Source: Candidatus Krumholzibacteriota bacterium
GTDB lineage: Bacteria > Krumholzibacteriota > Krumholzibacteriia > JAJRXK01
DNA: 64,000 bases
Reading direction: 5' to 3'
NCBI GenBank assembly: GCA_029262065.1
Contig: JAJDAC010000027.1
Span: 248,001-312,000, forward strand
The notes beneath the pieces are model-generated. The model saw only the letters and a program-made list of their open reading frames with translations, searched no databases and was not told the origin of the DNA. Below, piece by piece: positions 1 through 64,000 of the stretch. The translations under genes and the position numbers were made by a program. Position 1 is the stretch's first letter. The number at the start of each line of letters is the position of its first letter.

Positions 1-2
1 CA

Positions 3-344
3 GCGGGCAACCAAAGCGGTACGTTGGCCTACCCCGCATCGAGCCAGCACACCGTCGCGGTGGCGGCCGCCGATGATGGTGGTGTCTTGGCCTGGTTCTC
101 GGGCTTTGGCGGCGCCGACGTGGCGGCTCCAGGCGTCGGGTTGGTCAGCGCCTTCCCCGGCAACGACTCGGCTATCGGCAGTGGTACCTCGATGGCTTGC
201 GCCGTGGCCACCGGAACCCTGGCATTGCAGGGCGAAGATCTCGACCAAGGGTTGGACGCCTTGTACGCGACCGCTGCGTCGATTCATACCGGCGTGACGT
301 TCGGCCTGGTCGACCCTGTGGCCGCGCTTGCGTACCAACCGTAG
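3..344 (+). CDS. Subtilisin-like serine protease (S8), C-terminal part
   Basis: Only the last 113 residues are inside the window; the gene enters from the left edge. The visible part shows the second half of a subtilase fold: a GNQSG segment, a VAVAAAD strand, the DVAAPG block and the nucleophile block GSGTSMACA, whose Ser is the S8 catalytic serine. It ends soon after, with no cell-wall anchor or extra C-terminal domain. The Asp and His blocks are outside the window, so activity cannot be judged. It converges on the CHAT protease gene with 5 bases between the stop codons. Because a CHAT/subtilase pairing recurs at 19-24 kb, it may be functionally linked to that gene; this is inference. Confidence 0.88.
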   Translation, partial: AGNQSGTLAYPASSQHTVAVAAADDGGVLAWFSGFGGADVAAPGVGLVSAFPGNDSAIGSGTSMACAVATGTLALQGEDLDQGLDALYATAASIHTGVTFGLVDPVAALAYQP

Positions 345-349
345 AGCGT

Positions 350-3076
350 TCAGGCCACTACGATAAACGGTGCCCATGCGAAGGGATGAGGAAACTTCTT
401 CCTCGTCTCTCGCATGGCCACCGTGATCGCGCTGGCCGCGACCCGGTCGGTGGCCCACTGAGCGTAGAAACGATCGGTGAAGAACGAAGCGGGTGCGTCA
501 TCCAATTTCCACAGGCTCAAAACCATTTCGCGCGCGCCGGCTACCATGCCGGCCGTCATCCAGCTGTCCACCTCGGCACCGGCCGCCGGCGTGGCGGCTG
601 AATCACACGTGCCGAAAAAGATCAGTGAGCCGCGAAGATGCTTGCGCTCGAGATGTTCCAGGCCCAACCAACCGTCACGCAATCGCAGGCCCGTGAGAAA
701 CCAATGTCGCTGATTGGACGAACCGTGCGCGGACAGATGCAACACGGCCAGCTCGTCATTCGACTCCAGAAGCAGCGCCCGTTCGTCACTGGCCTCCACC
801 TGCAACCCCATGTCCCCCAGATGACCTTGAACGTTCTTCAACTCCCGGGCTGACGCAGCCGTAGTGCCTCCCAACAGGACAGCTGAACTCGCACGTCGGC
901 GGCCCGTCGATGTACTCAGCGGACCACGCGACACGCAGTGTCGCGGCGTATCCTCGCCAACCAAGGGAAGCGCCTCGAAGGGAATGCGGCAGACTTCGCC
1001 CGTGGGCACAACCCGGACACGGCCACGGGGAAGCTCCAGCGGATCCCACAATGCTTCGCGCACGGTGATCAGGGCTCTCGTCGCCTTGTCGAGGGTACGC
1101 GTCATCAGCAAGGCCCGGCGTTCGCGGGGCGCCGCGGCAATGGCCTCAAACAATATTTGCAACGATGACCACGGTCCCTGCAACACATCAGACGCGCGAT
1201 CCAACGGGACCCAACGCGGGGCGCGACCCGGTTCGACCACGAACGCGCCCCAACCGTCGCTGGTCTGTTCGAAGAACACGGTGGGCATATCGCCCGTCCA
1301 GTCGGTGGTACCCACGGGAAGGCCGGCGCGGCGCGCGATCCGCGTGAGGCCCGATGTAGCTTTGCGCATGCGTTGTTCCAGGTCGGCCGCCTGTTGCCGT
1401 AGGGCATTGGTGCGGTCGCGATTTGGAACGGAGTCAGCCAGCGACAGCTCCTCGCGAATCTGACTCAGCGCGGTTTCAATTTCAGGAACACCGGTCTCGC
1501 GCCGGGCCGCGAGCAGGGAGTCGGTAAGCAGATGTGAACGAAATTTGAGAACGGCCTCGAGCGTGCGTTTTACGGCCGGCGACGATTTATCTCGTAGCTG
1601 CACGGCGAGAACACCCTGGAGCAACGACCGGTTGGCCATGGGCAAATGCTGGCCCGCCAACGATTGCCCAAACCTCTCACGCACCGCTTCGAACTCGGTC
1701 AGGGCGCGTTGGCTCCAGCGCCGGGCCCGATCTGCTTTTCCCGCCTGGGAGTTGGTACGGGCGAGCAACAGCGCGATCTGGGGCCGCTGGTTGATTGCGG
1801 GATACGCGCGGGCATCCCGCCACGCCACTTCGGCCAGACGCCGCGACCACCCCAGGCGACCCTGGTCGAACATTGCACGGGCGCGAAGCAAACGTGCCTG
1901 TGCGCCCAACCCGTGACGGTCGCTACGATCCAGTTGACGCTGCGCTCGCCGCAGAATTCTCTGGGCTTCCGCCGGCCGCGCGCGCGACAGATGAAGCTCC
2001 GCCAGCGAGACGTCGATCCGATGCAGTGCCCATCGGTTGCCGTGCTCGGTAAAATGGGCCCGCGTCTCGCTCAACTCGGTGTGGGCGTCGATCAGTCGTC
2101 CGGCATCGACCAACAGTCGCCCACGCTGGTGCGCAGCCAGGGCCGCCGAATGCACCAGGCCCAGCGCACGGTAGGTGTCTCGCGCCGCGGTCGCCGATTC
2201 CAATGCCGCTTCGTTCTCCCCTACACTGGCCAGCAGTTGCGCCAATTCGCGCTCGATCGCCGCTACCGTGCTCTTGTCACCCAACTGCGCCAACTGGTTG
2301 CGAAGCTCCTGGAAGGTATGGAGGGCCTGCTCCCAGGATCCACGTAGAAGCAGCACCGCGGCCAACCCGAACTGCACCTGGAGTACGGCCGACTGAAAAC
2401 CCCGGCCTTCGATCACCGCCAACGATTCGGTGAACTCTGCCTGCGCCGAGTCCGCTCTCCCCAGCCGCAGGTACACCTGTCCCAGGTTGGCCTGGGCCAG
2501 TGCCGCGTCGAGTCTGAGATTCAGTTTCTGGAATCGTTTTGCTGCCTTGCCGTAGGCGCGGGCGGCTTCGTCGAAGCGCCCGGTCAAGTACATTGCGTTG
2601 GCGACATTCACGTCCAACCGCACCCGCGTGGAATGATCCGAGCGGGCGATTCCATCGCGAGCGACAGGAATCAACTCTCGCATACGCCGATAGTCACCGC
2701 AGTGAGCAAGCGATCCTATCCAACCCACGGCGGTACGCGTGCGCTCCTCGGCGCTGTCCTCACGATCAAACAGTTGCCACGCGCGCTCGTAGCGCTTGGC
2801 CGATTCAGAGGCTCGGCCCAGGGACAGCAAGGTGTGCCCATGTAGCCGGGTCAGCCGGGCTACTTCAATAGCGTCGAGATTCTCGGTGGATTCGAGCAAC
2901 CTCTCCACGGCATCCAGGCCGATGGTCGGCGCAATCCGCGCAACGCGAAGGATGGACGTGTAGAAGTGGTCCATGGGCGAGCTGCTGTCGGGCAGCGGCT
3001 TCGCCCATCTATGGAGCAGGTCGGCTCCGGGACGAAGCCTAAGCAGGCGGCGGATCTGCCTCAGATGGTCCGTCAC
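350..3076 (-). CDS. TPR-CHAT caspase-like protease (cluster 1)
   Basis: A 908-residue protein with tetratricopeptide-type helical repeats over roughly residues 40-520, a coiled linker, and a C-terminal CHAT (caspase HetF associated with TPRs) domain. The Cys-His dyad is visible: His784 in LHLSAHGS and Cys824 in FFGTCDSA (numbering from the chosen start). CHAT domains are clan CD cysteine peptidases, often effectors or signalling proteases. No signal peptide, so probably cytoplasmic. The GTG at 3076 is chosen because GGAGG lies 9 bases upstream; an in-frame ATG at 2974 lacks a good ribosome site. It overlaps the end of the zinc-finger gene by 38 bases and is the last gene of a sigma/zinc-finger/CHAT operon. 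The target is unknown. Confidence 0.85.
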   Translation of the reverse strand: MTDHLRQIRRLLRLRPGADLLHRWAKPLPDSSSPMDHFYTSILRVARIAPTIGLDAVERLLESTENLDAIEVARLTRLHGHTLLSLGRASESAKRYERAWQLFDREDSAEERTRTAVGWIGSLAHCGDYRRMRELIPVARDGIARSDHSTRVRLDVNVANAMYLTGRFDEAARAYGKAAKRFQKLNLRLDAALAQANLGQVYLRLGRADSAQAEFTESLAVIEGRGFQSAVLQVQFGLAAVLLLRGSWEQALHTFQELRNQLAQLGDKSTVAAIERELAQLLASVGENEAALESATAARDTYRALGLVHSAALAAHQRGRLLVDAGRLIDAHTELSETRAHFTEHGNRWALHRIDVSLAELHLSRARPAEAQRILRRAQRQLDRSDRHGLGAQARLLRARAMFDQGRLGWSRRLAEVAWRDARAYPAINQRPQIALLLARTNSQAGKADRARRWSQRALTEFEAVRERFGQSLAGQHLPMANRSLLQGVLAVQLRDKSSPAVKRTLEAVLKFRSHLLTDSLLAARRETGVPEIETALSQIREELSLADSVPNRDRTNALRQQAADLEQRMRKATSGLTRIARRAGLPVGTTDWTGDMPTVFFEQTSDGWGAFVVEPGRAPRWVPLDRASDVLQGPWSSLQILFEAIAAAPRERRALLMTRTLDKATRALITVREALWDPLELPRGRVRVVPTGEVCRIPFEALPLVGEDTPRHCVSRGPLSTSTGRRRASSAVLLGGTTAASARELKNVQGHLGDMGLQVEASDERALLLESNDELAVLHLSAHGSSNQRHWFLTGLRLRDGWLGLEHLERKHLRGSLIFFGTCDSAATPAAGAEVDSWMTAGMVAGAREMVLSLWKLDDAPASFFTDRFYAQWATDRVAASAITVAMRETRKKFPHPFAWAPFIVVA

Positions 3077-3665
3077 CGAGTGGATCCTCCAGAACCAGAC
3101 TCTTGCCCGAGGGAAGGTGGATTTCCAGGGTCCATCCCGCGCCAACGACCTGACGGATCACGAACTCTTCGCCGTCACGCGCCGTGGCCAGTTCCAGGAC
3201 GTGGTCGCCGAGCAGCAAAACCAGATTGATCGTAGGATCCGGCGCATCGGTGGTCAGCCAGATGGAGCCCTCGAACGTCCACATTACGTCTGCGGTAGGG
3301 GGCGACACCCGGATGCTGACCTCGGCCTCGGGATCGGACAGGTTGAGCATACGGGGCCCGGACTCGATCGCAAAGTCCACACCTCGAATGTCCTTGGGCC
3401 GCCAGGCGACACGCCTCTTACCCATTGGAAGAGGCGGAACCCGTGAAGGCTGTCTCTGAACGAGGTCGGAAGGAATTCGCTGCACCACACCCGGTAGCGG
3501 AACGCTGACACATTCACGCAAGGCCCGAAGCAGTTCGACCTCTTCGGTGCAAGATGCACAGGAAACCAGATGGTTTGTCAGCGGCTCGGACGCGCCACTG
3601 GTCAGCCATTGTGACCATTGTTCCACCGATGGATGGTCCGACGATTTACGATTGTTCAAAACCAT
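3039..3665 (-). CDS. Zinc-finger anti-sigma-like protein
   Basis: A 208-residue protein. Its N-terminal part has the H-x3-C-x2-C signature of zinc-binding anti-sigma domains (NHLVSCASC, about residues 33-41). The rest is mainly beta-strand with no obvious membrane segment, so if it is an anti-sigma factor it would be a soluble one. The start ATG overlaps the sigma stop codon (TAATG), which implies translational coupling and roughly equal synthesis. Its 3' end overlaps the CHAT gene. The likely role is binding and restraining the preceding ECF sigma; the C-terminal beta-rich region may sense a ligand or contact the CHAT protein. The motif and operon position support the call; the partner is inferred. 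Confidence 0.75.
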   Translation of the reverse strand: MVLNNRKSSDHPSVEQWSQWLTSGASEPLTNHLVSCASCTEEVELLRALRECVSVPLPGVVQRIPSDLVQRQPSRVPPLPMGKRRVAWRPKDIRGVDFAIESGPRMLNLSDPEAEVSIRVSPPTADVMWTFEGSIWLTTDAPDPTINLVLLLGDHVLELATARDGEEFVIRQVVGAGWTLEIHLPSGKSLVLEDPLGDGPSEADPPPA

Positions 3666-4198
3666 TAGTCGAGCTCCTTCATCACTGCCTTCAGGCTCTG
3701 CAAGCAACGCGCGCGTGCGGAGCCAATACTGCCGATCGCCAACCCCAACCGTTTCGAGACTTCTTTGTACGAAGCCGAACCCTCCTCCAGAAACAACATT
3801 CCCAGTAGCGCTTGGCATTCTGGCTTGAGCCTATCCAAGGCTCGTCGTGCTAGCGCCTGCCGTTCCAAGGCTTCCAGTTTTTCGTCGGGCAAAGCCCGCT
3901 CGTCGACCAGGTCCGCCGCCGATTCGTTCAGCAGTACACCCTGTTTCGTCGCCAATCGATAGGACAGCCGGCGAGTCGTCACCACCAGCCATCTGGACAT
4001 CGCTCCCGGGTCCGCGATACGACCGATCGAGCGATGCAACTCCAGAAATGTCTCTTGCAGGGCGTCAGTGGCCAGGTCGTAGTCGAGGCCCACGTCCAGA
4101 GCCGCTGAAAGAACCAGGCCGCTGTACCGATCCACCATCTCTTTCCACGCCGCTTCATTGCCCGATAGGCAAAGCTTCACAAGGGTGTAGATGTCCAT
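3665..4198 (-). CDS. ECF-type RNA polymerase sigma factor
   Basis: About 177 residues, the usual ECF size. Region 2 is visible around DLATDALQETFLELHRS and the region 4 helix-turn-helix around YKEVSKRLGLAIGSIGSAR. It should direct RNA polymerase to a small regulon, probably including this operon. The ATG at 4198 is preferred (GGTGG 7 bases upstream); an ATG at 4204 is possible, while the longer reading frame upstream is low-complexity and lacks family similarity. Its stop overlaps the start of the zinc-finger gene. The roughly 650-base leader upstream holds a strong hairpin that may regulate the operon. It is divergent from the cytochrome c gene. Confidence 0.85.
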   Translation of the reverse strand: MDIYTLVKLCLSGNEAAWKEMVDRYSGLVLSAALDVGLDYDLATDALQETFLELHRSIGRIADPGAMSRWLVVTTRRLSYRLATKQGVLLNESAADLVDERALPDEKLEALERQALARRALDRLKPECQALLGMLFLEEGSASYKEVSKRLGLAIGSIGSARARCLQSLKAVMKELD

Positions 4199-4318
4199 CG
4201 ACATGCCACCCTTGCTTCCAGCCACGGGAACTCGGGACGAGTGAGCCCGCACAAGAACCTGAGCCCAACGGGAGTCGAGGGCTTCGGCGGCCTGGAACCG
4301 CCGAGAAGGAGCTTTAAA

Positions 4319-4369
4319 AGGAGGCGAAAGCCAGCGCGGGCTCCCATCCGCACACGGCTCTCGCCTCCT
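4319..4369 (-). promoter_or_regulatory. Large leader hairpin upstream of the sigma operon
   Basis: AGGAGGCGA at 4319-4327 is perfectly inverted at 4361-4369, and after one mismatch the stem continues with AGCC/GGCT and an inner GCGG/CCGC helix. Read on the minus strand, the stem is followed at once by TTTT, giving a weak intrinsic-terminator look 120 bases before the sigma start codon. A second strong stem (CGGCGG/CCGCCG) lies between it and the gene, at about 4284-4304. It could be an attenuator or a structured 5' leader; no promoter could be placed with confidence. Confidence 0.4.
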
Positions 4370-4600
4370 GAGGCAGGCACACATCTATCAACCCTTGGAG
4401 GGCGAGCAATGCGACCCGGCTGCGCTCTCAGCGGCCGCTTTTTGGGCACAGCATAGTTAGGAGGGTGACCCGGCGGTGTTTGATGCAACTAAACTCACTT
4501 TTCTTGGTTCTCGGCGACCAGGGCACGACAGGCAGGGGGGACAATCCATCAGGCGCTGGGGGGTTTGGCGCATCGCGAGAACGAGCCAGAATCCAGAAAA

Positions 4601-4799
4601 TTTCTGTAAGTTATTATTTTACAATTATTTATGGACCGAGTACAAGCCGACTGCAAAGCGGCACGGGGCCTGCGTGGCAAGTATCCATTGGACAATGGGT
4701 TGCACCGGGTCATCACGTCGTAGGTGACAACGGTACGGTCGTCCCGGGTCTTCCCAACGTCACGTCAAGAGGGCCCCTCACTGCGAGGGGTCCTTTTTT
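4601..4799 (+). ncRNA. Candidate small RNA ending at an intrinsic terminator
   Basis: The gap 4199-4855 has no plausible protein gene. An unusually AT-rich block (about 4601-4633) in otherwise GC-rich DNA looks like a promoter region, though no clean -35/-10 pair can be assigned. It is followed by about 160 bases with local stems: CCATT-GGAC-AATGG near 4684-4697, GTCATC/GGTGAC near 4710-4729 enclosed by CCGGG/CCCGG, and a final terminator hairpin at 4771-4799. The transcript would end 57 bases before the cytochrome c start and so be separate from it. I do not recognise 6S, SRP, tmRNA or RNase P signatures. The 5' end is a guess. Confidence 0.4.
4771..4799 (+). terminator. Rho-independent terminator
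   Basis: Stem GGGCCCCTC (4771-4779), loop ACTGC, and GAGGGGTCC (4785-4793, one G-T pair), followed by six T (4794-4799). It has the right polarity for a plus-strand transcript and no T tract on the other strand. No protein gene precedes it on this strand, which is the main reason for proposing a small RNA here. Confidence 0.85.
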
Positions 4800-4855
4800 C
4801 GTTAGACTGTCGCCGAACCAGCAGACGACGGGGCCCGGGATAAAGTGAGATCAGC

Positions 4856-5248
4856 GTGAGCGGTGTGGTGCGGTGGGTGAGCTTGGGTGCTCTTGTCGTC
4901 TTCATCGCACTGGCGGTGGCGTCCGTTGTCGGTCGAAACAACTCAAGCCGCAAGCGCGAGATCGATCGCGAGCACCCTACTTATAGACTGTACACCGGAC
5001 TCGGTTGCATTCGATGTCATGGACCCTCCATGAACGGAACCCATCGTGGTCCGGCATTGGAATCACTCGACAAACATTGGACCGAGTCAGCGTTGGCCGC
5101 GTTCATACTCGCGCCCGACTCACTCGCGTCACTGCGTCCGCGGTTGCGTGAACTTACCGATCGCTTCCCCGACAATCCCATGCCTTCGTATCCCATCCCA
5201 GACGACCACAGAATCCTGCTTGCGCGCTTTCTGCTGGAGTTGCGCTAG
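4856..5248 (+). CDS. Membrane-anchored small c-type cytochrome
   Basis: A 130-residue protein with one N-terminal membrane segment (about residues 7-25) acting as uncleaved anchor or signal, then a single heme c site CIRCH (C-x2-C-H) near residue 51. A Met in NPMPSYPIP near residue 107 is the likely distal axial ligand. The heme domain would sit in the periplasm and shuttle electrons. The GTG start at 4856 directly precedes the membrane segment; its ribosome site is weak. No oxidase or other electron-transfer gene is adjacent, so the partner is unknown. It stands alone between the terminator at 4799 and the mltF promoter region. Confidence 0.8.
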   Translation: MSGVVRWVSLGALVVFIALAVASVVGRNNSSRKREIDREHPTYRLYTGLGCIRCHGPSMNGTHRGPALESLDKHWTESALAAFILAPDSLASLRPRLRELTDRFPDNPMPSYPIPDDHRILLARFLLELR

Positions 5249-5444
5249 CGGTAACAAGCGGCGGCAGCCGGGCCGCACCCAATGTGAATTTTTAATCCGT
5301 ACACGGTTGACGGACCCAGGTCCCAACTCATGGGCAGACTGCCAACGGCCCGAAACCGCGATATAGCAACCGTTTCAAGACCAACAGAACAATTTCTTAC
5401 CACGCTCGAGAGAGCCCGGGTTCGCGGACAACGAAAAAAGTGCT

Positions 5445-5475
5445 TTGCTTGAGCGGCGCCGACTCTTGGTATAAT
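5445..5475 (+). promoter_or_regulatory. Probable promoter of the mltF-like gene
   Basis: A perfect TATAAT at 5470-5475 is preceded by TTGCTT at 5445-5450 (19-base spacing) or TTGAGC at 5449-5454 (15-base spacing). It lies about 120 bases before the mltF start, in the 345-base gap 5249-5593. Nothing else is recognised in that gap, so this is the natural sigma-70-type promoter for the next gene. Confidence 0.5.
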
Positions 5476-5593
5476 CAACGGGTACCCGAATTCTGCCTCC
5501 CCGTCTGGTGTCTCAATCTGGACCTTCGGGGCGGGCTCTTCGGGTTCCCAAAAAAGAGCGCGATTCACGGGGACGAGTCGCGACACCGATACC

Positions 5594-7159
5594 ATGCGAA
5601 ACCAACACGTAAACTCATCGAAGCATCGCACCGGTATACCAGGTTGGAACGCCGTGGCTGTTGTTTGCGCGTCGCTCCTTCTGGTTGCCTGTGGACAGCG
5701 GGAACTTCCCGAAGTTTCCAATGTTCCCGTGCGGCCGCTGGAGAAAGAGTCGGTGCTCGTTGACGCACCGCTCGTACAGCGAGATCTCAACGACATCAAG
5801 AAAGACAAGACACTGCGCGTACTGCTTCGGCACAGCAGTAGCAGCTACCATGTCTTGCGCGGGCAGGAATACGGTTTCGAGTACGAGCTTGTGCGCCGCT
5901 TCGCCCGAGCCCACGACCTGCAGCTTCAAGTAGTGATGCCGCGGGATCACTACAGTTTGTTTACGGTTCTCAATCGCGGCGACGTGGACCTGATTGCCGC
6001 GCCGTTGCTCGAGCGGGAAGCTTCGTTCGCCAACGTCATGTACACGGCTCCCTACAACTCGACCCACCTTGAGCTGGTCATGCACAGCGACAAGGCCACG
6101 TCGGTGGCTACGGCCGAAGATCTGGCCGGAGTGGCGGTGGCCACGCGCCGATGGTCGAACGAAGAATACGCGCTGCTGGAACTGCAGAAACAGGGCATTG
6201 ACGTGCGTATGGTGTATCTGAGCCCGCAAATGCCGGGGGAGGAGCTCATGCGTCTGGTGGCCAACGGCACGTACGACGCAGCGTTGGTGCCGGGCAACAT
6301 CGTCGCGGCGGCCCAGACGTATCTGCCAGAGCTGGAATCGGTATTGCCCGTGGGCGGCGAACGCGATGTCCGATGGGCGGTTCGGCAGAACAGTTCCGAA
6401 CTGGCCGCGGCCCTCAACGAATTCCTGTCGAGTCATCTGGCCGAGAATCGGCGCGGCGAATTCGTTTCGTCACGCTTCCACCGCGTGCTGCAATCGAAGT
6501 ACTTCGCCGATTCAAACCTCATTCGGGGTCGCGAAGACCACCCCTTCCGGCCCGGACGTACCGGACGTGTCTCGCCATATGACGAACTGTTCCAGACCGT
6601 GGGCTCGAAGTACGACATCGACTGGCGCCTTCTGGCCAGCATGGCCTATCAGGAAAGTCGGTTCGACCCCAGTTCGAAATCGTTCGCGGGTGCCGTGGGC
6701 TTGCTGCAGGTGATGCCCAGGACCGCGGGTCTACCGGAAGACGAATTGTACGACGCCGATGTGAATGTAGAAGTGGCCGGGCGACACTTCAAATCGCTGT
6801 GGAACAACTACCACTTCCTGGACGACAAAATGCGCCTGGCATTCTCGCTGGCCGCCTACAACGCGGGCCAGGGGCATCTGGACGACGCCCGCATGCTCGC
6901 GATCATGCGCGGCGAGGATCCCAACCAGTGGCCGTCGGTGCGTAAGAGCCTGCTGTTGTTGCTCGAGCCCGAGCAGTATCGACGCGTGCGCTACGGGTAC
7001 GTGCGAGGCACGGAGACCACGAAATACGTCGACGACATCATGCGTCGCTACGAAATCTTCCAGAACCTGTTGGCCGCGACCAGACCAGGCCCGGAACCCG
7101 AGCCAATACACCTGACGCAGTCGAATCAGAGCATCGAAACCACCACGATGCTCGACTGA
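5594..7159 (+). CDS. mltF: Membrane-bound lytic transglycosylase F-like lipoprotein
   Basis: A 521-residue two-domain protein matching MltF architecture. A lipoprotein signal ends in LLLVACG (Cys33 would be lipidated). Then comes a periplasmic-binding-type (SBP family 3) sensor domain, roughly residues 65-300, and a C-terminal SLT lysozyme-like domain, roughly 335-470. The catalytic glutamate is Glu354 in MAYQESRFDP, and the GAVGLLQVMP and AYNAGQGH motifs of family 1 transglycosylases are present. It cleaves peptidoglycan glycan strands with 1,6-anhydro product formation, with activity usually controlled by the sensor domain binding muropeptides. It is monocistronic with its own promoter and converges on the Yip1-like gene. 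The C-terminal tail beyond the SLT fold is short and polar. Confidence 0.92.
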   Translation: MRNQHVNSSKHRTGIPGWNAVAVVCASLLLVACGQRELPEVSNVPVRPLEKESVLVDAPLVQRDLNDIKKDKTLRVLLRHSSSSYHVLRGQEYGFEYELVRRFARAHDLQLQVVMPRDHYSLFTVLNRGDVDLIAAPLLEREASFANVMYTAPYNSTHLELVMHSDKATSVATAEDLAGVAVATRRWSNEEYALLELQKQGIDVRMVYLSPQMPGEELMRLVANGTYDAALVPGNIVAAAQTYLPELESVLPVGGERDVRWAVRQNSSELAAALNEFLSSHLAENRRGEFVSSRFHRVLQSKYFADSNLIRGREDHPFRPGRTGRVSPYDELFQTVGSKYDIDWRLLASMAYQESRFDPSSKSFAGAVGLLQVMPRTAGLPEDELYDADVNVEVAGRHFKSLWNNYHFLDDKMRLAFSLAAYNAGQGHLDDARMLAIMRGEDPNQWPSVRKSLLLLLEPEQYRRVRYGYVRGTETTKYVDDIMRRYEIFQNLLAATRPGPEPEPIHLTQSNQSIETTTMLD

Positions 7160-7208
7160 TCCAACCAGGATCGTCAAGAGAACACCGCCGCTACATCCCA
7201 GCCACGCC

Positions 7209-7760
7209 CTAGAGCGCCCAGAGCGCGAACAGGGAAACTACCGCCGCGAACAGCATCAGGTGGACCAGCGCCATCAGCACGGCCGGAAGAATGACGGCCA
7301 GCACGGCCCGCTCGGTGGAGATTCCGTATAGCTTCGACAACACCGGAACCGAGAGCGCGGCAAACCACAGTGTGCCCAACACGCCCACTATGGGAATGAT
7401 GTGGGCCGACTTCACCAGCGATCCCACACCCAGTACCTTCACCAGCTCCAGGTAGTCGCCACGGCCACCAAGCATGGTGGCCAGCGCGTGCAGGATGACC
7501 ACGACTACCAGATGGGAGACCACCGACAGCATGGCTGACGCGACGATGCCCCACAGGCCTCCAAAGAGCCCCGAGGCCGCCCCCGCCAACGCTACTACCG
7601 CCATACCCGCCCAAAGCTCCACGCGGGGGCTACGCGCCTCCTCAATGGCCGAAGAGTCGAACTGGGCCAGACGCACCGAGAGGCTCAGAACGTCCCCCAG
7701 ACCGAGATTCGCCGACGGATCAACGGGCTGGGAAACGTGGGGAGTTACTTCGCCGGACAT
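7209..7760 (-). CDS. Yip1-domain multi-pass membrane protein
   Basis: A 183-residue protein. The N-terminal 45 residues are soluble; the rest forms about four or five hydrophobic helices with a Pro-rich turn (SAHIIPIVGVLG) between helices, as in bacterial Yip1-domain proteins. Function in bacteria is unknown. The ATG at 7760 follows a near-consensus ribosome site (CAGGAGG, 5 bases away). It stands alone: convergent with mltF and divergent from the radical SAM gene, with a 168-base shared upstream region in which no clear promoter was resolved. Family assignment is by overall pattern rather than by a catalytic motif. Confidence 0.6.
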   Translation of the reverse strand: MSGEVTPHVSQPVDPSANLGLGDVLSLSVRLAQFDSSAIEEARSPRVELWAGMAVVALAGAASGLFGGLWGIVASAMLSVVSHLVVVVILHALATMLGGRGDYLELVKVLGVGSLVKSAHIIPIVGVLGTLWFAALSVPVLSKLYGISTERAVLAVILPAVLMALVHLMLFAAVVSLFALWAL

Positions 7761-7928
7761 TTGGACCTCCTGTTGGACGTTTAAACCGGGCTCTCCGTCA
7801 TACGCTACTCACGCACCCGAACGACCGAAAGAGCCCCGCCTGGACTCCCGTGTTATCCTTTCGTAGCTTTTCCAGCTCCCGCCCGAATCCAAGTCCGACT
7901 GAACCTCCCTTCGCCAAACGATCGAAGC

Positions 7929-10703
7929 ATGCCAAACCTCAACGATCACCCGTACGCCAGCTTTGTTCACCGTGTAGAAAAGCCTGCGCGCTATCTGGGA
8001 GGCGAATACAACCAGGTCGTCAAAGACCCGGCTTCGGTCCGGGTTTCGCTGGCTCTGGCGTTTCCTGACCTGTACGACATCGGCATGAGCCACATGGGTA
8101 CAAAGATCCTGTACTCGGTCGTGAACGCGGAATCCGACATGGCCTGCGAGCGCGCGTTCGCGCCCTGGCCCGACATGGAACACGAGCTGCGCGAGCGCGG
8201 ATTGCCCGTGCTCTCCTGCGAGAACCGGCGACCGCTTTCGGAGTTCGACGCGGTAGGCTTCTCACTGCAATACGAACTCACGTTCACCAACATGTTGAAC
8301 GTGATGGACCTGTGCGGAATTCCCATCCACGCCAGCGATCGCACGCTCGACGATCCGTTCATCCTGGCCGGCGGCCCGGTCGCCACCCAGCCCGAACCGG
8401 TCGCGCCGTTCATCGACGTATTCCTGATTGGCGACGCCGAAGAAAAATTGCCCGAATTGTTGCGATGCATTGCCGACGGACGCGATGGTGGCTGGACACG
8501 ACACGAAACCCTGGTGGCCCTGGCCAAACTCGGCGGCCTGTACTGTCCCGCGCTATACGACACCGAAATTGACATCCGTACGGGTTTTGAAGTGGTCAAG
8601 GGGCCCAACGTCGAGGGCATTCCGGCTCGCCCCCAGCGTGTGATCCTTGAAGACCTCAATCGTTTCGCCTACCCCGACGATTCTCCGGTCGCCGCGGCCG
8701 AGGCCATCTTCGATCGCATGAGCGTGGAGATCGCGCGGGGTTGTACCGAAGGATGTCGCTTCTGTCAGGCCGGCATGATCTATCGCCCCGTGCGCGAACG
8801 CGATCCCGAGACAATCGTGAACACCGTGCTCAGCGCCATCGACAAGGGTGGATACGACGAAGCCGGCCTGACCACGCTGAGCACCGCCGACTACTCGTGC
8901 ATCAGCCCGCTCATGAGCAAGCTCATGGGGAAGCTCAAGGAGAGGAAGGTTTCCCTGAGCGTAGCCTCGTTGCGAGCCTACGGGTTGGATGAGAACACGC
9001 TCGATGAGATGGCCAGTCACCGCGCCCAGGGCCTGACATTTGCCCCCGAGGCGGGCACGCAGCGCATGCGTGACGTCGTAAACAAGAACGTGACCAACGA
9101 AGATCTCGAACGCACCGCGCATCGCGTGTTCAGTCGCGATTGGAAACGCATGAAGTTGTACTTCATGATTGGCCTGCCCACCGAAGCCGACGAAGACGTC
9201 GCCGGCATCATGGAAACCGGTCGCGTCATGAAGGAGATTGGCTGGGAGTACCACAAGAACCGCGCCAGCATCACGGTGTCGGTCAGCTCGCACGTTCCCA
9301 AACCACACACACCGTTTCAGTGGGTGGCCATGGACTCCATGGAAGAAATTGGACGCAAGCAGGACATCCTGTGGGAGCTGGGGCGAAAGTATCGCCTCGA
9401 GTTTCGGCGTCATGATCCGCGCACGAGCATGCTCGAGGGCATTATCGGACGTGGCGATCGACGCGTAGCCAAGACCGTGGAGCTGGCTTGGCGCAAGGGC
9501 GCTCGCTTCGACGGATGGGACGAGCACCTGAACTGGTCGGCGTGGATCGAAGCCATCGAGGAAAGCGACATCAACCCCCAGACGTACCTGGGCACGATTC
9601 CCACCGACGCACGGTTGCCCTGGGACCACCTGGACATGCAGCTGGAGCCCAAGTTTCTGTTGCGCGACTACAAGCGCTCGGTGAAGGACAAACTGAGCCC
9701 GCCCTGCGGCAAGCCCGTGGGCGCGCAGGTACACTATTCCAACATCGAAGAGCACGACGCCGATCAGCGGTTGCTGGTGTGCTACAACTGCGGCGTAGCC
9801 TGCGACATGGGGCAGATGCGCGTCGAACGACGCGAATTCCTGACCAAGCTCGAAGCGTACGAACCGGTCACCGAATCGCAAGCTCGCGTCGAGCGCATGG
9901 CCAAACAAGAGCGGGTGGCGAAGGGCGGTACGCCGCACGAGTTCCACCAGGGTGAACCCATTCGGGTGCGGTTGCAGTTTCGCAAGACCGGGCCCGACGC
10001 AATGGCCGGACATCTGGATCTCATCCGCAAGATTCCGCGCATCTTCCGGCGCGCCCAGCTCCCGGTGTACTACACCGAAGGTTATCACCCCAAGGCGGCG
10101 GTATCGTTCGGTCCCGCCCTGGCGTTGGGGGTGGAAAGCGCCGGCGAACTCATGGAAGTAAAGCTCACGCAGACCATGAATCCGGGCGAGCTTCTGCGCC
10201 GCGTGAACGCCGTGTCAGAAGACGGCATCGAATTCACGGGATGTCGCATCTTATCGCCGGGCGAAGCCGGACTGGCCAAGTCCATCCAATGCGCCGACTA
10301 CCTGGTGAAGATCCGCCCGGGCTCGCTGGCGACGACCGGGTCCGCCGAGCTCGTGGAGCTGGCTCGCGAGCGGATTGCGAGTTTCGACGCCAAGCTCGAA
10401 CACTCCATCACCATCATGCGCAAGAAGGGCCCCAAGACCTTCGATCTGAAGGGCGTGCTCGAATGCGCGCGATTGGCGACAGACGAAGATCGAGCCCGGA
10501 TTCCCGACGGCCTGGCCTTGGACCTTCCCGAGTGCACGCTGTACCTTCGCCTGCGGCTCGACGGGCCAGGCCAGGTGAAACCGAGCGAGGTTCTGCGCGA
10601 GCTGATCGACCCGCAGTTCGAATTGATGCCCGTGGATATCGTGCGCGTGGGGCTATGGGCCGATAACCTGGTTTCACCTCTGGAGGTGGCAGCCAGCGCC
10701 TAG
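7929..10703 (+). CDS. Radical SAM protein (TIGR03960-type) fused to DUF2344
   Basis: A 924-residue fusion. The N-terminal ~200 residues resemble the cobalamin-binding-like domain of this family. The radical SAM core follows, with the [4Fe-4S] cysteines Cys272, Cys276 and Cys279 (CTEGCRFC) and helices to about residue 620. A CYNCGVACDMG motif near residue 618 may hold an extra metal site. The C-terminal ~230 residues match the DUF2344 (TIGR03936) unit, encoded separately next to the radical SAM gene in some bacteria. The reaction is not established to my knowledge; a link to RNA modification is often suggested from neighbourhoods with rne/rng and rplU, not seen here. It converges tightly (3-base gap) on the CoA-binding gene. 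Confidence 0.9.
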   Translation: MPNLNDHPYASFVHRVEKPARYLGGEYNQVVKDPASVRVSLALAFPDLYDIGMSHMGTKILYSVVNAESDMACERAFAPWPDMEHELRERGLPVLSCENRRPLSEFDAVGFSLQYELTFTNMLNVMDLCGIPIHASDRTLDDPFILAGGPVATQPEPVAPFIDVFLIGDAEEKLPELLRCIADGRDGGWTRHETLVALAKLGGLYCPALYDTEIDIRTGFEVVKGPNVEGIPARPQRVILEDLNRFAYPDDSPVAAAEAIFDRMSVEIARGCTEGCRFCQAGMIYRPVRERDPETIVNTVLSAIDKGGYDEAGLTTLSTADYSCISPLMSKLMGKLKERKVSLSVASLRAYGLDENTLDEMASHRAQGLTFAPEAGTQRMRDVVNKNVTNEDLERTAHRVFSRDWKRMKLYFMIGLPTEADEDVAGIMETGRVMKEIGWEYHKNRASITVSVSSHVPKPHTPFQWVAMDSMEEIGRKQDILWELGRKYRLEFRRHDPRTSMLEGIIGRGDRRVAKTVELAWRKGARFDGWDEHLNWSAWIEAIEESDINPQTYLGTIPTDARLPWDHLDMQLEPKFLLRDYKRSVKDKLSPPCGKPVGAQVHYSNIEEHDADQRLLVCYNCGVACDMGQMRVERREFLTKLEAYEPVTESQARVERMAKQERVAKGGTPHEFHQGEPIRVRLQFRKTGPDAMAGHLDLIRKIPRIFRRAQLPVYYTEGYHPKAAVSFGPALALGVESAGELMEVKLTQTMNPGELLRRVNAVSEDGIEFTGCRILSPGEAGLAKSIQCADYLVKIRPGSLATTGSAELVELARERIASFDAKLEHSITIMRKKGPKTFDLKGVLECARLATDEDRARIPDGLALDLPECTLYLRLRLDGPGQVKPSEVLRELIDPQFELMPVDIVRVGLWADNLVSPLEVAASA

Positions 10704-10706
10704 GGC

Positions 10707-11132
10707 CTAGTCGCGAAAGCCCTGCACTACCAGCAGACAGCTTCCATCGGCAATGACTTCGAGTCCCGCATCCGTGGCGGCGGCGATGGCCGCATCGCTC
10801 TCGGCCCCCGGCTGCATCCAAACGAAACGCACGCCCGCTTCGATCGCTTCGGCCACAACTGCTTCGGTCACCTTCGGCGGCGTGATGATCGATATGCCCC
10901 GGGGCACTTCCGGCAGGTCCTTCAGACTCGCGTAGGCCATCTGGCCCTCGATGGTCTCGGCCCGCGGGTTGACGGGGTACACCTTACGATCATGCTGGAG
11001 ATACGATCGGAACACCTTGTTGCCGTACTTCGAACGATCCTGGGATGCGCCCACCACCGCGTACGGACCCTCGTCCAGAAAATCCATGATGATCTCCCGA
11101 ACGCTTCGATGAGACTTTGATGTCTGGTTCAT
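10707..11132 (-). CDS. CoA-binding domain protein (YccU-like)
   Basis: A 141-residue single-domain Rossmann protein. The signature is YAVVGASQDRSKYGNKVFR near the N terminus and KVYPVNPRAETIEG for the second strand, typical of stand-alone CoA-binding proteins related to the N-terminal part of ADP-forming acyl-CoA synthetases. It probably binds CoA or an acyl-CoA; no catalytic role is known. The start MNQTSKS is chosen because upstream codons run into the divergent promoter region shared with the GYF/RDD gene (85 bases) and show no family similarity. Confidence 0.85.
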   Translation of the reverse strand: MNQTSKSHRSVREIIMDFLDEGPYAVVGASQDRSKYGNKVFRSYLQHDRKVYPVNPRAETIEGQMAYASLKDLPEVPRGISIITPPKVTEAVVAEAIEAGVRFVWMQPGAESDAAIAAATDAGLEVIADGSCLLVVQGFRD

Positions 11133-11217
11133 GGTGGTTGCCTTCACGCTCGAGGGGAATGTTGCGACCTTTGCCGCTTTCCCCTCTAATGTAGCCACAC
11201 CGCACGAAGAAGGCCGC

Positions 11218-11967
11218 ATGGAAACCGAACACGAATACTACTACGGGGTAGACGGGGTACGTTACGGACCCGTCAGCCGTGAAGCTTTGCGGGCACTGTT
11301 GAGCAGCGGTGAGGTATGCCCCGACGACTACATCTGGGACGAAGCACGGGACGACTGGTTCGCGATTTCCAGCTACCCGGAGCTATCGGCCGATGTGGCG
11401 GCCGCGGCCGGCGACGCAGCCACCGCGCCAGCCGACGCGGCGATGTTGGGCTACGACGCCACGGCCGATCACCCTCGACCACTTGCCTTCGAATTGGACT
11501 ACGTAGGATTCGGAACACGCCTGGTTGCGCACGTGATCGATTCGTTCGTGCTCTTCGCACCTGTGCTGCTGTGGTTCTTCGCCGCGCTCGCCCTGACGCC
11601 GGCCACTCTTGAAGAAATGTCCGCGAACCCCGACTTCGGCAACTTGCTCGGTTCACGCACGCCCTCACCCAACGAGCGCCAGTTCATGCTGGTGTTCTGG
11701 GCGGGAACATTCGTTATCGAGTGGCTGTATCGCGGGTTCATGGAGTCTTCGAGCGCCCAGGCGACCCTCGGAAAACAATTCCTGGGTATCGTCGTGGCCA
11801 ACACCGATGGCACGCGACTCACGTTCGGCCGCGCCTCCGTGCGCCACGTGGCCAAACTGGTGTCTCAGCTCACGGCAAACGTGGGTTACCTGTTGATCCT
11901 GTTCACGCCGCGACGGCAAGGCTTGCATGACCTGATCGCCGATACCATCGTGGTACGTCGGAGATAG
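11218..11967 (+). CDS. GYF_2-RDD family membrane protein
   Basis: A 249-residue protein. Residues 1-50 form a GYF_2-like domain (YYYGVDGVRYGPVSREALR and the DYIWDEARDDW strand). This is followed by an Ala-rich linker and an RDD membrane domain with about three helices: VGFGTRLVAHVIDSFVL with the Arg and Asp that give the family its name, a second segment before WLYRGFMESS, and GKQFLGIVVANTDGTRLTF. RDD proteins are of unclear function, some transport-related. The ATG at 11218 follows GAAGAAGG. Its stop codon TAG is contributed by the first unit of the hairpin array that follows, so the repeat begins inside the gene. Confidence 0.85.
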   Translation: METEHEYYYGVDGVRYGPVSREALRALLSSGEVCPDDYIWDEARDDWFAISSYPELSADVAAAAGDAATAPADAAMLGYDATADHPRPLAFELDYVGFGTRLVAHVIDSFVLFAPVLLWFFAALALTPATLEEMSANPDFGNLLGSRTPSPNERQFMLVFWAGTFVIEWLYRGFMESSSAQATLGKQFLGIVVANTDGTRLTFGRASVRHVAKLVSQLTANVGYLLILFTPRRQGLHDLIADTIVVRRR

Positions 11968-12127
11968 CCTTTGGCTATCGTAGATGACCTTTGGTTACCG
12001 CAGGTAGCCTTCAGGCTGCCGAAGGTGGCCTTTAGGCCATCGGAGATAGCCTTTGGCTATCGTAGATGACCTTTGGTTACCGCAGATAGCCTCTTCAGGC
12101 TGCCGAAGGTGGCCTTTAGGCTACGCC
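11963..12127. repeat. Array of eight tandem ~20-bp hairpin units
   Basis: Eight head-to-tail units of 20-23 bases fill the space between two convergent genes, starting at 11963, 11983, 12003, 12024, 12045, 12065, 12085 and 12108. Each folds on itself, for example GATAGCC-TTT-GGCTATC, GGTAGCC-TTCA-GGCTGCC and GGTGGCC-TTTA-GGCCATC, with a CG-purine-purine style spacer. Units 1-4 are repeated almost exactly as units 5-8 (an ~82-base higher-order repeat). Stem sequences differ between units while most pairs are kept by compensating changes or G-T pairs. The array supplies the stop codons of both flanking genes. No T tract follows, so it is not a standard terminator. Confidence 0.9.
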
Positions 12128-12862
12128 CGTCATCTCCAGCCAACCGAAGTGACGCAGCGTTTCGAGTACGGCCGTTGCGCCCGTGCTCTTGGACACGTGC
12201 ACGTTGTGATACTCGCCAGCTTCCTTGAGCAAGGACTCCGGAGCGCCCGCGTAGATGCCGCCCCGCCAGCCGCGTCCGAACAGCGAAACATCCGCCGCGC
12301 TCACGCCAAACGAAATAGCCTGCGAGGGCGAGATGTTCTCCTGCACGAACCAACGACCCAGGCTCGAACCCATGTCGACGCCGTAGGGCAGAATGGCCGC
12401 GTCGTGGTCACCGATGCGCTCGATCTGGCAACCGATCTCGTCGATCTTCAGTTTCAACGCTTCGACCGCTTCCTCGTTGTCGATCTTGATCGACTGACGA
12501 CAGGGTGCGTCATCTTCGAGGGTCTTCACGCCGGGCAGTTCACTCAAAGCCTTGTGTACCGCGTCCTTGCCTGGCCAAAGCTGAATGATGCTGCGCTGCA
12601 GCGGTTCGATGGTGCCCGTTCCATCGCCCTTGAGAGCCGTGGTCCCGGTATCGGCCAGGAACATCTCGGGAACCGGCAGCTCGGCCTTGGCCGCCAACTG
12701 AATCAGGTTCTCGGAGTTGTCATGACTCATATAGACCAACCGCAGATTCTCCTGCGACGAGTCGAAGATATCGAGAAGGGTGCTCAAATCATTCTTGTCA
12801 GACTCGGTGAAGCTCTCGTCGAGAATGGTCGAAAGAATGAGCGGACGGCTGATCGAAGACAT
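12116..12862 (-). CDS. HAD-fold sucrose-phosphatase-like protein, catalytic motifs lost
   Basis: A 248-residue protein whose overall pattern follows the sucrose-6-phosphate phosphatase branch of the HAD superfamily: LPVPEMFLADTGTTALKGDG for the strand leading to the cap, an ILP...GSSLGRWF segment, and ATAVLETLRHFGWLE at the end. The key HAD residues are missing. The nucleophile block that should read DxDxT is LSTILDES, the motif III lysine position reads DMGSS, and the metal motif GDSxND reads GVSAAD. It may bind a sugar phosphate without hydrolysis, or act as a regulator. The last codons overlap the hairpin array. No sugar-phosphate synthase gene is adjacent. Confidence 0.55.
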   Translation of the reverse strand: MSSISRPLILSTILDESFTESDKNDLSTLLDIFDSSQENLRLVYMSHDNSENLIQLAAKAELPVPEMFLADTGTTALKGDGTGTIEPLQRSIIQLWPGKDAVHKALSELPGVKTLEDDAPCRQSIKIDNEEAVEALKLKIDEIGCQIERIGDHDAAILPYGVDMGSSLGRWFVQENISPSQAISFGVSAADVSLFGRGWRGGIYAGAPESLLKEAGEYHNVHVSKSTGATAVLETLRHFGWLEMTGVA

Positions 12863-12950
12863 GAAATGACTGCTCTCTTCAAGGTGGGGCGGAAAACAAG
12901 GACACGACAGCCGAAAAGGTTACGCGGTCTGGGCCCTGGCCGCAAGCCAC

Positions 12951-14126
12951 TCAGGGCAGGCGCGGTTCGATGGTCTCCCAGCGGCTGACCCAGTCGCCTC
13001 TCTTGGCCAGAACCTGGGCCCGATCGTAGAAGTCGGTCGCATCGTCACCCAGGTCGGTTCCCTGCAGGTAAGCCGGTGGATCCACGTCGGTTCTCAGGGG
13101 TACGCGATAGCCGTTGGACACCTGGATTTCGGCCGCCCGGGGCCCCGTGAGGAACCGGACGAAGGTCTGGGCCGCCTCAAGATTGCGCGCGTCGGCCAGG
13201 ATACTGGCGCCGCCCACCTCGTAGCCGGTGGCCCCGGGAATGGACATTTCCACCGGAATCCGCTCTCGGTCGATGCGCCGAAGGATGTCATGGGCCCAGG
13301 CCACGCCCAGGTCGAAGGTGCCCTTGGCCACGTTGGTGATGGGAATGTCCGAGCGAGCCTCAAATTGGGCACCGCCATCGACCAGGAGCTTCATGTACTC
13401 CCAGCCCTTCTCGGCGTCGCTCTGCCGTTGTAGCTGAGTGGCCAGGAACACGAGCCCTCCACCGGACTGCGCCGGCGAGGGGATCGTCACCCGGCCCTTC
13501 CAACGCGGCTGGATGAGGGTAAGCCAATCGGGGGGGTGCGACCTCAGTTCGGGCGTCGGCCGGTGGACCAGGGCCAGATAGCCCAGGTACAGCGGGACCC
13601 AGTTTTGGTCGGGATCGTCGTAGCGGCTCACACGCCGGGCGTCTTCGGGGATCTCGCATCGCGCCAGCTTGTCCGCACGCGAGAGTTCTTCGTGGATTTC
13701 CACGGTTCCGCCAAGAAACACGTCCGGCTGCAAACGCCCCTGCAGCAGCAAGCGAACCGTGCTCTGCGTGCCGCCCACGAACGGGTCCACCTCGCATTGG
13801 ATGCCGGTTTCCCGCGAGAAACTCTCGACCAATGCGGTAGTGGTCTCGGTGTCGAGCACCGAGATGATACGGAGTCGTTGTTCCGTGGCGTGGGGGCCAG
13901 GAAGCTCGGCGACGCCGGCTATTACCAGGGCGCCAACCACAACGAACGCGCTCATCCACCGCCAACTGCGACGTTCGACGGCCAACGCGCCCATGGCACC
14001 GCCCAGGGCGGAACCCAACACGATCAGGATCAGGGAAGACACTGGGATCTGGCGCCCTCGATCGAATGAGTTCGACAACGGCGGTAGATCGCCGCCGACA
14101 CTGGCAGCGAAGGTAGACGGTCCCAT
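12951..14126 (-). CDS. Extracellular solute-binding protein, FbpA-like, with two N-terminal membrane segments
   Basis: A 391-residue protein. Two hydrophobic segments lie near residues 29-49 and 55-75. Then comes a class II periplasmic binding fold beginning LRIISVLDTETTTALVESF, with TGIQCEVD, the hinge block QPDVFLGG, and KGRVTIPSPAQSGGG, all typical of iron(III)/thiamine-type binding proteins. No ABC permease or ATPase gene is adjacent. The two membrane spans replace a normal signal peptide, so the protein is probably permanently anchored with the binding domain in the periplasm; it may sense rather than transport. Start uncertain: ATG 14126, or GTG 14042 directly before the first span. Confidence 0.72.
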   Translation of the reverse strand: MGPSTFAASVGGDLPPLSNSFDRGRQIPVSSLILIVLGSALGGAMGALAVERRSWRWMSAFVVVGALVIAGVAELPGPHATEQRLRIISVLDTETTTALVESFSRETGIQCEVDPFVGGTQSTVRLLLQGRLQPDVFLGGTVEIHEELSRADKLARCEIPEDARRVSRYDDPDQNWVPLYLGYLALVHRPTPELRSHPPDWLTLIQPRWKGRVTIPSPAQSGGGLVFLATQLQRQSDAEKGWEYMKLLVDGGAQFEARSDIPITNVAKGTFDLGVAWAHDILRRIDRERIPVEMSIPGATGYEVGGASILADARNLEAAQTFVRFLTGPRAAEIQVSNGYRVPLRTDVDPPAYLQGTDLGDDATDFYDRAQVLAKRGDWVSRWETIEPRLP

Positions 14127-14175
14127 CTACGGCGGCAAGGCCTCGCAGCCGGGCGATGCCCATGGCCACGATCCG

Positions 14176-14583
14176 CTAGAGGGTGACCTGCTCCATGCTA
14201 TCGCAGACGGTCTCGAACTCCAGTTCGATGCGGTCGAAGAGACCCTGCGAGGTGCCCAGTTCGTTTGGCGCCAGGTCTTCCAGTGCGGCGCAGAGATGCT
14301 GAAGCAGACTGGCTCCCACGTTCGCGCTGGTCCCGCGCAACGAGTGCGCCTCGCGGCGAATCGCGTCGTGGTCCGCCGACTGGACAGCCAGGCGCAGGCG
14401 CCCAATGCCTTCTCGCGCGGTGGTCTGGAATGTAGAGAAGAGCTCTTCCACGAACTCTGGATCGCCGTCGGAAAGACTCAGAAGGTCCTCGACAATGGCG
14501 GCATCCAGGTGACCGGAAGTCGCTGCAGTGGCTTTGGAATCGGAAGGGTTGTTGTCCATGGGTGAGTCTTCGGCAGGTTCCAT
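14176..14583 (-). CDS. Histidine phosphotransfer (Hpt) domain protein
   Basis: About 135 residues forming a single Hpt four-helix domain. The phospho-accepting histidine lies in REAHSLRGTSANVGA, which matches the H-x-L-K/R-G-x3-N-x-G family signature. Preceding residues DPEFVEELFSTF fit the first helices. Hpt proteins relay phosphate between a receiver domain and a second response regulator. No kinase or regulator is adjacent; the hybrid kinase at 60-62 kb is a possible but unproven partner. Two ATG starts (14583 and 14559) are possible; neither has a strong ribosome site. The 44-base gap to the upstream DUF697 gene suggests co-transcription. Confidence 0.85.
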   Translation of the reverse strand: MEPAEDSPMDNNPSDSKATAATSGHLDAAIVEDLLSLSDGDPEFVEELFSTFQTTAREGIGRLRLAVQSADHDAIRREAHSLRGTSANVGASLLQHLCAALEDLAPNELGTSQGLFDRIELEFETVCDSMEQVTL

Positions 14584-14626
14584 GCCAACTTGAGAGCAAA
14601 CCAGGCCAGGTTGTTCCGCGGCGACC

Positions 14627-15805
14627 CTAGTCGGCCGGGGGAACGGTTCGGCCGAACAAGCCACTCCGAATCCCTCTGAGCAACTGAACGGTAAGATTCG
14701 AAGCACCCGTCAACACCTCGCGACTTGCATGAACCGAAGCCTTGGCCCCGGCTCCTACCCGGCCCAGGGTGGTGCCCAAGGCCAGATTGATTTCCTCAAC
14801 GAGGCCCGTGGCCGAGTTGCTCACCTTCAGGAAGGTGCGGTGCAACACGTTCTGGGTCATGGAGCGATCCCAGGCCTGGAAGGATCGACAACGTTCCTTG
14901 GCCAGATACCCGACCTTCATGGTCATGAGCGCATTGACCGTGCCGTCGAGCAACGGTCCCACCATGGCGCCCAGCAGCGGAATGTGGCGACCACCCTCGC
15001 CCATCTTGCGTACAACCCCCGACCCAATCTGACTGACCCGTTCGAGCACCGAACTCAACAGGATCGCCGAGGCCACATCGCGCACGATGAGCGCGGTGCC
15101 GTGCAGGCCCGGTCGGCCGTAGTACAGACGAGATATCGAAGCCACCAGGTTCACGTCGCGCCAAAGCACCAGGAACGCGTCGACCGTGCCCATGTGTGAA
15201 ATGGCGGTCATGGTGCCTATCGCCAACGCTTCCTTGCGAATCAGCGCATCGGCCTTGCGGTCCAGGGGCTTCAGAAGAGGTAGGATGTGTTTTTCCTCGA
15301 CCTCGGTGATCCGCGCGTGCCACTCGGTACTTTCGGGCACATCGTCCATGCGGCGATCCAACTCGTCCAGCGCCCCGCGAGCGTCGACAAACTGCTGCGG
15401 GTCATTGGGCAACTCGGGATTGCGCTCGAGCATGGCCACGTAGCGTCGCAGGTAGGCCAACTGCTTTCGGCCGTGTTCCAGCGTCTGCACCATCTCGTCG
15501 GGAATCAAGGGGGGCGTAACGGCGCTGGGCACTCGCCACAGAAGAACCAGCGGCCTGAAGACAAACCAACCCACGAGGGCCACAAACACGAGCGACGCGG
15601 CAACTCCAGCCCACGGATGGATGTCGTGGAACATCCGGAAGACGGACGCCACCTGCGCGGCCAGCAGGATCATGGAACCCACGACCAGCAGGCGAACGCC
15701 CCAGCGCCAGCGGCGCACGGCCACCTGGACCAAACGGACCAGCTCCCAGCGGTTCTCGTCGGGAGTTTGGTCTGCTTCGGTACTGGTTGTTATTTCTGTT
15801 GTCAT
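14627..15805 (-). CDS. DUF697 (YcjF-like) membrane protein
   Basis: A 392-residue protein. The N-terminal soluble part is followed by two membrane helices near residues 36-58 and 67-88, then a long helical cytoplasmic region and a DUF697 domain recognisable from VDAFLVLWRDVNLVASISRLYYGRPGLHG-like sequence (about residues 206-235) and a further hydrophobic stretch. DUF697 proteins such as YcjF often accompany GTPases; none is nearby here. The function is unknown. It is the first gene of a probable two-gene unit with the Hpt gene. The upstream 281 bases before citrate synthase are shared divergently. Confidence 0.7.
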   Translation of the reverse strand: MTTEITTSTEADQTPDENRWELVRLVQVAVRRWRWGVRLLVVGSMILLAAQVASVFRMFHDIHPWAGVAASLVFVALVGWFVFRPLVLLWRVPSAVTPPLIPDEMVQTLEHGRKQLAYLRRYVAMLERNPELPNDPQQFVDARGALDELDRRMDDVPESTEWHARITEVEEKHILPLLKPLDRKADALIRKEALAIGTMTAISHMGTVDAFLVLWRDVNLVASISRLYYGRPGLHGTALIVRDVASAILLSSVLERVSQIGSGVVRKMGEGGRHIPLLGAMVGPLLDGTVNALMTMKVGYLAKERCRSFQAWDRSMTQNVLHRTFLKVSNSATGLVEEINLALGTTLGRVGAGAKASVHASREVLTGASNLTVQLLRGIRSGLFGRTVPPAD

Positions 15806-16002
15806 AATTACATTTACTACGATTCTGCCCGGTGGTGCCAGGTTGCTGAGATCATTCGTGCCCGTTCTATGGACACAACAAGCGGCCGCGGGGTCACAAC
15901 CTGTGATCCGGCCACTACGCAGGCGTGACCGCAGAAGCTCCAGGGACTAGACTAGCGGGTCGTTGCAGCAAGACGCATCCGACCCCCGCCTGGTTCCGCC
16001 AG

Positions 16003-16026
16003 GCACGGCCCGTGCGACGGCCGTGC
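16003..16026. other. Inverted repeat in the citrate synthase upstream region
   Basis: GCACGGCC at 16003-16010 and GGCCGTGC at 16019-16026 form a perfect 8-base-pair stem with an 8-base loop, 60 bases before the citrate synthase start. No T tract follows. It could be an operator-like dyad or a leader hairpin. The rest of the 281-base divergent gap shows nothing I can name. Confidence 0.35.
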
Positions 16027-16086
16027 GGGGGATTGCGGGCAAGGGCTACACTGCCCGGTTTCGAATTCAAGAGGGAGACCGATTCC

Positions 16087-17373
<1,287 letters not shown>

Positions 17374-17379
17374 GTTCGC

Positions 17380-19155
17380 TCAATCCGATCGCGCGCCGCG
17401 CACGCGTTCGCTCGCGGTGCGCTGCCAGGGGGATTCGGCGTCGACATCCAGATTCTCGTAGACATCGACCAGCGAGGCCGCCAGTTCGACGTCGCCGCGT
17501 TGTAGAGCCACTTCGATTCTGTTGAACAGCGCGCGGCCGTAGTGACGAGAGTTGCTTGGTACCTGGCTCAGGTATTCATCGGCCCGGCGTAGACGGTCCT
17601 GGCGCTCAACCGCCGCCTGACCCTCCTGTTCGGCCCACTGGAACTCCACGACCGCCAACCCGACCAGCGCGACCGCATCGGCTGGGTCCAGGGCGAGCGC
17701 TGCGGCGTACTCCTGCGAAGCCAACTGCAAACGTCCGCGCGCCAGCTTCAGGTGGCCCAGAGCGTTGAGATAGGCAACCCGTTCGACGACCGACATGTCC
17801 GCGGAGGCGCCCATCTCGCGCCGCAGCTCCCGCTCGGCCACGCGGATCGCGGCGTGCGCCTGGGTTCTCGAAACGTCATCTTCCTCACCGCGCAACCAGC
17901 CGTTGGGTTCGGCGGTGAACTCCTGGGCCAGGCGCAACGGAGCTGAAACCGTCAAAGGAAAATGGAACGAATCGCCGAAGCGAAGCTGGCCAAGCGGACT
18001 CTGAACGGCGTAGGGAGACTCACCGACCAACGACGGACGTAGGGTCAGACCAACGGCGAGCACGACCACCGCGGCCACCGAAAGCAGCGCCCATCGTCGG
18101 GGACGGGACCAAGCGGCCTGGCGGCCAGCACGCCCCCCACGATGGATTGCCGGTTGGGCTACCGATTCGGACTCGAGCCTGGCCATGACGCTGGCCACGC
18201 GGGCATCGTCACGACCGGGGCCTTCGGTCTCGTACATTTTTCGTTCTTCGTCGGACAGCGGCGCGTTCCAGGTATCGAGAACCGTCGCGACCCGCTCACG
18301 ACATTGCGCGCACTGCACCAGGTGCGAAAACTGTCGCGCCCTCGTGTCCTCGTCGATCGCATCGAATACGAACTGTTGTACCTGCTCATCTGATTCGAAG
18401 TGCGAACCGGGATCCTTCGGCCAGGGGCTACCGTCATCGAGCGACGCCGATCGCGCGCCGGGCCCACCCATGTGATCACGGATGATCTTTCGCGCGCGTT
18501 CGACGATTTTTTCCACCTGCTTGACGCGCAATCGTACCGTGGGGATCCCGGCGATCTGGGGCGCGCTGTAGTCGAGCAGGAAATACAGCTGGCAAATGAA
18601 GATATCGCGCGAACAGGTCTCCTTGCCGCTCCAGGTATCAAGCAGCGCCTTCTCGAAACGCTCGCGCGCTTCGGTGCTTTCGTATTGCTTCGATGGACTG
18701 TCGGCGTTGTCGGCACGGTTGTTGAGCACGTCCATGAGTTCTTCGGGGCCCATCGTGGTCATCGGAGGCATGGTGCTTCCATCGGACTTTCGCCGTGCGT
18801 CCAACACGGTATTGAGTACGACCTTCTTCAGATACAGAAACCACTGACCGTCACTGGTGCCTTCGAAGCCACGCAATCCACGGGCGTCATTCCGCAGCAA
18901 GCGCAGCCAGACTTCACCGGCGACGTCCTCGGCTTCGAGGCCGTTTCGTTGCCAACTCCCAAGGCCCACCAGGCAGCGCCGCGCGTACCCCCACGCGTGG
19001 GGGTCGGACCGGCTGACCAGTTCTTCCCACGGGGGACACGGACCCTTACCATCGAGGCAGGCGTCGATGAGTCGTCGAATGGGGAGCCGTTTCGGCACGC
19101 TTTCGGCGCCTCTCGCCGATTCACGATTGCTGGATTCCGCGGCATGCGACCCCAT
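17380..19155 (-). CDS. Sigma-like / zinc-finger / transmembrane / TPR fusion protein (cluster 2)
   Basis: A 591-residue single polypeptide. Residues ~25-230 look like an ECF-type sigma: an acidic region 2 segment (EAEDVAGEVWLRLLRND) and a region 4 helix-turn-helix (YSAPQIAGIPTVRLRVKQVE). Residues 270-290 carry the anti-sigma zinc signature His278-x3-Cys282-x2-Cys285. One hydrophobic helix at 355-373, preceded by RPRR, gives an N-in/C-out topology, and residues ~425-580 form TPR-like repeats predicted to face the periplasm. Sigma and anti-sigma functions are usually separate genes; here they would be tethered together to the membrane. It is transcribed divergently from the CHAT gene with only 42 bases between start codons. 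Confidence 0.78.
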   Translation of the reverse strand: MGSHAAESSNRESARGAESVPKRLPIRRLIDACLDGKGPCPPWEELVSRSDPHAWGYARRCLVGLGSWQRNGLEAEDVAGEVWLRLLRNDARGLRGFEGTSDGQWFLYLKKVVLNTVLDARRKSDGSTMPPMTTMGPEELMDVLNNRADNADSPSKQYESTEARERFEKALLDTWSGKETCSRDIFICQLYFLLDYSAPQIAGIPTVRLRVKQVEKIVERARKIIRDHMGGPGARSASLDDGSPWPKDPGSHFESDEQVQQFVFDAIDEDTRARQFSHLVQCAQCRERVATVLDTWNAPLSDEERKMYETEGPGRDDARVASVMARLESESVAQPAIHRGGRAGRQAAWSRPRRWALLSVAAVVVLAVGLTLRPSLVGESPYAVQSPLGQLRFGDSFHFPLTVSAPLRLAQEFTAEPNGWLRGEEDDVSRTQAHAAIRVAERELRREMGASADMSVVERVAYLNALGHLKLARGRLQLASQEYAAALALDPADAVALVGLAVVEFQWAEQEGQAAVERQDRLRRADEYLSQVPSNSRHYGRALFNRIEVALQRGDVELAASLVDVYENLDVDAESPWQRTASERVRGARSD

Positions 19156-19197
19156 CAGTAGTCACCGCCCCTCTCACGAAATAGGACGAATGCCGGC
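19156..19197. promoter_or_regulatory. 42-base divergent start region between sigma fusion and CHAT gene
   Basis: The two start codons are only 42 bases apart, which is too short for two independent conventional promoters. No standard -35/-10 pair is visible on either strand. At least one promoter must lie inside the opposing coding region, or the two transcripts overlap. This geometry would couple expression of the two genes. Confidence 0.35.
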
Positions 19198-22100
19198 ATG
19201 ATTTCCCCCCGGCCAGGATCGCTGAATCCCGCGAGAGTCGCCCTGACCCTGCTTTTCGTCGTTTCAGTGACGAGTGCGAGTTTGGCCCTGGGCCAGGAGG
19301 GAGCCTCCGGGATCGGTTCGAAGGGCCCCATGATGCCCTCATCCTGGCACACAATGGAGGCAACGTGGGCCGGGGTCGACGCCGAACTGCTGGAGGGCCG
19401 CCTGGACCAGCTTCGCGACTCCCTCTACTCGGGGTCCACCCGCGACGCGCATGCTGCGATACTGCTGGGTCTCCACGTCGGCGAACTGGATGGGGCCGCA
19501 TCTGATCTGGATCTCTGGCTGGAACTCGAACCAACCTCCATGCCCGCACGATTCCTGAACGGTTGTGTGTTGGCATTGAGCGACGCCACGAGCGATCTGA
19601 TCGTCGGCGAAACCGCGCTCCAGTCGGCCCGGGCCCTGTTCGAAGAAACCTGGGTTGCTCCGTTCGATTCGGCGGCTGCTTTCAACGCGGCCTGGACCGC
19701 CAGCCAGTTGGGAAACGCGGCTCCCGCGCGCGCGCTTGCCGCCAATTTGCAAAACAGCCCATCCGCTTGGCTGCCCGAGATTCGTGAGCGGATCTTCGAA
19801 GCCGTCGCCTGGGGCGTGCCGGCTCGCTCGGGACCCTGGCAGACGGAGTTCGCGCGTGCGCGTCACAACGGTGACCGTGATCGGCAACGCGCGCTGGCTC
19901 GCCGGGCGCCACTTCAACTTGCGTACTTGTTGCACTCCCGCCTGGAGTCCACGCCGCGCGCCGAACTCGACGTCGCCGTGGCCTACGTCGACTCGGTCCA
20001 GGCCGAGCTGGCCTGGAGCAACTCCAGGCTGGCGTACGCGCGACGGCACGTTGAGGAACTGCGAGCCCTCGACTTCCAGAGCTACCTGGGCGTGGATGAC
20101 GTGCGACGACGACAAGACGAGGCCCAGGAACGATTCAGATTGGGAGCCTACGAACAGGCCGCGGCGATTCTTCTTCCGGCGCTGCAACGACCGGTGCCCG
20201 TGGGTTACACCATGGACCTGGCACGACAGACCTACCTGCAGGCGGTCGTGCGTCTGGAACGCTTTCCCGAAGCCCATTCCATGTTGAAGTGGATGAGCAA
20301 CGACGTGCGCGACCGGCCCGACCCCGTTACGTCGTACTACTACTGGGACCTGTACATCTGGATGGGCCGTCTCTCGGGCCGTTCGCAGATGGTGCTCGAC
20401 GGAACCGCGGGCATGCAACGGTTGTGTGATCAAACCGGCATCGTCATGGACAACCTGATGGGAGGAATCGCCGACCTCGAATCACAGCTGGAGAATCCCG
20501 CGGGCGCGGACCGCATGTGGCAGGAGGTCTACCGACGCGCGCGCCGCAGCCAGGACCACGACCTTGCGTTGGACGTGTTGATGAACCTGGCCTACCTCGC
20601 GCACGACCAGGACAACGATGAACGCGCGGCCGCACTGCTTCGTATGTTCCTCGCACGGTTCTCCCAGGCACACGGCGACAAAGCCGAGCTGAACGACCGC
20701 CAGAAGCAGAAAATCGAACGCTCTCGGCTTCTCGCCGCGCTGTTGCAAGACCGCTCACCATCTTCTGGTCTTTCGACCGCCTCGACGGTAGCCGACTCGC
20801 TCGAGTCCGCGGGGTCCACACCCGCGGCCGTCGAAGCGCATTTGTTGATTGCACGGGAAGAACTACAACACCACCGGCCACGCAAGGCACTGGATCACGC
20901 TGAGCAGGCGCACCGGCTGGCGTTGGACAAGGATGTGCAACATTTCACGTGGCGTGCGTTGGCCACCAAAGCTGAAGCACTGCACACCATGGGCGAGCTG
21001 GAGCAGGCGGTCATAGCCTATGCCACGGCGCTCGATGACATCCAACGCACCAACGCGACGGTAAGCGATGATGCCATCCGGGCGCGGCGCTTTCTTTCGG
21101 TCCGTAAGGCCGTAGACGGCTACGTGGATGTTCTGATCGACCTGGAACGAACCCAGGCCGCGTTCGCGGTCGACGAACAAGATCGGATGTGGCGCCGAAA
21201 AGCGGATGGTACCACCAGCGTGGATCCCGTACGCGACCTCCAGAAGGTAATGCCCAGCGGCGAGGCCGTAGTGAAATATCGCGTCCAACCATCGGGTATC
21301 CACGCCTGGTGGGTTACGCGAAAGAAGACCGACTACGCGTGGATCGAGGCGCCGAGAACCGAGCTGATTCGCCTGACCCGCGCCGTCCGGCGAGAGCTGG
21401 ATGGCACCGACACCGTCCGCCGTACCGAACTCTTTGACTTGCTCCTGGGGCAATTCGCCCACGAGCTCGATTCGGTTCGAATCCTATGCTTTGTCGAAGA
21501 CGACGTTCTGGTGCGCGTTCCGTTCGCCATGCTGGGACAGGAGCCATTGGTCCAGCGTCACACGGTGATCCACGCGCCGACCGCCGGCGCCCGCCGCCTC
21601 CAGCTGGCTCACGCCGAACGAAACCGGCGTGGGATTCTGGCCGTGGGTCACAACGGCGGGCCAAACCCGCCCGATGGACTCCCCGTGCTTGCATTCGCCG
21701 AGAAAGAGGCCCGACGAGTAGGCGGCATCGACGCAAACACACTCATTGGCAATTCGGCCACCGTGACCAACATCCGCGATCATTCGGTTCGGGCTTCCAT
21801 TCTTCATTTCGCCTGCCATGCCGGTTTCGACGCTCTGGGAAACCCCTTCCTGGTGCTGGCCGGCGAAGATGGACTTCCCACCAAGATCTACGACTACGAC
21901 ATGGCCGACTGGAGTCTCGCGGGAGACCTCGTGGTTCTGTCGGCCTGCGAAACCGCCATCAAGAGACTGCCCGGGCCGCAAACCGAGGGTCCCAGCGGAG
22001 AACTCGGCGGTCTCGTCTCGGCTTTCTTCGATCTGAGCGCGAAGGCGGTGCTGGCTACCCTGTGGAGCGTGGAAGACTCGGACGTTTTCATGCGGAAATT

Positions 22101-22233
22101 CTACGAGAACCTTACTTCCAGTAGCTCGGCCGCCGAGACCCTGCGTCGCACCCAGGTTCATTTTCTTACCAAGAACACGACACCTACCCTATCGAAGCTT
22201 CAACTTGGCGCGTATCGCTGCTACGGTGAGTAA
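19198..22233 (+). CDS. Exported TPR-CHAT caspase-like protease (cluster 2)
   Basis: A 1011-residue protein. Residues 1-33 look like a Sec signal peptide (hydrophobic core VALTLLFVVSVTSASLALG then Q). A long helical TPR-type region covers roughly residues 60-640. The CHAT domain occupies about the last 330 residues with the dyad His874 (LHFACHAGF) and Cys917 (VVLSACETA), followed by GLVSAFFDLSAKAVLATLW, a standard CHAT block. Unlike the cluster 1 protein it should act in the periplasm, on the same side as the predicted TPR domain of the divergent sigma fusion. It is followed by an unknown gene and a subtilase, probably one operon. Confidence 0.85.
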   Translation: MISPRPGSLNPARVALTLLFVVSVTSASLALGQEGASGIGSKGPMMPSSWHTMEATWAGVDAELLEGRLDQLRDSLYSGSTRDAHAAILLGLHVGELDGAASDLDLWLELEPTSMPARFLNGCVLALSDATSDLIVGETALQSARALFEETWVAPFDSAAAFNAAWTASQLGNAAPARALAANLQNSPSAWLPEIRERIFEAVAWGVPARSGPWQTEFARARHNGDRDRQRALARRAPLQLAYLLHSRLESTPRAELDVAVAYVDSVQAELAWSNSRLAYARRHVEELRALDFQSYLGVDDVRRRQDEAQERFRLGAYEQAAAILLPALQRPVPVGYTMDLARQTYLQAVVRLERFPEAHSMLKWMSNDVRDRPDPVTSYYYWDLYIWMGRLSGRSQMVLDGTAGMQRLCDQTGIVMDNLMGGIADLESQLENPAGADRMWQEVYRRARRSQDHDLALDVLMNLAYLAHDQDNDERAAALLRMFLARFSQAHGDKAELNDRQKQKIERSRLLAALLQDRSPSSGLSTASTVADSLESAGSTPAAVEAHLLIAREELQHHRPRKALDHAEQAHRLALDKDVQHFTWRALATKAEALHTMGELEQAVIAYATALDDIQRTNATVSDDAIRARRFLSVRKAVDGYVDVLIDLERTQAAFAVDEQDRMWRRKADGTTSVDPVRDLQKVMPSGEAVVKYRVQPSGIHAWWVTRKKTDYAWIEAPRTELIRLTRAVRRELDGTDTVRRTELFDLLLGQFAHELDSVRILCFVEDDVLVRVPFAMLGQEPLVQRHTVIHAPTAGARRLQLAHAERNRRGILAVGHNGGPNPPDGLPVLAFAEKEARRVGGIDANTLIGNSATVTNIRDHSVRASILHFACHAGFDALGNPFLVLAGEDGLPTKIYDYDMADWSLAGDLVVLSACETAIKRLPGPQTEGPSGELGGLVSAFFDLSAKAVLATLWSVEDSDVFMRKFYENLTSSSSAAETLRRTQVHFLTKNTTPTLSKLQLGAYRCYGE

Positions 22234-22264
22234 CATTCACGCCCCAACGGTAAGGAATGGTCCC

Positions 22265-22846
22265 ATGGCGCCGCCCATCGTCTCGGTAGAAGTAGGCATT
22301 TTCTCGATCATGCAGCTCGATGCTTTCGGCAAGCTCGGGCTGTCACAAAAACCGGACGCTTCGAAGCAGGCACTTGTTCTCCTGAACGACGCCGCCGATT
22401 GCGAATACGTGATCAATGGCAACTCGGGGAGTCCAATCAGGCCCAAAGGCGGTGAGGAGCACATGATTCTCATCGCCTGCGACCCGGCCGTCGATCCGAC
22501 CCGGCGTAGCCATGCCTACCCTCGGCGGTTATTCTGTTTCAATAGCGGATCGTTCATGTGGCCCGGGCTCATGTATCGCTCGCCGGGTGCGCCGGGGTCC
22601 ACCGGACCATTCGAGACCGCGCTGGTAATAATGACCGACAATCTCGAATGGAAGTCGCATAGCGTGGACGGGCGCTTGTTGTCCGAGTTCAGATTGCCGG
22701 CTCCGTGTCATTTGTACCAGGTGACGGCCGGCACCCCGGGTGACCTCGAAAAAGAAGTGAAAGAATTCGGGGCCGTTGCGAGCATCGATGTGAAGTTCAC
22801 GGGCATGGCCCAAGGCCAATGTGCCAGCTCTGCGTACCCGCCCTGA
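22265..22846 (+). CDS. Unknown protein between CHAT protease and subtilase
   Basis: A 193-residue protein I do not recognise. It has no signal peptide, membrane span or repeats; the pattern suggests mixed alpha/beta, with predicted strands IVSVEVGIFSI, HMILIACD, RRLFCFN and FETALVIMTDN, and a helix DLEKEVKEFGAV. Four cysteines are scattered. The ATG at 22265 is chosen because AAGGA precedes it and it clears the end of the CHAT gene by 31 bases; an overlapping TTG start at 22205 exists. Its position between two protease-related genes makes it a candidate substrate, adaptor or inhibitor; this is inference from neighbourhood only. Confidence 0.6.
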   Translation: MAPPIVSVEVGIFSIMQLDAFGKLGLSQKPDASKQALVLLNDAADCEYVINGNSGSPIRPKGGEEHMILIACDPAVDPTRRSHAYPRRLFCFNSGSFMWPGLMYRSPGAPGSTGPFETALVIMTDNLEWKSHSVDGRLLSEFRLPAPCHLYQVTAGTPGDLEKEVKEFGAVASIDVKFTGMAQGQCASSAYPP

Positions 22847-22897
22847 TCAGTTGGAGTTCACGGATCGCCAAGTGCAACCAGCGGTAGTAGGTGAACA

Positions 22898-23977
22898 GTG
22901 GTCCGCATCGTACAAACGCGAGACGCCACCCAGCCCGCGGCCCAGCCGCGGGTCGCCGTAGTCGAACGTGGGCACCCCGACCTTGATCACGAGATGTTCG
23001 GAATCTGGGATCACCTGGTCGAGGTGGTGGGTGACACTTCGGTGCAGCCGCACCCCACCCGGGTATTGCTGGCGCTATTGGAAGAGTGTCCCGCCGCGGT
23101 GGCCGTGCGTTCAGTCTCGTTGCAACGCGAAGACGGACAGGGGCCGTGGATCGAACAGATCGACCGAGCGATCGCGGCCGGGGTTCACACCCTGAACCTC
23201 AGCATGGGTCTGGATCGCGCACGTCTGGAGAAGACGTGGCCGCTCTGGGAACCTGCGCTGCAACGTTGGGTGACCGATTCTGGCGCCAATATCGTGGCCC
23301 CTTGCGGCAACGCCTCGGCACTGGACAGAAAGACACAGCCGGTAACCTCTCCCGCGTGTTGTTCATCCGTGATCGCGGTCGCCGGCGTGGTTCGTGACGA
23401 CGGGGCGTATCAATCGTTCCCGTGGAATCGATCGCTGCCGCTGGGCACCAACATGGTTTGTGCATTGGCGCAGGATCCCAGCGGGGGGCCCGACGCCACC
23501 TCGTTCGCGGCGCCTCGTATTGCCGGCATGGTGACCGAGATCGTTGAACGCCTCGATGCCAACGACCGGAACCCCGATACCGTGCGGGCTATCTTGCTGG
23601 CATCGGCGCGCAAGGTCGCTCACGATCCTTTCGGCTACTTCGACCCGCCGCAACGCGTAGGACGGAGCCTGGGGGGCGGCCTTCCGAACCGACACCGCAT
23701 GGTTCGATGTATCGAACGTCACCGTTTCCATCGGGGCGATGCGACCCAACCGTTGCCACTGCGCGAACCTCCGCGCGCATCCCACCTGGGTTGGGCGGTT
23801 GGATTGGCGCGAACATCGTGCGACGAAGACGCACCGAAGTTGGTGGCGCGCGTTTCGCAGCGACCCGCTATCCACGGGTACGGTCAACGTGGGTGGCAGA
23901 TGCTCTACGCCCCGCGCAACGCGGAAGTGGAAGTGGTCGGCAACGGCCCTTGGAGTGCGGCCTGGACACCAGTTTGA
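22898..23977 (+). CDS. Subtilase-fold protein with altered catalytic Asp
   Basis: A 359-residue S8-fold protein. The order of subtilase blocks is kept: RVAVVERGHPDLDHE (where the catalytic Asp of the usual D-x-G is Glu23), HPTRVLLAL in place of HGTHVAG (His52 kept), GVHTLNLSMG, the oxyanion segment APCGNAS (Asn138), VIAVAGV, and the nucleophile block DATSFAAPRIAG (Ser202). No signal peptide or propeptide is seen, unlike secreted subtilases. Asp-to-Glu replacement may weaken or abolish activity, so it may be a binding or regulatory pseudo-protease. GTG start with AGG 7 bases upstream. It is the last gene of the CHAT cluster and converges on hisS. Confidence 0.72.
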   Translation: MVRIVQTRDATQPAAQPRVAVVERGHPDLDHEMFGIWDHLVEVVGDTSVQPHPTRVLLALLEECPAAVAVRSVSLQREDGQGPWIEQIDRAIAAGVHTLNLSMGLDRARLEKTWPLWEPALQRWVTDSGANIVAPCGNASALDRKTQPVTSPACCSSVIAVAGVVRDDGAYQSFPWNRSLPLGTNMVCALAQDPSGGPDATSFAAPRIAGMVTEIVERLDANDRNPDTVRAILLASARKVAHDPFGYFDPPQRVGRSLGGGLPNRHRMVRCIERHRFHRGDATQPLPLREPPRASHLGWAVGLARTSCDEDAPKLVARVSQRPAIHGYGQRGWQMLYAPRNAEVEVVGNGPWSAAWTPV

Positions 23978-24017
23978 TTTGGAGAGTCGGTCGGGCTCGA
24001 CGAGCCATGCGTCCGGC

Positions 24018-25445
24018 TCAGTCACGTCCCAGCAGTTGACGCAGCCGCGCCAATAGTTCGGTTCGTGGTAATTCGAACTGACCGGGGCGTTCTTCGACCC
24101 ACTGGGCGCGATCCTCAACGTCGGTCGAAGCTTCTTTGCCGGCTTCGAGATCCTTGACGGTCACGATGCCGCTTTCCAGTTCGTCTGAGCCCACGATGAC
24201 CGCGAAGGGGATTCCCCATTCGCTCGCGTATCGCAGCTGATCGCCCAGTCTCGCCTTGGGTTTCAGGAAAACTTCGGCGTTCAGGCCACCCTGACGTAGT
24301 TCCCTCACCAGTTCGAGATAGTGGGGCGTGAGCTTCTTGTCCATGGTGGTGACCAGAACATCGGTAACCGTGCCGCGCCGGCGCTCGCCACTCAGCTCGT
24401 CCAGCGCGGCTAGCAGGCGATCGACCCCGATGGAGGCTCCCGTGGCGGGCAACTGCTCACCAGAGAAGCGAGACACCAACTGATTGTACCTTCCGCCGCC
24501 CATGATGCTGCCGTACGCAGGAAGCGCGTCGAGGGACGCTTCGAAGATGGGGCCCGTGTAGTAGTCCATGCCGCGCGCAAGACGGGGTTCGAACTTGATT
24601 CGGTCACAGACGGCAGCCTCGGTCGACAGAAACTGGCGCAGCTCGGCGACCTCGCGCAACGCGTCGGCCGAGCCCTTCACGTCGCCCAGCAATTCGACCA
24701 CCTTGGCCACGAGCGCGTCGTCGGTATCGGCCGAGATCTGCAGAAACTCGACGATGCCGTCGATCTGTTCCCGCGGTAGACCCAGCCCGTCGATCTTGGC
24801 GCCCGACTCGGCGTCGATGCGTCCCGGGCCCAGCTCGGCCCGCACTCCCTCGGCTCCGATCTTGTCTTCCTTGTCGATGACCCGAATGACCGGAGTAGCC
24901 ATGTCGTCAGGCACACCGGCCCGCGTCAACGCTGCGTTGAGCACGCCTCGGTGGTTCCAACGAATGGTGTAGTCGGGTAACCCCAACTCGGCGAGTACCG
25001 TGCCCATGGCCACCACGATTTCGGCGTCGGCCATCATGGATGGGGTTCCCACCACGTCGATATCGAACTGATGGAACTCGCGGAATCGGCCCGCGCCTGG
25101 TTTGTCGACGCGGAACACCGGGCCCGTCTGGTAGCGCTTGAACGGCCGGCGCAACTCGCGATTGCCGGCGACGAAGCGGGCCAGAGGCACCGTGAGGTCA
25201 AACCGCAGCCCCAGATGGACATCGTCTTCGGCCATATGCCACGTGTAGATACGCTGCCCGGTCTCGCCCGCTTTCACGCCGGTGAGCGTCTGCTCGTATT
25301 CGACGACGGGGGTTTCCAATGGCTGGAAACCGAAGCGTTCGAAGACGCGGCGAGCGGTCTGGATCAGGTCGTGACGCCGCGCCACGGCCGCGCCGACCTG
25401 ATCGCGCATGCCCTTGACCAGTTTTGGTTGGATGCGTTGCGCCAT
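24018..25445 (-). CDS. hisS: Histidyl-tRNA synthetase, non-E. coli type
   Basis: A 475-residue class II aminoacyl-tRNA synthetase charging tRNA-His. Motif 2 region reads GPVFRVDKPGAGRFREFHQF and the preceding block is LRFDLTVPLARF rather than the LRPEGT common in most bacterial enzymes; this pattern resembles the alphaproteobacterial and eukaryote-like group. A longer middle segment (IDKEDKIGAEG...) is also typical of that group. The C-terminal anticodon-binding domain follows (TDVLVTTMDKKLTPHYLELVREL and QLRYASEWGIPFAVIVGSDE). The tRNA-His gene lies 45 bases upstream on the same strand, so enzyme and substrate are probably co-transcribed and co-inherited. Confidence 0.95.
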   Translation of the reverse strand: MAQRIQPKLVKGMRDQVGAAVARRHDLIQTARRVFERFGFQPLETPVVEYEQTLTGVKAGETGQRIYTWHMAEDDVHLGLRFDLTVPLARFVAGNRELRRPFKRYQTGPVFRVDKPGAGRFREFHQFDIDVVGTPSMMADAEIVVAMGTVLAELGLPDYTIRWNHRGVLNAALTRAGVPDDMATPVIRVIDKEDKIGAEGVRAELGPGRIDAESGAKIDGLGLPREQIDGIVEFLQISADTDDALVAKVVELLGDVKGSADALREVAELRQFLSTEAAVCDRIKFEPRLARGMDYYTGPIFEASLDALPAYGSIMGGGRYNQLVSRFSGEQLPATGASIGVDRLLAALDELSGERRRGTVTDVLVTTMDKKLTPHYLELVRELRQGGLNAEVFLKPKARLGDQLRYASEWGIPFAVIVGSDELESGIVTVKDLEAGKEASTDVEDRAQWVEERPGQFELPRTELLARLRQLLGRD

Positions 25446-25490
25446 GGCCGTGCCCCGGAAAGCGCCCTAAGGCAAAGGGGCAAAAGAGGA

Positions 25491-25567
25491 TGGTACTGCC
25501 GGGTGGATTTGAACCACCGACCCCCAGATCCACAATCTGGTGCTCTAACCAACTGAGCTACGGCAGC
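25491..25567 (-). tRNA. tRNA-His (GTG)
   Basis: A complete cloverleaf on the minus strand: acceptor GCTGCCG/CGGCAGT, D-stem GCTC/GAGC, anticodon stem CCAGA/TCTGG with loop TTGTGGA (anticodon GTG), five-base variable loop, T-stem GGTGG/CCACC with TTCAAAT loop, and an encoded CCA end. Two features are unusual for bacteria. The discriminator is A73 rather than C73, and the base at position -1 is T, not G; the first pair is a G-T wobble. The normal G-1:C73 histidine identity pair is therefore absent from the gene. It sits just upstream of hisS on the same strand. Confidence 0.97.
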
Positions 25568-25605
25568 AAGCGAGCCGTAAAGCTAAGCGCGGAGTCCAGA
25601 TAGTG

Positions 25606-27156
25606 TCAAGAGACCGCAGGCTCGGTCGAGGGTTCGGTGACATCGAAGGTCAGCGAAAACCAGAATCGCGTGCCCTTTCCAAGCTCGCTGGACACCCGCA
25701 GATGGCCACCCATGCGCTCCACCAGCCGTTTGCTGATGGCCAGGCCCAGCCCCGTGCCTCCGTACTGCCTCGAAGTGGAGGTGTCGGCCTGCGTGAACGA
25801 TTCGAAGATATGCTGCTGCTGGGACGGCTCGATGCCAATCCCGGTATCGGTTACCTCGAAGTGATAGGTCCGGTAGTCACGAGCCTCGGACTCGGCTTCG
25901 AGTCGGAGGACCACGCGTCCCTCGGTCGTGAACTTCAGGGCATTGCTAACCAGGTTCGTCAGCACCTGACGCAGCCGAGCCGCGTCCCCAAGCACCAGTC
26001 CGTTGCAAGCCGGATCGATCGAAAAATCGAACTCCAGACCGGCCTCGGCCGCGCGCGGCGCAAACAGGCGTCGCACGCCTTCACACACCTGCGCCGGACT
26101 GAACGATGCCACCTCGAGTTCCAGCTTGTTGGATTCGATCTTGGTGAAGTCCAGTATGTCAGTCACCAAGGTCAAGAGGTGATCGCCCGCCTCGCGCAGG
26201 GTTTCGGTGTGGTCCATCTGCTCGGCGCTCAGTGGTGAGTCCATCAACAGGTCGGCCATGCCAATCACACCTACCAGCGGCGTGCGAATCTCGTGGCTCA
26301 TATTCGCCAGGAAGTCAGCTTTGGCCCGGGTCGCGGCTTCGGCCGCATCGCGGGCCCGAATCAGTTCGCGCTCGACGGCAATACGGCGAGAGATCTCTTC
26401 CTGCATTTCGGCCGTGCGTGCATGAACTCGTTCTTCGAGATGATCGCGTGCCTCGCGCAGCTCGTCGTCCTGTCGTTGCACCGTGTTCATCATCTCGTTG
26501 AACCCGCGCATCAACTGACCAACCTCGCCCCCCAACGTGGACTCCACGCGCACGCGAAAATCCCGTTGCGACGTGATCTCGCGCGACGCCGCCGCCAGGC
26601 TCTCGATGGGCCCCGTGATGTCACGACGAATCGTGCGCGCGAACGCGGCGATGATGACCATCGCCAAGGCGAAGACCGCCAGGACAATGATCATGAGCCT
26701 TGACGACCGGGCTTGCAGCGGCGACAGGTCCGCCATGAGAATCAGGGTACCCAAACGTTCGCCATCGTGGTCGATGGAGCGACCTACCTCGAGAAAACGA
26801 CCCGCGTACCGGGGCTGCTCGGGTACTCGCTCGACCGGAAACTCCAGATCCGAAGCACGTCGCACCTCGGCCAATCGTTCGCCCCGCGCGTCTTCCAGCC
26901 GGGCCGCCATCATGTGCGGCAAAGATTCAATCGCGTCCAACGCCTGTTGCGCCCCACGCGCGTCACCGAACATGAGCACCGCGTGAAGCGAGCTACCCAG
27001 GTGGTCGGCTTGCAAACCAAATTCACGCGCGTACTGCCGCCGTGCTTCGAAATGGTCGACAATGGCAAATACGAGGCAAACTACGAGCACCGCCCCACCG
27101 CCACTGAGCGTGAGCAGCAGGGTGATCTTCTGCCGAATGGAAGATGGCGGCGACAT
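25606..27156 (-). CDS. Membrane sensor histidine kinase (CHASE8-like/HAMP/HisKA/HATPase)
   Basis: A 516-residue kinase. Membrane helices at about 11-33 and 153-172 flank a periplasmic CHASE8-like sensor domain. A HAMP domain (~176-228) and a coiled coil (~228-275) follow. The H box is MSHEIRTPLVG with phospho-accepting His288; the N box (DAARLRQVLTNLVSNALKF), G1 (DTGIGI) and G2 (GGTGLGLAI) ATP-binding motifs are intact. It has no receiver domain, so the response regulator is encoded elsewhere. It is the last gene of a three-gene minus-strand operon after a beta-barrel-like protein and a small exported protein (6-base gap), which may form a sensory complex. Confidence 0.9.
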   Translation of the reverse strand: MSPPSSIRQKITLLLTLSGGGAVLVVCLVFAIVDHFEARRQYAREFGLQADHLGSSLHAVLMFGDARGAQQALDAIESLPHMMAARLEDARGERLAEVRRASDLEFPVERVPEQPRYAGRFLEVGRSIDHDGERLGTLILMADLSPLQARSSRLMIIVLAVFALAMVIIAAFARTIRRDITGPIESLAAASREITSQRDFRVRVESTLGGEVGQLMRGFNEMMNTVQRQDDELREARDHLEERVHARTAEMQEEISRRIAVERELIRARDAAEAATRAKADFLANMSHEIRTPLVGVIGMADLLMDSPLSAEQMDHTETLREAGDHLLTLVTDILDFTKIESNKLELEVASFSPAQVCEGVRRLFAPRAAEAGLEFDFSIDPACNGLVLGDAARLRQVLTNLVSNALKFTTEGRVVLRLEAESEARDYRTYHFEVTDTGIGIEPSQQQHIFESFTQADTSTSRQYGGTGLGLAISKRLVERMGGHLRVSSELGKGTRFWFSLTFDVTEPSTEPAVS

Positions 27157-27162
27157 GCGGTA

Positions 27163-27552
27163 CTACCGCGCCATGGTTGGTGGGGGAGGCTGACGCGGTG
27201 CCCTCACGGCGCGCAGAAACTGGGAGCGAAACAGACGACCCCATTTCTGCCGGGGGCGTTCAGGGTCGTCCCAGAGCTGGTGGGTCGCCACCCAGATTCG
27301 GTAGGGATTGCCACCGCGGCGGACCTCGAAGTCGCCGTAGATGTCGGAGTCATCCTGCGGTTCGGTGGTGAGCACCATTCGAATGACGATTCTGGAATCG
27401 GCGAACGAAAGCACCAACCGATCTTCGGTCTCCTCTTCGATCACCGCACCGGGTTGCACGAAATGCTTCAGGCGTTCCCATGCGGCCGAAGTTGGCGAGC
27501 TGATGAGGAGCAACGCCAGCACGGTAGTGGCGGTGGCGAGTCTTACTCCCAC
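27163..27552 (-). CDS. Small exported protein, unknown function
   Basis: A 129-residue protein with a Sec signal peptide (LATATTVLALLLISSPTSA then A) and a mature domain of predicted beta-strands (RLVLSFADSRIVIRMVLTTE, GGNPYRIWVATHQLW) ending in a basic Pro-rich tail. The family is not recognised. The GTG at 27552 is chosen for the G-rich ribosome site upstream and gives a 10-base overlap with the beta-barrel-like gene. Sandwiched between that gene and a sensor kinase 6 bases downstream, it may modulate sensing, as YfiR-type periplasmic proteins do in other systems; the analogy is positional only. Confidence 0.65.
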   Translation of the reverse strand: MGVRLATATTVLALLLISSPTSAAWERLKHFVQPGAVIEEETEDRLVLSFADSRIVIRMVLTTEPQDDSDIYGDFEVRRGGNPYRIWVATHQLWDDPERPRQKWGRLFRSQFLRAVRAPRQPPPPTMAR

Positions 27553-28325
27553 AAGCCGCCCCCCAGCAGGTGTTTCCACTCGAACGTGAACGCCAGATCG
27601 TTGCCGCTGTTGAGCAGGCCAAAGTTGCGTTGCACACCAAACCGAACCGGGCCCACGTCGTAGCCGAAGCTGGTCGTAATGCCACGATTCTTCAGGAAAG
27701 CAAAGCGGCGATCAAAGTCACCGCCCGCGTTCATGGGATCACTGACACCGTTGAAGGCATGAAAAGCGGTGACATAGGCCGACCACTGGTGCCACCAGAC
27801 GCCACCGCCGGCCAGCGCCTGAACGCGGCCATGCTTGTTGACCACGGCTCCTACGTAGCCAGAGGGAAACACCGCGGCGTCGCGAATGAACCCGGTTCCC
27901 TCGGATGAGAACGCCACCAGGTTCACCCTGACATCGGTATCAGTGGCGTAGAGGGGCTGGGACTCATCGTTGCCGTTTGAAACGCCCACGCGCGCGAAGC
28001 CCTCCAGCCGCAGACTGTGGGAGAACAGGTAGTCGTATCCGCCCGTGAGCATCAATCCGTTCTCTACCCGACCCTCCTCTACGCCTTCGGCCTTGTTGGC
28101 GTTCTGGTAGATCAAGCCCAGGGTGCCCCAACTCCAACCCAGGTCGATGGCCACATTGGTGCGAAAGAAATCGATGTCTTCGACCGCTGAATAGCTTATG
28201 TCGGCGCTCGTGATGCGCATGACCGACGTGGCCACCCGAAGGTCGGTCTGCGCGTTGGCAAACCGGGTGGAACTGACGAACGTGGCCAGCACCACGATGA
28301 AAATCAGCGGTCGAAAGCTGGGCAT
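27543..28325 (-). CDS. Outer-membrane beta-barrel-like protein
   Basis: A 260-residue protein with an N-terminal signal peptide (about residues 1-25 ending SSTRFANA) and a mature region of alternating strands rich in Gly and aromatics (DLGWSWGTLGLIYQNA, LMLTGGYDYLFSHSLRLEG), ending in FTFEWKHLLGGGLWE. The pattern suggests an eight- to twelve-strand outer-membrane barrel. The ATG at 28325 with AGGGA upstream is chosen over an ATG 33 bases earlier. It is the first gene of the operon with the small exported protein and the sensor kinase. No close family is named with confidence. Confidence 0.65.
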   Translation of the reverse strand: MPSFRPLIFIVVLATFVSSTRFANAQTDLRVATSVMRITSADISYSAVEDIDFFRTNVAIDLGWSWGTLGLIYQNANKAEGVEEGRVENGLMLTGGYDYLFSHSLRLEGFARVGVSNGNDESQPLYATDTDVRVNLVAFSSEGTGFIRDAAVFPSGYVGAVVNKHGRVQALAGGGVWWHQWSAYVTAFHAFNGVSDPMNAGGDFDRRFAFLKNRGITTSFGYDVGPVRFGVQRNFGLLNSGNDLAFTFEWKHLLGGGLWE

Positions 28326-28700
28326 GGGACGTCCCTGACCGGGGAGTAGGTGATTCACGACGCCCAGGTTCTATCGGCGTGATCAGTGCAGAAGTTGAGG
28401 ACTATCCGCGAACTGTGGCATGGGCCGTGTGTTTCCAGGAGCTCGGCCCGACCACGCCGTCAGGCTGCTAACCCCTTGAAAAAAATGGCAATACGATGGT
28501 GAATGGCCACTTGGGGTTTTGCTGGGATGGAAATATATCTTTTGCCACAAGGCAATGCGCCAAACGGTAAATCAAATCACACGCCACACATGGATGTCGC
28601 ATCCACGTCACGATTTAGCCCCTTTACGGCCTGGATTTGTGCCCATACCTTAGACGGGCTGCAAATCCAACTCTCCACGCTTTCGCCAGGAATCCGCACC
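28326..28700. promoter_or_regulatory. Divergent intergenic region before the transhydrogenase genes
   Basis: A 375-base non-coding region, AT-richer than its surroundings between about 28470 and 28580. A possible weak promoter for pntAA is TTTACG (28623-28628) and TACCTT (28646-28651) with 17-base spacing. A small perfect hairpin, TGGATG-tcg-CATCCA, lies at 28591-28605. An open frame crosses this region in phase with pntAA but has no family similarity there. Confidence 0.35.
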
Positions 28701-29846
28701 ATGCTCAAGGCCTTCGTTCCCAAGGAAGTCGAACCGGGCGAGACCCGGCTGGCGGCCACCCCCGAGACCGTCACGAGGCTCATGAAAGCGGGGCTCGGGT
28801 TGTGTGTCGAAGCGGGTGCCGGTCAGTTCGCGGGCATTTCCGACGAAGACTTCATCCAGGCGGGGGCCACGGTCGTAGCCAGCGCGGCCGAGGGTTTCGC
28901 CGGCGCGCAGCTGGTCATGAAGCTCCACCCACCCACGCCCGACGAAATTCAGCGCCTCGAGCCGGGGACGGTTTTGGTCAGCCACCTTTTCCCCCACACC
29001 AACCTGGCCCGCGTCGAGTCGCTACGTCAGGGCAAGGTATCGACCCTCGCCATGGAGCTGATTCCCCGCATCACACGCGCGCAGAAAATGGACGCCCTTA
29101 GCAGCCAGGCCAACATTGCCGGCTACAAGGCTGTGATCATGGCCGCCGACCATCTTCCCAAGCTGTTCCCCATGCTCATGACCGCGGCCGGCACCATCCA
29201 CCCTGCCCACGTAGTGGTTCTCGGCGCCGGCGTCGCGGGCCTGCAAGCCATTGCCACGGCCAAGCGCCTGGGCGCTGTGGTCGAGGTCTCGGACGTGAGG
29301 CCGGCCGTGAAGGAACAGGTGGAAAGCCTGGGCGGAAAATTCATCGAGGTGCCCACTGACGAAGCGGCCGAGGACGAGGGCGGCTACGCCAAGGAACAGA
29401 GCGAGGAATTCCTGCAACGGCAACGCGCTTTGGTGCGCGAGCGCATCATCGAAGCCGACGTGGTCATCTCCACCGCCGCCATTCCGGGCAAGAAAGCTCC
29501 CATGCTCGTGCCCGAAGACATGGTGCGCGACATGCGTGCCGGTTCGGTCATCGTCGACCTGGCCGTGGAGACCGGCGGCAACTGTGAGTTGTCCGAGGTC
29601 GGCAAAGTGGTCCAGAAGCACGGGGTGACCATCGTGGGCATGACCAACGTGCCCGGACTGGTGGCCGTACATGCCACCGAGATGTATGCGCGCAACGTAT
29701 TCAATCTGCTGAACGACATGTTGAAAGATGGCGAGTTGGCCATCGACCGCGAGGACGCTGTCATCCAGGGTGCCCTGGTGACGCACGAGGGGGAGGTCCT
29801 GCACGCAAGCACACGCGAGGCGATGCAGGCCCAAAGCGGAGCTTGA
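28701..29846 (+). CDS. pntAA: NAD(P) transhydrogenase subunit alpha part 1 (soluble NAD domain)
   Basis: A 381-residue dI subunit of the proton-translocating transhydrogenase, which couples hydride transfer from NADH to NADP+ with proton entry. It binds NAD(H) through the Rossmann block VVVLGAGVAGLQAIATA (about residue 175) and has the alanine-dehydrogenase-like N-terminal domain (FVPKEVEPGETRLAATPETV) and the mobile-loop region after GGYAKEQSEEF. The ATG at 28701 follows AGGA at proper spacing. It is the first of a three-gene operon in the split-alpha arrangement, where the soluble and membrane parts of alpha are separate genes. Confidence 0.95.
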   Translation: MLKAFVPKEVEPGETRLAATPETVTRLMKAGLGLCVEAGAGQFAGISDEDFIQAGATVVASAAEGFAGAQLVMKLHPPTPDEIQRLEPGTVLVSHLFPHTNLARVESLRQGKVSTLAMELIPRITRAQKMDALSSQANIAGYKAVIMAADHLPKLFPMLMTAAGTIHPAHVVVLGAGVAGLQAIATAKRLGAVVEVSDVRPAVKEQVESLGGKFIEVPTDEAAEDEGGYAKEQSEEFLQRQRALVRERIIEADVVISTAAIPGKKAPMLVPEDMVRDMRAGSVIVDLAVETGGNCELSEVGKVVQKHGVTIVGMTNVPGLVAVHATEMYARNVFNLLNDMLKDGELAIDREDAVIQGALVTHEGEVLHASTREAMQAQSGA

Positions 29847-29877
29847 GCATTCCAAGACACGGACAAGAGGTAAACGC

Positions 29878-30162
29878 ATGCTATCGCCGTTGATGATCGG
29901 CCTGTACGTATTCGTGCTGGCGATCTTCCTGGGCTTCGAGTTGATCACCAAGGTACCCCCGACCCTGCACACGCCGCTCATGTCGGGCGCGAACGCGATT
30001 TCGGGCATCACTCTGGTCGGTGCGCTGTCCTGCGCCACCACGGGTGAAACTACATTGGCCAACGTGTTGGGCGCACTGGCGGTGGCTCTGGCCACGATCA
30101 ACGTGGTCGGCGGCTTTCTGGTCACCAATCGCATGCTGCAGATGTTCGGAAAGAAAAGATAA
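29878..30162 (+). CDS. pntAB: NAD(P) transhydrogenase subunit alpha part 2 (membrane)
   Basis: A 94-residue membrane subunit with three hydrophobic helices. The helix-loop GFELITKVPPTLHTPLMSGANAISG is the conserved segment contributing to the proton channel in dII. It is 31 bases downstream of pntAA, with AAGAGG before the ATG. Its TAA stop overlaps the pntB start (TAATG), so the two membrane subunits are translationally coupled and made in equal amounts. Confidence 0.95.
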   Translation: MLSPLMIGLYVFVLAIFLGFELITKVPPTLHTPLMSGANAISGITLVGALSCATTGETTLANVLGALAVALATINVVGGFLVTNRMLQMFGKKR

Positions 30163-31580
30163 TGCTCAACACACTTCTACAGCTGGGATACCTACTCGCC
30201 GCGTGCATGTTCATTCTGGGCATCCGCAAGCTCTCGAAGGTCCGTTCGGCCCGACAGGGCAACCAGTTCGCGGCCGCCGCCATGCTCTTGGCGGTGGTCA
30301 TCACACTGGTCGACCTGGGTAACATCGACTACCGCTGGATTCTGGGCGGCCTGGCCGTGGGCACGGCGGTGGGTGTTTTCGCCGCCGTCCGTGTGCAGAT
30401 GACGGGCATGCCCGAACTGGTCGCCATGTTCAACGGATTCGGAGGAGCCGCCTCGGCGCTTGTCGCGTTGAGCATATTCTTCCGCACCATGGGCACGCAA
30501 ACCGGCGCGACGGTGGATGTGGCCGCGGCCATGGGCGGATCGCACATCGCGGTGGCTGGAGTCCTGAGTCTTGTCGTGGGCTCCATCACGTTTACCGGTA
30601 GCCTGATTGCCTTTCTCAAGCTGAATGGGTCGGTGCGCGGAAATCACTTTGTCTTCGCCGGCCGCAACGCGGTCAACGGACTGTTGCTGCTGGGAACACT
30701 CGCCGCCGGTGCCGCGGTGGTGTTCGTTCCATTGGCTCCCGATGTCACGATCATGGTGTTCTCGGCGGCGCTGGTGGTGGCTCTCATCGTCGGCATTACC
30801 GGCACCAGTCCCATCGGCGGCGCCGATATGCCGGTTGTCATCTCATTATTGAATAGCCTGTCGGGGGTTGCGGCCAGCATGGCCGGCTTCGCGGTGGACA
30901 ATCATCTGCTGATCATCGCCGGCTCGTTGGTCGGAGCATCGGGCCTCATTCTCACGCAGATCATGTGCAAGGCCATGAACCGCACCCTGGGTGCGGTGTT
31001 GTTCAAGTCGTTCGGTGGATCCGCCGACAGCGGACGAGATGGATACGAGAACGTAAAGGAAGCCAGCGCCGAAGAAGTTGCCATGATGATGGACGACATC
31101 TCGACGCTGGTGGTGGTGCCCGGATACGGACTCGCCGTGGCCCAGGCCCAGCACACCACGCGGGAGCTGGCCAACCTGCTGGAGGCAAAAGGCATCAGCG
31201 TTCGCTACGCCATCCATCCCGTGGCCGGGCGAATGCCGGGACACATGAACGTGCTGTTGGCCGAGGCAGATGTGCCCTACGAACAACTGGTGGAGATGGA
31301 CAACATCAACGGTGACTTCAAGACCACCGACATGGTGATGGTGCTGGGCGCCAACGACGTGGTGAATCCGGCCGCGCTGGACGAACCCGACAGCCCTATC
31401 TACGGCATGCCCATCTTGAACGTGCACGAAGCCCGTCAGGTCGTGGTGGTGAAACGATCCCTGAGCCCCGGGTTTGCGGGCATCGCCAATCGCCTGTTCG
31501 ACAACGACAACACGATCATGGTATTTGGCGACGCAAAGAAGGTGCTGCAGGACCTGGTGAGCGAGGTCAAGAACGCCTAG
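30162..31580 (+). CDS. pntB: NAD(P) transhydrogenase subunit beta
   Basis: A 472-residue subunit with eight or nine membrane helices in the N-terminal ~270 residues (dII) and the soluble NADP(H)-binding dIII domain at the C terminus. The dIII part shows VVVPGYGLAVAQAQHTTRELA, IHPVAGRMPGHMNVLLAEADVPYE and LGANDVVNPAAL, all standard for the family. It completes the pump that generates NADPH at the expense of proton motive force. The start overlaps pntAB. It converges on the outer-membrane barrel gene with a 6-base gap; no terminator is visible between them. Confidence 0.96.
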   Translation: MLNTLLQLGYLLAACMFILGIRKLSKVRSARQGNQFAAAAMLLAVVITLVDLGNIDYRWILGGLAVGTAVGVFAAVRVQMTGMPELVAMFNGFGGAASALVALSIFFRTMGTQTGATVDVAAAMGGSHIAVAGVLSLVVGSITFTGSLIAFLKLNGSVRGNHFVFAGRNAVNGLLLLGTLAAGAAVVFVPLAPDVTIMVFSAALVVALIVGITGTSPIGGADMPVVISLLNSLSGVAASMAGFAVDNHLLIIAGSLVGASGLILTQIMCKAMNRTLGAVLFKSFGGSADSGRDGYENVKEASAEEVAMMMDDISTLVVVPGYGLAVAQAQHTTRELANLLEAKGISVRYAIHPVAGRMPGHMNVLLAEADVPYEQLVEMDNINGDFKTTDMVMVLGANDVVNPAALDEPDSPIYGMPILNVHEARQVVVVKRSLSPGFAGIANRLFDNDNTIMVFGDAKKVLQDLVSEVKNA

Positions 31581-31586
31581 GACTGA

Positions 31587-33242
31587 TCAGCGCCGTAACT
31601 CAAACCCAACCAACACGCTGGAACGCGAGTACGCGAACCGTTTGGAGTTGTACTCCCGATCCAGGTACTCGTATCGCACCACCGCGTCGGCCATGATCGC
31701 CAGGCGATAGCGTGCTTCCAGACTTACCATGAGCGGATCCTTCTTGCGCAGGGGTTGCGCGGGATCATAGTCGACGTTGGCATTGTCATAGCTCGTACGC
31801 CCGCGCTCGATTTCGGCCATGAGGCCCAGACCGCTTCGCCAGTGCCAACCTGCCTCGAGTTCCAGTTCCCACCGATCGTAGGACCAGTAGTCCTGGAATT
31901 GGTCCGTGCTGCGAACCATCGTGGCCTTCGCGGCCACCTGCGGTCCGAAACGCAGAGCGCGGCGTACCGCCAACGACGCCCTGACCCGATTCAGCGACGT
32001 AGCCACGGTAGGGGCCTCGGCCCCGGTGGCATCTCGACTGAACTTTTCGTCGTAGTCCTGTCGGGTGAGCGATGTCGACGCGCGCAACGACCAGGGGCCG
32101 CGGAACTTTCGCAGAAAATATAGTCCCGTCGTCCACTCTTCGTTGTCCAACGCATAGATATCGGGGAAGGCCGAGAAGTCCTCGTTGTAATCCGCGCGCA
32201 TCCAGGAAGCGCGCACGCGCCACGTGGTCTGCGACGAAGGCCTGTACTCCAACTGCGTACCGCCGCGGTAGTCCAGCGCGTCGAAACGATCGGCCAGCGA
32301 AACAAGATTTCCAGATTGAGCGCTCTCGAATTCCTCGGTCTGACCGCGACCAAAGAACGTCTCGTCGCGCAGTCTCACCCTTTGGTCCAACGAGAATCTC
32401 CACTTCTGGTCGAACCGATGCGGAGTCCATTCTTCTTTCAGGCGAATCGAGTGCTCGCTCTGATTCAGGATTTCGTCCTGGTAGAACTGGCCCTCGAAAT
32501 CGTAGTCGGCCGAGAACTCGAAATCTGGCGTGGGGTGCGCTCGGAAATCAATACTCAGGTCCGCCGGCCAGTACGATGCGCCTATTGCCTCTACTCCGCC
32601 TTTGGGGGCAAGGTACGCGTTGCTGTCGTAGCCCCCGCCCGCCAGGGCAAAGCCCAGGTTCATGGTCCACACACCACTCTCGCCATCACCCTGACGGGCC
32701 CACCCAGGCAGGCGCGGGTGTAGTTCGTCGCTCAGTACGACGCGAACGAACATCTGGCGGCCGTCCTGGCCGTTGGGTTGAATGGAAAGGGTGCGCGCAT
32801 CACGGGGCACTTCTATTTCGTGTCGATTCTCGCGTCCGACGGCCACGGTGGTCGGTCCGGTCCAGCTCCAGGGAGTGGTCGCGGCGCGCTTGACCTTGGT
32901 CAAGTGGTTGCCGTTCGTGCGGCGCTTGAATCGCCGCTGGGTACCGTCGTCGAAGGCCACCGTGTAGCGGAGGTACTCGATCTTCTCGCCAGGTTGAAGT
33001 ACGGGCATCGCCTGTATCCGAGCGCGCCCGCCGCTGCCATCGAAGCCCACGCGCATCGTCTCACCTGGGCTCAGGAAGAAGTAGCTGGTCGAGCTCGACG
33101 GCTTCAGCTCGCGGTTGGCCAGATGTACCCGCGGCTGGTTGGTGGCCGGTAGTGCCGGTCGCCACTTCGCCCACGTCGCAACCGGGGCTGCGGCCAGCAG
33201 GGCCAACGTCAACGCGATGGATGCGAAGTATCGAAACTTCAT
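31587..33242 (-). CDS. Outer-membrane beta-barrel protein of the transglutaminase/ATP-grasp operon
   Basis: A 551-residue protein with a signal peptide (LTLALLAAAPVATWA) and a periplasmic beta-rich N-terminal domain to about residue 200. From NLGFALAGGGYDSNAYLAP onwards, repeated amphipathic strands rich in Tyr, Trp and Arg run to a C-terminal VLVGFELRR, as expected for a large outer-membrane barrel. ATG overlaps the stop of the upstream ATP-grasp/TPR gene (ATGA), so it is translationally coupled to it. It probably forms the outer-membrane exit or surface component of the system made by the two upstream genes. No specific family can be named. Confidence 0.75.
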   Translation of the reverse strand: MKFRYFASIALTLALLAAAPVATWAKWRPALPATNQPRVHLANRELKPSSSTSYFFLSPGETMRVGFDGSGGRARIQAMPVLQPGEKIEYLRYTVAFDDGTQRRFKRRTNGNHLTKVKRAATTPWSWTGPTTVAVGRENRHEIEVPRDARTLSIQPNGQDGRQMFVRVVLSDELHPRLPGWARQGDGESGVWTMNLGFALAGGGYDSNAYLAPKGGVEAIGASYWPADLSIDFRAHPTPDFEFSADYDFEGQFYQDEILNQSEHSIRLKEEWTPHRFDQKWRFSLDQRVRLRDETFFGRGQTEEFESAQSGNLVSLADRFDALDYRGGTQLEYRPSSQTTWRVRASWMRADYNEDFSAFPDIYALDNEEWTTGLYFLRKFRGPWSLRASTSLTRQDYDEKFSRDATGAEAPTVATSLNRVRASLAVRRALRFGPQVAAKATMVRSTDQFQDYWSYDRWELELEAGWHWRSGLGLMAEIERGRTSYDNANVDYDPAQPLRKKDPLMVSLEARYRLAIMADAVVRYEYLDREYNSKRFAYSRSSVLVGFELRR

Positions 33243-36200
33243 CGTAGGGTCTCCAGGACAGCCAGCCGGTTCCGGCTGGGTTCGTGATTCGGTTCCGTCT
33301 GAAGGACACGCTCGAACTCGGCCCGTGCCTCGTCGATGCGCCCCAATTTCTCGAGGGCAAGACCGCGGTTGAATCGGGTCTTGTAGCGCTCTGGATCCAA
33401 TTCGAGCAGCCGGTCGTATTCGATGATCGCCTCCTCGAAGCGATCGCTTCTTTGCAAGCTCAGCGCCAGGTTGAAGCGATCGATCGTCGAGCTGCCGGGG
33501 AAGCGGACGACACGCTCCCAATGCAGCACGGCTTGCTCGTACTCGCGGGCATCCATGAGCTGATGTGCCAGCAACTGCCGCACTTCGACGTCGGTGGGCA
33601 TCAACTCCACGGCGTGCGTCAACTCGCGAATGGCGCTGCGGGCCTTCCCCTGGGCTGCATATTGCGCGCCCAGTTGTTGACGCACGCGGGCATCCGAAGG
33701 GGCCCGGCGACGCAGCTTCTCCAGTACTGAAATCGCCCGGCGAGGCGAGTTGGTCGCGGCGTGGATTCGGGCCAGCAGAAGCTGCGACTCGAGTTGGTCG
33801 ATCTGGGTGGCGGGAAGTGCATCGAACAACCCGCGTGCTTCGCGCGGGCGGTCTGCGTCCAGCGATAGCCGCACCAGTGCCAAGCGAACCTCGGAATCGT
33901 TCCGTGCGAGCAACAGGCCACGCCCCGTCCGACGCGCCGCTTTGTTGTCACCGCTTTCGACCTGAGCGAAGAAGCGGGCTCGCGCCCCGGGTTGGAAGTG
34001 CGGAAACTTTTCGTCGATGTGTCGCTGGATCTCGGTCGCCATGTCGAGCCGACCTAGCGCCGTGGCCATTCTCGCCCAGGCCCAAAGCAAAACCGCGGGG
34101 CCCGGCACGTCTCCATCCACCCGCGCGCGCAACCCGGCTCGAAGTTGAGACTCCACCAGGACGCCCCACTCCGGCGTGATGCCGTCGTCACTCTCCGACG
34201 CACGCACCCACGAAGCCAGGGACACGGCCAAATCCGGAGTTGATTCGCTGGCCTGCCAGTGTGAGTCGGCCCTTCGCAGGTTGCCATTCCACGCTAGGCG
34301 GAGGGACTCCAGGTACGCATTGGACAGCGGTTCATCGCGCGAAAAAACGTCGTGGGTTCGAACATCCTCTTCGGCCGCCGCATCCTGAACGAACGCCAGC
34401 CAGTCCACAGTTCCCATCTCGCGACCACGAACAGGATCGCTGTCATCCAATTTCGGAAGAATATTCCGGGCGGCTTCGGTCAAACCAAGATCCACCAGCA
34501 CCGCGGCAAGACGCCGCCGATGCGTACCGCGACGATACCGCTCATCGACCAAACCCTGGAATACGTCGCGCGCTTCGCTCCAGGCACCTAGACCCCAGTG
34601 CAGGTCACCCAGGACGGAACGGCACCGCAACGATGGAGCGTCGGCCTCGGCGAATGGACGTAGTTCGCCGACCAGCGAATCCCGAATCGCCTTGGTCTGC
34701 CCATCTGGTGGCATGTCCATGGTTGATCGCGCCCACCAATAGACGCCAGCTTCGTCGGCCGGATCGAGCCTGTGCATTGTTGCGAAACTCTGTGTCGCGT
34801 CTTCGTGCAGGCCGAGTCGGCGTTGCGTCAGACCAAGTCGCAACCATCCGTACTTGCTGCCAGGGCTGAAGCGTATCTCCTGTTCATACGCCGTGGCCGC
34901 CGCGGTGAAGTCGTCGTTCCCGTAGTGGATCCCGGCCAGTTGGTGCCAGGCTCGAGCGTGAGAGGGTCGCAACGCCAGTACCTGGTCGTACTGTTCGCGG
35001 GCCGCATGGGGCTGCTCCATCTCTTCCAACACCAGACCCAGGTTGTACCGGCCACGCGCGTACGATGGGTAGGTGTTGACCGCCGCCTCCAACGATCGCC
35101 GAGCCTCGATCAGTTGTCCTCGGCCGCGTTGGATCAGAGCCACGTTGTTCAACGCGAACGGGGCCAGGGAAGTGTCGGCCGTCGCCGCGACGTAGATATC
35201 CAGTGCCTGCAGCGTATCGCCGTTGGCCAACGCGGCGCGCGCTTGGCGGAAATGGTTACTTTCTTCGGAAAGCGACGACTCTTCGTAGGCCCATTGCGAA
35301 CCAGGCTGAACCGACGCCGCCGAGTCGTCGTTCGTATCGGCCGCGGATAGTTGGTAACGTAGCGAGGCATCGTCACGGGTCAGCAGCGAGTCACTGAAAC
35401 CAAACCCAATCGCAAGAGCTGCGAGCAACAGCCAAGCAACGCCGAACGTCATTCGTTCGATACGGGTCATGGCCGCGCGAGGCGGCACGGGTTGGCCCTG
35501 GTCATTGGCCAACTGAATCGCCAGGCCCGGGCGCGCATTCACTTCGAGAACCACGGGGCCCCGGCGCGCATCCAGAACGATGTCAACACCCACGTACTCC
35601 ACGTCCACCGCCGTCGCGGCCAGGCGCGCCAGCTCGATGCACTCGTCCCAAAGCGGAATTCGCGCGCCCACCAGCGACGCCCCCGAATCGGGGTGCGTCC
35701 GTACGGATTGACCTGCGTGAATCCCCCCGGTGAGTTCACCCGTGGTCAGAACCACGCCCAGCCCAATAGCGCCGCCGTGCAGATTCGCCTTCCCGTCGGA
35801 CAGGGAAGTGGGCACGCGACACATGGCCTGAAGCGGCTGGCCACCATGGAACACAACTCGAATGTCAGCCAGGCCGTGCTGGTAAAGTGCGTGGAAGAAT
35901 TCGTGGGACTCGATACGCTCTTCGATCAGGCAGACATCGTCGCTCTCGTCCAGGCTGTGCAGCCCCGCCAGGATGCCGTGCGCGTGCAAGACGATCTCGT
36001 CGGCGGAAATCGGGCGCCCGCTGGCCCGGCACCATCCGTCTTCGGTTCGTGCCACAACCAGGATTCCGCGACCACCGTAACCACGAGCGGGCTTGAGCAC
36101 CAGATCGCGTGGTTGCTGCAACAATTCAGGTATCGAGCTCAGATCGGCCGCGGTACGAATCACAGACAGCGTGGCCGGAACCGCCGCGCCCACCGCGGTC

Positions 36201-36349
36201 AATCTTTCTTTGCTGATGAGTTTGTCGTCGAGATCGCGGAATTTTCCCGGCGTGTAGTCCGCGAACACGAACTCCAGATTTCTCCGGTTGATGCCCAGAA
36301 CCTCGCCGCGCCCCCCGAACACTTCTTGCCACCACGTCGACCAACTCAT
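33239..36349 (-). CDS. ATP-grasp ligase-like domain fused to membrane helix and TPR array
   Basis: A 1036-residue fusion. Residues ~1-290 are an ATP-grasp domain of the alpha-L-glutamate-ligase-like type: RDLVLKPARGYGGRGILVV for ATP binding and VLEVNARPGL for metal ligands. One hydrophobic helix (~300-320) follows, and then a very long TPR region to the C terminus (for example RGRYNLGLVLEEMEQPHAA). If the helix is an N-in anchor, the ligase is cytoplasmic and the TPR array periplasmic. This ATP-grasp type is known beside 7TM-transglutaminase genes, usually without the TPR fusion. It overlaps both neighbours by 4 bases (ATGA). Substrate unknown; amide or peptide bond formation is expected from the family. 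Confidence 0.82.
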   Translation of the reverse strand: MSWSTWWQEVFGGRGEVLGINRRNLEFVFADYTPGKFRDLDDKLISKERLTAVGAAVPATLSVIRTAADLSSIPELLQQPRDLVLKPARGYGGRGILVVARTEDGWCRASGRPISADEIVLHAHGILAGLHSLDESDDVCLIEERIESHEFFHALYQHGLADIRVVFHGGQPLQAMCRVPTSLSDGKANLHGGAIGLGVVLTTGELTGGIHAGQSVRTHPDSGASLVGARIPLWDECIELARLAATAVDVEYVGVDIVLDARRGPVVLEVNARPGLAIQLANDQGQPVPPRAAMTRIERMTFGVAWLLLAALAIGFGFSDSLLTRDDASLRYQLSAADTNDDSAASVQPGSQWAYEESSLSEESNHFRQARAALANGDTLQALDIYVAATADTSLAPFALNNVALIQRGRGQLIEARRSLEAAVNTYPSYARGRYNLGLVLEEMEQPHAAREQYDQVLALRPSHARAWHQLAGIHYGNDDFTAAATAYEQEIRFSPGSKYGWLRLGLTQRRLGLHEDATQSFATMHRLDPADEAGVYWWARSTMDMPPDGQTKAIRDSLVGELRPFAEADAPSLRCRSVLGDLHWGLGAWSEARDVFQGLVDERYRRGTHRRRLAAVLVDLGLTEAARNILPKLDDSDPVRGREMGTVDWLAFVQDAAAEEDVRTHDVFSRDEPLSNAYLESLRLAWNGNLRRADSHWQASESTPDLAVSLASWVRASESDDGITPEWGVLVESQLRAGLRARVDGDVPGPAVLLWAWARMATALGRLDMATEIQRHIDEKFPHFQPGARARFFAQVESGDNKAARRTGRGLLLARNDSEVRLALVRLSLDADRPREARGLFDALPATQIDQLESQLLLARIHAATNSPRRAISVLEKLRRRAPSDARVRQQLGAQYAAQGKARSAIRELTHAVELMPTDVEVRQLLAHQLMDAREYEQAVLHWERVVRFPGSSTIDRFNLALSLQRSDRFEEAIIEYDRLLELDPERYKTRFNRGLALEKLGRIDEARAEFERVLQTEPNHEPSRNRLAVLETLR

Positions 36350-37986
36350 GGTGCCACGCTTCCGCTTTGCGAGCCGCCCAGCAGGCCACGAAAACGAACC
36401 CACTCGCTCACGCGCAGACCGCGGTAGCTACCAATGAGGATGATCTCGGCCATGACCACCAGCAACGCTTCGGGCACCGCCAGCGTGAGCGTCTTCAGCA
36501 CGGCCGAACCCAACACGATGCAACAGGCCACCGCCAGAATCGCGGTCTGGGCCAACAACCAGGCGGCTTCCTTTGCGCCCCGGTCGGACGCCACGGTGTT
36601 CACGCGTTCGATGGCCATGGCCAAGGCAGCAAGCGGCAAGAGCATGCGCGATCCCGAGGTAACCCCCGTCAGTGGTTGAACGAAAACAGATGCCAGGAGG
36701 AACAGGAACACCAACAGCGAGATCATTACCGCGGTGCGTGGCACGTGAAGAAGCGTCAGGCGACCTAGCTGCCCGCGTAGCAACACGCCCACCGCCAGGG
36801 CCGCCAGGATCTGGAGGCCCCCCAACAACCAACCGGTCTGAAGCAACGAGTAACCCAACAACACGGGAAGGAAGGTGCCAATGCTGCCGAGTCCCACGAC
36901 CTGGCGCAAGAACACGGTCAAAAGCAACGCGAAGGGAGCCAGCAACAGCAACGAGAAGTCATCGCGACGCAGCAGCGGAATGCGCTGCGGAGCGGCCGCG
37001 CTCATCTCATCGCCCCAGACGGCGGGAGAGTGCTCGCGACGCGACCAGAAGGAATAGTCGAACGCAAGACCTCGACTGTGGCGCATGAGTGCTTCGTCAC
37101 CGTGGTACAATCGAATGTATCCCGCGGGAAGGCGGGCAAGGTGATTGTTCAATGGATCGAACGGTACCCACTGGTCGCGCAGCCGGCACTCGACCCACAC
37201 ATGACTGGTGCGCTTGGGCGCACCGCCGGTGAGCAGGACTCCGCCGACCAAGCGGGTAGGAATTCCCAGAGTTCGTAGCAACGCAGTCATCAGGCGCGAC
37301 TTACCACCGCAACTGGCCTCACCCAATCGAAGCGCGGTCAACGCGTCGGTGGTACCACTGAAGTTGGCGGGGGAAATATCCTGAAGACAGTGCGCGAAGC
37401 AACGACCAATGGCATCGGTCGGCGTGATTCCCTGTTCGTCGAGTTCCAGTTGTAACGACCTGGCCAGGTCGGCGTTCAACATGGCGTTGTCCACCGGACT
37501 CAACGAAAACAACTCGCGCAGCCGCGCAACGACCTCGGGAGAACCAGTCTGGATTATTTCGGTAGACGCAAGAGACACTTCGTCCGACGCATTCAGTTCG
37601 TCCCACTCCAGACCAGCATCCAGGTGAAACTCCACCGGCACGCTGCGCAAGCGCGCGACGTAGCGAAATTCCCGGGGCTTGAACACGCCGTCCCCCTCGA
37701 CGATCAGTTGTCGACCCGTGTCGAGGTCCTCGGTTCGGAACCTGAGGTCGCGCGCGTCGAAGCTCTCGTCCAGGCGCGATATGCTGGCCGTTTCGGCGGG
37801 AAGGTACATGGCCACCCGAAACGCACCGGGAGCCGACTCCAGGCGCAGAGACTGGACGTAGTCGTACTCGACCCGATGACGGAGGGAATCCAGACTCAGC
37901 CCTCCCCAGAGCCAGTGCACGCCATTGACTACGAGAAAGACCGCAATCAGGGCCCAGAATGTTCGGATTGGATAGCTCGAGCGCAT
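36346..37986 (-). CDS. Transglutaminase-like protein with C-terminal 7TM region
   Basis: A 546-residue membrane protein. One N-terminal helix anchors a periplasmic region (UUP1-like part, ~35-190). A transglutaminase-type papain fold follows, with a complete Cys-His-Asp set: Cys226 (EASCGGKS), His262 (TSHVWVE) and Asp277 (PFDPLNN). After residue ~330 there are about seven membrane helices. Many homologues in this family are called inactive transglutaminases, so the intact triad is notable. The ATG at 37986 follows AGGCGG; upstream in-frame codons have no similarity. It is the first gene of the three-gene coupled operon with the ATP-grasp/TPR and barrel proteins. Role inferred: periplasmic peptide bond cleavage or transfer. 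Confidence 0.82.
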   Translation of the reverse strand: MRSSYPIRTFWALIAVFLVVNGVHWLWGGLSLDSLRHRVEYDYVQSLRLESAPGAFRVAMYLPAETASISRLDESFDARDLRFRTEDLDTGRQLIVEGDGVFKPREFRYVARLRSVPVEFHLDAGLEWDELNASDEVSLASTEIIQTGSPEVVARLRELFSLSPVDNAMLNADLARSLQLELDEQGITPTDAIGRCFAHCLQDISPANFSGTTDALTALRLGEASCGGKSRLMTALLRTLGIPTRLVGGVLLTGGAPKRTSHVWVECRLRDQWVPFDPLNNHLARLPAGYIRLYHGDEALMRHSRGLAFDYSFWSRREHSPAVWGDEMSAAAPQRIPLLRRDDFSLLLLAPFALLLTVFLRQVVGLGSIGTFLPVLLGYSLLQTGWLLGGLQILAALAVGVLLRGQLGRLTLLHVPRTAVMISLLVFLFLLASVFVQPLTGVTSGSRMLLPLAALAMAIERVNTVASDRGAKEAAWLLAQTAILAVACCIVLGSAVLKTLTLAVPEALLVVMAEIILIGSYRGLRVSEWVRFRGLLGGSQSGSVAP

Positions 37987-38170
37987 AGCGCCGCCTGCCC
38001 GGGTGTGGAGCGAAATGTCTATTCGCACCAACGACTTGCAATCCTCGGGCCTCCCTGGACGGGAGCAGCTCGGGTCAAAGTGAAGCGTGGACCCATCGCT
38101 GTTTGCATAAGATACTCCCATATCATCAATTACGACCGCTTCTCAGGCCAAACGCCATTGGATCGATCGC

Positions 38171-39004
38171 ATGCACTATCTGGATCCCATAGACATCGGT
38201 GACCCGGCGGTCGCCCAGTTCTTCGACGAGCTCCCGCTCTGGTCCGCACCTTTCGGTCGCATGCTCCTGGAGCGCGTTCCGCTTCCGCGCAAAGGCACGA
38301 TTCTCGACGTCGGCGCGGGCACGGGGTTCTTGAGTTTGGAGCTGGCTCAACGTTGTGGTCCCAACACCATGGTCATCGCCGCCGACCCGTGGAAGCACGC
38401 AACCGACCAACTTCGCCACCGGCTGGCCTATCTCAGAATCGAGAACGTGCTGGTAATGGAGCACGACGCCGGTTCGTTGGACCTTCTGGCGGGTTCGGTC
38501 GACCTTATCGTGTCGAATCTTGGCGTGAACAATTTCGAGAACGCCGACGCCGTGTTGCGGCATTGCCATGGTCTGGCGGCTCCCGACGCGCCGCTGATCT
38601 TGACGACAAATCTGGTGGGACACATGCAGGAGTTCTACGACGTATATCGCAAGGTACTCGAGCCGGTGTCTTCAGCTTCGCAACTCAAGGCATTCGATGC
38701 CCACGTAGAGCACCGGGGAACGATAGAGTCGGTATCAGCTCTGCTCGAGGGCGCGGGGTTCGAAGTGGAACATTCCACCAACGATTCGTTCCGTATGCGC
38801 TTCGTCGACGGGTCAGCACTCTTGCGCCACTACTTTATTCGCCTGGGCTTCCTTGCCGATTGGGTAAAGCTCGCACCCGCGGGTCAAATCGAAGAGACGT
38901 TCGTCGAGCTGGAAATGCGATTGAATGCAGTGGCCAAAAAGCGTGGTGAACTCTCACTGACCATTCCCATGGCCTGCATCGAGAGCCGAAGGGGAAAAGA
39001 CTGA
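38171..39004 (+). CDS. Class I SAM-dependent methyltransferase
   Basis: A 277-residue methyltransferase. The SAM-binding glycine motif ILDVGAGTGFLSLELA is at residues 44-59, an acidic loop end is at VIAADPW, and the post-I region has DLIVSNLGVNNF. The substrate is not identifiable from sequence. It begins a closely spaced plus-strand series running to the FKBP gene at 43720; the next ATG is 1 base after its stop. Divergent from the 7TM-transglutaminase operon with 184 bases between. The shape of the Rossmann core fits a small-molecule or lipid methyltransferase better than an RNA one, but this is weak evidence. Confidence 0.85.
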   Translation: MHYLDPIDIGDPAVAQFFDELPLWSAPFGRMLLERVPLPRKGTILDVGAGTGFLSLELAQRCGPNTMVIAADPWKHATDQLRHRLAYLRIENVLVMEHDAGSLDLLAGSVDLIVSNLGVNNFENADAVLRHCHGLAAPDAPLILTTNLVGHMQEFYDVYRKVLEPVSSASQLKAFDAHVEHRGTIESVSALLEGAGFEVEHSTNDSFRMRFVDGSALLRHYFIRLGFLADWVKLAPAGQIEETFVELEMRLNAVAKKRGELSLTIPMACIESRRGKD

Positions 39005-39005
39005 G

Positions 39006-39545
39006 ATGGCCGCGGAACGCCACGTCGCGCTACTTCGCGGCATCAACGTTGGCGGACGAAACAAGATTCCCATGGCCGAACTCCGCGCCTGCGCCGAAGC
39101 GTGCGGTTGGCGGAATGTTCAAACGTACATTCAGAGCGGCAACGTGGTGTTCGACGCAACCGCGAAGGCCGCCGCCCTGGAATCGCAGCTGGAGAAGGCC
39201 ATCTCGAAGCGTCTGGACCTTTCCATCCCCGTGATCGTGCGAACGGCCGCCCAGTGGCGCCGCTACGCCAGCCGAAACCCACTCATGGAGAAAGCGGAGC
39301 AGTTCCCCAGCCAGGTTGCACTAACGCTCGCGAAGTCGAAGCCCGCCCGGCAAGCGGCCGCCGCGTTGCAGGAACGCGCGAAAGGCGGGGAGATCGTGAT
39401 CTTGGCCGCCGATGCGCTTTGGATTCATTTCGCCAGCGGCGCCGGCGACACGAAACTCACACCGGCGCTTCTGGATCGCCTGGTGGGGTCAACCGTCACA
39501 ACGCGAAACTGGCGCACTGTGCTAAAGTTGCGCGACCTTCTTTGA
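39006..39545 (+). CDS. DUF1697 family protein
   Basis: A 179-residue protein matching DUF1697 over its length. The N-terminal motif HVALLRGINVGGRNKIPMAEL is diagnostic, followed by NVQTYIQSGNVVFDA and a C-terminal TTRNWRTVLKLRDL block. The family is widespread in bacteria and of unknown function. It starts 1 base after the methyltransferase stop and is probably co-transcribed with it and with the ankyrin gene 27 bases downstream. Confidence 0.92.
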   Translation: MAAERHVALLRGINVGGRNKIPMAELRACAEACGWRNVQTYIQSGNVVFDATAKAAALESQLEKAISKRLDLSIPVIVRTAAQWRRYASRNPLMEKAEQFPSQVALTLAKSKPARQAAAALQERAKGGEIVILAADALWIHFASGAGDTKLTPALLDRLVGSTVTTRNWRTVLKLRDLL

Positions 39546-39572
39546 GCACGACTCGTTCTGGAGGCTGAGCCC

Positions 39573-40376
39573 ATGGGCCTGAACGAATTTCTCGACTGGA
39601 ACTTCGGCGCCGACGGTGAGGCACAACTCATAGCCAAGCTCACCGCCGGGGCTGATCCCAACCAAATCGATGGCCCTCTGTCCGAGACCGCTTTGCACGT
39701 GGCGACCCGGCGACGACGCCTGAAAGCGGCGGAGATCCTGCTGGATCACGGGGCATACATCGACGCGCGAAATGCCGGGGGCAAGACCGCTTACGCGCAC
39801 GCGATCCGCCGCTCCTTCGACGAAGTAGTGCGGTTGTTGAAGGACCGTGGCGCGAACACCGATCTCACGCCCGCCGACCAGCTGGCCGACGCCATCGCGC
39901 ACTCTCGGCTGGACGACGCGCGCGCCATTCTTTGCCAGCATCCCGAGGCGGCGCGCACCGGAAACAGCGAAGAAGATCGTCTCCTGGCCGATATCGCCGG
40001 GCGCAACCAGGTGGAGCCCGTTCGCTTGCTCATAGAGGCCGGCGCCGACCTGTCGGCCCGCGGCTTGGACGACGGTACGGCGTTGCACGCGGCGGCGTGG
40101 TTCGGACAACCCCAGAACGCGCGGCTGTTGATCGACGCCGGGGCTCCACTCGATGTATTCGACGCCGCCCACCAGTCATCCCCTCTGGGCTGGGCGGTTC
40201 ACGGATCTCGCTATTCCGGAGGGGCCGAAGAACGTCAGGACGTCTACGTGGAACTCGTGAAAATGCTGCTCGACGCCGGATCGAGCCTCGAATATCCGAA
40301 CGACCCCGGCGATGGCTACCTGAAGCGACTCCGCAATGACGCCAGCCCTTTGGTTCGTGAGGTGCTGCCACAATGA
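39573..40376 (+). CDS. Ankyrin-repeat protein
   Basis: A 267-residue protein made of about five ankyrin repeats, for example SETALHVATRRRRLKAAEIL, GKTAYAHAIRRSFDEVVRLL and GTALHAAAWFGQPQNARLL. There is no signal peptide or catalytic domain; it probably binds another protein in the cytoplasm. The start follows a GGAGG-type site (tctGGAGGctgagcccATG). Its stop overlaps the start of the cupin gene (ATGA), suggesting translational coupling, though no known link exists between the two families. Repeat edges are approximate. Confidence 0.88.
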   Translation: MGLNEFLDWNFGADGEAQLIAKLTAGADPNQIDGPLSETALHVATRRRRLKAAEILLDHGAYIDARNAGGKTAYAHAIRRSFDEVVRLLKDRGANTDLTPADQLADAIAHSRLDDARAILCQHPEAARTGNSEEDRLLADIAGRNQVEPVRLLIEAGADLSARGLDDGTALHAAAWFGQPQNARLLIDAGAPLDVFDAAHQSSPLGWAVHGSRYSGGAEERQDVYVELVKMLLDAGSSLEYPNDPGDGYLKRLRNDASPLVREVLPQ

Positions 40377-40756
40377 TCGGAACGAATCTCTTGCAAGAGG
40401 CGCTGAAGCTCGAGGCCACGTGGTCGCCACGCGTGGTCGGGCGTGTGAACGACCAGTACATAAAGGTCGCCAAGCTGAACGGAGAATTCACCTGGCATCG
40501 GCACGAGGATGAAGACGAATTGTTCTTGGTGCTGCGCGGCGAGCTGGTCATCCACTACGAAGACCGCGAAGATGTCCGGCTAGGTGAAGGGGACATGCAC
40601 GTGGTGCCACGCGGAGTCTTGCACAACCCCATGGCCGATGATGATTGTTGGATCGCACTGATCGAGACCGACACCACGAAACACACGGGTGACGTCATCG
40701 ATCCCCGCACGAAGAGCGTCGAAGAACAACTGGGCTCCCAGGACAACACCCAATGA
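40373..40756 (+). CDS. Small cupin-domain protein
   Basis: A 127-residue cupin. Motif 1 is WHRHEDEDELFLVLRGEL (the two His and the Glu are likely metal ligands) and motif 2 is HVVPRGVLHNPMA with the final His ligand. Stand-alone cupins of this type are close to mannose-6-phosphate-isomerase-like or sugar-binding cupins with no assigned reaction. The start overlaps the ankyrin gene stop by 4 bases. The C-terminal tail KSVEEQLGSQD is polar and probably disordered. Confidence 0.9.
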   Translation: MIGTNLLQEALKLEATWSPRVVGRVNDQYIKVAKLNGEFTWHRHEDEDELFLVLRGELVIHYEDREDVRLGEGDMHVVPRGVLHNPMADDDCWIALIETDTTKHTGDVIDPRTKSVEEQLGSQDNTQ

Positions 40757-40817
40757 ATTCATGGCCAGCCCAAGGGATAGTCCGCAGCGACGGTCCTCGA
40801 TTGCCATTGGAGCCCGT

Positions 40818-41264
40818 ATGAGCCGAACCGTTGTTCACCGGACCATCGCCGCACCCGTGACCCAGGTCTTCGCTACGGTCTCGGACATTCGGATGATGGC
40901 GCAGGCGCTTCCGCACGTAGTGCGCTACGAGTTTCTTTCGAGAACGCACTCCGGCCTTGGCACTCGTTTTCGCGAGGTTCGACTCATGCGCGGCAAGGAG
41001 TCGCCCACCGAACTGGAAATCACCGAGTACGCGGTTGATCGCCATGTGAGAATGGTGGCCGATTCGCACGGCACTATCTGGGACACCTTATTTGCGGTGG
41101 CCGGAGACGACAGCCAGACCGAGCTCACCCTTACGATGGACGCACGTGCCTACAAGTTACTTCCGCGTATCATCAACCGTTTCATCAAGGGCATGATCAC
41201 GAAGGCCGTGGAAGAAGACGCCGATCTGATAAAGGCCTTCTGCGAAACCACGAACTCACGCTAG
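40818..41264 (+). CDS. SRPBCC family protein
   Basis: A 148-residue START-like (SRPBCC) protein, with the opening strand VVHRTIAAPVTQVFATVSDI, the central ELEITEYAVDRHVRM strands and the long C-terminal helix GMITKAVEEDADLIKAFC. Such proteins bind hydrophobic ligands in a central pocket; the ligand cannot be told from the sequence. The ATG at 40818 has GGAG 6 bases upstream; an upstream in-frame extension overlapping the cupin gene has no similarity. Its TAG stop is immediately followed by the GTG start of the GNAT gene. A second SRPBCC gene of the same general type is at 56693-57160. Confidence 0.85.
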   Translation: MSRTVVHRTIAAPVTQVFATVSDIRMMAQALPHVVRYEFLSRTHSGLGTRFREVRLMRGKESPTELEITEYAVDRHVRMVADSHGTIWDTLFAVAGDDSQTELTLTMDARAYKLLPRIINRFIKGMITKAVEEDADLIKAFCETTNSR

Positions 41265-42239
41265 GTGTCGCCATTGGAAATCCGACCCGGACGACCACAA
41301 GAAGCGGCTCGCTTGAGCGAGTTGGCAATTCGCTCCAAGGGCCACTGGGGTTACAGCGAAGAGTTCCTCGAAGCCTGCCGCGAAGAGCTGACCTATTCGC
41401 CCGAGCAGTTCACCGACCCGCGATTCGCGTTTCTGGTGGCCGAGGAAGGCGACGCGATACTGGGATTCTGCGCCCTGGAGCGCGTGTCACCGGCAAGCAT
41501 GGAAATCAATGCGTTGTTCGTGGAGCCGTCCCACATGCGACGTGGAGTCGGCCGCTTGCTGCTGCAGCGCGCGAAGGGCTTCGCCCGCAGCAAGGGCATC
41601 GACGCTCTCTTGACGCAGTCCGACCCGGGCGCCAAGGAATTCTACATACGGGAAGGTGGCGTCGTAGTGGGCGAGAAGGAGTCGGGCAGCATTCCCGGAC
41701 GCATGCTTCCCCTGCTTTCGATCCCCACCGATTCGTCGGGCTCCGACGAGTTCGCGCCCGTGGAAGCGCCCCTGTTTGCCGTGGGCCTGCCCAAGCTTCT
41801 GGTGCTCTCGCTTTGTTCGTTGGGGCTCTACGAATTGTATTGGTTCTACCAGAACTGGTGCCGAATCCAAAAAAGCGAGCGTCATGTGACGCCATTCTGG
41901 CGCGCGTTCTTCTCGGGCATCTGGTGCATCCCGTTGACCCTGCGCATTGAAGAGCGCGCGCGCCGGGTTCGGGTCACAGGACTCCCGCTGTGGCCACTGG
42001 GGCTGGTCTGGGTCGCAATGAACGTACTTTGGCGACTGCCCGGGGCCTACGGGCTGCTCAGCCTATTCACCGTGGTTCCGTTGTTGGTGCTGCAGGCCGT
42101 GGTAGATCGGGTCAACGCGGTCGACGCGCCCTACGCCGACCCCAACACCGGTTTGTCGCGGTGGAACATCGTCACAATCATCGTCGGGGGAATCATGTTC
42201 AGCTTCGCCCTCCTCGGTGCGTTCCTACCGGAGGACTAG
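41265..42239 (+). CDS. GNAT acetyltransferase fused to a multi-pass membrane domain
   Basis: A 324-residue fusion. Residues 1-145 are a GNAT N-acetyltransferase with the acetyl-CoA loop MRRGVGRLLLQRA and substrate-side strands MEINALFVEP. From about residue 170 there is a hydrophobic domain of four helices (LPKLLVLSLCSLGLYELYWF begins it) resembling the DUF4234-like membrane domains found alone in other bacteria. Both halves are in one uninterrupted frame. The fusion would place the acetyltransferase at the inner membrane, suggesting a membrane-bound or lipid-linked substrate, but none is known. GTG start abuts the SRPBCC stop. Confidence 0.8.
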   Translation: MSPLEIRPGRPQEAARLSELAIRSKGHWGYSEEFLEACREELTYSPEQFTDPRFAFLVAEEGDAILGFCALERVSPASMEINALFVEPSHMRRGVGRLLLQRAKGFARSKGIDALLTQSDPGAKEFYIREGGVVVGEKESGSIPGRMLPLLSIPTDSSGSDEFAPVEAPLFAVGLPKLLVLSLCSLGLYELYWFYQNWCRIQKSERHVTPFWRAFFSGIWCIPLTLRIEERARRVRVTGLPLWPLGLVWVAMNVLWRLPGAYGLLSLFTVVPLLVLQAVVDRVNAVDAPYADPNTGLSRWNIVTIIVGGIMFSFALLGAFLPED

Positions 42240-42240
42240 G

Positions 42241-42972
42241 TTGACGCAGATCTACGACACCATTGGTCGAGGGTACGGAAGCCTCCGATTGCCCGACTCG
42301 CGCATCGCGCGCGCGATCCATGACGCGCTGGGCGACGCAGCGTCGGTAGTCAACGTGGGGGCGGGGGCGGGGTCGTATGAGCCGGCGGGCCGCACGAAGG
42401 TTGCCGTGGAACCTTCGATGACCATGATCCGTCAACGCAAGCCCGGCCTCGCGCCTGCGGTGAGCGCGTCGGGTACGCACCTACCCTTCGCCACGGGCAG
42501 TTTCGACGCATCGTTGGCGATTCTCACCGTGCACCACTGGCCCGACCGGCCACGCGGACTGCGTGAACTGGTCCGCGTAGCTCGACGACGGGCCACGCTT
42601 CTCACCTGGGACCCAACGTTCCCGGGCTTTTGGCTCACCGACTATTTTCCGTCGATCCTCGAAATCGACCGGGGCATTTTTCCCACGATCGAAGACGTGC
42701 GCGAGGCCTGGGGATCCATAGATGTCCAGGCTGTCCCCATTCCTCACGATTGCAGCGATGGGTTCCTGGGGGCTTACTGGAGGCGGCCGCACGCCTATCT
42801 CGACGAACGCGCCCGTTCGGCCATATCCACGTTCGCCAAGCTGGTGGATATTTCCTCCGGTCTGCGCAGGCTGGGGAACGATCTGCAGTCGGGCGTGTGG
42901 AATGAGAAGTACTCCGAAGTTGTCCCGAGAGCGGAGCTGGACCTCGGCTACCGTCTGATCACAACCAAATAG
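42241..42972 (+). CDS. SAM-dependent methyltransferase (UbiE/methyltransferase 11 type)
   Basis: A 243-residue class I methyltransferase. The SAM motif is degenerate but recognisable as VVNVGAGAGSYEPAG; post-motif segments LPFATGSFDASLAILTVHHW and LRELVRVARRRATLLTW are typical of the methyltransferase 11 group. The TTG at 42241 is preferred as start because a perfect GGAGG lies 6 bases upstream, one base after the preceding stop; an ATG at 42217 would overlap the GNAT gene and has no ribosome site. The substrate is unknown. It is followed 22 bases later by the FKBP gene. Confidence 0.85.
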   Translation: MTQIYDTIGRGYGSLRLPDSRIARAIHDALGDAASVVNVGAGAGSYEPAGRTKVAVEPSMTMIRQRKPGLAPAVSASGTHLPFATGSFDASLAILTVHHWPDRPRGLRELVRVARRRATLLTWDPTFPGFWLTDYFPSILEIDRGIFPTIEDVREAWGSIDVQAVPIPHDCSDGFLGAYWRRPHAYLDERARSAISTFAKLVDISSGLRRLGNDLQSGVWNEKYSEVVPRAELDLGYRLITTK

Positions 42973-42994
42973 AACCTTCATCCGTAGGAGATCC

Positions 42995-43720
42995 ATGCGC
43001 ACGCTTCTTGTTCTCGCTCTTTGCCTGGGAACGAGTGCCGCCTCGGCTGAACCGGAGGGCAAACCTTCGCCACAGGCGCTGGTGGGAACCTGGAAGGTGG
43101 ATCTAAGGCCCCTTCCCGATGCCGATCCCTACTATCAGGAATTCGTGGTCAGCGAGGCGAGCGATGACACCCTGGCGGGATCGTTCTACGGAACGCCAAT
43201 TTCCAACGGCGGCCTGAACAACGACTGGGGCGAGCTGCGATTCGCGTTCGTCACCGGCGATGGAACCGGAGCCTACAACACCACGGGCGTGGTAAGAGGG
43301 AATCGAATCGAGGGAACCACCCATTCCGTCGGACGGAACTTCCTTTCGGTATGGAGCGCGCAGCGCGTGGTGGACTCGGTGGAGACCGAATCCGGGCTTA
43401 CCTACGAGGTCATTCAGGAAGGGCAGGGGCCGGCGGCGGCTCCGGGGAAGCTGGCCCTGATCCACGAGGTCACCAGGAAAGCCGATGGCACGGTGATCAC
43501 CGACACCTGGGCCAGGAACATGCCCATCGAGTTTCTGGTGGGGGGCAATCAGGTGATCGACGGATTGGATCAGGCCGTGGCTACCATGCGGGTTGGCGAA
43601 CGACGACGCCTGATGGTGCCGCCCACGCTCAGCCAACGCACGGTCTACCCGGACTCGATTGATCCCGAGGATACGCTATACTACGACGTCATTCTGCTTC
43701 GCGTGGCCGAACCCAGGTAA
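42995..43720 (+). CDS. Exported FKBP-type peptidyl-prolyl isomerase with N-terminal beta domain
   Basis: A 241-residue periplasmic protein. Signal peptide MRTLLVLALCLGTSAASA, then a beta-rich domain (~20-125) starting LVGTWKVDL, reminiscent of lipocalin-like domains, then an FKBP domain (GLTYEVIQEGQGPAAAPGKL and the pocket motif GNQVIDGLDQAVATMRVGERR). It would catalyse proline isomerisation or act as chaperone on exported proteins. Some FKBP pocket aromatics appear changed, so activity is uncertain. GGAG lies just before the ATG. It ends the plus-strand series that begins at 38171. Confidence 0.82.
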   Translation: MRTLLVLALCLGTSAASAEPEGKPSPQALVGTWKVDLRPLPDADPYYQEFVVSEASDDTLAGSFYGTPISNGGLNNDWGELRFAFVTGDGTGAYNTTGVVRGNRIEGTTHSVGRNFLSVWSAQRVVDSVETESGLTYEVIQEGQGPAAAPGKLALIHEVTRKADGTVITDTWARNMPIEFLVGGNQVIDGLDQAVATMRVGERRRLMVPPTLSQRTVYPDSIDPEDTLYYDVILLRVAEPR

Positions 43721-43724
43721 CTGT

Positions 43725-43769
43725 ATAGATTCAGAATAGATTCAGAATAGATTCAGAAATAGATTCAAG
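43725..43769. repeat. Four tandem copies of an 11-base repeat
   Basis: ATAGATTCAGA occurs at 43725-43735, 43736-43746 and 43747-43757, then after one extra A a fourth, slightly diverged copy at 43759-43769. It is AT-rich in GC-rich DNA and lies in the 119-base gap before the ClpP-like gene. A period of 11 bases is close to one DNA turn, so a direct-repeat binding site is possible; simple slippage is the alternative. Confidence 0.85.
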
Positions 43770-43839
43770 ACCCAGGGCCGGATTCCGGCACGAACCTTCC
43801 TTGAGCCAGACTTTTTGGGATTAGAAAGGACTCTTCCGC

Positions 43840-44433
43840 ATGGATCAGCTTGCGAAGACGCGCAGCGCGTCGACCGATGAGAGCCGGGATACGATCGAGC
43901 AACGACTGTCGTTCCAGTCGCGCTACGTCCTGGTGTTCGGAGAAATCAATTCGAACACGGCACGGACCACCTGCGAACGATTGATCGCGCTGGCCGAAGA
44001 AGCCGACGACCCCATTACCATGCTCATCTCCTCACCGGGCGGTCACGTGGAATCCGGTGACGCCATCCACGACATCGTGCGATTCATTCGCGCGCCAGTG
44101 ACGGCCGTGGGAACCGGGTGGGTGGCGAGTGCCGGTACGCATATTTTCCTGTCCGTGCCCAAAGAGCGCCGGCTCTGCCTGCCGCACACGCGCTTCATGA
44201 TTCACCAGCCCGCCGGCGGCGCGGGTGGTCAAGCGTCCGACGTGGCCATCCAGGCCAAGGAAATCCTGCGGATGCGCGAACGCATTGCCAAGGTTGTCGC
44301 GCGTGAGACCGATCGAACCGTCGAAGAAGTGCTCAACGACATGGAACGCGACTTCTGGCTGTCGGCCGAAGAAGCGATTGACTACGGCCTTGTTGGAAAG
44401 ATCATCGAAAACCACGCCCAGGTTTACGGCTAG
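43840..44433 (+). CDS. ClpP-like serine protease, divergent paralogue
   Basis: A 197-residue ClpP-fold protein with the catalytic triad Ser97 (WVASAGT), His122 (MIHQPAGG) and Asp171 (ERDFWLSAEEA), and the conserved LISSPGGHVESGDAI loop and EEAIDYGLVGKII end. Sequence around the nucleophile (GTGWVASAG rather than GQAASMG) differs from housekeeping ClpP. It is not beside clpX or tig, so it is probably a secondary ClpP that pairs with an unfoldase encoded elsewhere or acts alone. The ATG at 43840 has AAAGGA upstream. The 11-base tandem repeat lies in its upstream region, and trpF begins 5 bases after its stop. Confidence 0.88.
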   Translation: MDQLAKTRSASTDESRDTIEQRLSFQSRYVLVFGEINSNTARTTCERLIALAEEADDPITMLISSPGGHVESGDAIHDIVRFIRAPVTAVGTGWVASAGTHIFLSVPKERRLCLPHTRFMIHQPAGGAGGQASDVAIQAKEILRMRERIAKVVARETDRTVEEVLNDMERDFWLSAEEAIDYGLVGKIIENHAQVYG

Positions 44434-44438
44434 GGTCG

Positions 44439-45083
44439 ATGCTTCGCGCCAAGGTCTGCTGCATATCGTCGCCGGACGAGGCGGCAATGGCCGTCGCCCA
44501 CGGGGCGGCGGCCGTGGGACTTGTATCGGCCATGCCTAGCGGGCCCGGGGTCATCTCCGAGGCACTGATCCAAGACATTGCGAGCGCGATTCCACCGGGC
44601 GTCGCAACGTTTCTACTCACCAGCCAACTTCACACCGAGGCCATCGTCGAACAGCAGCGACGATGTGGTGTAAATACTATTCAGCTGTGCGATGCCGTCG
44701 ACGCACAGACGCATGCGAATTTGCGCACCGCCCTGCCCGGCGTGCAATTGGTCCAGGTAATCCACGTGGTTGGTGAAGAATCGATCCAGGAGGCAAAGCG
44801 GGTGGCGCCCAACGTGCACGCCATCCTATTGGATTCGGGAAATCCGTCGCTGCCCACCAAGGAATTGGGCGGGACCGGACGCATGCACAACTGGGATATC
44901 AGTCGACGCATCGTCCAGGCGGTAGCCGTGCCTGTGTTCTTGGCCGGTGGGCTGAGCGCAGACAACGTGGCCAAGGCGATCGAAGAGGTGCGCCCCTACG
45001 CCGTGGACGTCTGCTCGGGCGTTCGCACCCACGATCAGCTGGACGAAACCAAACTCCGCGGCTTTTTCGCCGCGCTGGGGTAA
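44439..45083 (+). CDS. trpF: Phosphoribosylanthranilate isomerase-like protein
   Basis: A 214-residue TIM barrel matching TrpF: the catalytic Cys block KVCCI at the N terminus, a middle block with NTIQLCD, the catalytic Asp in AILLDSG, the phosphate-binding end VPVFLAGGLSADNVAKAI, and the final VDVCSGVR. TrpF converts N-(5-phosphoribosyl)anthranilate to CdRP in tryptophan biosynthesis. No other trp gene is nearby. The usual KICG at the start is KVCC, and GTGxxxDW is seen as GTGRMHNWDIS, so the site is broadly kept. It could be the tryptophan enzyme encoded away from an operon, or a paralogue. Confidence 0.85.
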   Translation: MLRAKVCCISSPDEAAMAVAHGAAAVGLVSAMPSGPGVISEALIQDIASAIPPGVATFLLTSQLHTEAIVEQQRRCGVNTIQLCDAVDAQTHANLRTALPGVQLVQVIHVVGEESIQEAKRVAPNVHAILLDSGNPSLPTKELGGTGRMHNWDISRRIVQAVAVPVFLAGGLSADNVAKAIEEVRPYAVDVCSGVRTHDQLDETKLRGFFAALG

Positions 45084-45088
45084 CCGTT

Positions 45089-45397
45089 ATGAAGCGTGTC
45101 TATTCTTCGCAGAACACCATGATGGTCGATCACATGAAACTTCTGGTCGAAGCCCAGAACATTGCATGCACCGTTCGCAACCGAACACTATCGTCGCTGG
45201 CGGGAGAGATTCCGTTCACCGAGACCTGGCCCGCCCTGTGGGTGCTGAACGACGACCAGGCCGACGACGCCAAGCTCATCGTCGACCATGCGCTTCACGA
45301 CATGGAACACAAGACCGAGCCCTGGCAATGCCCCAAGTGCCAGACCACCATCGAGGGCCAGTTCAGCGAGTGCTGGAAGTGCGCCGGCAACAACTGA
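45089..45397 (+). CDS. DUF2007 protein with C-terminal zinc ribbon
   Basis: A 102-residue protein: an N-terminal DUF2007 alpha/beta unit (KRVYSSQNTMMVDHMKLLVE, WPALWVLNDDQADDAKLIV) typical of putative signal-transducing proteins, then a CPKC/CWKC zinc ribbon at the C terminus. Function is unknown; the fold resembles PII-like or GlnB-like small regulators. It begins 5 bases after the trpF stop, so clpP-like, trpF and this gene are probably one transcript. Confidence 0.88.
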   Translation: MKRVYSSQNTMMVDHMKLLVEAQNIACTVRNRTLSSLAGEIPFTETWPALWVLNDDQADDAKLIVDHALHDMEHKTEPWQCPKCQTTIEGQFSECWKCAGNN

Positions 45398-45489
45398 CCT
45401 GGCCGAGGATCGACAACGGGTCCCCGTTTTGCATCTCCGGGAAGTCGCGCCGGGCGTAGTGCCCTCGCCTCGCTCCCGGAGGGTCGATC

Positions 45490-46059
45490 ATGTCCACATC
45501 CATCTCATCACGCCTTGTTGCTCCGGACACTCGTCCGTGGCTTGTGAGCCTGCTCGGTGGTGGTTGGATTCTGATGTCGGTCTTTGGCATCCTGCGAGCC
45601 ATCCTTCTGATAGCCACGCTGGAGGGACACGTCGAAATAGGTTCCCAGGACCCACAGGCCCGGCTGGCGGCCGAGGCGCCCGAGTACGTTTCACCCGAGT
45701 ACTTCGAGTACCGCGACCAACAGCGAGAGCGACTGCGGTTCCAACGCATCATGGCCATTCCGTTCTTCCTGGCGTGCCTGGGAGGCCTATGGGGCGGCGT
45801 GCGTCTACTGCGTCGGCAGTCGCAGGCCCGCTCCTTGTTGCTGGTTACCGGGGCCTTCATGATCCTGGTCATCGCGGCGTCCATGATAGGCATGGCCAAA
45901 CTGATCCTTCAGTCGGCCCCCGATGTCGCCATTCCCGGTGAGTTCCGCACGATGTTGTTCTCCACCACGGGCATCAACATTCTGGTGCAATCGATTCCCG
46001 TCGTCCTGGGCATGAGTTTGTTACGACACCCACTGGTCGCGAGGCACATGCGCGGCTAG
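45490..46059 (+). CDS. Small multi-pass membrane protein, unknown
   Basis: A 189-residue protein with four predicted membrane helices (near residues 20-42, 86-104, 113-135 and 158-176) and a soluble loop containing RLAAEAPEYVSPEYFEYRDQ. The family is not recognised. GGAGG lies 8 bases before the ATG. It stands between the DUF2007 gene (92 bases) and the PLP enzyme gene (56 bases). No motif suggests a transport or enzymatic role. Confidence 0.7.
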   Translation: MSTSISSRLVAPDTRPWLVSLLGGGWILMSVFGILRAILLIATLEGHVEIGSQDPQARLAAEAPEYVSPEYFEYRDQQRERLRFQRIMAIPFFLACLGGLWGGVRLLRRQSQARSLLLVTGAFMILVIAASMIGMAKLILQSAPDVAIPGEFRTMLFSTTGINILVQSIPVVLGMSLLRHPLVARHMRG

Positions 46060-46115
46060 GACGACGACAGGGCTGATGATACACTGGGCATTCTCCTTCT
46101 CGAAGAGGCTGCCCC

Positions 46116-47096
46116 GTGAAACGTTTCCCACTGGGTTTCTTTCCCACTCCGGTCCAAGAACTATCCCGCCTTTCCGATCGCCTCGGCGGGCCCCGCATCC
46201 ACATGAAGCGCGATGACCTGACCGGGCTCGCGTTCGGCGGCAACAAGACTCGTAAGCTCGAATACCTGGTGGCCGATGCCCTGACGGGCGATTGCAACGC
46301 CTTGGTCACCGCGGGTGCGGCGCAATCCAATCACTGCCGACAGACGGCCGCGGCGGCGGCGCGGGCGGGACTCGAGTGTCATCTGGTGTTGGGCGGCGAA
46401 CGACCACCGAACGTCACCGGCAACCTGCTGATCGACGAACTACTGGGGGCGCACATCCACTGGGCTGGACCGTACCGCAAGGGCGAGACGTTGCCCGACG
46501 TTGAACGCGAGCTGACCGATCGTGGCCTACGTCCTTACATGGTGCCCTACGGGGGATCCAATGTGGTGGGAGCCTTGGGCTTCGTATCGGCCATCGAAGA
46601 ACTGGTGGCCCAGGATGAGTCGTTGGCCGGCCAACTGACACACGTGGTTTTCGCATCCAGCTCGGGCGGCACCCACGCCGGCATGATGGTGGGCGCGAAA
46701 CAAGCGAGGTTGAACTGCAGGTTCCTGGGAATAGGCATCGACAAGGAAGATGCCGTCGACCGCATGGCCGCGCGCAACATCGTTGAGCTGGCCAACCACA
46801 CCGCGGCGCGCCTGGACCTTGAGCATGCGTTCGTCGCGGAAGATGTCGAGTTGGATTTTCGCTCGGCCGCGCCAGGCTACGGCGTGGTGGGCAAAGCCGA
46901 GCGCGGGGCGATTCGCCTGTGCGGCCGGACTGAGGGCATTCTGCTGGACCCCGTGTACACGGGCCGGGCCATGGCCGGCCTGATCAACGCCATTGCACTG
47001 GGCGAATTCCAGCCCAGCGACCGCGTGCTGTTCTGGCATACTGGCGGCAGCCCGGCGCTGTTTTCATACGCGGACAAACTGGGTTCGCCGGCGTAG
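46116..47096 (+). CDS. D-cysteine desulfhydrase / ACC deaminase family PLP enzyme
   Basis: A 326-residue fold-type II PLP enzyme. The PLP lysine is Lys44 in FGGNKTRKLEYL, followed by the substrate-binding AAQSNHCRQTAAAAA and the phosphate-binding SSSGGTHAGM loop. The family includes D-cysteine desulfhydrase (D-cysteine to pyruvate, sulfide and ammonia) and ACC deaminase; the KTRK motif and overall length fit the D-cysteine desulfhydrase branch, but assignment inside the family cannot be settled here. The GTG start at 46116 has AAGAGG 7 bases upstream. It appears monocistronic. Confidence 0.85.
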   Translation: MKRFPLGFFPTPVQELSRLSDRLGGPRIHMKRDDLTGLAFGGNKTRKLEYLVADALTGDCNALVTAGAAQSNHCRQTAAAAARAGLECHLVLGGERPPNVTGNLLIDELLGAHIHWAGPYRKGETLPDVERELTDRGLRPYMVPYGGSNVVGALGFVSAIEELVAQDESLAGQLTHVVFASSSGGTHAGMMVGAKQARLNCRFLGIGIDKEDAVDRMAARNIVELANHTAARLDLEHAFVAEDVELDFRSAAPGYGVVGKAERGAIRLCGRTEGILLDPVYTGRAMAGLINAIALGEFQPSDRVLFWHTGGSPALFSYADKLGSPA

Positions 47097-47247
47097 TTCC
47101 TCCCAACGATGCAAGCGTGCGGCTTCATCGGGCTCTAGGCTACGAGCAAGTTGGAACCTTGCGCAACGTTGGCTACAAGTTCGGCCAGTGGTATGATGTG
47201 TCGTGGTGGCAGAAGTCGCTCGTCCCCTAGCCACTGAAGGCAGCCTC

Positions 47248-47628
47248 GTGGCAAAACACAACAAACACCTGCATTCGGCTGAGGCCCTCTTTACGGTCGA
47301 TCGCTTGCGCAAGGTCGTGGCCCACCTACCCGAGGTGGAAGAGGCCGTCGATAAGTTCGGTCACACCTCCTTTCGCGTTCGCGACAAGCCGTTCATCATG
47401 CTGGGCGACGGCGAAAAAGGGGCGGGCATGTCGATCAAGTCCGATCACAAGACCCAGGCGTCTCTCATCAAGTCGAAACGATTCAAGAAAACGCCCTACA
47501 TCGGGCAACACGGTTGGGTTTCGTTGCTCAGCATGCCGCCCGATGACTGGGATGAAATCACCCAGCTGGTTACCCACGCCTACAAGTTGGCTGCCCCGAA
47601 GACCCTGGCCCGTCAGCTCGATACATGA
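47248..47628 (+). CDS. MmcQ/YjbR family protein
   Basis: A 126-residue protein of the MmcQ/YjbR (CyaY-like fold) family: FTVDRLRKVVAHLPEVEEAV, GHTSFRVRDKPFIML and the C-terminal KLAAPKTLARQL. Members are DNA-binding-like small proteins of unknown role. The GTG at 47248 is chosen because GAAGG lies 7 bases upstream; an earlier GTG at 47203 has no ribosome site. The stop overlaps the start of the RimJ/RimL-type gene (ATGA), indicating translational coupling. Confidence 0.85.
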   Translation: MAKHNKHLHSAEALFTVDRLRKVVAHLPEVEEAVDKFGHTSFRVRDKPFIMLGDGEKGAGMSIKSDHKTQASLIKSKRFKKTPYIGQHGWVSLLSMPPDDWDEITQLVTHAYKLAAPKTLARQLDT

Positions 47629-48170
47629 GCGAGATCGCCCGCACTGACCGTTTGGTTCTGCGGAAGTTCAAGCGAGAAGAAGCGGCCACCGTATTCGAGT
47701 ACCGCAGCGACCCCGAGGTCGCTCGCTATCAGGGCTGGGCGCCCGCCAACAGCGATGCAATCGCCGAATACTTCGATGAACTGACCGAGCGCGAGCCCGC
47801 CACCCCGGGCGACTGGTACCAGATTGCCATTGCGCTTGCGTCCAGTGACCTGGTGGTGGGAGATCTGGCCGTCCAACTCCAGCCACACGATGAACGACAG
47901 GCCGAGATTGGCGTCACCCTTTCCCGAGAGCACCAACGTCAGGGCTTCGCAACGGAAGCATTGCATGCTCTACTGGGGTTTCTGTTCGAGGAATGTCACC
48001 TGCACCGCGTAATCGCCATGGTAGACCCGCGAAATCTCCCGTCGTTGGCCCTGTTGAAACGCCTGGGCATGCGGCAAGAAGGGCATCTCGTGGAGAGCAC
48101 ATGGGACAAGGGTGAATGGACCGACGACGTGATGTTCGCAATGTTGCGACGCGAGTTCGAGAGGACCTGA
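47625..48170 (+). CDS. RimJ/RimL-type GNAT acetyltransferase
   Basis: A 181-residue GNAT of the RimJ/RimL group: the N-terminal TDRLVLRKFKREEAATVFEY, the acetyl-CoA loop HQRQGFATEALHALL, and NLPSLALLKRLGMRQEGHLV near the end. These enzymes acetylate ribosomal protein N termini or small molecules; this one is probably not RimJ itself and its substrate is unknown. It overlaps the MmcQ/YjbR gene by 4 bases and shares its last base with the ATG of the amidohydrolase gene (TGATG), so three genes are translationally linked. Confidence 0.88.
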   Translation: MSEIARTDRLVLRKFKREEAATVFEYRSDPEVARYQGWAPANSDAIAEYFDELTEREPATPGDWYQIAIALASSDLVVGDLAVQLQPHDERQAEIGVTLSREHQRQGFATEALHALLGFLFEECHLHRVIAMVDPRNLPSLALLKRLGMRQEGHLVESTWDKGEWTDDVMFAMLRREFERT

Positions 48171-49465
48171 TGGTGAATTACAGAATCTGGGGCGCGATTG
48201 TGGTCATGGCGTTCTTTTCCACGAACGTGGCACTGGCAGCCGACGAACGAATCAACGGGCTGATCGATGGAGCACTGTCCCGCGTCACCGAAACCCGCCA
48301 CCACCTTCACGCCAACCCCGAGTTGAGCAACAGGGAGTTCGAAACCGCCGCGCTGGTGGAACGCCAACTCCGCGAGTTCGGCTTCGAAGATGTACGTACG
48401 GGCATAGCCCATACCGGCGTGGTGGGCATTCTACGCGGTGGCCAGCCGGGGCCCGTGATCGCCGTCCGGGCCGACATGGACGCTCTGCCCGTAACCGAGG
48501 ACACCGACCTTCCGTTTCGTTCCACCAAGCGAACGATGTTCAAGGAACAAGAAGTCGGAGTCATGCACGCGTGCGGACACGACATCCACACGGCGGTTCT
48601 CCTGGGCGTGGCCGAAGTGTTCGCGAAGTTGCAGCCCGAACTCCCCGGAACCGTTGTCTTCATCTTCCAACCGGCCGAAGAAGGCCCGCCGCAGGGCGAA
48701 GACGGTGGTGCTCCCATGATGCTTGCCGAGGGCGTTTTCGAAGACCCCACGCCAGAAGCAGTATTTGGAATGCACACGTACGCGGCCATGGAAGTCGGAA
48801 AAATCGGCTACACCTCGGGTGGCGCCCTGGCCGCGGTCGACCACTTCTACCTGACGCTGAAGGGGAAGCAAGCGCACGGCGCCGCGCCCCACCTGAGCGT
48901 GGATCCCATCGTTCTGGGATCCCAGGTGGTCATGGCCTTGCAGACCATTCGTTCGCGCAACTTGAGTCCGCTCGAACCCAGTGTGGTTACCGTGGGCTTG
49001 ATGCGCGGCGGAACGCGCTTCAACATCATTCCAGAGACCGTATACATGGAAGGCACGGTGCGTACCTACGCCGACGATGTCCAGAACCAGGTGGAGTTGC
49101 GTATGAGGCAGATTCTCGATGGTCTCACGCTTGCCGCCGGCGGGTCCTACGAGCTGGAGTACGACCGCATCACACCCGCCACCATCAACGATCCCGCGTT
49201 GACGGCCCGCATGGTACCCAGTCTGCAACGTGCGGCCGGCGAGTCGAACGTGAATGCGATGGACCCCTGGATGGCGGGAGAGGACTTCGCGTTCTTCGCC
49301 AACGAGGTGCCGGGGTTCTACTTTCGACTGGGTACGCTCCTTCCCGGAACGGAATCGGGGGGGCACCACTCGCCCACTTTTCGAGCCGACGATGCTGCGC
49401 TGGCCGTGGGCATGCGAGCCATGGCGTTCACCATGTGGGACTACTTGTCGGGATCGGCACGGTAG
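48170..49465 (+). CDS. Exported M20 family amidohydrolase
   Basis: A 431-residue zinc peptidase/amidohydrolase of the M20D (hippurate hydrolase, IAA-amino acid hydrolase) group. Metal-binding blocks are HACGHDIHTAVLLG, QPAEEGPPQGEDGG and a late MAGEDFAFF, and the dimerisation domain begins VDHFYLTLKGKQAHGAAP. Unlike most members it has an N-terminal signal peptide (IVVMAFFSTNVALAADE), suggesting a periplasmic enzyme hydrolysing N-acyl amino acids. The ATG at 48170 overlaps the GNAT stop. The next gene starts 3 bases after its stop. Confidence 0.9.
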   Translation: MVNYRIWGAIVVMAFFSTNVALAADERINGLIDGALSRVTETRHHLHANPELSNREFETAALVERQLREFGFEDVRTGIAHTGVVGILRGGQPGPVIAVRADMDALPVTEDTDLPFRSTKRTMFKEQEVGVMHACGHDIHTAVLLGVAEVFAKLQPELPGTVVFIFQPAEEGPPQGEDGGAPMMLAEGVFEDPTPEAVFGMHTYAAMEVGKIGYTSGGALAAVDHFYLTLKGKQAHGAAPHLSVDPIVLGSQVVMALQTIRSRNLSPLEPSVVTVGLMRGGTRFNIIPETVYMEGTVRTYADDVQNQVELRMRQILDGLTLAAGGSYELEYDRITPATINDPALTARMVPSLQRAAGESNVNAMDPWMAGEDFAFFANEVPGFYFRLGTLLPGTESGGHHSPTFRADDAALAVGMRAMAFTMWDYLSGSAR

Positions 49466-49467
49466 GT

Positions 49468-50790
49468 ATGGATGCACGCGTGGGGTCCGCGACGTTCCTG
49501 CTGGCTCGAGTGTGCACGTTGCGTGCGTGGTGGCACCATCGCGAAGACCCACAGCCACTGGCGCCCGATCATGAACAGCGGGAACAACTGGCCGCGCGAG
49601 CGCTCGCTCAGTTTCCCGATAGCACGATGATCGATTCAACCAACGTTGAGACCGCGCTCAAGGAGTCGAGGTCTGCCCTTTCGGACCCAAACGCCAAGAC
49701 CATTCTGAACGCTGTCGTGAAGTGGCGGGCGTTGATTGCCCGAATCGACATCCTGGTGGCCCAACCCGATGGTGGCTTCCAACAGATTCTCGTGGGCGCC
49801 GCAAAAGACACCGTGCCCAAGAAGCGGCTTCGTGACCTTACCCACCCTTTGGCGGTGTCGGCCATGGTTCTGAGCGACCTGGGGCTCAGGGTACACTCGT
49901 CGCTGTTCCTCGTATCGCACCGGTACCGCAAGGGAATGGACGACGACCAGTTGTTTACCGATATCGATCGTACGCAGCCCGCCATGACCCTGGGTCAGCA
50001 ACTGCACACATCGGCGAATTCCCTGATCGACGAGATTGTGTCCGAGTCACCGCCGACAGCCCGGCTGGTACCGGGCTGCCGGGACTGTCCGTACTACGTT
50101 GAACGATGCCTTGGCAAAGGGGTGGCGTATCCCGTGGCGTATCTGCCCTACGTGGGCGCCGACAAACTCATGGCGCTCGACCAGGCCGGGGTGCGGGACG
50201 TGGCCGACATTCCCGAGGAATTGGAGTGGAGTGACGCACAGGACGTGATGATCCAGGCCGTCAAGAAGGCCCAGCCCTGGATGGACGAAGGGTTGCCGGC
50301 ACAAGTGCGCGCGCTGAAGGAGCCGCGCGCGTGCCTGGACATGGAAACCGAACTGGTGGCCATGCCGGTTGAGGACGACGCGAGGCCCTTCGAAAGTCAC
50401 GTCAAGTCGGCCAGTGTTCAATGGAACACCGCCACCGAGATATCACACGCCGACGAGGACCGTCGGGAGCACGACCTCATCGTGAAGGTGGTCCAGGCCA
50501 CCGCCGCCGCGGCTACCGTGGTGGTCTACGGCGACGCTGTCCCACGGGCACTACGTCGACTGAGCCGCCGCCACGAAGACCTCGCCTCCCCCCTCGAGGC
50601 ACTGACAGAAAAAATCGTCGACCTTCGCGAGCTGGTGGTCGCGGGATTCTATCACCAGGACTTTCACGGTAGCTATTCGCTGCACCGCGTGGCCGAGGCC
50701 CTGGGTATTCCAGACCAAGCTCCGCCGGCGACTGCGATCGCCAGCGTTCTGGAGGCGATTGAGGGATGGGGCGGTCCAACGGACGAATAG
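49468..50790 (+). CDS. DUF2779-type protein with Cas4-like nuclease fold, key Glu replaced
   Basis: A 440-residue protein resembling DUF2779 proteins. The first ~190 residues have a Cas4-like PD-(D/E)xK pattern (RIDILV...ILVGAAKDT), but the usual E-x-K position reads A-x-K, so nuclease activity is doubtful. A Cys-rich stretch CRDCPYYVERC follows, then a helix-hairpin-like LMALDQAGVRDVADIPEEL, and a C-terminal RNase H-like part starting ACLDMETELVAMP, equivalent to the DFET block of the family. The ATG at 49468 is 3 bases after the amidohydrolase stop; the frame stays open far upstream but that part is a shadow of the amidohydrolase gene. DNA processing is the family expectation. Confidence 0.65.
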   Translation: MDARVGSATFLLARVCTLRAWWHHREDPQPLAPDHEQREQLAARALAQFPDSTMIDSTNVETALKESRSALSDPNAKTILNAVVKWRALIARIDILVAQPDGGFQQILVGAAKDTVPKKRLRDLTHPLAVSAMVLSDLGLRVHSSLFLVSHRYRKGMDDDQLFTDIDRTQPAMTLGQQLHTSANSLIDEIVSESPPTARLVPGCRDCPYYVERCLGKGVAYPVAYLPYVGADKLMALDQAGVRDVADIPEELEWSDAQDVMIQAVKKAQPWMDEGLPAQVRALKEPRACLDMETELVAMPVEDDARPFESHVKSASVQWNTATEISHADEDRREHDLIVKVVQATAAAATVVVYGDAVPRALRRLSRRHEDLASPLEALTEKIVDLRELVVAGFYHQDFHGSYSLHRVAEALGIPDQAPPATAIASVLEAIEGWGGPTDE

Positions 50791-50952
50791 GTGGCTCTCA
50801 CCATTTTCACCTTGGTTCGGCATTGTCTTCACCTGCCACCGCGTCAGGGTCTCCCTGGTGGTAAGTATCCACGGTTGCGCATGGTCCGATGCGGGTGCAG
50901 TATCTTGGCGGAGTCAGAATGTGGGAGTCTCGCCTTGGAAAGGGGGAGCCCA

Positions 50953-51141
50953 TTGAAGCGTTTCGCCAAACAGGAGATGGGCGCCACCACCCTGTTCGTA
51001 GCAGCGTGTGGTTGGCTGGTCGTGGACATGATGCAGGCCGAAGCTGTGTCGAGTCCTTCGCTGTATCCGATTATTCCCATGTCGGTCGCCACGCTGTGGT
51101 ACGTGGCCATCGAGTTTCAGCGAGCGCGCAATACCGTGTAG
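50953..51141 (+). CDS. Small membrane protein
   Basis: A 62-residue protein with two hydrophobic segments (TTLFVAACGWLVVDMM and PIIPMSVATLWYVAIEF). The TTG start at 50953 is supported by GGGAG about 5 bases upstream; an upstream open extension has no membrane or family character. The function is unknown. The 162 bases before it hold no other gene that I can support. Confidence 0.5.
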   Translation: MKRFAKQEMGATTLFVAACGWLVVDMMQAEAVSSPSLYPIIPMSVATLWYVAIEFQRARNTV

Positions 51142-51232
51142 CCGCCGCTTGCCAGCAAGCTTGTTCTGAGGGATTGTTGCTGGATCTCGCATCACCTGAT
51201 AAATCTCGCCTTGGGTAGCACCTCACAGGAAC

Positions 51233-52174
51233 ATGGCAAAGTATCGCAGCAACTTGCCACAGTTGGGTGGGGACGTATTCCTTACCGACGGCGGCATCGA
51301 AACAACCCTGATCTACCACGACGGTCTGCACCTGCCTGAGTTCGCGGCATTCGACCTATTGCGCCACGAGTCAGGGCGGAATTCGCTCGACCAGTATTTT
51401 CGCGTCTACGCGACCCTGGCCGTGCGCCATGAGGTAGGCCTGATACTCGAGAGTCCCACCTGGCGTGCCAACACCGACTGGGGCGAGAAGTTGGGCTATT
51501 CGCCGGCCGCATTGGATGAAGCGAACCGGCAAGCGGTGGCGCTGTTGCACGAAATACGCAACGAGTTCGAGTCGTCTCAATCGCCCATGGTCATCAGTGG
51601 ATGCATTGGGCCGCGCGGAGATGGCTATTCTCCGTCGGCACTCATGACCGAAGATCGTGCCCAGGAATACCACTCGGCGCAGATCACCGCGTTCAATGAC
51701 GCCGACGTGGACATGGTTACGGCGATTACCATGAACTACCCCGCCGAAGCCGTCGGCGTAGCCAAGGCCGCTACGGCGGCTGGCATGCCGGTCGTCATGT
51801 CCTTCACGGTCGAAACGGACGGCTGCCTTCCGAACGGTGAAACGCTCGCCACCGCGATCGAGCAGGTCGATGAGGCCACCGACTACGCACCCGCCTACTA
51901 CATGATCAATTGCGCGCACCCCACGCACTTTGAAGATATCTTCAGATCGCCCGGCGAGTGGATGGAACGAATCGGCGGTTTACGAGCCAATGCATCGAAG
52001 CTCAGCCACGCCGAGCTCGACCAGGCCGAAGAACTCGATGCGGGTGATCCGGTCAAGCTTGGGAGCCACTACCGGGAGATGCGTCGCCACCTACAGAACC
52101 TGACCGTGCTCGGAGGTTGCTGTGGAACGGACCACCGGCACATAGAGCAGATATACCTGGCCTGCCGGGACTAG
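51233..52174 (+). CDS. Homocysteine S-methyltransferase family protein
   Basis: A 313-residue zinc-dependent methyltransferase of the MmuM/BHMT family. The N-terminal LTDGGIETTLIYHDG matches the barrel start, and the zinc cysteines are in YMINCAHPTHF and the terminal GGCCGTDHRHI. It transfers a methyl group from S-methylmethionine, SAM or a similar donor to homocysteine or a related thiol; the donor cannot be told. Start is ATG 51233 after AGGA. No other methionine gene is adjacent, so it is probably a salvage enzyme transcribed alone. Confidence 0.9.
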   Translation: MAKYRSNLPQLGGDVFLTDGGIETTLIYHDGLHLPEFAAFDLLRHESGRNSLDQYFRVYATLAVRHEVGLILESPTWRANTDWGEKLGYSPAALDEANRQAVALLHEIRNEFESSQSPMVISGCIGPRGDGYSPSALMTEDRAQEYHSAQITAFNDADVDMVTAITMNYPAEAVGVAKAATAAGMPVVMSFTVETDGCLPNGETLATAIEQVDEATDYAPAYYMINCAHPTHFEDIFRSPGEWMERIGGLRANASKLSHAELDQAEELDAGDPVKLGSHYREMRRHLQNLTVLGGCCGTDHRHIEQIYLACRD

Positions 52175-52267
52175 TGTTTTTTGTGACCCACGGGCGGTCA
52201 CCGTGTCCAGATTGAGAGCCCGATAACCATGTATCCCGTAACAAGAAAATAAGAGAGGAATTCCCCC

Positions 52268-52609
52268 ATGCGTATTCTCATTGCAGTGTTGGTGTTGTTC
52301 GCCATTGCGGCGTGTCAGAAAGAGGCCGGCGACGGTCTCGACCAGGTCAAGGGCGCGGCCGGCGAGCTGGCCGGATCGGCCGAGAAGCTGGCCTCATCCG
52401 TGGAGAACCTGGGCAAGGACAAGGTCCAGGAGATGGGCAAGATCGCAGCCCTGATCGAGACGGCTCCCGCCAAGGCCGAGCAGATGTTGAAGGACCTGGG
52501 CATGTCGCGCGCCGACTTCGACAAGATGGTCGCCAAGATCAAGGACAACGATGAACTGAACAAGATCTTCGAGGCGGCCAAGAACCTGGCCAAGAAAGAG
52601 GCCCACTAG
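52268..52609 (+). CDS. Small lipoprotein with helical domain
   Basis: A 113-residue protein. A lipoprotein signal ends in FAIAACQ (Cys16 lipidated). The mature part is almost entirely charged amphipathic helix: a coiled-coil-like Lys/Glu/Ala-rich stretch GLDQVKGAAGELAGSAEKLA, then KMVAKIKDNDELNKIFEAAK. Function unknown; the pattern fits abundant small envelope lipoproteins. GAGGA lies 8 bases before the ATG. It is followed directly by a perfect terminator-like hairpin, so it is a monocistronic unit and may be highly expressed. Confidence 0.8.
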   Translation: MRILIAVLVLFAIAACQKEAGDGLDQVKGAAGELAGSAEKLASSVENLGKDKVQEMGKIAALIETAPAKAEQMLKDLGMSRADFDKMVAKIKDNDELNKIFEAAKNLAKKEAH

Positions 52610-52618
52610 AGAATGATC

Positions 52619-52645
52619 GGGGTGCGGCACTGGTTGCCGCACCCC
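52619..52645 (+). terminator. Strong stem-loop after the lipoprotein gene
   Basis: A perfect 11-base-pair stem, GGGGTGCGGCA (52619-52629) and TGCCGCACCCC (52635-52645), with a CTGGT loop starts 10 bases after the lipoprotein stop codon. No T tract follows, so it may be a processing or stability hairpin rather than a full intrinsic terminator. Confidence 0.65.
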
Positions 52646-52721
52646 CGTCTCGCCAACCCTTCCATCTGCCCCACTCGCCCCTCGGCCCCCTAACTCCTCA
52701 AACCACAACATTTTACCATCT

Positions 52722-52774
52722 ATTAGCAGTACTGCTAATTCAGAGTTGACGATAGTTTGCAATATGGCTAATAG
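52722..52774 (+). promoter_or_regulatory. Promoter with palindromic operator for the ArsR-type operon
   Basis: ATTAGCAGTACTGCTAAT (52722-52739) is an 18-base perfect palindrome. It is followed by a promoter-like TTGACG (52746-52751), 17 bases, then TAATAG (52769-52774). The -10 region GGCTAATAG is an inverted copy of the palindrome's left arm CTATTAGC, so the operator seems to have a second half-site over the -10. The ArsR-type gene starts 42 bases downstream, consistent with autorepression. Confidence 0.7.
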
Positions 52775-52815
52775 TTGTTTCGACCCATCTCGCCCCGAGG
52801 TCAAGGAGGTCGGCA

Positions 52816-53184
52816 ATGAGCGCACCCGGTCACGGGCATCGGGGATCCAAGGCGCGTGATCCCGAGCGCGAGCTGGCCGAGCTGGATCTTGTGTTCAAGG
52901 CACTGGCCCATGCGACACGGCGCCAGGTCATGCTGGTGCTACATTTCCGCGGCGGACAGATGAACTCGCGCGAAATTGCCGCACGCTTCGACCATTCCTG
53001 GCCCACTACCACGCGCCACCTCCGCCTGTTGGAGGAAGCGGGCCTGGTGCGGGTAACACGCCGCGGACGAGAGCGGTACTATGCCGTGGCCGTGCCACGA
53101 CTGGACGTCGTAAAGCGCTGGATGGCCTGGTTCGGCGAAACCGCGCTGGTAGAACCCGAGCAAACGCCGCCGGAGGAATCATGA
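52816..53184 (+). CDS. ArsR-family winged-helix regulator
   Basis: A 122-residue DNA-binding protein with the ArsR fold: dimer helix LDLVFKALAHATRRQVMLVL, recognition helix in REIAARFDHSWPTTTRHLRLLEEAGLV, and wing RVTRRGRERYYAV. The metal-binding cysteine motif ELCVCD is absent, so it is not a classical metal sensor. A near-perfect AAGGAGG precedes the ATG. It probably represses its own operon through the palindrome 80 bases upstream. The stop overlaps the GNAT start (ATGA), which in turn overlaps the DNRLRE gene, so three proteins are coupled. Confidence 0.88.
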   Translation: MSAPGHGHRGSKARDPERELAELDLVFKALAHATRRQVMLVLHFRGGQMNSREIAARFDHSWPTTTRHLRLLEEAGLVRVTRRGRERYYAVAVPRLDVVKRWMAWFGETALVEPEQTPPEES

Positions 53185-53654
53185 CCCAACCCCACCCATC
53201 ACCACGCATGGCAACGCTCGAGGATCTGCCGTCCATCGTTTCCATGTTGATCGACGATTCACTGGGTGCAACCCGCGAAGAGCTTACCCAGCCTTTGCCA
53301 TCGGAATACGTGGAGGCGTTCGAAGCCATAGATTCCGACCCCAACCAGGAACTCGTAGTCGTCGAACGCGAAGGGCGGTTGGTGGGCACCCTGCAGATTA
53401 CCTACATCCCGGGACTGAGCCGGAAGGGAAGTTGGCGCGCCCAGATCGAAGCGGTACGAGTGCACGAGGCCGCGCGCGGCGCCGGCCTGGGTCAGTTCCT
53501 CATGCAATGGAGCATCGATCGTGCGCGACATCGCGGGTGTCGCCTGGTACAACTCACTTCCGACAAGCAGCGCGTGGACGCGCACCGTTTCTATGACAAC
53601 CTTGGCTTCGTGGCTTCCCACGAAGGCTACAAATTGCACCTGGATGAATCATGA
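53181..53654 (+). CDS. GNAT acetyltransferase
   Basis: A 157-residue stand-alone GNAT. The acetyl-CoA loop is in VHEAARGAGLGQFLMQW and the C-terminal part reads LTSDKQRVDAHRFYDNLGF, as in the broad GNAT group that includes small-molecule and protein acetyltransferases. The substrate is unknown. It is coupled by 4-base overlaps to the ArsR-type gene before and the DNRLRE gene after. Control by the ArsR-type repressor suggests it is made only under a particular condition. Confidence 0.85.
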   Translation: MTQPHPSPRMATLEDLPSIVSMLIDDSLGATREELTQPLPSEYVEAFEAIDSDPNQELVVVEREGRLVGTLQITYIPGLSRKGSWRAQIEAVRVHEAARGAGLGQFLMQWSIDRARHRGCRLVQLTSDKQRVDAHRFYDNLGFVASHEGYKLHLDES

Positions 53655-54391
53655 ACATACGAAACTCAATTGCGTACGCGTTCCGCGCAGCCCCGATTGC
53701 GATCACGCTGGCCGTCGCTGTCATGCCCGCGGCCGCCGCGACCGTGAAGTTGCCCTGCGTGCGCGACAACACGCTTTTCTTCAGCGTCGACGGCTCGCTC
53801 AGCAATGGGGCCGGCGGCGACCTGTTCACGGGCACGAACAACCAGGGCTCCGCCCGGCGCACGCTCGTGTTCTTCGACGTCGTCAACGCTCTGCCGCCCG
53901 GAGCGACGGTGACTTCGGCCACGCTTACGCTGCTGGTTACCAACGCATCCGATGCGACCGCGAGAAACCACACCGCGCACCGTGCCTTGGCCGATTGGGG
54001 CGAGGGTTCGTCGATTTCGGCCGGCGGCGGCGGTGCAGCCTCGACGACGAACGACGCCACATGGATCCACACGTTCTTTGATTCGCAAACCTGGTCAATC
54101 CCCGGGGGCGACTTCGTCGTTTCGCCGTCGGCCACGACGTTGGTGGCGGGCACCGGCCCGGCGTCATGGAGCAGTGCCAGCCTGACCGCCGACGTTGCCG
54201 CCTGGCTGTCGGGGGCCCAGCCCGAGTATGGATGGGTCATCCAGGGTGATGAACTCAACAGCGGCACTGCGCGCCGGTTCGCCTCGCGCGAAGCGACAGA
54301 CGACACCACCCGTCCCGTGCTGGAAGTGGAGTTCGAAACGGGTATGCCCACCAGCCAGGACTCGTGGAGTCACGTGAAGGCCCTGTACTGA
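53651..54391 (+). CDS. Exported DNRLRE-domain surface protein
   Basis: A 246-residue exported protein. The signal peptide ends about MPAAAA, then comes a DNRLRE domain: VRDNTLFFSVDGSLSNGAGG, RRTLVFFDVVNALPPGATVTSATL and a C-terminal WVIQGDELNSGTARRFASRE block. DNRLRE domains occur in large secreted or surface proteins and are thought to be structural or carbohydrate-binding. Here it is the only domain. The start overlaps the GNAT gene by 4 bases, a surprising coupling of a cytoplasmic enzyme with a surface protein under an ArsR-type regulator. Confidence 0.82.
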   Translation: MNIRNSIAYAFRAAPIAITLAVAVMPAAAATVKLPCVRDNTLFFSVDGSLSNGAGGDLFTGTNNQGSARRTLVFFDVVNALPPGATVTSATLTLLVTNASDATARNHTAHRALADWGEGSSISAGGGGAASTTNDATWIHTFFDSQTWSIPGGDFVVSPSATTLVAGTGPASWSSASLTADVAAWLSGAQPEYGWVIQGDELNSGTARRFASREATDDTTRPVLEVEFETGMPTSQDSWSHVKALY

Positions 54392-54419
54392 CCCCCCCAG
54401 CCTGAAATAATTCAGACCC

Positions 54420-54475
54420 TTGACGAACTTCTACAGATGTAGCACTATTCTTCTACGTTCGTAGTAGAAGTTCGT
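54420..54475 (+). promoter_or_regulatory. BlaI/MecI-type promoter with two operators
   Basis: Two dyads with the BlaI/MecI-type pattern CTAC-n4-GTAG occur at 54431-54442 and 54453-54464, with centres 22 bases apart (two DNA turns). The first contains TACAGATGTA, matching the known TACA/TGTA half-sites. A -35 TTGACG lies at 54420-54425, so the first operator covers the promoter spacer and the second the start-site region. A larger repeat, ACGAACTTCTAC (54423-54434) and GTAGAAGTTCGT (54464-54475), encloses both. Autorepression of the following pair is expected. Confidence 0.8.
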
Positions 54476-54869
54476 GCGCACCCGTGGTGGGAGTCAGGTT
54501 TTGCGACTCAGCGACGCAGAGTGGAAAGTCATGAACGCGTTGTGGGCGTGTGAGCCCGCTACCGCTCGTGCCGTGCTGGAATCGTTGGAAGACAGCGACT
54601 GGGCCTACACCACCGTGAAGACAATGCTGGCCCGGTTGGTGGAGAAGGGCATCCTGACCGAGGAAAAGAGCGGCAACAAGAGCGTCTACGCGTCGTGCAT
54701 GTCGCGTCAGGTGGCGCGCCGCTCGGCCGTTCGGTCGTTGTTGGACAAGGCCTTCGACGGCACCTTCGGTTCCCTGTTGCACCACCTGGTCGATGACGAA
54801 CGGCTCTCTGCCAAAGAGAAGTCCGCGCTGCGCAAAGCGCTGGCCACTCGCAAGCGGAGCTCATCATGA
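54474..54869 (+). CDS. BlaI/MecI/CopY-family repressor
   Basis: A ~131-residue winged-helix repressor: LRLSDAEWKVMNALW at the start, the recognition region ARAVLESLEDSDWAYTTVKTMLARLVEKG, and the wing with EEKSGNKSVYAS. The C-terminal helices ending LHHLVDDERLSAKEKSALR form the dimerisation part, where these repressors are cleaved on induction. A TTG at 54501 with GGGAG upstream is an alternative start and would avoid overlap with the operator region. The stop overlaps the M56 peptidase gene (ATGA), the standard BlaI-BlaR1 pairing. Confidence 0.9.
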   Translation: MRTRGGSQVLRLSDAEWKVMNALWACEPATARAVLESLEDSDWAYTTVKTMLARLVEKGILTEEKSGNKSVYASCMSRQVARRSAVRSLLDKAFDGTFGSLLHHLVDDERLSAKEKSALRKALATRKRSSS

Positions 54870-56053
54870 TAGCCACGATGCAGTCGTGGGGCGCCCACGT
54901 GTCGTTGGCGTGGTGGCAATGGATGGGCGACATGTCGATCCAGATCGTGGCGTTCGTCGTGGTCGTGGCCGTGGTCGATCGAATCTGGGGCCGGTATGCA
55001 TGGCCGCAGCAGCGCGTTTGGCTGTGGTCGTTGGTCATGCTGAAACTGTTGGTGCCGCCCACGCTCATTTCACCGATCAGCGTGACCAATGTCATCGCCG
55101 ACATCGCGCCCGATGTTGCCGCCGGTGTCAGTCCGATCGACGCGCCTCTGGGCATCGCGGCTACCAGCTCCAATTTCCTATTCTCGGTACTTACCGTCGT
55201 TTGGCTGACCGGATTGGTGGCGACCCTTGTATTCGGTGCAGTCCGATACCGACGCCTGCAGGGGCAACTGCGCCTCGACTGCGCTTCGACGCTCCCATGC
55301 GAACTGGGACCGGCCGTGCAACGAGCCGCGCAACAACTCGGTCTGCGCTCGCTTCCCCGCGTTGAGTTGAGTCGGGCGCTACGAAGTCCCGCGGTGGCCG
55401 GCATCCTGCGGCCGGTCATCTATCTGCCGCGGCGTGTCATTGACGAAAGCACGCCGGAACAACTGCAACACGTGCTCATGCACGAGATGGCCCACATCCA
55501 ACGTCGCGACCCGCTCATCCACGCGCTTTGCCTACTGGTTCATGCCGCGTATTGGTTTCACCCCGCGGTGTGGTTCGCCACGCGGCGGCTGGCTACCTTG
55601 CGCGAAGAGGCCACCGACCGCATGGTGGCCAGCCGGCTGGCCGAAGGCCGCCTTGGCTATCGCGACACGTTGCTATCGTTCGCTGAACGTTTGCTGGACG
55701 AGCCCGGCGTTTCGCAAGGCTCGACTCTTCAACCCCGATACGGTCACCTGGGATTCATTCACCCCCAGAGTCCAATCCTGTCGCGACTGGCTCAGCTGGA
55801 ACGACACTCCACGAAGCATGCCACGCTGCGGCGAGCCACCAACGGTGTCCTCGTGGCAATTCTGCTCACGTGTGTCCTGCCCATGGGAAGGCCCGTTGCA
55901 GCGCCTACGGTGGATCCCATCGCCGCGGGCTGCATGGTCACACGACTTCGCGTCATGCAGGCCATGGCCGCTCGCGACCAATTCGTCGCGCACTCCCCAG
56001 CTCGCGACCTACCCGCTCGAGCGGTCGCGCCCGCGACCGCTTCGGCCGACTGA
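54866..56053 (+). CDS. M56 family membrane peptidase (BlaR1/MecR1-like, no sensor domain)
   Basis: A 395-residue membrane metalloprotease. Hydrophobic helices near residues 25-38, 50-65 and 105-125 precede the catalytic site HEMAH (His206, Glu207, His210), with the third ligand in LREEATD (Glu248). A final helix near residue 317-333 is followed by only ~60 periplasmic residues, so the large penicillin-binding sensor domain of BlaR1/MecR1 is missing. It should cleave the paired BlaI-type repressor after sensing a signal, but the signal is probably not a beta-lactam. It overlaps the repressor gene by 4 bases; a DUF1579 gene follows 28 bases later. Confidence 0.88.
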   Translation: MIATMQSWGAHVSLAWWQWMGDMSIQIVAFVVVVAVVDRIWGRYAWPQQRVWLWSLVMLKLLVPPTLISPISVTNVIADIAPDVAAGVSPIDAPLGIAATSSNFLFSVLTVVWLTGLVATLVFGAVRYRRLQGQLRLDCASTLPCELGPAVQRAAQQLGLRSLPRVELSRALRSPAVAGILRPVIYLPRRVIDESTPEQLQHVLMHEMAHIQRRDPLIHALCLLVHAAYWFHPAVWFATRRLATLREEATDRMVASRLAEGRLGYRDTLLSFAERLLDEPGVSQGSTLQPRYGHLGFIHPQSPILSRLAQLERHSTKHATLRRATNGVLVAILLTCVLPMGRPVAAPTVDPIAAGCMVTRLRVMQAMAARDQFVAHSPARDLPARAVAPATASAD

Positions 56054-56081
56054 CCCCGTACCCAGTTCGAAAGGTTTCTCC

Positions 56082-56690
56082 ATGTCAAAGTCCGCTCTGA
56101 CCCTGTGCCTTCTGATCTTGCTGACCTCGCTCGCCACCGGAGCGCGGGCTGACCACCACGAAGAACCCGGCGCGGAAGACATGGCGGCCATGATGGCCAA
56201 GGCCGAGAAGTTCACCAAGCCGGGAGAGAACCACGCATTCTTGAACAAGTTCCTGGGCCAGTGGAACACCGCTCTGCAGATCACCATGCCCGGCATGGAG
56301 ACCTCTCCCGAAAAGGGGACCGCCGAGTTCAAGTGGCTCATGGACGGCCGCTGGATGGAGATGCACTCCGACGGTTCCATGATGGGCATGCCGATGCGCA
56401 TGTTCAGCCTCATGGGCTACGACAACAACAAGATGAGCTACGTGGTGACCAGCGTGTCCACGTTCGACACCGCCATGACCCGGGCCGAAGGTGACGTGGA
56501 CCCCGCCACCGGTTCGCTCATTCTATATGGTACTCTCGATGAATACCTGACAGGCGAGCACGACAAGATGGTCAAGGTCGCCTGGCGCTTCCATTCCGAC
56601 GACAAGATGGTCATGGAAGTGCACGACTTTCCCATTGGCGAAGAGAACAACAAGGTGTTCGAGATCGTCTACACGCGGAAGGCGAAATAG
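56082..56690 (+). CDS. Exported DUF1579 protein
   Basis: A 202-residue exported protein. The signal peptide LTLCLLILLTSLATGARA precedes a DUF1579 beta-domain: HAFLNKFLGQWNTALQITMPG, GRWMEMHSDGSMMGMPM and the strand MFSLMGYDNNKMSYVVTSV. DUF1579 proteins are lipocalin-like with unknown ligands. The ATG has AAAGG 8 bases upstream; the long frame upstream of it is a shadow of the peptidase gene. As it lies just after the M56 peptidase it may be the output of that regulatory pair. The SRPBCC gene follows after 2 bases. Confidence 0.88.
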   Translation: MSKSALTLCLLILLTSLATGARADHHEEPGAEDMAAMMAKAEKFTKPGENHAFLNKFLGQWNTALQITMPGMETSPEKGTAEFKWLMDGRWMEMHSDGSMMGMPMRMFSLMGYDNNKMSYVVTSVSTFDTAMTRAEGDVDPATGSLILYGTLDEYLTGEHDKMVKVAWRFHSDDKMVMEVHDFPIGEENNKVFEIVYTRKAK

Positions 56691-56692
56691 AC

Positions 56693-57160
56693 ATGACGAG
56701 CATTTCCGTCAAGAAACAGATTGCGGCCCCGGTGGAAGCAGTGTTCGCGCGCGCGACGAATCTGCGCGAGGCGGTCGACACCATTCCGGGCATCGTGAAA
56801 ATGGAGGTTCTCACGGACGGCCCCATTGCCAAGGGCACCCGCTTCCGAGAAACACGCATCATGTTCAAGAAGGAAGCGGTCGAGGAAATGGAGATCTCGC
56901 GCTTCGAGCCACCGCATCGCTACGATGTGGACGCCGACAACCACGGCTGCTTCTACCACACCGAGTTCCACTTCCGGCCCAAGGACGGCGGTACTGAACT
57001 GGAAATGATTTTCGGCGCCACGCCACACACGTTTGGCGCGAAGATCATGTCGATGGTTGTGTTCAAGCCCATGCTCAAGAGCACGGCCAAGTTGATCGAG
57101 AAGGACCTGGACGCCATCAAGGCGGCGGTGGAAGGGACGAGCGCGGCGGAAGCCAGCTAG
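56693..57160 (+). CDS. SRPBCC family protein
   Basis: A 155-residue START-like protein: ISVKKQIAAPVEAVFARATN at the start, EVLTDGPIAKGTRFRETRI strands and the long C-terminal helix ending KSTAKLIEKDLDAIKAAVEG. It would bind a hydrophobic ligand in the cytoplasm; the ligand is unknown. It begins 2 bases after the DUF1579 stop and is likely in the same transcript. Its TAG stop shares the palindrome CTAG with the stop of the convergent MCE gene, so the two coding regions overlap by 4 bases. Confidence 0.86.
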   Translation: MTSISVKKQIAAPVEAVFARATNLREAVDTIPGIVKMEVLTDGPIAKGTRFRETRIMFKKEAVEEMEISRFEPPHRYDVDADNHGCFYHTEFHFRPKDGGTELEMIFGATPHTFGAKIMSMVVFKPMLKSTAKLIEKDLDAIKAAVEGTSAAEAS

Positions 57161-57822
57161 ATCGTCGACCCATCCGCCTCGGGAAACTGGTCGTCACCCG
57201 CGTCCATGATTTCCTGCAGGCGCTGCTTCACCCAGTCGGCCACCTTGGGAGCCTTTTCCTTGGTCAGGTCCACGATCTTCTGCGCCGACTCTTCAAGGCC
57301 GGGTTTGCGCTTTTCCCACTCCTCGCGACCCTGGCCGGCCGCGTCCTTCACCTTGCTGCCGAAGTCCTCCACGGCCGACCGCAGCTCGGCGTTGCCCAGC
57401 AGATCCTTGGCTCCGCTCATGGTCTCGGATATGCGACCCAGCAGCGAGCGCTCACCCTCGAAGATATGGCCGCTCTTCACGGGTTCACCCTCGGCCGGGT
57501 CCACTTCCAGAAAGCGGCCACCCAGCACGGGGTTGGCTCGCTTCATCTTGAAGCTGGTGCCACTGGTGATCACGCCGCGATAGCTCTCACCCACGGTCAC
57601 ATGGACGTTCACGTTCCCGTCGCCCAGCTCCATCGAGGAAACCTTGCCGATGGCCAAGCCCCGGAGGCGCACCTCGTCGCCTGGTTCCAGGCCCGAGACG
57701 TCATCGAAGGTCACCACCACTTCCAGATCACCCGAGGCCGACTGCTTCTGGCCGCACCCCGATGCGAGCAAGAGGGCGAGAAGACAGAAAACGGGCAGGA
57801 TTCGAACGGGCATGTGTCGCAT
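57157..57822 (-). CDS. MCE/MlaD-domain lipoprotein
   Basis: A 221-residue lipoprotein with signal and lipobox LLLASGCGQ. An MCE domain covers about residues 30-105 (LEVVVTFDDVSGLEPGDEVRLRG-type core, GVITSGTSFKMKR, VLGGRFLEVD). The C-terminal part is a long charged helix that includes VDLTKEKAPKVADWVKQRLQ, resembling the helical extensions of Mla/MCE proteins. MCE proteins bind lipids and transport them between membranes; no permease or ATPase of an Mla system is nearby. GGAGG lies 8 bases before the ATG. Convergent overlap with the SRPBCC gene. Confidence 0.85.
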   Translation of the reverse strand: MRHMPVRILPVFCLLALLLASGCGQKQSASGDLEVVVTFDDVSGLEPGDEVRLRGLAIGKVSSMELGDGNVNVHVTVGESYRGVITSGTSFKMKRANPVLGGRFLEVDPAEGEPVKSGHIFEGERSLLGRISETMSGAKDLLGNAELRSAVEDFGSKVKDAAGQGREEWEKRKPGLEESAQKIVDLTKEKAPKVADWVKQRLQEIMDAGDDQFPEADGSTI

Positions 57823-58056
57823 GGATCGCAACCTCCGGCAGGCGGTTTGGGGGCTCCTGGGTGCATCATACCCACGACCGGGGCCGGGCCGCGAGCCAGA
57901 ACCACGGGCCCAGCAACAGGCGGCTGCGATCAACCCGGGGGACGAGCGTCCACGGCCGGCAATCAGATCTTGCAAAGTGGCCCAAGTCGCGTTTCCATTG
58001 CAAGATAGCTTTCCCACCACCATCCGATGTCGTCGCCGCCTCGAGAGGACCCGCCC

Positions 58057-59418
58057 TTGAACACGTCACGTCCCGGCCTAACCCGCCTCGCGCTCTCCAT
58101 TTCATTGTTGGCGGCGGGGCTCTGCCTGTCGTCCAACCTCGCGTGGGCACAGCCCGACGGGTCGCGACTCATCATCTCGCCCATGGGTTCGGTGAATTTC
58201 TGGTCGGAGCGATCGGACAACGATACCGCGGTGGAGTACGGCGGCATGATCGGCGTGCAGTTGAACCACAACATCGCGATTGAAGCGGGGTTGCGGTTCG
58301 GACAGGCCGAGTCGCTGGGCTTCGCCGATCGCAACGGCGCCCTCGTCGACACGCGTAGCCTGGGTTTTGACCTTCGGTACCATCCGTTTCCCAAGCATCG
58401 CATCAACTGGTACGTGGCCGCGGGTTGGGCCGAGAGCCGATTCGAGCCGACCAACGAAGCATTGAACGGCGACTACAGCGGTTGGGAATTCGGTGCGGGA
58501 GCCATTCTTCCGTTCAAAGGCGGCGATCATTATCGCGCCTCGCTACGTCTCGATGTACGCGACATGTGGTTGGGATTCCGGCAACCTCTGCCCGATGACC
58601 ACGCCAGCAACATCATTGTAAGCGCGGGTCTGCAGGTGGAGTTTGGCGACAACTGGCACCGCGACACCGACATGGACGGCGTAATCGATCGCTTCGACGC
58701 TTGCCCCAAGACCGACACGCGCATCGTTATCGATGACAAGGGTTGTCCCATCGACACCGACGGCGACGGCGTGTTCGACGGCCTCGATCAGTGCAACAAC
58801 ACACTCACCGGCGCGGTGATCGACGACAGCGGCTGTGCCATCGACAGCGATGGCGACGGCATCTTCGATGGGCTGGATAAGTGTGACAACTCGCCCGACG
58901 GCGCGCACATCGACGGTGACGGCTGCCCCACCGACGCTGACGCCGATGGCATTTTCGACGGTCTCGATTCGTGCAACGACACGCCGGCCGGCGTGAGGGT
59001 CGACGCCAAGGGCTGTCCCAGCGTGGACAGTGACGAAGAGCAGGGTTTCTATGATACGGGCCTTCTGGTGCTGCCCTCGGTGGAATTCGAAAGCAACAAA
59101 GCCGAACTGAAGGCCACGAGCTACGGTTCACTCGAAATCATCGGTAGCATGATGAAGAAGTGGCCTTCGCTGGTCATCGAAATCGGCGGCCATACCGACG
59201 ACCGTGGATCGGATAAGCGCAACGCCGAGCTGTCACAGGAAAGAGCCGACGCCGTTCGCACCTACCTGATTGGCAAGTTCGCACACATCACCGAGGACCG
59301 GTTGACGGCCGTGGGTTACGGCGAAGCAACGCCGGTGGCCGACAATGCCACCGAAGAGGGCCGGAAGCAGAATCGCCGAGTAGAAGCAAAGCGGGTGTCC
59401 GGCGGACCGGGCCAGTAA
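58057..59418 (+). CDS. OmpA-family protein with TSP3-type calcium-binding repeats
   Basis: A 453-residue outer-membrane protein. The signal peptide ends LCLSSNLAWA, an eight-strand beta-barrel-like domain follows to ~200, then four or five thrombospondin type 3 repeats rich in Asp (DTDGDGVFDGLDQC style) that bind calcium. The C-terminal OmpA domain contains VEFESNKAELK and GHTDDRGSDKRNAELSQ, which bind peptidoglycan. The TTG at 58057 has AGAGGA 7 bases upstream; an in-frame ATG at 58027 lacks a ribosome site. It should link the outer membrane to the cell wall. The AlkD-like gene begins 3 bases after its stop, a close spacing of unrelated functions. Confidence 0.92.
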   Translation: MNTSRPGLTRLALSISLLAAGLCLSSNLAWAQPDGSRLIISPMGSVNFWSERSDNDTAVEYGGMIGVQLNHNIAIEAGLRFGQAESLGFADRNGALVDTRSLGFDLRYHPFPKHRINWYVAAGWAESRFEPTNEALNGDYSGWEFGAGAILPFKGGDHYRASLRLDVRDMWLGFRQPLPDDHASNIIVSAGLQVEFGDNWHRDTDMDGVIDRFDACPKTDTRIVIDDKGCPIDTDGDGVFDGLDQCNNTLTGAVIDDSGCAIDSDGDGIFDGLDKCDNSPDGAHIDGDGCPTDADADGIFDGLDSCNDTPAGVRVDAKGCPSVDSDEEQGFYDTGLLVLPSVEFESNKAELKATSYGSLEIIGSMMKKWPSLVIEIGGHTDDRGSDKRNAELSQERADAVRTYLIGKFAHITEDRLTAVGYGEATPVADNATEEGRKQNRRVEAKRVSGGPGQ

Positions 59419-59421
59419 TCC

Positions 59422-60150
59422 ATGAAGGTCGCGGAGGTCCTGAAACAGCTGAAGTCGCTCGGCACCGCGCAGAATCGAAAGGTCTTCGCACGCCACGGCG
59501 TAGGCGAGAACTGCCACGGCGTGAGCTACGCCAACCTGAACAAGCTACGCCGCCAGATCAAGGTGGACACCGAGCTGGCCGTGGCCCTGTGGGATAGCGG
59601 CAACCATGACGCGCGCGTCCTGGCCACCATGGTGGCCGACGCGCGCGAACTCAGCGCCAAGCGCATCGACGCCTGGGCCAAGGACCTGGACAGCTACGTA
59701 ATCACCGATGCGTTCGCGAAACTGGTGGCTGGCTCCCCGTTGGCGCGCAAGCGTTCAGAGACCTGGATGAAACGGAAGAGCGAGTGGCTCGCCCGGGCCG
59801 GCTGGGTGGTGCTGAACCACCGCCTTCAGGATCTGGACCCAGACTACGCAAACGACGAGCTGGAGGCCCTTCTGACCACGATCGAGTCGGATATCCACGG
59901 GGCCAGCAACCGCGTGCGCGACGCAATGAACAGTACTCTGATATCCTTGGGCCTACGCAACAGCAAGCTGGAAAAGAAGGCCCTGGCCGTGGCGCGACGA
60001 ATCGGGACCGTCGATGTCGACCACGGGGAGACGGGTTGCAAGACACCCGACGCCGCGGAGTACATCGCCCGCACGAAGGCTTACCGCGCGAGTAAGGTCA
60101 AGAAGAAGGCAGGTTCGCAACGTGCCTCCGGAAAACGAAAACCTGCTTAG
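59422..60150 (+). CDS. AlkD-like DNA alkylation repair protein
   Basis: A 242-residue all-helical HEAT-repeat-like protein of the AlkD/DNA alkylation repair family: VFARHGVGENCHGVSYANLNKLR at the N terminus (the ~N/C-H-G-V style entry of this group), LWDSGNHDARVLATMVADA, and the W-rich KSEWLARAGWVVL. AlkD-type glycosylases excise N3- and N7-alkylated purines, but this subgroup often lacks the catalytic Trp/Asp set, so function may differ. The C-terminal basic tail KVKKKAGSQRASGKRK may bind nucleic acid. Its last 29 bases overlap the sensor kinase gene. Confidence 0.78.
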   Translation: MKVAEVLKQLKSLGTAQNRKVFARHGVGENCHGVSYANLNKLRRQIKVDTELAVALWDSGNHDARVLATMVADARELSAKRIDAWAKDLDSYVITDAFAKLVAGSPLARKRSETWMKRKSEWLARAGWVVLNHRLQDLDPDYANDELEALLTTIESDIHGASNRVRDAMNSTLISLGLRNSKLEKKALAVARRIGTVDVDHGETGCKTPDAAEYIARTKAYRASKVKKKAGSQRASGKRKPA

Positions 60151-62074
60151 ACAGGTAGAGGAACTGCAGGCGCAGGTCGAACGCTACCGTGCGGCCGCCA
60201 ACGAGGGCCAGCGCGCTGCAATGGAACTCGATCGCTTCTTCGACCTGACTGACGAGTTGTTCTGTATCGCCACCCTCGATGGCGAATTCAAACGCATCAG
60301 CCAATCGTTCCAGCACCTGCTGGGTTATTCGAAACAAGAACTGCTGTCGGTTCCCTTCGTGGAATTCGTGCACCCCGATGACCGCGATCACACCGCCCAG
60401 GAACTTGGCAGGCTGGCTCACGGTGAAAGTATCGTGGGCTTCGTCAATCGGTACCGCTGCAAAGACGGACGGCTCGTGTGGCTGGAGTGGGGTTCGGTGC
60501 CCAACGTCGCCGAGGGCGAGTGCTACGCGGTAGCTCGCGACATCACCAAGCGCCAGCGACAGGACATCCTGATGGAACAAACCCAATCGCTGGCGCGCAT
60601 CGGTGGCTGGGAGCTGGACTTCGAAACAAACAACATGCATTGGACGCCACAGATGTATCGCATCCACGGTGTCGACGCGTTTTCTTTTGAGCTCACGCCC
60701 GACTCGGCCTTCGATTTCTTCGTGCCCGAATCACGAGATGAGCTTCTGGCGCGAATAGAATCCGCGCGGGTCACGGGTCGCCCGTTCGATCTGGAGGCCA
60801 GCCTCCGCACCGCGGACGATACCCTGTTGTGGGTGCGGGTCGTGGGACAGACACAAATAGAGGGTGATCACTGCACCAAGGTGTTTGGTTCCATCCAGGA
60901 CATCACCGCGCGCCGCGACCTGGAACGGCAACTGCTGCACGCCCAGAAAATCGAAGGCATCGGGCGATTGGCGGGGGGGGTCGCACACGATTTCAACAAT
61001 CTGCTCACGGTGATCTTCGCCAATGTCGAGGCCTTGCGAGACGCGGTAGACAACGAAAGTCCTCTGCGCGCGTCCGCCGAGTCGATTCAGACGGCAGCCA
61101 CGCGGGCGCAGAATCTCACGTCGCAGCTCTTGGCTTTCGCCCGGAAGCAGGCCATCGAACCTCGCGTTATTCGACCCAACGATGTGGTCATGGAGCTGCA
61201 CCAGCTGCTCCGGCGAACGTTGGGAGCCAACATCGAACTCATCTCCATGCCGGACCCGCAGGCGGGGAATCTGCGCATGGACCCGGGGCAGCTTCAACAG
61301 GTGCTATTGAATCTGGCCGTGAATGCACGTGACGCCATGCCGAGCGGTGGTCGCCTGACCATCCAGACCCGCAACGTACGCCTGGAAAACACCGGCACCG
61401 AATGGAGCCCGGACGTAGCGCCCGGTGACTACGTCTGCCTTTCGGTCCTGGACACGGGGGTTGGCATGACCCCCGCAGCCGTGTCCCATGTGTTCGAGCC
61501 TTTCTACACAACCAAGAAGATCGGCGGTGGAACGGGCCTGGGCCTGTCCACCTGCATCGGGATCGTACAGCAGAACAAGGGCGACATTCGCGTCAACAGC
61601 GACCTTGGCCGAGGAACCACATTCGAACTCTATTTTCCGCGCGTGTTCGAAGAACCTACCGAGCCTCTGGCGGTCACGGGCACGCAGGGGTCACCACGCG
61701 GCAGCGAATGCATCCTGTTGGTGGAAGACGAGCCCGCGGTGCGGCAAGTGGCGGGCGATCACCTGAAATCACTGGGCTATACGGTACTGGAAGCCGAGGA
61801 CGGGCGCGCGGCGCTCACCATCGCGCGCGACAAGCTCGACAGTATTGACCTGCTGCTGTCGGATGTCGTGCTGCCGCATCTGAGCGGAAAACAACTGGCC
61901 GAGCAGGTGCTGATGTTGCGTCCGTCGATGCCCGTGGTATTCATGTCGGGATACAACGACGTGGAGCCCGATGACCTTCACGCCATCAGCCGTGGTTTCG
62001 TGGCCAAGCCCTATACGCAGACAGAACTCGCGGTGGCCATACGGGACGTTCTGGACGCAAGCAAGCGCGCATGA
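60122..62074 (+). CDS. PAS-PAS hybrid sensor histidine kinase with receiver domain
   Basis: A 650-residue soluble hybrid kinase. After an N-terminal coiled coil (NLLRQVEELQAQVERY) come two PAS/PAC units (~35-160 and ~165-270), a HisKA-type domain with phospho-accepting His289 in GVAHDFNNLL, a HATPase domain (VLNLAVNARDAMP, DTGVGM, GGGTGLGLS), and a C-terminal receiver whose acceptor is Asp581 in LLLSDVVLP, with the conserved Lys in FVAKPYT. There is no membrane helix. The GTG at 60122 with AGG 8 bases upstream is chosen; it overlaps the AlkD-like gene by 29 bases. It may feed a phosphorelay such as the orphan Hpt at 14176-14583; that link is unproven. Confidence 0.92.
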   Translation: MPPENENLLRQVEELQAQVERYRAAANEGQRAAMELDRFFDLTDELFCIATLDGEFKRISQSFQHLLGYSKQELLSVPFVEFVHPDDRDHTAQELGRLAHGESIVGFVNRYRCKDGRLVWLEWGSVPNVAEGECYAVARDITKRQRQDILMEQTQSLARIGGWELDFETNNMHWTPQMYRIHGVDAFSFELTPDSAFDFFVPESRDELLARIESARVTGRPFDLEASLRTADDTLLWVRVVGQTQIEGDHCTKVFGSIQDITARRDLERQLLHAQKIEGIGRLAGGVAHDFNNLLTVIFANVEALRDAVDNESPLRASAESIQTAATRAQNLTSQLLAFARKQAIEPRVIRPNDVVMELHQLLRRTLGANIELISMPDPQAGNLRMDPGQLQQVLLNLAVNARDAMPSGGRLTIQTRNVRLENTGTEWSPDVAPGDYVCLSVLDTGVGMTPAAVSHVFEPFYTTKKIGGGTGLGLSTCIGIVQQNKGDIRVNSDLGRGTTFELYFPRVFEEPTEPLAVTGTQGSPRGSECILLVEDEPAVRQVAGDHLKSLGYTVLEAEDGRAALTIARDKLDSIDLLLSDVVLPHLSGKQLAEQVLMLRPSMPVVFMSGYNDVEPDDLHAISRGFVAKPYTQTELAVAIRDVLDASKRA

Positions 62075-63108
62075 AAGCGCTATGGTACGATAAATTCCGC
62101 GGCCCAATCGAACTGCGCGAGCTGGATGGGCCAACCCCATCGGCCAACGGAGCTGTACTACGCGTGGAGGCCAGCGGCCTTTGCCGTAGCGACTGGCACG
62201 GCTGGCAGGGAAGCGACCCCGACATCGTGCTACCGCATGTGCCGGGCCACGAACTGGTGGGTGTGGTGGTAGCGGCCGGCCCGAACGTGCATGGAGCCGC
62301 GGTGGGGCAGCGCGTAACGGTTCCGTTTTGTTGTGGTTGTGGTACCTGCTCGCAATGCATGCACGGCTTTCCGAATGTTTGTGACAACCACTTCCAACCC
62401 GGCTTCACCGCGTGGGGATCCCACGCCGAATATGTCGCCATCGACTACGCCGACGCGAATCTGGTGCCGCTGCCGGATGAACTCGACTCGGTAACCGCGG
62501 CCGCCCTGGGGTGCCGCTTCGCTACCGCCTACCGAGCGGTCGTAGAGCAGGGAGGCGTGCGCGAAGGTCAGTGGGTGGCGGTATACGGGTGCGGCGGAGT
62601 GGGGCTGTCGGCCGTAATGATCGCCGTGGCCGCGGGGGCACGCGTGGTAGCCGTGGATGTGAACCCGGCTGCGCTGCAGCGGGCCAGGGCCATGGGAGCG
62701 TCCCATGTCGTCCTGGCCAAAGACGCACCCGACGCCGTCGTCGAGCACACGGCCGGAGCGCACGTATCACTGGATTGCCTTGGCCGAGCGGAAACTGTGC
62801 GCTCCTCGGTCATGTCGCTTCGCAAGCGGGGCCGCCACGTGCAGGTGGGACTTCTGCCCGCGAGCGAATCGCTGGCCGGTGTACCATTCGAGCGTGTAGT
62901 CGCCTTCGAACTGGAGCTGGTGGGAAGTCACGGAATCGCGGCCTCGCGTTACCCAGAGATCCTGCGCCGGGTGGCCGACGGCATATACGACCTGAAGGAT
63001 CTGGTGGGCGAAACCATCGCGCTAAAGGAAGCCCCGGCCCGCCTCATGGCCCTGGGCGAGGCACAACCGGTTGGCATGACGGTCATCGATCTGACCCGTG
63101 CTCGTTGA
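62071..63108 (+). CDS. Zinc-dependent medium-chain alcohol dehydrogenase
   Basis: A 345-residue MDR-family dehydrogenase. The catalytic zinc ligands are in GLCRSDWHGW and VPGHELVGVV, the structural zinc cysteines are in CCGCGTCSQCMHGFPNVC, and the NAD(P) Rossmann motif is VYGCGGVGLSAVMIA. The substrate range is undefined; these enzymes oxidise alcohols or reduce aldehydes/ketones. ATG overlaps the hybrid kinase stop by 4 bases, so the two are translationally coupled, although the reason is unclear. The DUF72 gene follows 31 bases after. Confidence 0.93.
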   Translation: MKALWYDKFRGPIELRELDGPTPSANGAVLRVEASGLCRSDWHGWQGSDPDIVLPHVPGHELVGVVVAAGPNVHGAAVGQRVTVPFCCGCGTCSQCMHGFPNVCDNHFQPGFTAWGSHAEYVAIDYADANLVPLPDELDSVTAAALGCRFATAYRAVVEQGGVREGQWVAVYGCGGVGLSAVMIAVAAGARVVAVDVNPAALQRARAMGASHVVLAKDAPDAVVEHTAGAHVSLDCLGRAETVRSSVMSLRKRGRHVQVGLLPASESLAGVPFERVVAFELELVGSHGIAASRYPEILRRVADGIYDLKDLVGETIALKEAPARLMALGEAQPVGMTVIDLTRAR

Positions 63109-63139
63109 ACCCACGTACAGCCTGCGTTAGCCTCATGGC

Positions 63140-63850
63140 ATGGAACTACATGTAGGCACCAGCGGCTACAGCTACAAGGAATGGAAGGGCTCCTTCTATC
63201 CCGACAAGATGCCCGCCAAGGACATGTTGGCGTTCTACGGCCAGCACTTCTCCACCGTCGAAATCAACAACACGTTCTACCGTCTACCGCGCGCCGACGT
63301 GCTGGAAAGCTGGGCTTCTCAGGTTCCCGATTCGTTTCGGTTTTCCGTGAAGGCATCGCGCCGGATCACCCACCTGAAACGACTCAAGGAAGTAGAAGAA
63401 CCCACGGCCTACCTCATGAAGACGCTGGAAACGCTGGGCGACAAGCTGGGTATCGTGTTGTTCCAGTTGCCTCCTTTTTCCAAGAAGGACATGGAACGAC
63501 TACAGGCCTTCCTGGCCATCTTGCCACCAAACGTGCCCGCGGCGCTGGAGTTCCGCAACGAGACATGGTTCGACGACGAGGTGTACGACGCCCTCCGGGC
63601 CAGCGGGTGTTCGTTGTGCGTGGCCGACACCGAAGATGACGACACGATCGACATCGTTCGCACGGCCGACGTGGGTTATCTGCGGTTGCGCAAATGCGAG
63701 TATTCAGACGCAGAGTTGTCTTCGTGGGGTGATGCAATACGCGCACAGAAGTGGAGCCGTGCGTTCGTATACTTCAAACACGAAGACGAGGGCACCGGGC
63801 CGGCCCTGGCCAAGCGCTTTCTGGAAGCCTGGGACTCTTCCCCGTCGTGA
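63140..63850 (+). CDS. DUF72 family protein
   Basis: A 236-residue protein with a TIM-barrel-like fold of the DUF72 family: VGTSGYSYKEWKGSFYP at the N terminus, FSTVEINNTFYRLP, FRFSVKASRRITH and a C-terminal SRAFVYFKHEDEGTGP block. Function is unknown; some members are found near DNA repair genes. The ATG at 63140 follows a short leader. Its stop overlaps the GTG start of the next gene. Confidence 0.93.
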   Translation: MELHVGTSGYSYKEWKGSFYPDKMPAKDMLAFYGQHFSTVEINNTFYRLPRADVLESWASQVPDSFRFSVKASRRITHLKRLKEVEEPTAYLMKTLETLGDKLGIVLFQLPPFSKKDMERLQAFLAILPPNVPAALEFRNETWFDDEVYDALRASGCSLCVADTEDDDTIDIVRTADVGYLRLRKCEYSDAELSSWGDAIRAQKWSRAFVYFKHEDEGTGPALAKRFLEAWDSSPS

Positions 63851-64000
63851 AATTCCGTCTCGTCCTACCGTTCGCGTTGGTCCTGTTTCTGGTGGCTTTC
63901 GCGCTGGCGATTCGCGCCTACGAAAAGCCTTTTGACGAAGTACGCGCCCAGATTCGAATGGAATACGCCGACGTACAACAGGTGCAGACGATCACGCTCC
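63847..64000 (+). CDS. N-terminal part of a membrane-anchored protein (gene runs off the window)
   Basis: From a GTG at 63847 overlapping the DUF72 stop (GTGA) an uninterrupted frame continues to the right edge, 51 codons. It begins with a membrane segment (LVLPFALVLFLVAFALAI) followed by a hydrophilic region RAYEKPFDEVRAQIRMEYADV. The spacing and the I-R-x-E-Y/F-x-D-V style segment recall anchored rhodanese-like proteins, but the diagnostic Cys region is outside the window. Too little is visible to assign a function. Confidence 0.6.
   Translation, partial: MKFRLVLPFALVLFLVAFALAIRAYEKPFDEVRAQIRMEYADVQQVQTITL

Follow-up and report, generated by a model that had tools for sequence, protein, structure and literature searches.

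The four genes described here lie at 17380-23977 of the window, by which is meant the whole stretch of 64,000 nucleotides of Candidatus Krumholzibacteriota DNA that was analysed and whose numbering is used throughout; the assembly carrying it amounts to 5.77 Mb in 59 contigs. The layout read in an earlier note on this DNA is confirmed, with a fusion protein (P1) encoded divergently from an exported TPR-CHAT protease (P2), itself followed by an orphan protein (P3) and an S8-fold protein (P4) (Table 1). Gene starts, signal peptides and transmembrane (TM) segments are heuristic calls. A scan of 17200-24200 revealed no sigma-70 consensus promoter, and no plasmid relatives were found. Elsewhere in the window, imperfect direct repeats with a spacing of 20-84 nt occur between two genes at 11958-12121.

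Table 1. Coordinates of the main locus and of the second ECF/CHAT/S8 set (L112) in the window
Feature	Position	Strand	Remarks
P1	17380..19155	-	591 aa, one polypeptide: ECF sigma, anti-sigma/zinc finger, TM, TPR
Intergenic region separating the divergent P1 and P2 genes	19156..19197	.	42 bp
P2, exported TPR-CHAT protease, His874/Cys917	19198..22233	+	1011 aa; PF12770 E 6.6e-31
P3, orphan protein, no signal peptide	22265..22846	+	193 aa from ATG 22265; ORF from TTG 22205
P4, S8-fold protein, no signal peptide	22898..23977	+	Glu23 for catalytic Asp; His52, Asn138, Ser202 kept
S8 protease, C-terminal end, L112 set	1..344	+	Whole gene G000:C27:247214-248344
TPR-CHAT, L112 set	350..2974	-	874 aa, no signal peptide
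Soluble zinc-finger putative anti-sigma, L112 set	3042..3665	-	HLVSCASC; start unsettled
ECF sigma, L112 set	3665..4204	-	

Residues 44-228 of P1 match the sigma70-ECF model TIGR02937 with 43.6 bits for a cut-off of 42.9 (profile positions 4-164), which places the protein in the ECF family and shows that its N-terminal region scores as a sigma domain, as the earlier note required; Pfam sigma region 2 alone scores 19.1, under the cut-off of 24, and region 4 was not detected by Pfam. The following part, at residues 260-371, matches the anti-sigma model NF052375 with 30.5 bits, far under the cut-off of 100, and the polypeptide further displays a HLVQCAQC zinc-finger motif (residues 278-285), a single TM segment (354-372) and, at about 461-566, weak matches to TPR. 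According to the positive-inside rule, P1 is predicted to have its N-terminus inside and its C-terminus outside, as are most of its unfused counterparts. AlphaFold models of P1 and P3, derived from two-row alignments, were of low confidence and were set aside.

Profile-profile comparison (hhalign) relates each half of P1 to a different set of proteins found beside CHAT genes in the phylum. Residues 1-236 align with the unfused CHAT-linked ECFs (prob 97.6, E 2.7e-12), and residues 237-591 with the unfused membrane anti-sigmas (prob 87.6, E 3.5e-6) over 227 columns spanning the finger, the TM segment and the TPR, while the swapped controls stay below 0.5%. Judged by its sequence, P1 fuses a sigma factor to a TPR-bearing membrane anti-sigma, two proteins that are encoded by separate, overlapping genes in sister loci (L086, L088 and L110), and the joining of both partners in one polypeptide suggests that they work together. 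The anti-sigma parts of several loci (L004:10625-12301, L110, L150, L160 and L161) are devoid of zinc-binding Cys.

P2 is composed of an N-terminal hydrophobic signal, a TPR part and a CHAT domain, the latter recognised by PF12770 with 108.3 bits for a cut-off of 24. Its H874 and C917 align with almost invariant columns of 95 CHAT domains, among which the His is kept in 92 and the Cys in 94. P3 matched no Pfam or NCBIfam family and had no significant match among solved structures; its start is likelier at 22265 than at the upstream TTG, its profile matches only this locus and that of a second genus, and its model (pLDDT 40.7), tentatively beta-rich, is too low in confidence to rely on. P4 has the S8 fold (Peptidase_S8, 45.4 bits for a cut-off of 21.8) and its counterparts in the PDB are subtilisins and cyanobactin-type proteases. 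The degenerate subtilase announced by the earlier note is indeed present, as the Asp-His-Ser triad of P4 is incomplete, Glu having replaced the catalytic Asp. The accompanying suggestion that this protein might cleave the TPR-TM part of P1 is not supported, P4 being predicted to be cytosolic and its active site being altered. A search for known defence systems with PADLOC gave only weak generic subtilase/IetS matches, to P4, and this affiliation was rejected.

Conservation of the four-gene set

A second genus of the same family has all four genes, with order and orientations unchanged, at identities of 34% for P1, 29% for P2, 27% for P3 and 34% for P4. Conservation of the neighbourhood in another genome, which had been set as a test, is thereby established, and the maintenance of the same four genes in a second genus indicates that the locus is more than a chance assembly. 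P2 and the CHAT of the second genus are sisters in the CHAT tree (support 100/97), and the dyad is intact in both. The zinc ligands are missing from the second-genus P1, and the corresponding S8 protein retains Asp, His and Ser, with Gln instead of Asn at the oxyanion position.

The set is conserved but rare. It was retrieved in only one of the 387 searched genomes besides the window's own, a profile built from the two P1 sequences and run against 80 genomes of the phylum and the 387 relatives added none to these two, and a scan of genome contigs with the fusion P1 recovered the second genus only. The fusion, P3 and the P4-type S8 thus occur together in two loci only.

ECF, anti-sigma and CHAT genes in Krumholzibacteriota

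The wider context of the locus was derived from CHAT loci drawn from the top-scoring matches, whose neighbourhoods were annotated by means of profiles and a purpose-written gene caller, in genomes that are mostly fragmented assemblies. An ECF gene lies within three genes of the CHAT in 57 of the 95 loci of the phylum (53/91 without four loci fetched for linkage). The 38 remaining loci, some of them on contigs that end early, display no ECF within this distance, suggesting that CHAT proteins have other roles too. The genome carrying the window is rich in both families, with 75 ECF-type and 26 CHAT matches in 5.77 Mb, and 12 of the 21 CHATs examined there are located at most 5.5 kb from an ECF, where 3.1 would be expected (P about 1e-5), a ratio that becomes 11/20 when the window locus, counted among the 12, is left out. 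One further candidate CHAT locus, L187, was excluded after its sequence had been read.

Two main kinds of loci were distinguished according to the partner of the ECF, either a small membrane protein or a membrane Ser/Thr kinase with DUF4384. The small membrane partners often display HxxxCxxC together with an ectodomain that is TPR or beta-rich, and loci of this first kind frequently have a divergent CHAT gene, as the window locus does. Sister loci of this kind (among others L086, L088, L110, L150 and L160) have the same three functional parts as the window locus and many of them share its divergent order; they differ from it by sigma and anti-sigma genes that are separate and often overlapping, and by the absence of P3 and P4. 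The window locus is a rare variant of this sigma, inhibitor and CHAT-protease module, which is common in the phylum. As for the second kind, operons of an ECF, a membrane Ser/Thr kinase and a TPR-CHAT were observed at L075, L078, L081, L087, L101 and L169. The partners of 540-595 aa at the first five of these loci were considered as anti-sigmas and rejected, Pfam identifying all five as Ser/Thr kinases with DUF4384, this domain being located after the TM segment.

The predicted location of the CHAT protease follows that of its partner. Compartments were assigned by hydropathy with extended gene starts, and a partner with a TM segment is paired with a signal-peptide CHAT in 35 of 36 scorable cases, the sole exception (L082) having a signal peptide when read from an upstream GTG. 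Conversely, three soluble partners (L083, L099 and L112) are paired with CHATs that have no signal peptide, and three more partners in which no TM segment was detected (L142, L149 and L168) correspond to truncated or unclear gene calls. The automatic table of partner TM segment against CHAT signal gives a Fisher P of 0.0066. The CHAT is accordingly predicted to share a side of the membrane with the anti-sigma ectodomain, and to be cytosolic where the anti-sigma is soluble.

S8 genes are associated with several of these loci. Sets composed of ECF, zinc-finger anti-sigma, CHAT and S8 genes recur in the genome carrying the window, one of them (L112, G000:C27:247214-252204) occupying the left edge of the window (1-4204), 13 kb from the main locus. 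Four further loci of the phylum (L083, L099, L112 and L113) have an S8 gene beside the ECF and the CHAT, all four S8 proteins having a full triad, and in two unrelated families outside the phylum (L185 and L190) an ECF, a zinc-finger protein, a CHAT and an S8 are encoded in one operon. Among the 27 S8 genes of the window's genome, 12 lie at most 5 kb from an ECF (3.7 expected) and five at most 5 kb from a CHAT (1.2 expected), the latter count being flattered by two CHATs added for linkage. Lipoprotein-like signals are present on the S8 proteins of L083 and L099, and a signal-like N-terminus on that of L190. The window locus, with a CHAT predicted to be exported and an S8 predicted to be cytosolic, reverses the arrangement of L083 and L099, so that one protease may stand on each side of the membrane in both cases, a pointer drawn from few loci. 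In the sigma tree, the L112 ECF groups with the ECFs of other ECF/CHAT/S8 loci and P1 is not placed with those of the other S8-bearing loci; in the CHAT tree, P2 is apart from L083 and L099. Taken together, both trees suggest that the association with S8 proteins may not have had a single origin. The zinc-finger proteins at L185:9470-10162 and at 3042-3665 of the window have in common a C-terminal domain, GxGWTLExHLPxGxxLxLEDP, possibly serving in sensing or binding.

Described systems and candidate mechanism

Three described systems resemble parts of the locus. Like P1, the ECF48, ECF52 and ECF53 groups and IutY (ECF243) join a sigma factor, a (zinc-finger) anti-sigma and a TM segment in one polypeptide, and P1 has the C-terminal zinc-finger anti-sigma part and TM segment that characterise the ECF48/52/53 type. 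It differs from all of them by its TPR ectodomain, its divergent CHAT protease gene and its occurrence in a different phylum. Release by proteolysis has been shown for IutY, whose sigma factor is fused to a membrane anti-sigma (PMC8999054). ECF54 shares with the window locus an ECF with CHAT and subtilase neighbours, and proteolytic control has been proposed for it because carboxypeptidase, subtilase and CHAT genes adjoin (PMC8999054, with reference to Huang 2015 and Casas-Pastor 2021). By the same description, ECF54 is without an anti-sigma and has a carboxypeptidase neighbour, whereas the anti-sigma of the window locus is fused to the sigma factor in the membrane-tethered P1, and no carboxypeptidase gene was noticed at the locus. 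The CASP/Craspase system of type III-E CRISPR (Csx29, Csx30 and CASP-sigma) likewise gathers a TPR-CHAT, an ECF-like sigma and an inhibitor in one locus, in which the protease Csx29 acts by cleaving the sigma factor's inhibitor (PMC10028731). The window locus differs from it by the export of its CHAT and the fusion of its inhibitor to the sigma factor, and its membership in type III-E was rejected, P2 reaching 18.5 bits for a Csx29 cut-off of 300 and no CRISPR-like repeat array being found in positions 1-32000 of the window.

The earlier note had regarded the combination of genes as little described. This assessment stands for the fused, TPR-bearing and CHAT-paired form, which, together with the phylum-wide match of compartments, is all that appears new. 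It does not stand for the underlying idea: proteolytic control with CHAT and subtilase neighbours had been proposed for ECF54 (PMC8999054), so that the note independently restated a published proposal made for another group, and the module itself is common in the phylum. No study of this module of CHAT and sigma factor was found in the open-licence literature.

The reading that we tentatively favour, while regarding it as far from assured, is that of a membrane-tethered ECF sigma/anti-sigma fusion provided with its own protease set, in which the exported CHAT would act on the ectodomain of P1 and thereby start the release of the sigma factor. It rests on the domain make-up, the fusion of the partners, the conservation of the locus, the co-location of CHAT and ECF genes, the intact dyad and the predicted match of compartments, and it has precedents in Csx29 and IutY. 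In particular, the fusion in P1, the export of the CHAT to the TPR side and the near-invariance of the dyad lend indirect support to the release by proteolysis put forward in the earlier note. We infer the cleavage, the direction of the signal, the roles of P3 and P4 and the autoregulation as follows. P1 would keep its sigma domain at the cytoplasmic surface of the membrane, beside the inhibitory domain, with the TPR domain outside, on the same side as the exported P2. The TPR part of P2 would sense a signal, either the envelope state or a ligand, upon which P2 would cut the P1 ectodomain or act on it conformationally. A cytosolic step, carried out by P4, perhaps with P3 as adaptor, or else by housekeeping proteases (RseP/ClpXP, for example), would then liberate the sigma domain. 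Once free, this domain may turn on the divergent operon by way of the 42 bp between the two genes. Against this reading count the 38 CHAT loci that have no ECF within three genes, the missing zinc ligands of the second-genus P1, the changed active site of P4, the low-confidence models of P1 and P3 and the restriction of the set to two loci.

The main alternative, which we consider rather unlikely, reverses the order of events: the tethered sigma factor, freed by housekeeping proteases, would switch on the CHAT and the S8 as neighbouring effector proteases, both being outputs of the system. Many ECF sigma factors activate adjoining genes, the divergent order around the 42-bp region suits co-regulation, and at several loci the CHAT lies upstream of the ECF in one operon; the matching of CHAT export to membrane or soluble anti-sigmas and the precedent of Csx29 fit a direct link better. 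It is improbable that the CHAT acts without cutting P1, its TPRs serving as a sensor or scaffold bound to the TPR half of P1, with its protease aimed at another substrate. The TPR parts of both proteins are predicted on the same side, and the ectodomains of other sister loci are beta-rich rather than TPR and may be ligand sensors, all of which such binding would accommodate, but the dyad is nearly invariant over the 95 CHAT domains. Least probable of all, the sigma-CHAT pairs would be real and P3 and P4 unrelated passengers, as their occurrence in two genomes only would allow, against which stand the gene order kept at 27-34% identity, the excess of S8 genes near ECF and CHAT genes in the window's genome and the S8 genes beside ECF and CHAT at L083, L099, L112 and L113 and in the two unrelated families (L185 and L190).

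Extending the favoured reading beyond this locus, TPR-CHAT proteins could as a class be the activating proteases of ECF sigma/anti-sigma pairs in several phyla, a generalisation that we hold to be doubtful; Csx29, Csx30 and CASP-sigma would then represent such a module placed under RNA control, and the window locus a variant with sigma factor, inhibitor and sensor in one membrane protein. For the role of CHAT proteases outside CRISPR, the phylum gives a concrete and testable answer, sigma switching, based on the presence of an ECF, usually with an anti-sigma, near over half of the CHAT genes surveyed, on the matching predicted compartments and on the near-invariant dyad. The fused P1 constitutes a convenient substrate in this respect, as cleavage and sigma release would be read on one polypeptide, and the set makes protease-driven sigma activation testable outside CRISPR.
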